From a virus: a DNA stretch of 31,279 nt. The stretch is taken from positions 1 through 31,279 of IMG/VR virus record IMGVR_UViG_3300042865_000891, one strand, 5' to 3'. Positions 1 through 31,279 of this stretch are shown in pieces; position 1 is the first letter of the stretch, and each line of letters starts with the position of its first letter. The position numbers were made by a program, and so were the translations under genes. Under the pieces are notes generated by a model. That model saw only the letters and a program-made list of their open reading frames with translations, searched no databases and was not told where the DNA came from.

Positions 1-14
1 ACCCCTCTTAACTT

Positions 15-22
15 TATTTATA
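15..22 (-). promoter_or_regulatory. T4-type late promoter box
   Basis: The minus strand reads TATAAATA, the exact T4 late-promoter element recognised by gp55-RNA polymerase. It lies just past the stop codon of the DNA polymerase gene and would drive a gene off the left edge of the window. A gp55 homologue is encoded in this window, which supports use of this box. An eight-base match in AT-rich DNA can occur by chance, so position is the main support. Confidence 0.55.
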
Positions 23-2548
23 CTAACTAAAAAAATCTTCAATACTATTCATTCGTTCATGAGACCAACCAACAGCTTCTAACATACCATTTAATGGGTC
101 TAAAAATGTTTTTTCGTACTGTTTCTCGTAATCAACATACTTATCCAACCCAAATTCAGGAGGTAATCCAACTGAAAATGAAATTACTTCATTTTTTAAT
201 GGATTAGGTTTTTTCAAATAACAAAACTTAATATTCTCACCTTCACCAATATTTTCATACTTATGCTGAAGATTTAATTCTTTAAGTCTATTATTATATA
301 GAATAGCTCCTTTAGTATGAATTGGGCAACCGCTGGCATACAATGTTTTTGAATCACTATATTTTTCAATACCATTTACGCCACGCGGAAATGAAATTTC
401 TTCAACAGAATAATTGTAAAATTCAGATTTAACACTGGAAACGAAATCCTGAACATCAGATTCAGTACCATTTAAGATTAAACCTACAGATTTCTTTAAT
501 TTATCTCTAATAACTTTCGGTGTTGAAGATTTAACAACTTCTAGACCCATAATTTTTAATTTAGGTTCATTATACACAACACCTTCATTTTCGTAAACGT
601 TTAATGCATAACGCTTTTTACCAGTCCAAAAACCTTTAGAACTAATCGCTTCTAATTTAAATGAAATACAATCTCGATGTACATTTGTATACCGCTGAAG
701 ATCGTAACAACATTCATTAATGATTGGATCAATCTTTTCCTTACAAATTTTACTTAGTACAGGAATAACGTCCTTAACATCTTTATCTGAATAAAATTTA
801 TCAACAATCGGCTCAAGCGTTAAATAAATTGAATCTGTATCTTGATAAATAACCCAAGGATATTGAGTTTTAAATAGAGAATTCAATTTTTTATCTACAT
901 ATTCACCAACGCTGATAATAATATATTGACCAGATAAAGTTACAGCTCTAGCATTTTCTAAAGTATAATATCTAAAGAATGCATTACCTAGTGCGCCATA
1001 CAAACTATTCATAGCAATTTTAAATGCCATTTGTTCGTTATTATATTTTGAGATTAAATTATGTAATCGTTTATATTCAGCTTTAGCTTCTTTTTTATCT
1101 ATTTTAGAACCTTTTAATAATTCTAATTCGCTCTCATAACGCAACATTGTTGATTTTGCTTCTTTACGTTTTTTCATGTAAATATCAATCAACTCAGGGA
1201 TCATACCAACTTTATCTTTTCTATACATAGCACCATTAGCTGCTACAGTATATTCCTCAGGAAAATCGTATTCTTTATTCAGCAACCCTTTAGTTGTAAT
1301 GTTACCATCAAACATACCAACAAAGGTCTCTAGGGATATGTTCCAGGTCTGCATAATACTTGGATACAGACTGGTAGCATCAAAAGCAGTAACCCACTTG
1401 TAGAATCCTGGAATTGGTTCACGGACGAACGCTCCTTCAAACTGTTCTGATTTACTATTCTTAGATCTTGGTGGAATAACAACATTTTTAGATTTCAAAT
1501 GATTAAAAATAATTGAATCCCACATACGAATTTGACTGAATACGTCACCATAATTAACTTTTGCCAAATAAGACGTAGTTAAACATAGTTCGAGCAATTT
1601 CATTTTGTCTTCAAGTTCATCTACTCTATCGCAATCGATAGTGTTATATAAGACAAATTTATTCCACCCATAAGTATAAAAATCTTTAAACGTATCAAAT
1701 TCGCTATGATCTAATTTACCACAATTTAATTCAACTTGAGCAATAGTTTCTAAACGATAATTCTCTTGTTTTGTATAAGTGTATTTTTTGTATAAATCTC
1801 TAAAATCAACAACAGGAACCCCAACAATTTCATAAAGAGTTGTAGCTTTACCATAATCGTCTTTAGTTTTTCGTTCTTTAATACGATTCCAGGGACTTAA
1901 TTCTTTAAGTCTATCTTCACTACAAATATTTTTAATTCGATTTACAAGATATTTTATATCAAATCCTTCAACATTCCACCCTGTAATAATATCTACATTA
2001 GAACGTTTCCAGAAATCGACAAATTGATTTAATAATGAATATTCGTCTTGACATAAAATTAAATCACAATTTTCTATTGGATCTCCAGTGTATTCTCTGG
2101 ACATAAATGTTGTATTGCGTTTTGTTTTCATGTTCTTCATAGTAATAAGAAGAACTTCTTCACTTGCTTGATCAGGATTAGGAAAACCAGATTGTTCTGT
2201 TGCAGTTTCAATGTCAAGAACAAATGAATTAATATGATCCATACTCCAGTCAATCAGTCCAGTAAATTTATCAGAAATAAACTGGACATCAAAACCTATA
2301 TCACCATAAATTTCAAAATTATCTACATCAGAATATCGTTTAATAAAATCTCTTGTTTCACTAATACTTCCTGGTTGAATTTCTTCTACATATTGACCGA
2401 AAAGATTTTGCCACTCACTTTTCTTATTAGATTTCACATAAACTTTAGGCGAGTATTCTAATTTAAATTGAACTCGTCTACCATCTTCAATTCCCCTATA
2501 AAGAATACTATTACCTAAAATTGATACATCTGTGTAAAAATTTGACAT
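23..2548 (-). CDS. 43: Family B replicative DNA polymerase (gp43)
   Basis: Replicative DNA polymerase with proofreading exonuclease. Visible exonuclease motifs are DIE at residues 112-114, GWNVEGFDIKYL (Exo II) and YNTIDCD (Exo III region). Polymerase motifs are DATSLYPSI (motif A), KIAMNSLYGALG (motif B) and YQDTDSIY (motif C, catalytic DTD). The C-terminus would carry the sliding-clamp contact. At 841 residues it is slightly shorter than T4 gp43 (898). The ATG follows directly on the stop of the upstream small gene, so the two are probably translated together. It is the last gene of the replication block that also encodes clamp, clamp loader and RegA. No intein or intron interrupts it. Confidence 0.97.
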   Translation of the reverse strand: MSNFYTDVSILGNSILYRGIEDGRRVQFKLEYSPKVYVKSNKKSEWQNLFGQYVEEIQPGSISETRDFIKRYSDVDNFEIYGDIGFDVQFISDKFTGLIDWSMDHINSFVLDIETATEQSGFPNPDQASEEVLLITMKNMKTKRNTTFMSREYTGDPIENCDLILCQDEYSLLNQFVDFWKRSNVDIITGWNVEGFDIKYLVNRIKNICSEDRLKELSPWNRIKERKTKDDYGKATTLYEIVGVPVVDFRDLYKKYTYTKQENYRLETIAQVELNCGKLDHSEFDTFKDFYTYGWNKFVLYNTIDCDRVDELEDKMKLLELCLTTSYLAKVNYGDVFSQIRMWDSIIFNHLKSKNVVIPPRSKNSKSEQFEGAFVREPIPGFYKWVTAFDATSLYPSIMQTWNISLETFVGMFDGNITTKGLLNKEYDFPEEYTVAANGAMYRKDKVGMIPELIDIYMKKRKEAKSTMLRYESELELLKGSKIDKKEAKAEYKRLHNLISKYNNEQMAFKIAMNSLYGALGNAFFRYYTLENARAVTLSGQYIIISVGEYVDKKLNSLFKTQYPWVIYQDTDSIYLTLEPIVDKFYSDKDVKDVIPVLSKICKEKIDPIINECCYDLQRYTNVHRDCISFKLEAISSKGFWTGKKRYALNVYENEGVVYNEPKLKIMGLEVVKSSTPKVIRDKLKKSVGLILNGTESDVQDFVSSVKSEFYNYSVEEISFPRGVNGIEKYSDSKTLYASGCPIHTKGAILYNNRLKELNLQHKYENIGEGENIKFCYLKKPNPLKNEVISFSVGLPPEFGLDKYVDYEKQYEKTFLDPLNGMLEAVGWSHERMNSIEDFFS

Positions 2549-2866
2549 TTATTTACCTAAAATAAATTTTGGAGAAGGTGTTGTAATATGACCAAAAACT
2601 GAATTATATTGTTCAAGGAATGCATCTTCAATCTCAATAAAAAATATAATTCGTTCTCTGTTAAAGGTTAATTTTAACTCGCTACCTTTTTGCGAATAGT
2701 GCGGGAATGGAGCAAAAGCATAAGATTGTTCTTGTGGATTTGCTCTAGAAGGAACAATAACTAATTGAATAGCATTTTTATAAACATCACCATCAGCAGT
2801 TGTTTCTACATATTCAGCAATAACATCTTCACCAGTTGCTGTTCTAAACATTCTAATATCTGTCAT
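2549..2866 (-). CDS. Small Sm-like/beta-barrel protein of T4-like phages (105 aa)
   Basis: A 105-residue protein. It opens with a short beta-strand pattern and the motif TGEDVIAEY near residues 11-19, followed by alternating hydrophobic strands and a proline-rich middle. The gene at 19480-19869 has the same opening (KSGEDIIAF), so the two look like paralogues. Marine T4-like phages carry small Sm-fold proteins with this kind of MKSGEDV start. I infer that family from the motif and cannot confirm the fold. The gene sits between dCMP deaminase and DNA polymerase with almost no spacing on either side. A nucleic-acid-binding role would fit but is not shown. Confidence 0.6.
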   Translation of the reverse strand: MTDIRMFRTATGEDVIAEYVETTADGDVYKNAIQLVIVPSRANPQEQSYAFAPFPHYSQKGSELKLTFNRERIIFFIEIEDAFLEQYNSVFGHITTPSPKFILGK

Positions 2867-2867
2867 T

Positions 2868-3371
2868 TTAATTTTCCTCGTATTTTATGACATTTACGCC
2901 ACATTGTTTTAAAAATTGAATACCATCATTAGATCGATATTCTGTTTTATAATACACAATTCTGATACCAGAACCATATATAATTTTTGCACACTGTAAA
3001 CATGGACTATGTGTACAAAATAATGTTGCACCGATTCCAGATTCAGTATAACTAGCTAATTGAGAAATTGCATTAGCTTCAGAATGAATAACCTCATCAT
3101 ATGTTTTCAATCCACGCCAGAAAAATGAATCCGGAATCGGCTCATATCTATGTTGATCTTCCAACGATAAAGCAAAATATTCTGAATCAGATAAAATTAC
3201 CACCTTTTCGCAAGCATTAGGTTCCCAACCTGCAGGCAACCCATTATATCCACAACTAATTATACGATTATTCTTTACAATTACTGTACCAACTTTTAAT
3301 CGTTCAGCATAGGATAATTCAGCTGTACGCTCAGCTACATCCATAAAATAATTAATAAATTTATTCTTCAT
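2868..3371 (-). CDS. cd: dCMP deaminase
   Basis: Converts dCMP to dUMP to feed dTMP synthesis. The zinc-dependent cytidine/deoxycytidylate deaminase signature is present: HSEANAI (His ligand and catalytic Glu) and SPCLQCAKI (PCxxC, two Cys ligands). An upstream segment with CGYNGLPAG matches the family's usual N-terminal motif. The open frame runs up to 3410, but the first 13 codons overlap the upstream gene and are Met-rich and unlike the family. The ATG at 3371 (MKNKFINYFMDVAE) gives a normal N-terminus; ATGs 3 or 6 bases earlier are equally possible. It overlaps the end of the 93-aa ORF upstream, which suggests coupling. Confidence 0.93.
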   Translation of the reverse strand: MKNKFINYFMDVAERTAELSYAERLKVGTVIVKNNRIISCGYNGLPAGWEPNACEKVVILSDSEYFALSLEDQHRYEPIPDSFFWRGLKTYDEVIHSEANAISQLASYTESGIGATLFCTHSPCLQCAKIIYGSGIRIVYYKTEYRSNDGIQFLKQCGVNVIKYEEN

Positions 3372-3642
3372 CATCATTCTCATATTGAAATTCTTTATCC
3401 ATATCATCAATGAACCAGTTTATAATTTCCATTGCTTCATGAATATCTTCTTTTGAAATATCAGTATCATAAAATTGTTTTAATAAACTAGGAGTCATTT
3501 CAACCAATTCTTCATAATATAAATCAACAAGACGTTCTGCTCCAACATACCAAAGAGAAAGAACTTGTTCATTCTTCGTCTCACCAGAAGAACAATTATG
3601 AAAAGAATACCAATTAGAATCAGACCATCTTGTGTATGCCAT
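3361..3642 (-). CDS. Uncharacterised small acidic protein (93 aa)
   Basis: I do not recognise a function. The protein begins MAYTRWSDSNWYSF, has a middle predicted as helices (RLVDLYYEELVEM) and ends in a strongly acidic tail (DMDKEF...NDDEE). The frame can be extended four codons to a TTG at 3654, but the ATG at 3642 is preferred because a GGTGA Shine-Dalgarno-like sequence lies five bases upstream. It is the first gene after the promoter at 3673-3701, and its 3' end overlaps the deaminase start. Small Trp-rich ORFs of this kind occur in T4-like replication blocks. Confidence 0.7.
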   Translation of the reverse strand: MAYTRWSDSNWYSFHNCSSGETKNEQVLSLWYVGAERLVDLYYEELVEMTPSLLKQFYDTDISKEDIHEAMEIINWFIDDMDKEFQYENDDEE

Positions 3643-3672
3643 AAAAATCACCAAATTATTGTATATAGAACT

Positions 3673-3701
3673 ATTATACTATGAATCTTGAAAAATAGCA
3701 A
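3673..3701 (-). promoter_or_regulatory. Sigma70-type promoter (TTGCTA-N17-TATAAT)
   Basis: On the minus strand TTGCTA and a perfect TATAAT are 17 bases apart, and the -10 is preceded by CATAG as in the other early promoters of this window. It lies about 30 bases upstream of the 93-aa ORF and immediately downstream of the hsp20 terminator. It would start the cd / Sm-like / gene 43 transcript. Confidence 0.7.
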
Positions 3702-3704
3702 GCA

Positions 3705-3735
3705 TAAAAAACGGCAACCATATTGATTGCCGTTT
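3705..3735 (-). terminator. Rho-independent terminator after hsp20
   Basis: Nine-base-pair stem AAACGGCAA / TTGCCGTTT with a nine-base loop, followed on the minus strand by a T run. It closes the transcript that ends with hsp20 (stop at 3761). Confidence 0.85.
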
Positions 3736-3760
3736 AGGGAAATACCTAATATTCTATATT

Positions 3761-4192
3761 TTATTCAATTTCGAATACTTTAGGTTTTTTATGTTCTGGA
3801 ATTACGTTTTGAAGTGTTACATATAACATACCGTTGGATAATGTCACTTTCTCAACCTCAACGGTATCAGAGAGCGTAAACACTCGTTTGAAATCTCTTT
3901 CTGCAATTCCTTTATGGATATAGTACAAAGAATCTAAATCCTCTGTTTTAGTAGAACCAGAAATAGTTAATTTTCCGGAATCCAGAACAATTGAAATATT
4001 ATCTTTCGAATATCCAGCTACAGCCAATTTGATAACAAATTGTTCTTCTGAACGTTTGATAATATCATATGGAGGAAATCCTGTTTGAGGTTTTTCCAAT
4101 TCTTTGATTCTACGAAAAATTTCGTCAAAACCAATAAATGCTGAATTATGAATAGATCTAAAATCTGCTAGTGCAGTGTTGTTAATTGTCAT
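3761..4192 (-). CDS. hsp20: Hsp20-family small heat-shock protein
   Basis: Small heat-shock chaperone of 143 residues, typical of the alpha-crystallin family. The alpha-crystallin domain is visible from about residue 38 (PPYDIIKRSEEQFVIKLAVAGYSKDNISI). The strand GKLTISGSTK follows, with the conserved RDFKRVFTLSDTVEVEKVTLSNGMLYV segment near residues 98-125. The short C-terminal tail has only a weak IxI-like end (KVFEIE). A strong AAGGAG ribosome-binding site precedes the ATG. Hsp20 homologues are a standard gene of marine T4-like phages. Terminators flank it on both sides, so it may be transcribed as a single gene. Confidence 0.95.
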   Translation of the reverse strand: MTINNTALADFRSIHNSAFIGFDEIFRRIKELEKPQTGFPPYDIIKRSEEQFVIKLAVAGYSKDNISIVLDSGKLTISGSTKTEDLDSLYYIHKGIAERDFKRVFTLSDTVEVEKVTLSNGMLYVTLQNVIPEHKKPKVFEIE

Positions 4193-4221
4193 ACATTTCT
4201 CCTTATAATAAGCAAGATATA

Positions 4222-4246
4222 TTAAAAAGACTCCCGAAGCGAGTCT
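4222..4246 (-). terminator. Terminator with UUCG tetraloop after the PAAR gene
   Basis: On the minus strand AGACTC and GAGTCT pair around C(TTCG)G with one bulged G, followed by TTTTTA. C(UUCG)G loops are common in T4 terminators. It ends the 45-44-62-regA-PAAR transcript. Confidence 0.8.
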
Positions 4247-4250
4247 GATT

Positions 4251-4271
4251 TTTGTAGAACCACCCTACAAA
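4251..4271. other. Second stem-loop beside the PAAR terminator
   Basis: Seven-base-pair inverted repeat TTTGTAG / CTACAAA with a seven-base loop. It sits between the PAAR stop codon and the UUCG terminator. The two hairpins in tandem may protect the 3' end or add to termination. Confidence 0.5.
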
Positions 4272-4276
4272 ACTAT

Positions 4277-4537
4277 TTAGCCAGCAAAAACGTCTCCGCT
4301 CCCAGTGGCTGTATGGCCGCATGTAGCTGCATCACCAGCTCTACATACAGCAATACCATTTACAAAAACTGTTCCTGAACCGACAGCCATAACTGGACCA
4401 GCATGAATTGCTGGACCATGCCCAGCAACTGCATCACCTATTCGAACAGCGCCTTTGCCATTTACAAATACATTACCAGAAGCACCGATTAGAGTACCTC
4501 CAGCTGTGTCAGTATCTTTTCGGGTAACTCCAGGCAT
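4277..4537 (-). CDS. PAAR-repeat tail spike tip (gp5.4-like)
   Basis: An 86-residue Gly/Ala/Val-rich protein with two related halves (GNVFVNGKGAVRIGDAVAGHG and GTVFVNGIAVCRAGDAATCGH). This is the PAAR pattern that folds into a cone at the tip of the gp5 spike. Histidines and cysteines (GHG..IH in the first half, C and CGH in the second) are available to bind the metal seen in PAAR proteins. The gene overlaps regA by TAATG, so it is translationally coupled to a replication gene although its product belongs to the baseplate. T4 encodes gp5.4 next to gene 5. Confidence 0.93.
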   Translation of the reverse strand: MPGVTRKDTDTAGGTLIGASGNVFVNGKGAVRIGDAVAGHGPAIHAGPVMAVGSGTVFVNGIAVCRAGDAATCGHTATGSGDVFAG

Positions 4538-4938
4538 TATTTTTTCACTTTCCCAATATTATATTTACTAACCAAATTGTATTCATGTTTTTCTTTATAT
4601 GAAAGAATCTTAATTTGGCTAATTGGAACTAATGGAGATTTACATTCATCTTGATTTCGTATTTCCAATAATTCCCAATCTGCTAATAATTTAACAATAG
4701 TATTTCTTCTGGCAATATCATTTTCGCTAATATCATGAATTTTATTATCTAATCCAAATAATTCCTTAAAATGTATAATTACATACCTACCTTGTTTATG
4801 TAAAATATGACAAGATTGATATAATGTTTTATCTTTTTTTGATAAAACACCAATACGAGATAAAGTTTCTTTGATTTTTAAAAAATCATTTTCATCAATG
4901 AACACTTCTATTCCGAATCCATTAAAAATATCACTCAT
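4537..4938 (-). CDS. regA: RegA translational repressor
   Basis: In T4, RegA binds start regions of early mRNAs and blocks their translation. This 133-residue protein aligns well with T4 RegA: DFLKIKETLSRIGVLSKKDKTLYQSCHILHKQGR matches the T4 segment with KVKETLTRMG, DKVLYQSCHIL and KKG. The later parts HFKELFG, RRNTIVKLLADWELLEI and SYKEKHEYNLVSKYNIG also match. It overlaps the end of gene 62 by ATGA, the T4 arrangement in which RegA controls its own neighbours 44, 62 and 45. A 7-11 residue Lys-rich tail extends past the T4 end. Confidence 0.95.
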   Translation of the reverse strand: MSDIFNGFGIEVFIDENDFLKIKETLSRIGVLSKKDKTLYQSCHILHKQGRYVIIHFKELFGLDNKIHDISENDIARRNTIVKLLADWELLEIRNQDECKSPLVPISQIKILSYKEKHEYNLVSKYNIGKVKK

Positions 4939-5321
4939 TTTATAACTCCAGTTTTATCTATAACTTCCTTAATTGTTTTTATTTGATCAGGAGTAAGAAT
5001 TCTCAATGCTTCCTTTGCTTTTTCGGAAGAATACCCGAAATATTCTTTTACACTCTGAATATCATCTGATTCGCTAGATTTATACCACTTTTGAAATGGT
5101 CGTTTCTTAGCTTTTAATGTATTTAGGTAAAAGTGGTATTGTAACTTGTTATCCAAATTTGGATAACGATTCATTTCGTTAACATATAATATTGTATCGT
5201 TATGTTGAGAAATTGCTCTATTAACGATATAAGGTTTATATTCTTTTTCGTTTTCCGGAGTTAAAATATCGGTTTTAGTTTGTAATACACTAGGTAAAAC
5301 TTCCTTGAATAAATCAAGCAT
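4935..5321 (-). CDS. 62: Clamp-loader small subunit (gp62)
   Basis: Small subunit that joins the gp44 tetramer to load the gp45 clamp. At 128 residues it is much shorter than T4 gp62 (187) but has the size and motifs of the short marine-phage form: PYIVNRAISQHNDTILYVNEMNRYP, a helical KLQYHFYLNTLKAKKRPF segment, and VKEYFGYSSEKAKEALRILT near the C-terminus. A very strong AGGGGG ribosome-binding site precedes the ATG, eight bases after the gene 44 stop. The stop overlaps regA. Confidence 0.9.
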   Translation of the reverse strand: MLDLFKEVLPSVLQTKTDILTPENEKEYKPYIVNRAISQHNDTILYVNEMNRYPNLDNKLQYHFYLNTLKAKKRPFQKWYKSSESDDIQSVKEYFGYSSEKAKEALRILTPDQIKTIKEVIDKTGVIK

Positions 5322-5329
5322 AATTCCCC

Positions 5330-6268
5330 CTATTTAAATTCCAAATCTACCATACATTCAGTAAAAAACGCCATTAAATTAATTTCATGATCAACAACAA
5401 AAGCTGTTTGATATTGATATTTACCAATCAATAAAACTAACTGTGGAATAGAATTACTTTTAAGAATGTCATTCATATTATCATATAATTTTCGATAAAT
5501 TGTATGACTATCATTATCTAAATTATCAATAACCCATTTTCTAACATTAATAAAATCTTTTTCTTTCATTGCTTTTATTAATGGAGTAATATTTAAATCA
5601 GAAACTTGAGCTAATAATCCAGCATCAATAACACCACCCATAGAATAACGTTGCAACTCATTTAATACTCTACGATTATCTGGATAATATTTTGCAACTA
5701 CCTGAGCAACAACTTCTTTATTATATGTAACGTTTTCTTGATCAAGAATAAAACAAACTCTTTTAAAAAATCGACCCATTAATTTTTGTTTATCTTCTTT
5801 AGCAATTTTCACATCAACCACAGAACATCTAGAATGTAGCGGTTCGATGATACGATTTTTATAATTGCAAGTAAAAATAAACGAACAGTTAATTGAAAAT
5901 TCTTCAATAGCGTTACGAAGCGCTGGTTGTAATGAATTAGCATTTAAATAATCTGCTTCATCAATGATAATTACTTTACGACCACCAGACAAAGAAACTG
6001 ATGATGCATAATTTTTAATTTTACCGCGAAGAACATCAATACCACTCTCATCAGATCCATTAATTACTATGTAGTCACAACCAACTTCTTTACAGAGTGC
6101 TTTCGCAATAGTTGTTTTACCAACACCTGCGGAACCAGCGATTAATAGATTAGGAATTTTACCTTGATTAGCAAATTCTTGAAAAGTTGATTTAATTGAT
6201 TCAGGAAGAACACAATCAGAAATTTTCTCAGGACGATATTTTTCACACCACAACATTTGTTCACGCAT
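5330..6268 (-). CDS. 44: Clamp-loader ATPase (gp44)
   Basis: AAA+ ATPase that opens the gp45 clamp and places it on primed DNA. It has Walker A GSAGVGKTT (residues 45-53), Walker B IIIDEADYL (100-108) and the SRC arginine-finger motif (146-148), and 312 residues against 319 in T4. The start at 6268 (MREQMLWCEKYRP) is weakly supported by GAGA; the Met four codons later would also suit, since the family begins near W-x-EKYRP. A terminator separates it from the DsbA-like gene upstream, so a promoter or read-through between 6269 and 6330 is needed. Confidence 0.97.
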   Translation of the reverse strand: MREQMLWCEKYRPEKISDCVLPESIKSTFQEFANQGKIPNLLIAGSAGVGKTTIAKALCKEVGCDYIVINGSDESGIDVLRGKIKNYASSVSLSGGRKVIIIDEADYLNANSLQPALRNAIEEFSINCSFIFTCNYKNRIIEPLHSRCSVVDVKIAKEDKQKLMGRFFKRVCFILDQENVTYNKEVVAQVVAKYYPDNRRVLNELQRYSMGGVIDAGLLAQVSDLNITPLIKAMKEKDFINVRKWVIDNLDNDSHTIYRKLYDNMNDILKSNSIPQLVLLIGKYQYQTAFVVDHEINLMAFFTECMVDLEFK

Positions 6269-6291
6269 AATATAATCTCACATTTTAAACA

Positions 6292-6318
6292 TAAAAAAAG
6301 GGTGACCTAAGCCACCCT
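6292..6318 (-). terminator. Terminator between the DsbA-like gene and gene 44
   Basis: Stem AGGGTG / CACCCT with an eight-base loop, followed on the minus strand by seven T. It lies directly after the DsbA-like stop and could attenuate transcription from the clamp gene into the clamp-loader genes, giving more clamp than loader. Confidence 0.8.
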
Positions 6319-6329
6319 AAAATTTCAAA

Positions 6330-6617
6330 TTATTCAGCTGAATAACCAGATACAATATTCACATATAATTTAGCAAATTCTTTATCTTCAGTATTTTGCT
6401 CAGCAAAATTTTGCTTATGATAAGTTCTAGCTAGACGATTAATAATTTTCTTAGGAAGATCAATCTCATCTTTAATAGAATCAACAATATCTTTTACTGC
6501 TAACTTTTCATTATCAACTCGAGAAAGATGAACAGAAATTTCTTTTAGCCCATCAATTAAAGTTTTTTGTTGTTTTTCGTCTAAAGTACCGAATACAGTT
6601 TCAATTGATTGTGTCAT
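6330..6617 (-). CDS. dsbA: DsbA-like late-transcription dsDNA-binding protein
   Basis: A 95-residue helical protein. The C-terminal half (KDIVDSIKDEIDLPKKIINRLARTYHKQ followed by an acidic EDKEFAKLY segment) aligns with T4 DsbA, which has an IKDIRIRAKDELG, FNRLLALYHK and VVELYDTVF pattern. T4 DsbA binds double-stranded DNA and stimulates late transcription. The first 40 residues are less similar. It lies two bases after the sliding clamp gene. The clamp itself activates late transcription, so the pairing makes sense. The assignment rests on the pattern match in one half of a short protein. Confidence 0.72.
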   Translation of the reverse strand: MTQSIETVFGTLDEKQQKTLIDGLKEISVHLSRVDNEKLAVKDIVDSIKDEIDLPKKIINRLARTYHKQNFAEQNTEDKEFAKLYVNIVSGYSAE

Positions 6618-6619
6618 AA

Positions 6620-7303
6620 TTAACCTCCGAATTTTGATGAAGTTTCTATCGTCACCCAGTACTTTAATTCACTGGTAGTTGAAGTCCATGTTGAAATACC
6701 TTTACTTGAAATCTCAACATCATAAGTATCAGGAATAACTTTTAAATTTTCAGTTTTAAACACTAATTTAAAAACTTTACCTTCAGGATCAACATCAGCC
6801 AATTCTAAAGAGTTTGTATGACTAGCATCATTAGACTCATCAAAAGTTAATAAATCAACTTTAGCTCCATCAGATTCAACAGCAATATGTGGTGCACCCA
6901 AAACACTAGCTGTTTTCATTACCCATTCCAAATCTTCTTTTGAGAATGTAAATTTAACATCTACGGACGGAAGATTAGGACGTTTTGGTGGAGCAACAAC
7001 AATCATTGATGGGTCTGTAATACGATATTTAATTTTAGAACGACCACCACGACCTTTAATAATTACATGACTAGAATCAAATTCTAATTCAGAACCTTCT
7101 TTAAACAAAGAAGTAACTGAAAGAAAATTATTTAAATCATAAATCCCGAAATCTTGAGGAATTTCTTCGCTAATAGTAGCATCAGCTAAAATATTTTTCT
7201 GAGGACTCATTGTTGAAACGGTACTACCTTGCTTAAAGTAAATACCTTGATTAATTGTTGCAAAGTTTTTTAGGATAGCAGTTGTTTCTGGAGAAATTTT
7301 CAT
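6620..7303 (-). CDS. 45: Sliding clamp (gp45)
   Basis: Processivity clamp and late-transcription activator, 227 residues against 228 in T4. N-terminal MKISPETTAILKNFATINQGIYF and the downstream FGIYDLNNFLSV segment are typical of gp45. The rest shows the repeated beta-alpha-beta clamp domains, including a short C-terminal strand pattern KYWVTIETSS. GAGGTGA upstream of the ATG is a good ribosome-binding site. A TTGACT-N17-TACAAT promoter lies 45-70 bases upstream, so gene 45 is the first gene of its transcript. Confidence 0.96.
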   Translation of the reverse strand: MKISPETTAILKNFATINQGIYFKQGSTVSTMSPQKNILADATISEEIPQDFGIYDLNNFLSVTSLFKEGSELEFDSSHVIIKGRGGRSKIKYRITDPSMIVVAPPKRPNLPSVDVKFTFSKEDLEWVMKTASVLGAPHIAVESDGAKVDLLTFDESNDASHTNSLELADVDPEGKVFKLVFKTENLKVIPDTYDVEISSKGISTWTSTTSELKYWVTIETSSKFGG

Positions 7304-7346
7304 ACTTTATTATCACCTCATGTTAAAAGAATCATTTACATTATAT

Positions 7347-7375
7347 ATTGTACTATATGTTGACTAAAAAGTCAA
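7347..7375 (-). promoter_or_regulatory. Sigma70-type promoter for gene 45
   Basis: Minus strand TTGACT, 17 bases, TACAAT, with ATAG directly before the -10. It sits between the last tRNA of the cluster and gene 45. Confidence 0.78.
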
Positions 7376-7383
7376 ATATTTTT

Positions 7384-7459
7384 TGGTGGGTCTCCTGGGA
7401 CTCGAACCCAGATCAACCGATTATGAGTCGGACGTTCTAAACCTTTTAACTAAAGACCC
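7384..7459 (-). tRNA. tRNA with CAT anticodon (Met or Ile2)
   Basis: Full cloverleaf of 76 bases including encoded CCA. Acceptor GGGTCTT pairs with GAGACCC, discriminator is A, the T-loop is TTCGAGT, and the anticodon loop CTCATAA gives CAT. If the wobble C is modified to lysidine it would read AUA (Ile). The sequence alone does not decide between Met and Ile. Confidence 0.93.
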
Positions 7460-7465
7460 TGCATT

Positions 7466-7540
7466 TGGAGCGAGTAAGGGGATTCGAACCCCTACCTTCA
7501 GTTTGGAAGACTGTAATGCTACCATTAACACCATACTCGC
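7466..7540 (-). tRNA. tRNA-Gly (TCC)
   Basis: 75-base cloverleaf with encoded CCA. Acceptor GCGAGTA / TACTCGC, discriminator T as usual for Gly, anticodon loop TTCCAAA, T-loop TTCGAAT. Confidence 0.96.
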
Positions 7541-7568
7541 AATAACAATTAGAAATATATTTAAATCT

Positions 7569-7656
7569 TGGCGGAGAGTATTGGACTCGAACCAATACAT
7601 CGATTTCTCGATGACGGTTTAGCAAACCGCTCCATTAACCGTTCTGGCAACTCTCC
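7569..7656 (-). tRNA. tRNA-Ser (GCT)
   Basis: 88-base class II tRNA with encoded CCA and a long variable arm (CATCGAGAAATCGATG hairpin). Discriminator G and anticodon loop TTGCTAA. It reads AGC/AGU. Confidence 0.95.
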
Positions 7657-7664
7657 AAAATGTC

Positions 7665-7738
7665 TGGCAGGGTTACGTGGGCTCGAACCACGAACGACAG
7701 AATCAAAATCTGTTGTGTTACCATTACACTATAACCCA
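7665..7738 (-). tRNA. tRNA-Gln (TTG)
   Basis: 74-base cloverleaf with encoded CCA. Anticodon TTG within TTTTGAT, discriminator G, T-loop TTCGAGC. The first acceptor pair is U1-U72, a weak end pair like the U1-A72 of bacterial tRNA-Gln. Confidence 0.93.
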
Positions 7739-7745
7739 ATTAATT

Positions 7746-7837
7746 TGGCGGAAGCGGTGAGATTCGAACTCACGGACCCATCTCTGAGTCGCTGGTTTTC
7801 AAGACCAGTGCAATAAGCCATGCTCTGCCACACTTCC
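7746..7837 (-). tRNA. tRNA-Ser (TGA)
   Basis: 92-base class II tRNA with long variable arm, acceptor GGAAGTG / CGCTTCC (one wobble), discriminator G, encoded CCA, anticodon TGA in CTTGAAA. Confidence 0.95.
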
Positions 7838-7848
7838 TAATTCTTTAT

Positions 7849-7946
7849 AGACCTATTTGGGGTGATCGGTGGGACTTGAACCCACAAAATCCTGAATCAC
7901 AATCAGGGACGTCTACCATTCCGTCACGACCACACCAAATAGGTCT
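7849..7946. repeat. 12-bp perfect inverted repeat flanking tRNA-His
   Basis: AGACCTATTTGG at 7849-7860 and CCAAATAGGTCT at 7935-7946 are exact reverse complements on either side of tRNA-His. In the precursor RNA they would extend the acceptor stem by 12 pairs and bury the encoded CCA in the helix. Confidence 0.9.
7858..7933 (-). tRNA. tRNA-His (GTG)
   Basis: 76-base cloverleaf with encoded CCA. Acceptor GTGGTCG / CGATCAC, discriminator C73 as in bacterial tRNA-His, anticodon GTG in TTGTGAT, T-loop TTCAAGT. The base before position 1 is T, so the G-1 that HisRS normally requires is not encoded at that position. Confidence 0.92.
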
Positions 7947-7949
7947 ATT

Positions 7950-8024
7950 TGGCACCCTTAGAAGGAATCGAACCTCCATTCTGGGAGTAGAAATCCCATG
8001 TCCTATCCATTAAACGATAAGGGC
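7950..8024 (-). tRNA. tRNA-Arg (TCT)
   Basis: 75-base cloverleaf with encoded CCA. Acceptor GCCCTTA / TAAGGGT (G1-U72), discriminator G, anticodon TCT in TTTCTAC, T-loop TTCGATT. It reads AGA, the preferred Arg codon in AT-rich genes. Confidence 0.95.
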
Positions 8025-8034
8025 TACATCAATT

Positions 8035-8111
8035 TGGTACCCATGGTAAGATTCGAACTTACAACAATTGGTTTCTAAGACCAACTCCTCTACCGATTGG
8101 GATACATGGGC
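8035..8111 (-). tRNA. tRNA with Leu anticodon TAG, short variable loop
   Basis: 77-base cloverleaf with encoded CCA. Acceptor GCCCATG / CATGGGT, discriminator A, anticodon TAG in CTTAGAA, T-stem GTAAG / CTTAC with TTCGAAT loop. The variable loop is only TTGTT (5 bases), whereas bacterial tRNA-Leu has a long variable arm. The anticodon predicts reading of CUA/CUG. The charging amino acid is less certain than for the other tRNAs. Confidence 0.88.
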
Positions 8112-8226
8112 AATAATTTTTGCTTATGTTGTCATTGCAATAACAACTCTAGTTGTGGTCTGAGAGGCATCTTATCAGAGTCGAGAGGCACTTACCCACC
8201 ATAGCATAAAGCGATACTATGCATTT
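8112..8226 (-). other. 115-base structured gap inside the tRNA cluster
   Basis: No tRNA or ORF is visible. The segment holds several inverted repeats: GTTGT(C/T)ATTGCAAT(A/G)ACAAC, ACAACT-CT-AGTTGT, CATAG...CTATG, and a repeated TGCCTCTC motif on the minus strand. T4 encodes two stable RNAs of unknown role (RNA C and RNA D) within its tRNA cluster, and this could be a comparable transcript. It may also be only processing spacer. Confidence 0.4.
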
Positions 8227-8301
8227 TGGTATTCCCTACGGGATTCGAACCCGTGACGTCTCCGTGAAAGGGAGATGAGATAACCACTTCTCCAAGGGAA
8301 T
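8227..8301 (-). tRNA. tRNA-Glu (TTC)
   Basis: 75-base cloverleaf with encoded CCA. Acceptor ATTCCCT / AGGGAAT, discriminator A, anticodon TTC in CTTTCAC, T-loop TTCGAAT. Confidence 0.95.
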
Positions 8302-8306
8302 AAAAT

Positions 8307-8384
8307 TGGCTCCCAGTGTTGGTAACGATCCAACCTCATTCTCGATTAACAGTCGAGCGCATTCACCATGATTGCTAACTGGGA
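8307..8384 (-). tRNA. tRNA-Asn (GTT)
   Basis: 78-base cloverleaf with encoded CCA. Acceptor TCCCAGT / ACTGGGA, discriminator G as in bacterial tRNA-Asn, anticodon GTT in CTGTTAA. The T-stem GTTGG / CCAAC is intact, but the T-loop is ATCGTTA instead of TTCRANY, so the usual T54-A58 pair appears as A54-T58. It is the first tRNA after the promoter at 8396-8424. Confidence 0.9.
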
Positions 8385-8395
8385 TTTATTCATTT

Positions 8396-8424
8396 ATTAT
8401 ACTATAGACTCTGTTGTAAGTCAA
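8396..8424 (-). promoter_or_regulatory. Sigma70-type promoter for the tRNA cluster
   Basis: Minus strand TTGACT, 17 bases, TATAAT, with ATAG before the -10. It overlaps the last codons of the dNMP kinase gene and starts about 10 bases upstream of tRNA-Asn. It is the closest match to the sigma70 consensus in the window. Confidence 0.82.
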
Positions 8425-9050
8425 GCATTATTTACTACAATATCTAAAATTTTCAATTCAAGATCACGAAATGATCCATTATTCTCAACAACATGATCAA
8501 TATGAGGATTACCTATCCACTCATACTCAGATTTATGTATCTTATGTTCTAGAGCATATTTTTCCCACTGTGCAGGAATTGTTTTCATACAACTTTCATG
8601 CCATTTCCACCAATCAGGTTGAGTTTCTGTTCTATCAACCTGAACCAATAATGAGTTTAGAGATTTAAGAAATCTTATTTCATTATTAAATCTAACATCA
8701 GTAATAACAACATTTTCGTATTGTAGAATTTTACGTTCTAAACTATCAACCCATATAGTATCTATAAGGTTATTTCTACAAACTTCAGTTCCAAAAATTT
8801 GTAAAATATATCTTGGTGTAATATCTCTATTAAATTTCTTTGACCAAAACGGATCAAGTGTTTCACGAAATTCCCTAGATTCTAGGGTATCACCTTCAAG
8901 TAAAGCTCTTTCCCAACCGAAAATAGCAGAAACGCTATCTTTTAAACTACCAGCAAAAGATAATGGAACAAATTTATGTTCTGTATGTGCTAAAATTTCA
9001 CCTACAGTTCCTTTACCAGAACCGATAAAACCCAATAAACCAATAATCAT
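8421..9050 (-). CDS. 1: Deoxynucleoside monophosphate kinase (gp1)
   Basis: Phosphorylates dNMPs for phage DNA synthesis. This 209-residue P-loop protein begins MIIGLLGFIGSGKGT (Walker A GFIGSGKGT). It continues with HKFVPLSFAGSLKDSVSAIFGW, the family's substrate-binding segment, then ITPRYILQIFGTEVCR and VVITDVRFNNEI, all typical of T4-like gp1. Length is near T4 gp1 (241). In T4 the enzyme handles dGMP, dTMP and hydroxymethyl-dCMP; the substrate here cannot be read from sequence. Its start overlaps the 61-aa ORF by ATGA. It lies between two groups of tRNA genes. Confidence 0.93.
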   Translation of the reverse strand: MIIGLLGFIGSGKGTVGEILAHTEHKFVPLSFAGSLKDSVSAIFGWERALLEGDTLESREFRETLDPFWSKKFNRDITPRYILQIFGTEVCRNNLIDTIWVDSLERKILQYENVVITDVRFNNEIRFLKSLNSLLVQVDRTETQPDWWKWHESCMKTIPAQWEKYALEHKIHKSEYEWIGNPHIDHVVENNGSFRDLELKILDIVVNNA

Positions 9051-9232
9051 AATATCACCAATTTAACCAAAATATTTCGTTTTTTCAAACGAACACTTTT
9101 AGAAAATTCTCTATCAGAGATCATTTGCTTAAATGAACCTTTATCATACATTTTTAAAAAGTTAATTTTAGCATCTAATTCTTTTATTTCAGTATCAACA
9201 AATCGAATTTCATCAATTAAAGTTCTATTCAT
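9047..9232 (-). CDS. Uncharacterised 61-aa basic helical protein
   Basis: I do not recognise it. The frame is open to 9277, but that part would run into the neighbouring tRNA gene. The first sensible start is the ATG at 9232 (MNRTLIDEIRFVDTEIKELDAKI), with AGGT about nine bases upstream. The N-terminal half has heptad-like spacing and the C-terminal half is Lys/Arg-rich (SVRLKKRNILVKL). The stop overlaps the gene 1 start by ATGA, which argues that it is translated. Confidence 0.6.
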   Translation of the reverse strand: MNRTLIDEIRFVDTEIKELDAKINFLKMYDKGSFKQMISDREFSKSVRLKKRNILVKLVIL

Positions 9233-9249
9233 AATAAAATACCTAAAAT

Positions 9250-9324
9250 TGGAAGCGGAGAGTTGGAATTGCACCAACGACCTCTAGGTTATGAGCCTAG
9301 CATTCTACTACTGAACTATCCCGC
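9250..9324 (-). tRNA. tRNA with CAT anticodon, degenerate acceptor and T-loop
   Basis: 75 bases. The D arm and anticodon arm (CTAGG-CTCATAA-CCTAG) are sound. The acceptor pairs only in part (GCGGGAT with TCTCCGC: four pairs, one wobble, two mismatches), an extra T precedes CCA, and the T-loop is TGCAATT (G at position 55). It is either a decaying tRNA-Met/Ile gene or an unusual one. It is the second CAT tRNA in the cluster. Confidence 0.7.
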
Positions 9325-9402
9325 AATAATTAATCAGAACTCTTGTATATATCTACACTTTGGTAGAAACCTAACAGGTGGTGTACAACTTTCACTGTTT
9401 AT

Positions 9403-9431
9403 ATTGTACTATTAAATTGGTCGGAATTGCA
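9403..9431 (-). promoter_or_regulatory. Possible promoter with weak -35 (TGCAAT-N17-TACAAT)
   Basis: The -10 and its upstream ATAG match the other early promoters (AATAGTACAAT), but the -35 TGCAAT lies in the 3' end of tRNA-Pro and is poor. The 9325-9417 gap otherwise holds only short inverted repeats. Confidence 0.4.
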
Positions 9432-9495
9432 GGATTCGAACCTGCGACTTCACCGCCCCAAACGGTGCACTCTGGCCAAACTGAGTTAAATTCCG
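9418..9495 (-). tRNA. tRNA-Pro (TGG)
   Basis: 78-base cloverleaf with encoded CCA. Acceptor CGGAATT / AATTCCG, discriminator A, anticodon TGG in TTTGGGG, T-loop TTCGAAT. Confidence 0.95.
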
Positions 9496-9503
9496 AATAA
9501 TTT

Positions 9504-9579
9504 TGGTGCCGCCAGAGGGACTCGAACCCCCAACCCCCTGATTACAAATCAGGTGCACTACCAATTGTGCTATAACGGC
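9504..9579 (-). tRNA. tRNA-Thr (TGT)
   Basis: 76-base cloverleaf with encoded CCA. Acceptor GCCGTTA / TGGCGGC (two wobbles), discriminator A, anticodon TGT in TTTGTAA, T-loop TTCGAGT. Confidence 0.95.
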
Positions 9580-9586
9580 AAAATCT

Positions 9587-10015
9587 TTATGCTAATAAGT
9601 CTTTAACTAATTTACTAGCAATTGTACCATCATATCTACCTAAATATTCCGATTTTAATTTACCCATAATTACTCCCATTGATTTAGGGGATTTTTCAGG
9701 TAATTCAGAAATTAAAGCAGTAATAATTTCTGTTAATTGGATATCAGTTAACAGTTCAGGCAAGTATTTATTATAAAGTGAAATTTCGAAATCTAAAAAT
9801 TCGTTAGAACCTTTAATTTTAATAATTTCTTCAACACCAACTTTAAATTTTCTGGTTACAGCAAGAACTTCTTCGTTGGTGGATTCACCATTACGTTTAG
9901 TTTTACCCACCATAGCTGCTTCAGAATAAAGAGTTGTCAATAAAGTCAACAACCTAGCATCTTTATTACGTCTAGCCGCATCTAAATCAGTTCTAATTAT
10001 ACTCAATAAACTCAT
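9587..10015 (-). CDS. YqeY/GatB C-terminal-domain protein
   Basis: A 142-residue protein of the YqeY family, whose domain matches the tail of the GatB subunit of Asp/Glu-tRNA amidotransferase. Typical parts are the N-terminal MSLLSIIRTDLDAARRNKD, LLTLLTTLYSEAAM, the middle EEIIKIKG, the LPELLTDIQLTEII segment and the C-terminal SMGVIMGKLKSEYLGRYDG. In GatB this domain touches tRNA, but free YqeY has no firmly established role. Here it lies between tRNA-Thr and tRNA-Leu genes within the tRNA cluster, which invites a tRNA-related role. That role is inference. Confidence 0.93.
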   Translation of the reverse strand: MSLLSIIRTDLDAARRNKDARLLTLLTTLYSEAAMVGKTKRNGESTNEEVLAVTRKFKVGVEEIIKIKGSNEFLDFEISLYNKYLPELLTDIQLTEIITALISELPEKSPKSMGVIMGKLKSEYLGRYDGTIASKLVKDLLA

Positions 10016-10029
10016 AATATTCTCTAATT

Positions 10030-10106
10030 TGGTACGGGTGGACAGACTCGAACTGTCACTTGATAGATTTTAAGTCTATTGCCTCTGCCTATTGGGCCAC
10101 ACCCGC
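10030..10106 (-). tRNA. tRNA with Leu anticodon TAA, short variable loop
   Basis: 77-base cloverleaf with encoded CCA. Acceptor GCGGGTG / CACCCGT (G1-U72 at the end), discriminator A, anticodon TAA in CTTAAAA, T-loop TTCGAGT. The variable region is about five bases (CAAGT), so like the TAG tRNA it lacks the long arm of bacterial tRNA-Leu. Confidence 0.88.
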
Positions 10107-10121
10107 ATTACTAATAAAATT

Positions 10122-10207
10122 TGGTGGGTAAGGTAGGATTTGAACCTACTCAGCCAGTGGCGCGGGATTTACAGTCCCGTGTGACTCTCCAACTTCACCG
10201 CTTACCC
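10122..10207 (-). tRNA. tRNA-Tyr (GTA)
   Basis: 86-base class II tRNA with long variable arm and encoded CCA. Acceptor GGGTAAG / CTTACCC, discriminator A, anticodon GTA in CTGTAAA. It is the first tRNA after the promoter pair at 10228-10345. Confidence 0.95.
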
Positions 10208-10227
10208 TTAATTCAAACTATATATCT

Positions 10228-10256
10228 ATTGTACTATAGAATTACTATTTAGTCAA
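10228..10256 (-). promoter_or_regulatory. Sigma70-type promoter upstream of tRNA-Tyr
   Basis: Minus strand TTGACT, 17 bases, TACAAT, with ATAG before the -10. It is the proximal one of two promoters that share an 18-19 base direct repeat around the -35. Confidence 0.8.
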
Positions 10257-10316
10257 GCACTTTTTTCTATTTAGTAAATTTTTACTATTTTTTAAAAAAG
10301 ATCAAAGTATAGACGT

Positions 10317-10345
10317 ATTCTATACTAAGATCTCTGTTTAGTCAA
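10317..10345 (-). promoter_or_regulatory. Second sigma70-type promoter upstream of the tRNAs
   Basis: Minus strand TTGACT, 17 bases, TAGAAT. The block TTTAGTCAAGCACTTTTTT occurs at 10248-10266 and again at 10338-10356 on the plus strand, so the -35 regions of the two promoters are duplicated. Confidence 0.65.
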
Positions 10346-10353
10346 GCACTTTT

Positions 10354-11148
10354 TTACAATTCACCAAGATAATTTGCTACAGCAGGAAGATTTCCTTGGA
10401 AATGATAGGTCCCAACGTGTACACAATTGATCCACGGAGCCATCCAAACTTCAACTCCAATTTTTCTACACTGTTGACAAAAATGGTAATCTTCGCTAAG
10501 AACGCGATTAGATGCTTCATCAATTTCAACGTTGAAATATGAATGAATTTTTCTATCGCCACCAAAATGCGCAGTACCAACGTGATCAGGTGTATACTCA
10601 TATTGCGGGTAGGCTTCTTTGAATTTAGCAAATACTGATCTATTTGTCATCATCATACCAGTACCAATTTCAAGAACTTGAAGAGGTTCTGTTACATTAA
10701 AATGGGTTGTTCCTGCAACTGGGTTAAAAACAATGTCACCACCCAATCTTTCTAGTTCACCAGCAGATATTTCCGGATTTTTAACTATCGCTTTCTTTAT
10801 ATTTTCCCATTTAATAGTTTTCTTAGGGTATGGAGCTCCTATAATATCTTTATCTAAAGCTAACATAGCAATAATATCCATTGGATTAAAACCAATATCA
10901 GCATCAATAAACATTAAATGTGAACAATCGGAACGCAAAAATTCATCTACAATATAATTTCTAGCTCGTTGGATTAGACTTTCATTAAATAAAAATGAAA
11001 ATCTAACTTCAATACCATATTGCATACATGCAGATTGAAGGTCTAAACAAGATTTCATATATGTACCCAAACAGCTCCCGCCATACATTGGAGTACCAAT
11101 AAAAAGTTTTTTACCAATAAATCTGTCTTTTTCTAAATTAATTTCCAT
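10354..11148 (-). CDS. GT-A-fold glycosyltransferase
   Basis: 264-residue protein with a nucleotide-sugar glycosyltransferase look. The N-terminal KKLFIGTPMYGG begins the first strand. SLIQRARNYIVDEFLRSDCSHLMFIDADIGFNP carries the DxD metal/nucleotide motif (DAD) near residues 82-84. A later DVGTAHFGG / EDYHFCQQCRKIGVEVWMAPW segment resembles the acceptor side with the ED..F motif. Related genes are frequent in cyanophages and pelagiphages. It follows rmlC by 37 bases at the end of the sugar operon, so it may use the dTDP-sugar made by the upstream genes. The acceptor (virion protein, host surface, or modified DNA) is unknown. Confidence 0.82.
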   Translation of the reverse strand: MEINLEKDRFIGKKLFIGTPMYGGSCLGTYMKSCLDLQSACMQYGIEVRFSFLFNESLIQRARNYIVDEFLRSDCSHLMFIDADIGFNPMDIIAMLALDKDIIGAPYPKKTIKWENIKKAIVKNPEISAGELERLGGDIVFNPVAGTTHFNVTEPLQVLEIGTGMMMTNRSVFAKFKEAYPQYEYTPDHVGTAHFGGDRKIHSYFNVEIDEASNRVLSEDYHFCQQCRKIGVEVWMAPWINCVHVGTYHFQGNLPAVANYLGEL

Positions 11149-11185
11149 AATCTACCTTAATAATAAATGTTATAATTCTATATAG

Positions 11186-11728
11186 TTAAAAATATTCTGC
11201 ATGTTTTAACAATTTTCCTACTAAATCTTTTTGAGATACAATTACATTATCATGAATACATAAATTTATATCCGGATCCATATATGTTATAGATCTATCG
11301 CACACAGGGTCATAATAATCCGTTACCTTATACACAAATTCAGCATAATCAGAAATTGTTAAAAATCCGTGAGCAAAACCCTGCGGTATCCATAATTGTC
11401 GAGCATTTTCTGCTGATAACACAACGGAAATATATTGACCGAATGTCTCAGAAGTTTTTCTAATATCAACAGCAAAATCAATAACTTCCCCAGAAATTAC
11501 TCTAACTAATTTTCCTTGCGCTTTAGGAGGTAATTGATAGTGTAATCCCCTAAACACATTTTTTATAGATTTTGAGTGGTTATCTTGAACAAAATTTACA
11601 GGATAACCTACAGCTTGTTCAAAAACAGTTTGATTAAAACTCTCGAAAAATAATCCACGATCATCATTATATATTGTTGGTTCTATTAATAATAATAATC
11701 CATCAAGAGATAATTTAGTAAAATTCAT
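11186..11728 (-). CDS. rmlC: dTDP-4-dehydrorhamnose 3,5-epimerase (RmlC)
   Basis: Epimerises dTDP-4-keto-6-deoxyglucose. The open frame begins at 11755, but the ATG at 11728 (MNFTKLSLDG) matches the family's normal start and lies one base after the rmlA stop. The 180-residue protein has DDRGLFFESFN, the catalytic-His motif VFRGLHYQ (His63) followed by QGKLVRV, and WIPQGFAHGFLTISDYAEFVYK with the active-site Tyr region. Cupin fold and length are normal. Confidence 0.95.
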   Translation of the reverse strand: MNFTKLSLDGLLLLIEPTIYNDDRGLFFESFNQTVFEQAVGYPVNFVQDNHSKSIKNVFRGLHYQLPPKAQGKLVRVISGEVIDFAVDIRKTSETFGQYISVVLSAENARQLWIPQGFAHGFLTISDYAEFVYKVTDYYDPVCDRSITYMDPDINLCIHDNVIVSQKDLVGKLLKHAEYF

Positions 11729-11729
11729 A

Positions 11730-12515
11730 TTAGATCCAATTATAATGTGCAGCAATTTCAGTTAAATTTGAAATTTTTAAACCTTGTCTATTTTGTATTG
11801 TTGATATAAACTGACTAGCTTCTAATAATGAATCGAAAGTTCCAGTATCTAACCAAGCAACTCCTCTTCCCAATATTTCAACATTCAAATCTTGTTTATT
11901 TAAATATAATTTATTTAAATCTGTTATTTCTAATTCACCTCTACTGGACGGAGATAAAGTTTTAACATCACGAACAACATTATTTGAATAAAAATATAAT
12001 CCAGGAATAGCATAATTCGTTTTAGGTTTTTTAGGTTTTTCTTCGATAGAAACTGCTTTACCTTTTTTTATTTCAACAACACCAAATCTTTCGGGATCAT
12101 TAACATGATACGCAAAAATAGTATTTTCCACGCTTATATTAATTTTTCGCAACAATTCAGGTAAACCATGCCCAAAAAAGATATTATCACCTAGAATTAA
12201 AGCAACAGGAGAATTATCAATAAATTCTTTAGCGATAATAAATGCCTCAGCAATACCAGTAGGTTTTTCTTGAACCAAATATGTAAACGAAACTCCAAAT
12301 TGACTACCATCACCTAATAAATTTTCCATAACAGGAAGGTCTTTTGGAGTAGAGATAATCGCAATTTCTTTTATACCAGCAAGCATTAATACACTTATTG
12401 GATAATAAATCATTGGTTTATCATATATAGGCAATAATTGTTTACACACTATATCAGTTAAAGGTTTTAACCTTGTGCCAGCTCCACCAGCTAATACGAT
12501 ACCTTTTCTATTCAT
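11730..12515 (-). CDS. rmlA: Glucose-1-phosphate thymidylyltransferase (RmlA), short form
   Basis: Makes dTDP-glucose from glucose-1-phosphate and dTTP. The nucleotide-binding signature GGAGTRLKPLT (residues 10-20) and KQLLPIYDKPMIYYPIS are clear, as are LILGDNIFFGHG and VVEIKKGKAVSIEEKPKKPKTN (EKP). At 261 residues it stops about 30 residues before the end of bacterial RmlA (about 290), right after the EIA..-NWI segment, so the last helices are absent. The missing part helps shape the oligomer and allosteric site in RmlA, and regulation by dTDP-rhamnose may be weakened. It overlaps rmlB by eight bases. Confidence 0.95.
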   Translation of the reverse strand: MNRKGIVLAGGAGTRLKPLTDIVCKQLLPIYDKPMIYYPISVLMLAGIKEIAIISTPKDLPVMENLLGDGSQFGVSFTYLVQEKPTGIAEAFIIAKEFIDNSPVALILGDNIFFGHGLPELLRKINISVENTIFAYHVNDPERFGVVEIKKGKAVSIEEKPKKPKTNYAIPGLYFYSNNVVRDVKTLSPSSRGELEITDLNKLYLNKQDLNVEILGRGVAWLDTGTFDSLLEASQFISTIQNRQGLKISNLTEIAAHYNWI

Positions 12516-13467
12516 TTTGTAAATACCAATCTATTGTTTGTTTTAATCCATCTTCAAATTTAACAGTTTGTTTCCAACCTAATTTTTGTAGTTTACCTGA
12601 ATTAATATCATATCTAATATCATGACCAGGTCTATCAGCAACAAATGAAATTAATTTAGAATAAAATTTATTTTTAGGAGCAACTTTATCTAGGTAACTA
12701 CAAATCATATTTACAACTTCTAAATTTGTAATTTGATTATCACCGCCAATATTATAAGTTTCTCCGACAACACCATGTTCTAAAATTAATCTTAATGCTG
12801 AACAATGATCGGAAACAAATAACCAATCCCTAATTTGTCTACCGTTACCATATATAGGTATATTTTTTCCCTGTAAACACGATCTAATTACAGTGGGAAT
12901 AAATTTTTCTTGGTGTTGAAATTTACCATAATTATTGGAACAATTTGTTGTAATAGTTTGTAAACCGTATGTTTTATGATATGCTCTAACAATATGATCA
13001 CTAGCAGCTTTACTAGCAGAATATGGACTATTTGGTCTATATGGTGATTCTTCAGTTGAAGGGTTATCATATTCACCTAAAGAACCAAAAACCTCATCAG
13101 TTGATACATGAACAAATTTAATAGATTTATCAAATTTTTTTACACATTCTAATAAATTTGCTGTACCGAGAATATTTGTTTTAAAAAATATTTGAGGATC
13201 TTTAATAGAATTATCTACATGCGATTCAGCAGCAAAATGAATTATTGCTCTTGGTTTATATGCAGCTAACAGATATAAAATAGAATCATAATCATTAATA
13301 TTAACAACATGATTTTTTAACTGAGTAGACTTAATGGTGTCAATATAATCTGAACTTGAATAAGTTAAACTATCTATATTAACAATATCTTCATCCATAA
13401 GTTCACACCATTCAGTTATGAAATTAGAACCAATAAACCCATTACCACCAGTAACAAATATTGTCAT
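12508..13467 (-). CDS. rmlB: dTDP-glucose 4,6-dehydratase (RmlB)
   Basis: Short-chain dehydrogenase that makes dTDP-4-keto-6-deoxyglucose. NAD-binding GGNGFIGS is at residues 7-14, the catalytic STDEVFG (Thr123-Asp124-Glu125) follows, and YSASK gives Tyr149 and Lys153. NNYGKFQHQEKFIPTVI and GNGRQIRDWLFVSDHC are family hallmarks. It has 319 residues, slightly shorter than bacterial RmlB. It overlaps the peptide-deformylase-like gene by TAATG. No rmlD follows in this window, so the pathway ends at the keto sugar unless the host or another phage gene completes it. Confidence 0.96.
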   Translation of the reverse strand: MTIFVTGGNGFIGSNFITEWCELMDEDIVNIDSLTYSSSDYIDTIKSTQLKNHVVNINDYDSILYLLAAYKPRAIIHFAAESHVDNSIKDPQIFFKTNILGTANLLECVKKFDKSIKFVHVSTDEVFGSLGEYDNPSTEESPYRPNSPYSASKAASDHIVRAYHKTYGLQTITTNCSNNYGKFQHQEKFIPTVIRSCLQGKNIPIYGNGRQIRDWLFVSDHCSALRLILEHGVVGETYNIGGDNQITNLEVVNMICSYLDKVAPKNKFYSKLISFVADRPGHDIRYDINSGKLQKLGWKQTVKFEDGLKQTIDWYLQNE

Positions 13468-14069
13468 TATTCAGTTTCCCTAATCATTGTATTAGTTCTA
13501 ACAAATTTTTTAATTTTTTTATTCAACGCTTTTCTAGCTCTTTCTAAATTTAATTGCGAGACTTTACTCTTAAAATCAATACCATTTAATCTATCAATAT
13601 TTTGTTGGATAATTCTGGCAGTTAATCCTTCAAATTGAAGTAATTTAGTTTCTCCATTATAATCTTGATATTGCAATACAATTGATTTTGGTCGTTTTAC
13701 ATGAAGTAATAATCCCATATTACTAAGATCGCTTTCTTGCATTAGTACCTCACCATCAGAACTGATTATAACAGGATTATAAAATGCCACAAAATTATCA
13801 TCAGAACCAGCAACAAAAACTCTATATTGTAACCCACATTGATTCGCAGCAATACCATAAACTCTATGATATTTTGCAGTCTCAACTAATCTTGATGCAA
13901 TATCAATAGAATCTAAAGTCGGGTCACCGAAATCAAAATCTTTTAATTTGGCCGATAAAATTGAAGAATTTTGATCAACTAAAGAATAAGGTTTAAATTG
14001 AGGTTCAGGTGGTGAAGCACCTACAGTTGATAGAGAACTGGTTGTATCATATATAAATTTATTATTCAT
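13467..14069 (-). CDS. Peptide deformylase homologue lacking all metal ligands
   Basis: 200 residues with the peptide-deformylase fold pattern. Motif I is good (YGIAANQCGL, residues 71-80). Motif II, normally EGCLS, reads ESDLS (112-116), so the Cys metal ligand is Asp114. Motif III, normally HExDH, reads QNIDR (156-160), so both His ligands and the catalytic Glu are gone. The flanking sequence (GLLLHVKRPKSIVLQYQDYNGE, DRLNGIDF) still aligns with cyanophage deformylases. It starts by ATGA overlap with gene 46 and ends by TAATG overlap with rmlB. The frame is intact and highly coupled, so it is likely a pseudoenzyme kept for another role rather than a decayed gene. The first 30 residues are extra. 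Confidence 0.85.
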   Translation of the reverse strand: MNNKFIYDTTSSLSTVGASPPEPQFKPYSLVDQNSSILSAKLKDFDFGDPTLDSIDIASRLVETAKYHRVYGIAANQCGLQYRVFVAGSDDNFVAFYNPVIISSDGEVLMQESDLSNMGLLLHVKRPKSIVLQYQDYNGETKLLQFEGLTARIIQQNIDRLNGIDFKSKVSQLNLERARKALNKKIKKFVRTNTMIRETE

Positions 14070-16039
14070 TGTATTACCTTCATTTTAGAGAAATTTTTAA
14101 CTTTTTCAAATTTTAATATTGAATCAAATTTATCTGATACTTGATCAGATTTATGGCTAATAACAAAAATATTAGTGTGTTTATCTACTGTTGATAAAAG
14201 ATTCATAAAAACATCAGTACCACCTGTATCAAGAGATCCATCCATAATCTCATCAAGAATTAACAAATTTGTATTTACTGAATTTTTTAATCTAGCTAAT
14301 TGCCTAAATGAAAATAAAATAGCTAAATCTAATCTAGTTTTTTCACCTTCAGAAAAATTGGCATAAGTAAATTCATCCCGATGTCTTGATTTAATTACCT
14401 CTTCAAAATTTTCATTAATATTAAAATTAACAAAAAAATCTAATTGAGTTAAATATTGATTTATGTACTTATTTAAGATCGGAAGATATTGTTTAATGAT
14501 ACGAGTTTTAATACCACCATCTTTTAACATTATAGAAATAAAATCGTAATAACTCTTTTCATTTATATATTCTTCATATTGTTCAACGTAAACATCTAAG
14601 CTTTCAATTAATTCTTGGAGGGTATCATGTCCAGTTTCTTTAGCATCAGTCGAATCTTTTATGGTATCAATTTCAGCAGAAACTAATTTTATATATTTTT
14701 GAGCAGATTTAATATTTGAATTTTTATCCAGAATAATAGAATTATTATTCAATATTTTCTCATTAACTTCTTTAATTTCAGTTAATCTTTTTTGCACAGT
14801 TCTATAGTCTTCAATTAATTTTTGTTCACCACATTTTAATTCTTTCATTTTTTCTGTGTTACTAGAAACAATTTGAGTTTTAAAAATATGGTTTATTGTT
14901 TGTTTACAAGTCGGGCAATTATCATTATCATGATAAAATTCATTTTCTTTTTCGATTTTAGAAATATTACTTTTTAACTTAACACCAATATCCGCTAACT
15001 TTTTTTGTTTTTTTTCTAATGAACTTAAATCAGTGATTTGTTCCGATAAAGATTCATTTTCTTCTAATAGTTTTTGTATGGATTGTTGTAAATCCTCAAC
15101 TTCAATAGCTGTATTGGAAATAATTTCCCTTTTACGCAAAACCAACTCATCAGAAGCTTTTTTATTTTGTTTTATATTTTGTTTCTGTAGTTCAATTTTA
15201 TCTTTAAACAGCTCAATTTTATATTTACAATCTTGAACTGAATCTTTTATTCCAGATAGTTTATCTTTTACGATAGAATTCATATTAGAAAAAATTTGAA
15301 TATCTAACAAATCTTCAATAACAGAACGTCTATCACTGGCAGATAATTGCATAAAAGGGGTGTATCTAGCAGAACCTAAAATCACAACTTGAGTAAACGA
15401 TTTATAGTTCATTTTTAATATATATCTTTCTAATTGCTCTTGATAATCTTTTACTTTTGCATCTTGTTTTACAAGAACATTATTACAATAAACTTCAAAA
15501 ATATTAGGTTTAATTCCTCTAATAATTTTATATTTGTTTGGTCCAATAGAAAATTCTATCTCGGTAACAAGTTCAGATTTATTAATAGAATTGATCAGCT
15601 GACCTTTATTTATTTTTCTAAAAGGTTTTCCATAGAGAGCAAAAGTTATAGCATCAATAAATGTTGAATTGTGAGATACTAACCCATTAGCAAAAAATTC
15701 TTTTACTTCAGCAACTTGCAAATCGAAAAGATCTTCTTTCGATTTAAGCATTTTTATAGAAGTAATTTTAACAGGACCATTTTCAGTAAAAAGAAAATCT
15801 CCCACAGTTAAAGTTTTACTCGGTTTCCATTCACAATTATTACTTAACATTAAATGATCGGGGGAAACTTTTATTTGATTTCCAGAATCAACTTTAAATT
15901 TTAAGACTTGAGAGTGTTTTGCAGTTAAAGCTGCTCCTTCAATAATTTTATATCCAAATCGAGTTTTTACAGAAAGTTTACCGCGCATTGCAGGATATTT
16001 TTCGTAAAATTTTACAACATCACCAACTGTAGTTTCCAT
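14066..16039 (-). CDS. 46: gp46 C-terminal part with N-terminal C-intein (split-intein half)
   Basis: 657 residues. Residues 1-124 form a C-intein: block B is QIKVSPDH (His62), block F is LQVAEVKEFFANGL, and it ends GLVSHN before Ser125. From Ser125 the protein is the recombination/repair ATPase gp46 (Rad50-like). It continues directly from the Walker A Lys of the other half (ST-FIDAITFALYGKPF), has a Q-loop near residue 217, long coiled coils from about 250 to 560, and a zinc hook CPTC at 375-378. The signature NFSEGEK starts at 561, Walker B LLILDE is near 592-597 and the H-loop ISH is near 627-629. It cannot form an active ATPase without the first 40 residues encoded at 17139-17339. No strong ribosome-binding site is seen; it starts two bases after the endonuclease stop. 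Confidence 0.93.
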   Translation of the reverse strand: METTVGDVVKFYEKYPAMRGKLSVKTRFGYKIIEGAALTAKHSQVLKFKVDSGNQIKVSPDHLMLSNNCEWKPSKTLTVGDFLFTENGPVKITSIKMLKSKEDLFDLQVAEVKEFFANGLVSHNSTFIDAITFALYGKPFRKINKGQLINSINKSELVTEIEFSIGPNKYKIIRGIKPNIFEVYCNNVLVKQDAKVKDYQEQLERYILKMNYKSFTQVVILGSARYTPFMQLSASDRRSVIEDLLDIQIFSNMNSIVKDKLSGIKDSVQDCKYKIELFKDKIELQKQNIKQNKKASDELVLRKREIISNTAIEVEDLQQSIQKLLEENESLSEQITDLSSLEKKQKKLADIGVKLKSNISKIEKENEFYHDNDNCPTCKQTINHIFKTQIVSSNTEKMKELKCGEQKLIEDYRTVQKRLTEIKEVNEKILNNNSIILDKNSNIKSAQKYIKLVSAEIDTIKDSTDAKETGHDTLQELIESLDVYVEQYEEYINEKSYYDFISIMLKDGGIKTRIIKQYLPILNKYINQYLTQLDFFVNFNINENFEEVIKSRHRDEFTYANFSEGEKTRLDLAILFSFRQLARLKNSVNTNLLILDEIMDGSLDTGGTDVFMNLLSTVDKHTNIFVISHKSDQVSDKFDSILKFEKVKNFSKMKVIQ

Positions 16040-16041
16040 AA

Positions 16042-17085
16042 TTATTTTTGTATATTTTCAATAAAAAGTTTATATTGGGTTTTATCATACAATATAATAG
16101 AACCAAAAGTAGATTCTTTATATTTCATTTTTTGTAAGTATTCTTCATCAAAATATCCAGCTAATTCTATCCATGTATCAGTTTCTATAATATAAAAATC
16201 GCACCTCATTTTAGAATTTGGGTAATACTTTTCTATAATAAAATCTGTATCTAACTGTAAACCATGTTCTATTAAAAGGTTATAGAATAAAATTTCATTA
16301 GAAGATCGTAAAAGTTTTTTACCAACAACCATTGAATATAAAAAATTTCCATGTTTTCCAGTTAATTTTATTGGATTTGTTGTAGATTTAAATTTAAAAA
16401 TAGATGTTAACCAAAAATTAATATTGGTAGGCATATCAAATAATTCAAAGTAATATAGTTTTAAATATTTCTTTTTAAAATAATTTAATGGTAAATATAA
16501 ATCAAATTCTTGTACGGTATCATATAGATAATTTTCTAACTCGTTTAAAGAATAAAAAACTTTACAATTTTTTGCAATTAAACACTCTATAAATTTTTCT
16601 CTACCTATATTATGTCCATATTTATTGGTAAATATATCCAATTTTAACGTAGTTTTTTTAGAATTCATAGATTTCTTATCATCTACAGATTTCGAATTTA
16701 AAGTGTTTTGCCAAGAAATTTGTCTTGTTTGCCACACTTCAACTCCTAAAATTGGACCATATTTATCAATACATTTCTGTAAAGAAAAAGTAGATTGAAT
16801 TTCAGATACTTTTTCTTTTGCTTCTAACGCCGAAAATCCTTGATTAACCCAATACTCAACGCATCTAGGTGATGTTAGTTTAAATTGCTCTTTTGGTTTT
16901 TGGGATACAACTTTAGCACCTTTTTGTTGATTTGCTCTTCGCATTTCTTCAGCTTCAGCAACATCAACCCCAAATTTATGCATATAATATTCTATATTAC
17001 ACGGTCTCCTAATTTTTATTTGATATTTTGCTTCTTCCTCAGTATAACCTTTCTTTAACCATGTATCTATCTTGAACGCGGACAT
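16042..17085 (-). CDS. Free-standing homing endonuclease inserted in fractured gene 46
   Basis: 347 residues. The N-terminal half has repeated short helical units with similar cores (DTWLKKGYTEEEAKYQI, EYYMHKFGVDVAEAEEM, EYWVNQGFSALEAKEKV, QKCIDKYGPILGVEVW), probably DNA-binding. The C-terminal domain carries NEILFYNLL (Glu264), RCDFYI (Asp296) and WIELAG (Glu307), the layout of Vsr-like/PD-(D/E)XK nucleases. Related nuclease genes lie between split-intein halves in the fractured genes reported by Dassa and colleagues. It sits exactly between the gp46 halves and has its own late-promoter box 33-40 bases upstream. A role in homing into intact gene 46 is inferred from this layout. Confidence 0.85.
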   Translation of the reverse strand: MSAFKIDTWLKKGYTEEEAKYQIKIRRPCNIEYYMHKFGVDVAEAEEMRRANQQKGAKVVSQKPKEQFKLTSPRCVEYWVNQGFSALEAKEKVSEIQSTFSLQKCIDKYGPILGVEVWQTRQISWQNTLNSKSVDDKKSMNSKKTTLKLDIFTNKYGHNIGREKFIECLIAKNCKVFYSLNELENYLYDTVQEFDLYLPLNYFKKKYLKLYYFELFDMPTNINFWLTSIFKFKSTTNPIKLTGKHGNFLYSMVVGKKLLRSSNEILFYNLLIEHGLQLDTDFIIEKYYPNSKMRCDFYIIETDTWIELAGYFDEEYLQKMKYKESTFGSIILYDKTQYKLFIENIQK

Positions 17086-17117
17086 ATAATTACCATAAAA
17101 TTTATAACTTATAATTA

Positions 17118-17125
17118 TATTTATA
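17118..17125 (-). promoter_or_regulatory. T4-type late promoter box before the endonuclease
   Basis: Perfect TATAAATA on the minus strand in the 53-base gap between the N-half stop and the endonuclease ATG. It would let the endonuclease and the gp46 C-half be transcribed late and separately from gene 47 and the N-half. Confidence 0.65.
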
Positions 17126-17138
17126 AAAATTAAATGGT

Positions 17139-17339
17139 CTAGGAAAGAAATTCTTTAAATAATTTTTCCGTTGCAGGATCATCGAATATAATATCAATTT
17201 TTGTTGATGGATGAACACATTTACCCTGCCCATTTACACCAGTTGACAGGGTAGTTCTTTCAACATTCAACGGGATTTCGGTAAAAGTGTTACCATATGA
17301 TAAAAAATTTTTAAACCGTATTTTTTCAAAAATAACCAT
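17139..17339 (-). CDS. 46: gp46 N-terminal part with 26-residue N-intein (split-intein half)
   Basis: 66 residues. Residues 1-40 are the N-terminus of gp46 (MVIFEKIRFKNFLSYGN... ending GVNGQGK), that is, the Walker A motif up to its lysine. Residue 41 is Cys and starts CVHPSTKIDIIF, a standard intein block A. The frame ends after 26 intein residues (Ser66, then stop). Joined to the C-half by trans-splicing it would give GVNGQGK-STFID, a complete P-loop. The ATG overlaps the gene 47 stop by TAATG, as 47 and 46 are normally adjacent. Confidence 0.93.
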   Translation of the reverse strand: MVIFEKIRFKNFLSYGNTFTEIPLNVERTTLSTGVNGQGKCVHPSTKIDIIFDDPATEKLFKEFLS

Positions 17340-18404
17340 TACTCAACCTGCATCGCTTCATTATACAAATTAGACATCATACCTTTTAATTTATTTTTAT
17401 CTAATTCTTGTTGATTTATACTATCAATATATTTGTAGGTGATAGTTAAAGTATCATCTGTTTCGTCCACATCTTCTTCAATTTCAATATCAACTATTTC
17501 TTCGGTTAATGAAACATCAATAGGGGAATGTTGATAGACTTGATCTATGAATAAATCAAATAGATAAGGATTTGTTTTGTTTTTTACCTGAATCTTAACA
17601 TATTTCCCAATAACATTTTTTAAATATTCTTTATCTAAATATGTTGATTTAACAATATCAGTTTCACCTGAATCATCATAAAGTATTTTACAAAATATTG
17701 AATATGGATTTTCAATAATTTCTAAAGACCTAGTTTCTAAATCGTAAACTCTAAAACCTTTTTGATCACCAAAATCTTGCCAAGTCATTTCATAGGGAGT
17801 ACCAATATATTCAATATTACCACGTTTAGATGCGTGATGATAATGACCAGACAATACTCGTTCATAATTAGAAAACATTTTTACAGATAAACCATGTTCA
17901 GATAAAATGCTACTCTGATACATTTTAAACCCTTCAATCTCAAAGTGGCCAACGCACATATGGGAAGTGTCGTTTTTAATAAATTTTAAACAGTCATCAT
18001 AATTTTCTTTGCATATCCATGGGATAACAGAAATATCAAATTTCTTTAACTGAGTTGGGTTTTTTATTACATTGACATTTTTAAACTGTTTTAAAAACAA
18101 TTCACTGGAACTAACTGATAAAGATTCTTTATAAAATAAATCGTGATTACCGAGTAATGTTTCTAATTCAATACCAAGTTCACCAAACCTAGAAAAGAAA
18201 TATCGTTTAGATTCAGATAAAGTATAATGATTACTATATTTTCTGCGATCAAAAATATCACCTAATTGGATTACAATTTTTATATTATTTTCTATAAGAT
18301 AGGGAAAAAATACATTTGTATAGAATAGATCAAAAAATTCATGGAAATGTTGACTATCACCTCTAGCACCGAAAATGGGTGTCACCTAAGAAACAAATTT
18401 TCAT
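17339..18404 (-). CDS. 47: Recombination nuclease subunit gp47 (Mre11-like) with a +1 frame offset near the start
   Basis: Metallophosphoesterase nuclease that partners gp46. The main frame (GTG at 18385) has QLGDIFDRR, LLGNHDLFYK, VGHFEIEG and SGHYHHASKRGNIEYIGTPYE, matching gp47. The family's first motif GDxH is absent from that frame. It is found in the ATG frame starting at 18404 (MKICFLGDTHF), which has a perfect AGGAGG ribosome-binding site and then hits a TAG at 18365-18363. Skipping the C at 18371 (TTT-C-GGT) joins the two into MKICFLGDTHFGARGDSQHF, the normal start. The GTG has no ribosome-binding site. Sequencing error, mutation or +1 frameshifting are all possible. Confidence 0.92.
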
Positions 18405-18457
18405 AGCGACATACCTCCTTATTAAGTTAAAATATTAAAAATAAATAGTTACTGTAA

Positions 18458-18508
18458 TTAAATATTTTTGGATATATTATGAAAAATTATTGCGTCTATA
18501 TCATACAT
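18458..18508 (-). CDS. Possible 16-residue mini-ORF coupled to gene 55
   Basis: The gene 55 stop TAA overlaps an ATG (TAATG) with GGAGG just upstream inside the last codons of gene 55. The frame encodes MYDIDAIIFHNISKNI and stops before gene 47. The coupling signal is as good as for the real gene pairs here, but a 16-residue frame is weak evidence by itself. Confidence 0.25.
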   Translation of the reverse strand: MYDIDAIIFHNISKNI

Positions 18509-19164
18509 TATTCCTCCATGAATTTTTCTACACCAATAATTTTTTGCTTTTTGGGTGTAACAGCTTTATTAATTTTTTTAAATTCAGTTTCTTCAAATTT
18601 TTGAATAAAATCATACATATTATCATATACTTCTATCTGTTTTATTTGACCATCACCTAGTTCCAGTAATTCAGCTTCATCTAATATACCGAAGTTTTCT
18701 GTTGCTTTATATTTAATATATTGTTGTTTTTTTTCTTTCTGAATCCTACGAACAAAACACCACCAAAGAATTTGAGTAAAATAAGCAAATGGATTTTTAG
18801 TTTTTTCAGGGTTAAAATTTTGAAAGTATGTTAAACAATTCTCAATCCCATCAGCAATCATTTCATCTTTATAAGAATATCCGAAAAAATTTGGACGACG
18901 CGCTAAACCCTCGGCTAATTTCATAAAACATTCGCCAATATAATTCGGTATCCTTGGTTTGGATTTTCCTTCAGTTTCAGCAACAATACAATCTTCTTTA
19001 TACTTTATAAGAGCATCACAAAAATCAGAATTATTAATATAATTTCTAGGAACTTTTTTTCTTTTGGAGGGTTGTATTTTTTCTTCAGGCTCTTCAAAAA
19101 TTTCTTCAACTAGTTCCGGAATATCTTCCTCAACGATATCAAAATCAAATTTCAACTCTTCCAT
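18508..19164 (-). CDS. 55: Late-transcription sigma factor (gp55)
   Basis: Directs host RNA polymerase to TATAAATA late promoters. 218 residues against 185 in T4, with an extra acidic N-terminal segment of about 40 residues (VEEDIPELVEEIFEEPEE). The core matches T4 gp55: YINNSDFCDALIKYKEDC, MKLAEGLARRPNFFGYSYKDEMIADGIENCLTYFQNFNPEKTKNPFAYFTQ and FVRRIQKEKKQ, the conserved sigma region 2. The C-terminal KFMEE end may hold the clamp-binding tail. Four exact TATAAATA boxes in this window fit its presence. Confidence 0.95.
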   Translation of the reverse strand: MEELKFDFDIVEEDIPELVEEIFEEPEEKIQPSKRKKVPRNYINNSDFCDALIKYKEDCIVAETEGKSKPRIPNYIGECFMKLAEGLARRPNFFGYSYKDEMIADGIENCLTYFQNFNPEKTKNPFAYFTQILWWCFVRRIQKEKKQQYIKYKATENFGILDEAELLELGDGQIKQIEVYDNMYDFIQKFEETEFKKINKAVTPKKQKIIGVEKFMEE

Positions 19165-19479
19165 AATAACTCCAATTACACTTTAATAAATTTTATTATA
19201 CTATGATTCAGTAAAAAAAGAAAGCTTTTTATGTTATTCTATAAAACATATTAATATAATTTTAATATATCAACGCTTGACTAGAGAATATACAAGTATC
19301 TAGAAAAATCAATAACTTACAAAAAATAGCTTGCTTTATTAAAAGTTTTAGGTTACTATACAACTATGGGTTTTCTTCGGAACTCCTTCGTCGTTCCTTC
19401 GAAACATAATTAATGTAACAAATTAGATTTCTGCGCAGCAGATTCCCGTAGGGAATTAAATTAATCGTACTTGATTACG
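19165..19479. other. 315-base gene-free region with a cluster of small hairpins
   Basis: No ORF with coding character. Minus-strand TATAAT at 19195-19200 with ATAG before it (poor -35) probably serves gene 55. The part 19375-19456 holds GGAAC/GTTCC around TCCTTCGTC, repeated TTCG motifs, TCTGC-GCA-GCAGA and ATTCCC-GTA-GGGAAT, three hairpins in about 80 bases. It is more GC-rich than its surroundings. It could be a small RNA, a processing or replication site, or the terminator region of the Sm-like gene transcript. Confidence 0.45.
19195..19223 (-). promoter_or_regulatory. Possible promoter of gene 55
   Basis: TATAAT with an upstream ATCATAG as in the other early promoters; the -35 at 17 bases is TTTCTT, a poor match. 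It lies about 30 bases before the gene 55 ATG. Confidence 0.5.
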
Positions 19480-19869
19480 TTAATGCATTGTTGTATCATC
19501 TGGAATATCTAAATCGCTACCTGATTTAATCCCATCAATACTTTCTTGGATTTTTGCTGCTAGTTCCGAAGTTGGATCCATATTTTGTAGTAATGCATCT
19601 AGGTATTCATACCCAAACATAATACTTGAATAAGTTGTAAATAGAATTTCATCCATTGAAAAATAAACTTCTTGATAAGCAAAAGCTTTTCTTGTCATCC
19701 AATCTACTAAAACCAAATCTTCTTCTTCGGTATCAGTGTCATAATTAAAATAAAAAGTTTTAGGGAATTTTAAGTGTATTTTTTTATTTTTATAATCTTC
19801 AAAAACAAAAGCAATAATATCTTCACCGCTTTTCATTCTAACAATTTTTATATTAAAATTTTCTATCAT
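19480..19869 (-). CDS. Sm-like/beta-barrel protein paralogue (129 aa)
   Basis: 129 residues. The start NIKIVRMKSGEDIIAFVFEDYKNKKIHLKFPKTFYF repeats the pattern of the 105-aa protein at 2549-2866 (R-x-x-TGEDVIAEY). After this strand-rich part come a Glu/Asp block, a segment with VYFSMDEILFTTYSS, and a helical acidic tail. Small proteins starting MKSGEDV are widespread in marine T4-like phages, and one has been described as Sm-like. That link is from memory of the motif. It lies downstream of uvsW. Confidence 0.65.
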   Translation of the reverse strand: MIENFNIKIVRMKSGEDIIAFVFEDYKNKKIHLKFPKTFYFNYDTDTEEEDLVLVDWMTRKAFAYQEVYFSMDEILFTTYSSIMFGYEYLDALLQNMDPTSELAAKIQESIDGIKSGSDLDIPDDTTMH

Positions 19870-19898
19870 AATATCCTCAATTAACTAACATCATATAA

Positions 19899-21410
19899 TT
19901 ATATAGGGGGAATATTTAATTCAACATTAACAATTTTAAAATCAAATTTTTCTTCATTATAAATTTTGATACGTTCTTGGAAATGAGTCATAGTATAATT
20001 TTGATGCTTTTTATACCTTAAATCATCAGCTAAATCATATAAGATAGCTTTATCTTTATTTTCATTTAATCTTAATACTCGACCAATTGCTTGAAGATTT
20101 CTAACTCTTGATTTACTTGGACTAGCAAAAATAATATTATGTAAATTTTTAATATTAGTTCCAGTAGAAACTGTACCAACACTACCAATTAAAATAACAT
20201 TATCTTGAGTTTCCATTGCTTTCCTAATAGATTCCCTTTCCTCAGCTTTTATATTTCCATGTATATAATAAATTTGTTTATCGGCTGCATATTTTGATTT
20301 AGAAATTAAATCGTATAATACATCTCCATGTTTCTCAACATATTGGTAGAGTAATAATGTATTACCTTTTAAACTAAGAACTAAATTTTTTATAAATTTA
20401 TTTCGTTGTTCATTAGAAATTAAATATTCTAATTCTTGTTGATATTTTAATTTCTGTGTTAATTTAGTTAAGTGTTCTGGATATTTTAAAACAAGACATT
20501 TAATGGCTAATTCGGTAACCTGTTTTTTCTCCATTAATTCTTTAGTTGTTATAACCCGTTTAACTGGGCCAAATAAACTTTCTAATTGAAGAGAATGTAT
20601 TTTTTGACCATTTAATGTACCTGTAACACCAACTCTATAGTCAGCATTAACGCATTTAGATATAATATCAGTTAACGATTTGGCTGCAGCTAAATGACAT
20701 TCATCAGTTAATACAAAATCGAATTGTTCGAAATACGATTTATCTTTTATATTTTGTAATGATTGCCATGTACTAATATATAGCGAATTGCGGGCTACTT
20801 TATCTTTACCTGCAAAGATAGTGTGAATTTCATTATGAGCGTCCCAACCATTATGTGAAGAATAATCTGCAAAATCTGATGTTAACTGATGACATAAACT
20901 TGTATTTGGAACTAATAATAAACCTTTTTTCTTTCCATATTGAAGTAAATATCTAACTATAATATACAGAATGCAACTTTTCCCGCTGGAAGTTGGACTC
21001 AATAAAACTAATCTTTTATTGTTGAGAAAATTTAACACTCCATTAAATTGATAATCTCTAACTTCAATTTTATTGTTATTAGAATGTATATTTAATTCGG
21101 AAATAAATTTATGTAATTCTAAAGATTGGACCGGATTATAATTTTCAACATAATTATATTCAATAGAATATTCCCTGTCTTTACAAAATGCTTCAAGTTG
21201 GTTTAATAAACCCATATAAAATTCAACATCACCATTTGGTAATATTTTGGCTAGACGAATTTTTCCATCCCATAACCTGCTTTTATAAGCAGCCATGAAC
21301 TTATACCCAGTTGCATAGAATGAAAAATAATCATTCAATTCTTGTGCAATTGATCTATCGCAGTGTAAAAATGCGTATGTTTCATTTATTTTATTGACTT
21401 CAATAATCAT
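19899..21410 (-). CDS. uvsW: UvsW-type DNA/RNA helicase
   Basis: Superfamily 2 helicase that remodels branched DNA and removes R-loops. 503 residues, essentially T4 UvsW length. Walker A TSSGKS is at 140-145, the DECH box at 236-239, motif III VGVTGTL follows, and the RecA2 half has SVGTVSTGTNIKNLHNIIFASPSKSRVRNLQAIGRVLR with the motif VI arginines. The first 90 residues form the UvsW N-terminal DNA-binding domain. The ATG overlaps the uvsY stop (TGATG). Confidence 0.96.
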   Translation of the reverse strand: MIIEVNKINETYAFLHCDRSIAQELNDYFSFYATGYKFMAAYKSRLWDGKIRLAKILPNGDVEFYMGLLNQLEAFCKDREYSIEYNYVENYNPVQSLELHKFISELNIHSNNNKIEVRDYQFNGVLNFLNNKRLVLLSPTSSGKSCILYIIVRYLLQYGKKKGLLLVPNTSLCHQLTSDFADYSSHNGWDAHNEIHTIFAGKDKVARNSLYISTWQSLQNIKDKSYFEQFDFVLTDECHLAAAKSLTDIISKCVNADYRVGVTGTLNGQKIHSLQLESLFGPVKRVITTKELMEKKQVTELAIKCLVLKYPEHLTKLTQKLKYQQELEYLISNEQRNKFIKNLVLSLKGNTLLLYQYVEKHGDVLYDLISKSKYAADKQIYYIHGNIKAEERESIRKAMETQDNVILIGSVGTVSTGTNIKNLHNIIFASPSKSRVRNLQAIGRVLRLNENKDKAILYDLADDLRYKKHQNYTMTHFQERIKIYNEEKFDFKIVNVELNIPPI

Positions 21411-21850
21411 CAGTTTCCTGCCAAGAATCTATGGTAAGTAAGATACTCTCTGAGTTGCCAAGTTCTGTTGTTTAATTCTTTTAAAATAGATTCACAAATA
21501 AAAATGCACTCTTCATAGTATGCTTTTTTTTCTAATAATCTAATTAAGTAATCATCAGATTCTAGATATAAATCTATATTCCCTTTTGTCCCAATTTTTA
21601 AATCAAATTGTTCCCAATTATATTCGTCTAATGTTTCTTTATCTAAATTTCCTAGATAATATTCTCTACGAATTTTTTTCATCTTAGAATAATCGAATTT
21701 TGCTTTTTGCGCAGCAAGTCTATGTTGAGATAAAATTTCAACATATTTCGCATGTAGGATTGGTGTGTTGATTAATTCTTGGTGAGGTTTCGATTCATCA
21801 ATCTGTCCATCTTTTTTCCAATATTCAATTATTTGCTCAAGCTTTACCAT
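21410..21850 (-). CDS. uvsY: UvsY recombination mediator
   Basis: Loads the UvsX recombinase onto single-stranded DNA coated by gp32. 146 residues against 137 in T4. It shows the family layout: a short acidic N-terminus, HAKYVEILSQHRLAAQKAKFDYSKMKKIRREYYLGN (basic helix), a middle acidic DLYLESDDYLIRLLEKKAYYEEC and a C-terminal helix ending RTWQLREYLTYHRFLAG. Its place next to uvsW supports the call. Confidence 0.9.
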   Translation of the reverse strand: MVKLEQIIEYWKKDGQIDESKPHQELINTPILHAKYVEILSQHRLAAQKAKFDYSKMKKIRREYYLGNLDKETLDEYNWEQFDLKIGTKGNIDLYLESDDYLIRLLEKKAYYEECIFICESILKELNNRTWQLREYLTYHRFLAGN

Positions 21851-21883
21851 AAAAATCTCACATATTAAAATAATATATAGGTT

Positions 21884-22414
21884 TTAAATTCTGGTAATAT
21901 CGTATCTTTTAAATTTAAAATTAGCAGTTGCAGTTATTGTGTGTTCAGAACCCAATCTAATATCCAAAGGTACTTGTGATAACGATATTGGAAACATATC
22001 AATAAAGTGTACTTTCATTTTAGGGGTATTATTTGCAGCTAAGATAGTTAGCTCAGCATCTGCGTATTGTGGGTATGGTACGTTCTCGCTGTATTTTGAT
22101 GCATGGTTTAAATTTGTGTATTCACTAAATTCTGTTGGAAAAGTAATCCCTCTCATCCAATCATGTACTGCCATCCAAGATTGAATTTCCTCATCAACCA
22201 AAAATTCAATATTAAATGGTTCATAAACAAGTTTATCGCCAGGAATACTTAAATCCGAAAATGGAGTATTTTGTAATGTATTTTGAGTTGATAGTCCAGG
22301 AATATTTACTGATTGACAAAAAAATTGAGTTGATGTTAATCTTGGGAATGATAGTATAAATTTTGCTGATTGTAATAGATCGTTGTTACAAACAGATGTA
22401 TCTTTAATTGTCAT
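21884..22414 (-). CDS. gp19-like tail-tube-fold structural protein
   Basis: 176 residues. The pattern KFILSFPRLTSTQFFCQSVNIPGLS, then FNIEFLVDEEIQSWMAVHDWMRGI, and a last strand block SEHTITATANFKFKRYDI follows the strand-helix-strand order of phage tail-tube and tube-like baseplate proteins (gp19/gp54 type). It differs from the true gp19 at 29832. A TATAAATA late box 32 bases upstream fits a virion role. Its place beside uvsY agrees with marine T4-like phages, where small baseplate genes sit between 23 and uvsY. The exact counterpart in T4 is uncertain. Confidence 0.75.
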   Translation of the reverse strand: MTIKDTSVCNNDLLQSAKFILSFPRLTSTQFFCQSVNIPGLSTQNTLQNTPFSDLSIPGDKLVYEPFNIEFLVDEEIQSWMAVHDWMRGITFPTEFSEYTNLNHASKYSENVPYPQYADAELTILAANNTPKMKVHFIDMFPISLSQVPLDIRLGSEHTITATANFKFKRYDITRI

Positions 22415-22445
22415 TGAGAAATCCTTTCCAAATGGAGTTTACAGG

Positions 22446-22453
22446 TATTTATA
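22446..22453 (-). promoter_or_regulatory. T4-type late promoter box before the gp19-like gene
   Basis: Perfect TATAAATA on the minus strand, 32 bases upstream of the start at 22414, the correct spacing for a late promoter. Confidence 0.8.
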
Positions 22454-22477
22454 AATTCTAAATAGATTAAAAATCCC

Positions 22478-22506
22478 TTTACTTTTTTCAACATGTAATG
22501 TATAAT
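22478..22506 (+). promoter_or_regulatory. Sigma70-type promoter of the plus-strand cassette
   Basis: TTTACT at 22478-22483, 17 bases, perfect TATAAT at 22501-22506. The start codon of the dioxygenase follows 40 bases later with TGGAG as ribosome-binding site. It is divergent from the late promoter just to its left and would be active with unmodified host polymerase, so early. Confidence 0.75.
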
Positions 22507-22545
22507 AAACTTGTTGAATGTTTTTTTAAAATGATGGAGTTATAG

Positions 22546-23928
22546 ATGGTACAAGTAGTAGTTTTAAGGCCAGAAGAAGTCAAACCAAGACCGGATTTAG
22601 TCGGGAAATGGTTAGACCATACACATTATCACACTTTAGTGGAAGAAGATTTTGATTTATATCTTCCTCCTGAATGTTCAGATTTTACCGCAGAAGAAAA
22701 TTGTGATAGAAATATGGTATGTAATTCATGTACTAAAGGATTAACAGAAAAAAATATTGTTTTTAAGTTTAGAAAAAATTTCTTTAATAAAGAAGAAGCA
22801 GCAGCTGCATATGCCGGTTTAAGGGATGCTGCGGTAGAAACTCAAAATAGAGGTATGGCAGGTGGTCCAAGAGATGGAACCTGTGCTGGTAGAGAATGGG
22901 TTAAAGATGAACAATTCGATATTCTTGAATTTTTCATTAAAAATAACTCAAAAGATATTTTCGGTAATTATGACCCAAAAAAAGAAATTGATTCAATTAG
23001 AGCGAAATATAAAACTTTAAAGTCAGATGAAAGTCGCGGAGTTGTTTGGTTAGCTGAAAAAGTCAAACAGAATAATTTTGTATTTAATGAATTTGCTGAT
23101 GCTCTTTGTTCAGAATCTCCAGAAATAGCTAAAGAAAGAGCTCAAGATATTTTGGATAACTATATCAGCAAAACAACTTATGCTAATGTTGTTAATTCTG
23201 GAATTGCTGGTTGGTATGATAGATACCCTAGGATTCCATGGGGAAGAGCAACTTCTTATACAAGAGATAATCCAGAAAAGTTTGCTAAAGCATATCCTTT
23301 TCTACAATCCTTAGCTAAAGGATTTAATGATATGTTGCCTTGGCGATATGGAAACCAAAAACGTGCTGCTGAATCTATTGATCCGAAATTTGTTGTTCCT
23401 GAAACTCCATTTACAACAATTACAGTAAATAAAAATTTTAGAACAGCTGGTCATTATGACCCTGCTAATATGGAAGACGGTTTTGCTAATCTTTGTGTGA
23501 TGTCTAATAATGATGCATTTGAGGGTTGTTATTTGGTTTTTCCTGAGGTTGGGTATGCGGTAAATATTCGACCAACAGATTTATTATTGGTAAATAATCA
23601 AGCTGGTTTACATGGTAATACAGAATTAATATTAAATGATCCGGATGCTGAGAGAATTTCTATTATTGCTTTTTTCCATGAAGGTATGTTAGAACTTGGG
23701 TCATTTGATTATGAAAATACTCGTAGAGAATTTGTTGACTCTAGAAGATTAAATCCTGATCATCCGGAACAAAGATTTAGATGGAATGGAATTAGTCCAG
23801 GGTTGTGGGATTCGGATGAATGGATTGATTATTTGTTGACCCAACCAAACGGTAAAGATTGGTTACAACAATATCATAAAAATTTATATGATCGTAGATT
23901 TGGTAATAGTATTGATGCATTCTTTTAA
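22546..23928 (+). CDS. TET/JBP-family 2-oxoglutarate/Fe(II) dioxygenase
   Basis: 460 residues. The C-terminal half has the double-stranded beta-helix signature of the TET/JBP family. FTTITVNKNFRTAGHYD contains the Fe ligands His303 and Asp305, GCYLVFPEVGYAVNIRPTDLLL is the typical core strand pair, LHGNTE holds the second Fe-ligand His356, and RISIIAFF gives Arg370, which would bind 2-oxoglutarate. The family hydroxylates the methyl group of T or 5-methylcytosine in DNA. The N-terminal half is not recognised; Cys44, Cys53, Cys59 and Cys62 could bind zinc. It is one of two plus-strand genes and is followed after eight bases by a P-loop kinase. A protein-hydroxylase role is less likely because of the JBP-type core. 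Confidence 0.85.
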   Translation: MVQVVVLRPEEVKPRPDLVGKWLDHTHYHTLVEEDFDLYLPPECSDFTAEENCDRNMVCNSCTKGLTEKNIVFKFRKNFFNKEEAAAAYAGLRDAAVETQNRGMAGGPRDGTCAGREWVKDEQFDILEFFIKNNSKDIFGNYDPKKEIDSIRAKYKTLKSDESRGVVWLAEKVKQNNFVFNEFADALCSESPEIAKERAQDILDNYISKTTYANVVNSGIAGWYDRYPRIPWGRATSYTRDNPEKFAKAYPFLQSLAKGFNDMLPWRYGNQKRAAESIDPKFVVPETPFTTITVNKNFRTAGHYDPANMEDGFANLCVMSNNDAFEGCYLVFPEVGYAVNIRPTDLLLVNNQAGLHGNTELILNDPDAERISIIAFFHEGMLELGSFDYENTRREFVDSRRLNPDHPEQRFRWNGISPGLWDSDEWIDYLLTQPNGKDWLQQYHKNLYDRRFGNSIDAFF

Positions 23929-23936
23929 GGTAAAAT

Positions 23937-24476
23937 ATGAGAAAAATTTTAGCAGTGATTGGTCGTCCAGGGGTTGGTAAAACAACCCTTTTTAGAAAAT
24001 TTATTGAACACAAAGAATGGGAAAAACAAGAACTTGTTAAATTAGTTCCTAGTCTGTATAATAAAGAATTAGATTTACATATTCTAGGTAAATATGAAGA
24101 TGGTGAAGTATTTGCTGGTACAGATAGAATGAGTATGGCAGTAATGCCTGCAGCTGTTGAATTTGTAAAATCAGTAAACTCAAATATTATTTTTGAGGGA
24201 GATAGGTTAACAAGTTCAACGTTCTTTGATTTATTATCTTCTTTACCCGATACAGATTTTCAAATTTTTGTTATTACAGCAAATGAAGATTTATTATCAG
24301 AAAGATACGAAGAGCGTGGATCTAATCAATCAGAAACTTTCTTAAAAGGTAGAAATACTAAAATTTCAAATATACAAACAAATATGGAATTTATGTTTAT
24401 TTCTGAAACTTTTTTTAATAATAATTTTGATGATCAAACAGTTATTCTTGGTAGGATAGAACAATTCTTTAAGTAA
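23937..24476 (+). CDS. P-loop kinase, candidate DNA-base (hydroxymethyl) kinase
   Basis: 179 residues. Walker A GRPGVGKTT is at 9-17, IIFEGDR is a Walker B-like strand, and a charged LID-like segment ERYEERGSNQSETFLKGRNTK follows. Overall shape is that of small nucleotide/metabolite kinases. Phages with hypermodified thymidine encode P-loop kinases that phosphorylate 5-hydroxymethyluracil in DNA. Pairing with a TET/JBP oxygenase suggests this kinase acts on the hydroxyl group that enzyme creates. The family assignment beyond P-loop kinase is inference. The ribosome-binding site AAGGT overlaps the dioxygenase stop, so the two genes are co-translated. A bidirectional terminator follows. Confidence 0.75.
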   Translation: MRKILAVIGRPGVGKTTLFRKFIEHKEWEKQELVKLVPSLYNKELDLHILGKYEDGEVFAGTDRMSMAVMPAAVEFVKSVNSNIIFEGDRLTSSTFFDLLSSLPDTDFQIFVITANEDLLSERYEERGSNQSETFLKGRNTKISNIQTNMEFMFISETFFNNNFDDQTVILGRIEQFFK

Positions 24477-24479
24477 AAG

Positions 24480-24505
24480 AAAAGGGAGCCGAAGCTCCCT
24501 TTTTG
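24480..24505. terminator. Bidirectional terminator between the cassette and gene 23
   Basis: Stem GGGAGC / GCTCCC with a CGAA loop (TTCG on the minus strand). T runs follow on the plus strand (TTTTT) and on the minus strand (TTTTC). It ends both the plus-strand cassette and the minus-strand capsid transcript. Confidence 0.92.
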
Positions 24506-24527
24506 TTTCATCCTTGAAACTTAACTA

Positions 24528-25826
24528 TTACATCAAATTTTTCACTGCAAAAATTCTGTAATAGTTGTTGCTACGAGGAGTAATAGCACCCAAGCCTTGA
24601 GTTAAACCTTCAGCGAATGGGTTTGCTACGATACCGTAACGAGTTTTGAAACCAATTTTTGGTTGGAAAGTACCTGGATCAACCGCACGAACCATTTGTA
24701 AAGGAACGTATGGGCAGTAGAAAATACCTGAGTCATAAGGGCTTGTACCTTTATAACCAACAGTTACTAATTCTACGTTTTGAGCAGAACCACCAAAATA
24801 TGGATCGATGTAAACTTTGATGCGACCATGTAACAAACCAGCGAAGGTGTTACCAGTATCATCAACAGTTAAATCAGCACTTAAAGCAGGAGTATATTGT
24901 AATACACCAGCCATAGCTAACGCTGAAGCAACGTCTGAAGAAACGATCAAAATGTTACCTTTACCACGACGAGTTGCTTTTGCGATTTGATTCGCTTCGC
25001 GTTCGATATGATAAATTAAACCTTTAAATCTTTCAACTGACCAACGGCCATTAGAGTCTGTATCTAAATCGAAAACACCTGAAGTAACAGTACCGAATTG
25101 AGCACCTGGTTTTGCAACTGTGTAGATAGTACGAATAACTTCACGGTTCATTTCAGCTAAGATTTCTGTAGACAGAATATTTGATAATTCTGTTTCAGCA
25201 TCTAAACCATGAACCGCTTTCAAGTCTTGTGCCATTTCTAAACTGTATTCAGCTTTTAATGCGCGAGTTTTTGCAGAAACAGTAACTTTCTCGATTGAGA
25301 TAGCCATTTGAGCAAACGCAGCATCCAATGCTTCACCAGTAGCAGTAGCCATACCAACACCAGTATCAAATGATGTGTTAGCTAAAGGACCAGTTGAGCC
25401 AACAGCTGAGTTAGCAATACCGCTTGGAACTGTACCATTAGTACCAACAATACCTGAGAAGATAGTGTTAGCTTCGTTGTAGAATGCTTCATCACCTGAT
25501 TGTGTGCCATAACGTGAACGTAAAGCAAAGATCAAACCAGTAGGACCAGTCATTGGCTGAACGCCAGCAACGTCATACGCGATCAAGTTAGGTAATGCAC
25601 GACGAACCAAGCTGATTAAGATAGGATCAAAGTTAGAAATACCACCAGCAACGTTAGTTGGAGCAGTTTCGTTCAAAGTTTGACGATCTTGTTCCATTGC
25701 GATTTGTTGATTTTCCAATACAATAGCAGTAACTGCTTTTTTGTATGGATCAGCGATTTTAGCCATTTCAGGATGTTCCAAAATTGGACTCCATTTAGCT
25801 TCTAATTCTTCATTTAATAAAGCCAT
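24528..25826 (-). CDS. 23: Major capsid protein (gp23)
   Basis: 432 residues. SLVRRALPNLIAYDVAGVQPMTGPTGLIFALRSRYG is the gp23 signature, with the expected ending IFAVKNLM. The N-terminal 53 residues (to TLNE) are a delta domain rich in helix. L-N-E at 51-53 followed by Thr fits the (L/I)-x-E cleavage rule of the gp21 protease, so mature capsid protein would begin at Thr54. AAGGAG precedes the ATG. Base composition is less AT-rich than its neighbours, as expected for a very highly expressed gene. Confidence 0.97.
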   Translation of the reverse strand: MALLNEELEAKWSPILEHPEMAKIADPYKKAVTAIVLENQQIAMEQDRQTLNETAPTNVAGGISNFDPILISLVRRALPNLIAYDVAGVQPMTGPTGLIFALRSRYGTQSGDEAFYNEANTIFSGIVGTNGTVPSGIANSAVGSTGPLANTSFDTGVGMATATGEALDAAFAQMAISIEKVTVSAKTRALKAEYSLEMAQDLKAVHGLDAETELSNILSTEILAEMNREVIRTIYTVAKPGAQFGTVTSGVFDLDTDSNGRWSVERFKGLIYHIEREANQIAKATRRGKGNILIVSSDVASALAMAGVLQYTPALSADLTVDDTGNTFAGLLHGRIKVYIDPYFGGSAQNVELVTVGYKGTSPYDSGIFYCPYVPLQMVRAVDPGTFQPKIGFKTRYGIVANPFAEGLTQGLGAITPRSNNYYRIFAVKNLM

Positions 25827-25861
25827 TTAAATTAACTCCTTTTATTTTTATTTTAAAATAT

Positions 25862-25869
25862 TATTTATT
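25862..25869 (-). promoter_or_regulatory. Possible late promoter variant before gene 23
   Basis: AATAAATA on the minus strand, 36-43 bases upstream of the gene 23 start. It differs from TATAAATA in one base. The same variant appears in coding DNA here, so only its position supports it. Confidence 0.35.
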
Positions 25870-27025
25870 TTAATAATGTTTTTGAGATTCTAGAAGCATA
25901 AGCAGCAATCAATGGATCAACAGCTTTAGTTTCTTTTTCTTCGTTTAAATTTACTACATCGTTTAAAGATTCGATTGAAGCAGGTTTAACTGTTGCAACT
26001 GAGAAATAAGATTCTTTAATTGCTTCAATTTGATCAACAAAATCACTTTCGCTTACAAATTCTACGCTCTCTGCAATAGTTTTAATTTTTTCAGCTTGAG
26101 ATAATGTTAACCCTTCACATACAGAGTGAAGAGCTTCAACTTTCTTTTGTTCTGACAATTTTTGTTTCAAATCAATGTTTTTTGTCATTTCTTCATTGAC
26201 TTGTCTTTCTAATGCCTCTACTTTAGAAGCTAATTCTTCTACTACATCAAATTTTTCTTCAGGAATGTCGATATAGTGTTCTTCGAATACAGTTTTTAAT
26301 GAATCAATAAAACCTTCAGCAATTTCAGTTCTTAAACCTGATTCTACTGCTAATTTATTTTCTTCCATCCAAGATTCAGCAACGTAATCTAAATACTCAT
26401 CAACTTTAGTTGCGAAATCTTCTTTCATTTCTTCATAAGCTTCTTCGAATTGAGCAACATATTGTGCTTCTAATTCTTCAGCCAATTCAGCAACTTTAGT
26501 TTTTACAGCTGCTTCAAAAATTGCTGTTGCTTTACGTTTAAATTCTTCAGAAAGATTTTCGCCAGCCATTAATGCTGCAATATCTTCGTTAGTTTCTTCT
26601 TCTTCTTCGTTAACAAATCCACCAGTTTTAGCGCCAGTTGGATTAACAGTTTTAGCAGGAGCTGATTTTAATTTTTTAGCAGCTTCTGGGTTGTTAGCTG
26701 AATCACCAGCAGGTTCTGTTGAAGTTTTACTTGGTATTTGGTCTACATCAGTATTTGAAATAGTTTTATTGGCTGGTTGTGCTGATAAATGCTGTCCTGC
26801 TTCAGACCCAACTGGTGGAGTTTGACCTGGGGGTGTAGCTGTTGGACCATTTACTGCAGGTTTTTCTAAACCTGGATTACCTACATTTTGTGCAGAACCA
26901 TGAATGGTATCATTCAATTTTTGACCTAAACCAAATGAATCTTGGCCAGAATCTTTAGATTTTCTGTTTGCATTCAAGATTTCCATTGCTGCTTCAGAAA
27001 GGTTTAAATTTTTATCTTGTGACAT
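25865..27025 (-). CDS. 22: Prohead scaffold core protein (gp22-like)
   Basis: 386 residues, acidic and low-complexity. A Pro/Gly/Thr/Asn-rich region (about 40-135) precedes a Glu-rich predicted coiled-coil region from about 140 (EEEEETNEDIAALMAGENLSEEF) to 330. The C-terminus is LIAAYASRISKTLLK, a tail typical of marine-phage gp22. It lies between protease 21 and capsid 23 as in T4. Sequence is poorly conserved in this family, so the assignment rests on place, length and composition. Confidence 0.9.
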   Translation of the reverse strand: MSQDKNLNLSEAAMEILNANRKSKDSGQDSFGLGQKLNDTIHGSAQNVGNPGLEKPAVNGPTATPPGQTPPVGSEAGQHLSAQPANKTISNTDVDQIPSKTSTEPAGDSANNPEAAKKLKSAPAKTVNPTGAKTGGFVNEEEEETNEDIAALMAGENLSEEFKRKATAIFEAAVKTKVAELAEELEAQYVAQFEEAYEEMKEDFATKVDEYLDYVAESWMEENKLAVESGLRTEIAEGFIDSLKTVFEEHYIDIPEEKFDVVEELASKVEALERQVNEEMTKNIDLKQKLSEQKKVEALHSVCEGLTLSQAEKIKTIAESVEFVSESDFVDQIEAIKESYFSVATVKPASIESLNDVVNLNEEKETKAVDPLIAAYASRISKTLLK

Positions 27026-27054
27026 TAAATATCTCCTTAATATTATTTAATAAT

Positions 27055-27062
27055 TATTTATT
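27055..27062 (-). promoter_or_regulatory. Possible late promoter variant before gene 22
   Basis: AATAAATA on the minus strand about 30 bases upstream of gene 22, the same variant as before gene 23. Confidence 0.35.
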
Positions 27063-27066
27063 AAAA

Positions 27067-27708
27067 TTATAATTTTCGTAAAAAGTTTTCAAATATTTGT
27101 AAAGCAACTGGTTCAACATCAGCAGCTTTAAGTTTTTTTAGCGTTTCTCTAGATTCTTCTAGATATTGCTCAACCCAACCTTTCCCTTCAATATACATCC
27201 ATTCTTTACCTTCCATCAATCCTTCAACATAACAATCTTTACCAGATGGATCTAAAACAATATCAACTGTGACTAAACGAAAATCTGGTTGGACATATTT
27301 AATACCATTAGATTCTTTAATTGACCCCATACCACGAGTAGAAACGCCAAAATTTACACCAGCATCAATAAATGATTTTACGATATTGCCATTTGGTGTA
27401 TCTAAAATTGTAGCTTCACCGAAACAACGGTGATCATCAAAATCTAATTTTGTAATAAGATGAGATACTTTATCTGGATTAATTTGTGGACCTTCTGGGT
27501 GTGATAATTCACCTAAAGCTCTACGAGTATCAATATAATCTCTTTTATATCTAGCAACTTCAGGAAGCATATTTTCTTTTACATAAATTCTTCCGTTTCT
27601 ATTTTGTTCATTGCAATGAATAAAATAACCTTTAATTGAATGTTGTTTTTTACCGCCAACTTCTTCCACAAGAACATCTGTCTCGGTAAATTCGTTTAAC
27701 ACTTTCAT
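27067..27708 (-). CDS. 21: Prohead core protease (gp21)
   Basis: 213 residues, T4 gp21 length. GELSHPEGPQINPDKVSHLI carries the catalytic His70 and NFGVSTRGMGS carries the nucleophile Ser123, the His-Ser arrangement of herpes/T4-like prohead proteases. It processes capsid and scaffold at (L/I)-x-E sites. The start overlaps the end of the small gene upstream (ATGA). Confidence 0.95.
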   Translation of the reverse strand: MKVLNEFTETDVLVEEVGGKKQHSIKGYFIHCNEQNRNGRIYVKENMLPEVARYKRDYIDTRRALGELSHPEGPQINPDKVSHLITKLDFDDHRCFGEATILDTPNGNIVKSFIDAGVNFGVSTRGMGSIKESNGIKYVQPDFRLVTVDIVLDPSGKDCYVEGLMEGKEWMYIEGKGWVEQYLEESRETLKKLKAADVEPVALQIFENFLRKL

Positions 27709-28121
27709 TGTTCTGTTAACTCCTGTTGTTGATCAGATTCCATTATATCTGATGTTATTTGTGCAGCTTGTTCTAATACTTCTAGAAAACTTTTATCTGA
27801 GACAGTTAAATGTTCAATTACTTCTTCATTAGATTCAATAAAATTTAAAATTACATCAGCACATTCTTTATTTATATTCAACTCGGATAAGTCATCAAAC
27901 AATATAGTTTGGGTATCATTATTCTCAGATATTTGATTTAATTTTTCAATCACAGCTTCTGTTGTATTTGAAAATTGAGAACCATCTAATGGAATTGTTA
28001 TATATTGATCTAAATGATCTGAATGATATAATGCAACTTGTTGTCCATTAGGGAATCTTTGGATAAATGTTCTCTTTAATACTAATACTTGTGGTAACTC
28101 TTTATGTTTTGATTTAGGCAT
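27705..28121 (-). CDS. Uncharacterised protein in the gene 67/68 position
   Basis: 138 residues from the ATG at 28121 (MPKSKHKELPQVLVLKRTFIQRFPNGQQVALYHSDHLDQYITIP). The frame is open to 28265, but that part lies inside gene 20 and looks non-coding. The N-terminal part is strand-rich and basic, and the C-terminal part is acidic and helical (ECADVILNFIESNEEVIEHLTV...). In T4 this interval holds genes 67 and 68, small prohead-core proteins; the location suggests a similar role, but I see no clear sequence match. It overlaps gene 20 by eight bases. Confidence 0.72.
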   Translation of the reverse strand: MPKSKHKELPQVLVLKRTFIQRFPNGQQVALYHSDHLDQYITIPLDGSQFSNTTEAVIEKLNQISENNDTQTILFDDLSELNINKECADVILNFIESNEEVIEHLTVSDKSFLEVLEQAAQITSDIMESDQQQELTEQ

Positions 28122-29790
28122 TGTAGTAAGGATTATCTTGTTGATCAGAATCTGCATCAGCAGGTTTACTTTTTTTCTTAGCTGCAGGAGCTGCATCTTT
28201 ATCTTGTTGGCCACCGTCATCTGGTTGTTGCGGTTGATCTCCACCTGGAATTGCATTAGGATCATCGCCTAACCCACCCATCATTGTTGGATCATTCATT
28301 AATTTTGGATCAGGATATAATCCTTGTTCAATTTCGTCTGCAATTTCTTTTTGCATTTCTTCAATATCATCATCATCAAATTGAAGAACATTTTTTTGTA
28401 TCCATTTTTGTGAATAATATTTACCAACATATGGATCTAACATTGTTAAAACATTAACTCTGTTTTGTAATAATTGAGATTCTTTTAATTCCGCGTAATT
28501 ATTATCTTTTTTGAAATCATAAAAAATATTTTGCTTGTATTCTTCAAATTCTTCTTCAGTACAAATACCTTTAAGGTAGCATTGAACTTTTAATGCTTGG
28601 TCAAATAAATCAGAAAATTTCAAACGAAGTCTGTTGATAAATTTATCAAATTTAATTTCATCTCGTGAAATTTGATCTGAATTACCTACATCAAATGGCG
28701 TTTCTGGTTGTTCTAATCTAGAAAAAGGTACGCCAAGAGCCTTATATAATTTTTTCTCAAAATATTGAACCATTGACATGTCATCAAATGCTGATGATGA
28801 TGGTAATGTTGTAATTTCTGTTGATTTATTATCTGAGCGGCGAGGTAGCCAAAAATCTTCCATCATAGAAAGGTATTTTCTATCATCTCTGACTTCGCCA
28901 GTATTAGCATCATAAACCACTTTATTTTTATATTTTGTCATAATATCTTTTAGATATTGTTCTGCTTTCATTTTAGGCAGATTACCAACATCAATATAAA
29001 AAATCCTGCGCTCTGGTGCTCTAGAAACTTTGTAAATGACCGTAGCGTCTTCGATCATTCTAAGTTGATTTAAAGGTTTAATTGCTTTATGTAGATAACT
29101 TAAGATAATAGATCTTTTTGAATCTAATAAACCAGATGTTACGGCAATGATTGAATCTGGAGCAATCCTTAAACCTGAATTCGATAAATTTGATTTTGTT
29201 GATATAACTTCAGAGTAGATATAATATTCTTGATAACCCTGTACTATATCATAACCAGTAATTTGATCTTTAACTTTTTTTAATTCACGGATTTTGGTTA
29301 ATTTTCTTGGGTCAGTATATCTTAATTCTTGAATTCCTGCAGCCGTATTATCCTTATCTAAAATAATATTATAATACAATCTACCATCAACATAAAAACG
29401 TCTAAAAATATCCTGACCTAAATTTTTAAAATTTAATAGTGTCAGGATATTTTCAAATTCTTCTTCAATAGCATTTTTTACTTTTGGAGATACTTTTACT
29501 TTGTCTAAATCAATTTCAACTGCGCTTTCTTCTTCTTGGATAATTGCTTCGTTGATAATATCATCAACTGCGCTTTCAATTTCAGGTTGCATAGCCATTT
29601 CACGATATCGAGTAATCAACTCAACATCATTTTTGTAATTAGAATCTAAATCAATACTTGTACCATAATGTGCTGCAGCAGTGATAGTTACTGCACCATC
29701 ATCAAGTACTGGTGGTGAAAAAGAAGGTAGCACTTCCTGTGCTGGTGTATCTTTCCCTAATTTAAATCCGAATAATGAAAATTTAGCCAA
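28114..29790 (-). CDS. 20: Portal vertex protein (gp20)
   Basis: 558 residues. The sequence from residue 30 (DGAVTITAAAHYGTSIDLDSNYKND) through ELITRYREMAMQPEIESAVDDIINEAIIQE is the gp20 signature, followed by FRRFYVDGRLYYN and YKVSRAPERRIFYIDVGNLPK. The last 70 residues form a Gln/Asp/Pro-rich tail (GDQPQQPDDGGQQDKD), longer than expected, ending NPYYNA. It forms the dodecameric DNA gate. Confidence 0.96.
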   Translation of the reverse strand: MAKFSLFGFKLGKDTPAQEVLPSFSPPVLDDGAVTITAAAHYGTSIDLDSNYKNDVELITRYREMAMQPEIESAVDDIINEAIIQEEESAVEIDLDKVKVSPKVKNAIEEEFENILTLLNFKNLGQDIFRRFYVDGRLYYNIILDKDNTAAGIQELRYTDPRKLTKIRELKKVKDQITGYDIVQGYQEYYIYSEVISTKSNLSNSGLRIAPDSIIAVTSGLLDSKRSIILSYLHKAIKPLNQLRMIEDATVIYKVSRAPERRIFYIDVGNLPKMKAEQYLKDIMTKYKNKVVYDANTGEVRDDRKYLSMMEDFWLPRRSDNKSTEITTLPSSSAFDDMSMVQYFEKKLYKALGVPFSRLEQPETPFDVGNSDQISRDEIKFDKFINRLRLKFSDLFDQALKVQCYLKGICTEEEFEEYKQNIFYDFKKDNNYAELKESQLLQNRVNVLTMLDPYVGKYYSQKWIQKNVLQFDDDDIEEMQKEIADEIEQGLYPDPKLMNDPTMMGGLGDDPNAIPGGDQPQQPDDGGQQDKDAAPAAKKKSKPADADSDQQDNPYYNA

Positions 29791-29831
29791 AATAATTTAC
29801 CTTTAATTTGATAGTATAATAATTATATATA

Positions 29832-30371
29832 TTAAGATACTGAATCGGATTCCCAATATTGATATGAGAATGTTACACCGAATTCCTCAATTCTGTCATT
29901 TGAACCCCATTCAACTTGAATTGGATCAACAGTATTAGGGAATAAACCAACAAATTTATATGTTTTAATTGGTAACCCAGTTTTAGAATATTGTGTTACG
30001 GTAGCATCAGCAGTATATAACTGTGAATTGATTGCACCAGCAGCACGAACATTTTGTGAATGACTATTTAATTTATCAGACCATTTTTCAAATGCATTTC
30101 TAATACTAAAATCTTCGTCATTGATTACTGAAATATTCCAATCTGGGAATTGTCTATCTCCAGCAAATTTTACTTGACGACCAAAATAAAACTGACTTGC
30201 AACACCAACAATTGATGGTGGTAATGTCGCTGCATGTGCCATAAATGTTAACTTTTGTGAAGCAATTGGTGAACTAGCAACTGTTGGAAATGTTAAAGAC
30301 ACTGAAAATAAATTAGGTCTTGCACCATCACCAAGCATTGCTGCTCTAAATTCTGCAATATTGAACGCCAT
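29832..30371 (-). CDS. 19: Tail tube protein (gp19)
   Basis: 179 residues. MAFNIAEFRAAMLGDGARPNLFSVSLTFP, then AATLPPSIVGVASQFYFGRQVKFAGDRQFPDWNISVINDEDFSIRNAFEKWSD, then FVGLFPNTVDPIQVEWGSNDRIEEFGVTFSYQYWE, all match T4 gp19. A TATAAATA late box lies 43-50 bases upstream. Confidence 0.97.
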   Translation of the reverse strand: MAFNIAEFRAAMLGDGARPNLFSVSLTFPTVASSPIASQKLTFMAHAATLPPSIVGVASQFYFGRQVKFAGDRQFPDWNISVINDEDFSIRNAFEKWSDKLNSHSQNVRAAGAINSQLYTADATVTQYSKTGLPIKTYKFVGLFPNTVDPIQVEWGSNDRIEEFGVTFSYQYWESDSVS

Positions 30372-30413
30372 GTTCGGATACTCCTTGTTGAAAAACGTAA
30401 AAATTCTTTATAA

Positions 30414-30421
30414 TATTTATA
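30414..30421 (-). promoter_or_regulatory. T4-type late promoter box before gene 19
   Basis: Perfect TATAAATA on the minus strand, between the terminator after gene 18 and the gene 19 start. Confidence 0.8.
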
Positions 30422-30425
30422 TAAT

Positions 30426-30450
30426 CTTGGTGGAGATTTACTCCACCAAG
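30426..30450 (-). terminator. Strong hairpin after gene 18
   Basis: Ten-base-pair perfect stem CTTGGTGGAG / CTCCACCAAG with a five-base loop, 14 bases past the gene 18 stop. The following minus-strand sequence (ATTATATAAA) is AT-rich but not a pure T run, so it may be a terminator or an mRNA-processing/stabilising hairpin. Confidence 0.7.
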
Positions 30451-30463
30451 AATTTGAGTTTAA

Positions 30464-31279
30464 TTAAAATTTACCAGCAATTTCACTGAATTCAACGCCA
30501 GTACGAACTGCTACGAAATTCAATTGGATAAAGTTAATAGATCTAGCAGGTTTAATGTAAATATCACCAACAAATCTATTAGTATCAATAACTTCAGGTG
30601 TGTTATTTGTTTCGTCGCAAACAACTTTGAAGTCATAAATACCTCTACGACCTTTAACATCTCTTAAGAATGGTTCAACCATAGCAACAAATTGAGCTCT
30701 TGTGAATTGATCATTAAATTCAAACAATGAGTATTTTGCTGCAGTAGCAATTGCTTTTTCAAGAACAATAAACAATCTACGAACATTAATACGATCAAAT
30801 GCACTAGCTTTAGCTTGTAAAGTTTTATCTCCATAAAGAATAATACCTTCTCCTGGAAATGCACAAACTGGATTAATTCCATTTTTGTACAATTCATCAC
30901 GCTGAGTCTTTGATGGATTCCAAGACAATTTAATTGCATTCATTACTTGGCCACGATTGAACCCAGCAGGTGACCACCATGGATCTCTTAAATTATCAGT
31001 TCTAGCACATAAACCAGCTGTATCCGCATTTAATGGTACATAGCGGTATTTATTGTTATATTTATCAAATTGATATTTCCATCCGCTATCCATTACACCA
31101 TAAGATGTTGATGGAGATAATGAATTTCTATATGAAATAATATTGTCAACATCTACTGCAGAAACTGCATCTGTTCTTAGAGGCGATAAGAAAGCGACAC
31201 AATCTTTACGTGTAAATGATAAATTCAATAATTTATCTGCAACAGTTAAATCAGCATCGCCAGCAATTAATAATGAAAT
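30464..31279 (-). CDS. 18: Tail sheath protein (gp18), C-terminal part
   Basis: The frame is open to the right edge, so the start is outside the window; about 271 residues are present. The C-terminal features FNRGQVMNAIKLSWNPSKTQRDELYKNGINPV, GIILYGDKTLQAKASAFDRINVRRLFIVLEKAI and the ending PARSINFIQLNFVAVRTGVEFSEI are those of contractile-tail sheath proteins of T4-like phages. A TTG at 31228 could be taken for a start but lies well inside the family sequence (the preceding codons read ADLTVADKLL), so this is a fragment of a larger gene. Confidence 0.96.
   Translation of the reverse strand: MSLLIAGDADLTVADKLLNLSFTRKDCVAFLSPLRTDAVSAVDVDNIISYRNSLSPSTSYGVMDSGWKYQFDKYNNKYRYVPLNADTAGLCARTDNLRDPWWSPAGFNRGQVMNAIKLSWNPSKTQRDELYKNGINPVCAFPGEGIILYGDKTLQAKASAFDRINVRRLFIVLEKAIATAAKYSLFEFNDQFTRAQFVAMVEPFLRDVKGRRGIYDFKVVCDETNNTPEVIDTNRFVGDIYIKPARSINFIQLNFVAVRTGVEFSEIAGKF

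Follow-up and report, generated by a model that had tools for sequence, protein, structure and literature searches.

A putative TET/JBP oxygenase and DNA kinase cassette in a variable island of T4-like phages

Introduction

In the DNA of phages M6, ViI and PhiW-14, a DNA kinase phosphorylates 5-hmdU, and other modifications then follow (PMC6449724). The locus described here resembles the M6 and PhiW-14 pathway of 5-hmdU kinase and amino acid:DNA transferase (ADDT) in having a homologous kinase of the phrog_800 family, and in the presence of ADDT genes in related phages. In PhiW-14 (L071, 31347-33855), the phrog_800 kinase gene also adjoins gp23 on the opposite strand, a layout like that of our locus. 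However, the hydroxymethyl group is here predicted to be made on the DNA itself by a TET/JBP oxygenase (hereafter TET), and a thymidylate-synthase-family gene (PF00303), a possible source of hydroxymethyl or methyl precursors, was detected only once among 19 records, in Cr30. The locus further differs in lacking ADDT, and the TET phages searched have no HMUDK_hel partner (PF18723), which was found only in M6 and PhiW-14 among 17 records.

Rhodococcus phage Tonitrus, which has a predicted thymidine hypermodification pathway, contains the same enzyme combination as the TET-ADDT-kinase loci discussed below; aGPT-Pplase2, a member of its cluster, bears an earlier name for the ADDT family. That cluster comprises a ParB-like nuclease, a tet-like J-binding protein, aGPT-Pplase2 and a 5-hmU DNA kinase (PMC11955845), and the pairing of these enzymes is therefore not new. 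Tonitrus differs in being an actinobacteriophage with the cluster in the first five genes of its genome, not in a T4-like capsid-region island, and its pathway is known from annotation only. Phage clusters in which TET and TAGT enzymes hypermodify 5-methylcytosine (5mC) were reportedly described in a PNAS study of 2021; some same-site relatives of our locus also combine TET with a TAGT family, but the clade to which it belongs has no linked C5-methyltransferase, and in our locus a kinase takes the place of TAGT. Finally, kinetoplastid base J is made by an oxygenase of the same Pfam family (JBP1/JBP2) followed by a glucosyltransferase. This resembles the TAGT-bearing relatives, whereas the phage setting differs and the kinase/ADDT branch has no counterpart in base J synthesis.

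The window analysed here is the whole of record IMGVR_UViG_3300042865_000891, a 31,279-base fragment of a T4-like phage genome. It contains a two-gene cassette whose products very probably catalyse the opening two reactions in a post-replicative hypermodification of the phage DNA. What is new is the exchange of modules behind a constant oxygenase and the occurrence of clamp-type C-terminal tails.

Results and discussion

Organization of the cassette

The features of the window are collected in Table 1. An ORF check agreed with the first-pass annotation that the oxygenase and kinase genes are the only convincing plus-strand genes in the window. They are separated by 8 nt, with AAGG just upstream of the kinase start, and both are under purifying selection (dN/dS 0.09-0.14).

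Table 1. Coordinates of the cassette, its borders and other features of the window
Feature	Position	Strand	Remarks
gp43-like DNA polymerase	23..2548	-	C-terminal tail NSIEDFFS, resembling TET tail NSIDAFF
Probable gp45-like sliding clamp	6620..7303	-	Cluster c10; presumed tail partner
RmlC-like	11186-11755	-	
RmlA-like nucleotidyltransferase	11730-12515	-	
RmlB-like dehydratase	12508-13467	-	
gp19-type tail tube gene	21884..22414	-	Left border of island; position conserved in relatives
Sigma70-like cassette promoter, TTTACT-17-TATAAT	22478..22506	+	10/12 consensus; kept in aligned close relatives
TET/JBP 2OG-Fe(II) dioxygenase	22546..23928	+	460 aa; PF12851, invariant catalytic residues, Foldseek matches
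TET tail codons (SIDAFF) and stop	23908..23928	+	Putative sliding-clamp-binding tail
P-loop kinase, predicted hydroxymethylpyrimidine-DNA kinase	23937..24476	+	179 aa; PF18751, phrog_800, model pLDDT 92.8
Bidirectional terminator hairpin common to cassette and gp23	24480..24503	.	Stem invariant in 11/11 loci
gp23 major capsid gene	24528..25826	-	Right border of island

The cassette had also been credited with a promoter and a terminator of its own, and of these only the promoter is retained. Promoter-like sites are no more frequent in the AT-rich region than expected (17 found against 15.4 in shuffled sequences), so that the count by itself does not support the promoter; its support comes instead from its conservation in aligned close relatives. 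It would suit use by a sigma70-type polymerase in the early or middle phase of transcription, and the opposite-strand gp19 gene has a conserved T4-type late promoter (TATAAATA, minus strand). The loop of the downstream hairpin varies (CGAA, TTCG, CTCG) around the invariant stem, and by its shape the hairpin should terminate transcription in both directions. Because T-runs flank it on both sides, gp23 is probably terminated there too, and a terminator private to the cassette was rejected.

The oxygenase

The upstream gene product matches Tet_JBP (PF12851; E 1.2e-23, 83.6 bits against a cut-off of 34.9), and is a full-length match to phrog_24024. The four residues initially assigned to a JBP-type core, H303-x-D305, H356 and R370, are all invariant in 32 of 32 aligned non-redundant homologues. 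With a score above the curated cut-off, the HxD...H iron ligands and the 2-oxoglutarate arginine, membership of the Tet_JBP class is confirmed. The best Foldseek matches of the predicted structure (pLDDT 82) are TET2, CcTet, CMD1 and NgTET1, four DNA-base dioxygenases of which several have been solved with DNA. A single-sequence search of the PDB gave spurious matches only, and TET2 was recovered with a profile.

The surroundings of the active site close to H303 and R370 take two forms, HYDPAN...FFHE in the window clade, L017 and L025, and HRDAGD...YFRE in the others. As both accompany the same downstream kinase and ADDT genes, they do not settle the choice between thymine and cytosine.

The kinase

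The first-pass annotation of a P-loop kinase is upheld by an intact Walker A motif (G9-x-P-G-x-G-K15-T) and by homology to M6 gp54, Pfam's "5-hmdU DNA kinase", with the reservation that the score for Ploopntkinase3 (PF18751) is marginal, at 27.7 bits against a cut-off of 27.0. The kinase also matches phrog_800 (E 7.7e-13), a family that includes M6 gp54, PhiW-14 gp36, Cr30 gp114, Cinna gp3 and Melnitz gp8. M6 gp54 matches HMUDK_HMUD1 (PF18748), which the window kinase does not, and PhiW-14 gp36 matches no Pfam family. A profile of 26 relatives, the window kinase included, aligned with M6 gp54 at 96% probability over 128 columns that take in the G-x-Y, G-x-D-R, EG and R motifs, and more weakly with PhiW-14 gp36 (74% over 52 columns). 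Beyond Walker A, the motifs G51-x-Y53, G61-x-D63, E87-G88 and R123 are common to the window kinase and M6 gp54, and on these sequence comparisons we regard the two as homologous. The predicted structure is confident, and a fold search returned adenylate and guanylate kinases; a sequence search of the PDB was uninformative, finding mostly Walker A matches.

Two public names for these families look wrong, and correction is suggested both for "SNF2 DNA repair protein", applied to the TET family, and for "terminase small subunit", applied to the kinase family in public records and in phrog_800. The misnamed annotations are in records NC_025422, KU682439, MG450654, NC_007809 and NC_013697.

Partner genes in related phages

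Among 42 loci retrieved by the kinase alone, TET is present in the fetched stretch of 30, and elsewhere on the record in 3 more. The remaining 9 lie on short fragments, among them L022, an apparent continuation of L010, where TET is present. The linkage to TET recurs in unrelated Microbacterium phages. An ADDT cluster was found in 43 loci, usually adjoining the kinase or TET gene, and ADDT (PF18724) scored above its cut-off in 14 of 31 related records. Other partners include GATase_6, an amidoligase, a low-molecular-weight phosphatase, an inositol-phosphate-synthase-like protein, TAGT, and a GNAT-like protein with a match below the Pfam cut-off.

Two partner genes stand apart from these families. 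A 259-aa family, c48, with no Pfam match adjoins ADDT (L036, 5134-5913; L038, 221-1000), and in L036 lies between TET and ADDT; it is a candidate for a new DNA-modifying enzyme. In L012, a 480-aa gene (4716-6158) that follows TET and TAGT has a weak, below-cut-off match to the restriction-endonuclease-like MTES_1575.

Module exchange at the gp19/gp23 junction

In every locus of the window clade where the site could be seen, TET is the first gene at the gp19/gp23 junction, and the genes that follow it differ from phage to phage. A kinase alone follows in the window, L002 and L003, TAGT in L006, L008, L012, L013, L014 and L016, and a glycosyltransferase-group-1 gene in L011 and L015. Longer modules are GATase-amidoligase-phosphatase-ADDT-kinase in L004, and ADDT-inositol synthase-like-c35-kinase in L010 and L022 taken together, the overlap between the two falling in ADDT. 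Within the clade, gp23 is 84-89% identical and TET, like core genes, is 74-81% identical. In T4-like phages further removed from this clade (gp23 at most 75% identical), gp19 follows gp23 directly or almost directly with no cassette; this comparison rests on the best 80 gp23 matches, almost all of which are cassette-free. The cassette is thus a variable island of one T4-like clade, with a constant TET and exchangeable follow-on genes. A single site at which a conserved oxidase is combined with one or another set of finishing enzymes offers a test bed for phage base diversification.

Profile searches found neither ADDT (PF18724) nor TAGT in the window; since the window is a fragment, their absence, and that of a C5-methyltransferase, covers these 31 kb only. 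In the clade, only the window and two near-identical contigs combine TET and kinase without ADDT. At its 3' end, the window TET gene matches the corresponding end of the L004 ADDT gene at 19 of 21 nt, with the kinase gene next. Judging from this alignment, ADDT was probably lost from the window by a deletion across short homology.

Clamp-type C-terminal tails

The window TET ends in SIDAFF, which resembles the end of the window's gp43 polymerase (SIEDFFS) as well as that of T4 gp43 (SLDFLFG); T4 gp55 carries SLDFLYE. The gp43 and gp55 tails are known, interchangeable gp45-binding epitopes (PMC2988020; PMC9690074). The probable window clamp shares family and place with the annotated DNA polymerase processivity factor of Cr30 and sliding clamp of DLP6. 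The polymerase tails served as template for a motif, [LIMV][DE]xF[FLMIVY] within the last eight residues, which was counted in non-redundant proteins. It occurs in 5/5 DNA polymerases and 4/9 gp55 proteins (the clamp clients), in 23/31 TET, 7/7 GNAT and 14/27 ADDT proteins, in 5/9 of the TAGT families, in 2/3 c48 proteins and in the single 446-aa glycosyltransferase (1/1). It is absent from GATase (0/10), amidoligase (0/4), phosphatase (0/4) and inositol synthase-like (0/6) proteins. The background is 2 of 425 proteins in 250 other families, and 0.2% of internal eight-residue windows. The modification families except the kinase thus stand at 52/117 against 2/425 (Fisher p about 4e-37, a descriptive value, since inspection of the TET and ADDT tails preceded the choice of motif).

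Resemblance within a single phage is also found in DLP6 (polymerase TLDSFF, TET TLGDFF) and in PhiW-14, where the polymerase ends in KLGAFFV and the kinase in GLGGFFKG. The tail is lacking in the TETs of two phages outside the T4-like group, HTVC112P and Cinna, and in those of S-CBWM1 and Cr30. A clamp tail is not claimed for the kinase, in which only one of 27 sequences, that of the window lineage, fits the motif, within a predicted helix.

Because polymerase-type tails, often of the form [LI]-[DE]-x-F-F, are common in TET, ADDT, GNAT and the glycosyltransferases, we infer that TET may be bound to the clamp and modify freshly replicated DNA, as may the group-transferring enzymes of relatives. 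A precedent for association with the clamp is T4 alpha-glucosyltransferase, a DNA-modifying enzyme that binds gp45 (PMC13216743). It has, however, no polymerase-type tail (its end is FKEQFDIITK). A literature search found no paper reporting clamp-type tails or tethering for phage TETs. Such tails predict a place at the replication fork for the enzymes that bear them, and may serve as a sequence mark separating the DNA-acting enzymes of a pathway from those that make small-molecule donors.

Proposed pathway and alternatives

The reading originally offered for the cassette, oxidation followed by phosphorylation, is still the best one given the Tet_JBP identity, the homology of the kinase to that of M6 and the linkage of the two genes. 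TET, probably held at the replication fork through its C-terminal clamp tail, would hydroxylate a pyrimidine of the phage DNA at its 5-methyl group, with thymine favoured and 5mC possible. The kinase would then phosphorylate the hydroxymethyl group, turning it into a leaving group. In most relatives, ADDT would put an amino acid in place of the phosphate, and further enzymes may trim or acylate the product; in others, a TAGT-type glycosyltransferase would decorate the hydroxymethyl group instead. The modified DNA may be protected against nucleases. The subsequent transfer of another group, also suggested in the first-pass annotation, is thus supported in relatives by ADDT or glycosyltransferase genes, but not in the window, where no such enzyme was found. 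With ADDT missing from the window cassette, the phage either encodes it at another genomic position or ends the pathway at the phosphorylated base. The most specific version, in which a clamp-tethered TET oxidises thymine and not 5mC in freshly replicated DNA, exchangeable modules then lead to different hypermodified thymines and the window phage stops at a phosphomethyl base, is rather doubtful as a whole.

The pathway had been left open to either thymine or 5mC, and a search for a C5-methyltransferase, one of the checks proposed at that time, tilts the choice without closing it. PF00145 is absent from 30 of 32 records (the window fragment and 29 of 31 related records), including the complete genomes of Cr30, DLP6, C48C1, S-CBWM1, HTVC112P and Cinna, and contigs of >125 kb. 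This scarcity, and the characterization of the kinase and ADDT families on thymine-derived bases, specifically on 5-hmdU, make thymine the somewhat more probable substrate. 5mC, methylated by a phage or host C5-methyltransferase and leading to cytosine hypermodification with the kinase acting on 5hmC, is the second choice and distinctly less likely, yet it keeps a place because Melnitz and G015 encode the methyltransferase. In Melnitz phages, the C5-methyltransferase, TET, a further gene and the kinase lie side by side, and in G015 the C5-methyltransferase is about 7 kb from the kinase; the Melnitz TET, however, is only about 22-24% identical. TAGT, which in T-even phages acts on glucosyl-hmC (PMC13216743), occupies the same place after TET in relatives. 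That the fold and profile matches of TET are 5mC dioxygenases carries a bias, as there is no JBP catalytic domain among the PDB matches, and for that reason the TET2 matches are not an argument for 5mC. A divergent ThyX-like gene was also seen in several relatives, and might supply a methylated or hydroxymethylated nucleotide.

Other readings change the role of one of the enzymes. The substrate of the kinase might be a small molecule, for instance a free nucleotide, and its pairing with TET a coincidence, as its adenylate and guanylate kinase fold matches could suggest; that its family mostly lacks the clamp tail found on TET, ADDT, GNAT and the glycosyltransferases also leaves some room for another substrate. 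Against this, M6 has a homologous 5-hmdU DNA kinase, linkage of the kinase to TET or ADDT is repeated in T4-like phages, and with TET extends to the Microbacterium phages, and the end of the PhiW-14 kinase resembles that of its own polymerase; we consider a free-nucleotide kinase improbable. Decay of the cassette, with ADDT lost, the kinase a relic and oxidation alone of importance, would account for the restriction of the ADDT-less arrangement to the window and two near-identical contigs, and the match between the TET and ADDT 3' ends is what a short-homology deletion would leave. However, the reading frames are intact with their catalytic residues, and the kinase gene differs from that of L003, which has the same arrangement, by only 3 non-synonymous against 6 synonymous changes, so that decay too appears unlikely. 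An oxygenase acting on protein or small molecules, for which the sole point is the diversity of the 2OG-Fe(II) superfamily, is by far the least probable reading: no tool result points there, the protein belongs to Tet_JBP, the nearest folds are all nucleic-acid-base oxygenases, and the gene is linked to DNA glycosyltransferase and ADDT families and encodes a polymerase-like clamp tail.

Other genes in the window

Three dTDP-sugar genes lie in a row on the minus strand of the window (11186-13467; Table 1). RmlC did not score above its cut-off in 17 related records, and therefore looks peculiar to the window phage; glycosylation of DNA and of a surface structure are both possible roles for this set. 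Beside it, at 10354-11148 on the minus strand, is a gene for a 264-aa phrog_1574 protein with a weak, below-cut-off match to Anp1 glycosyltransferases; members of its family were seen in 21 related loci, mostly near the gene for the sliding clamp.
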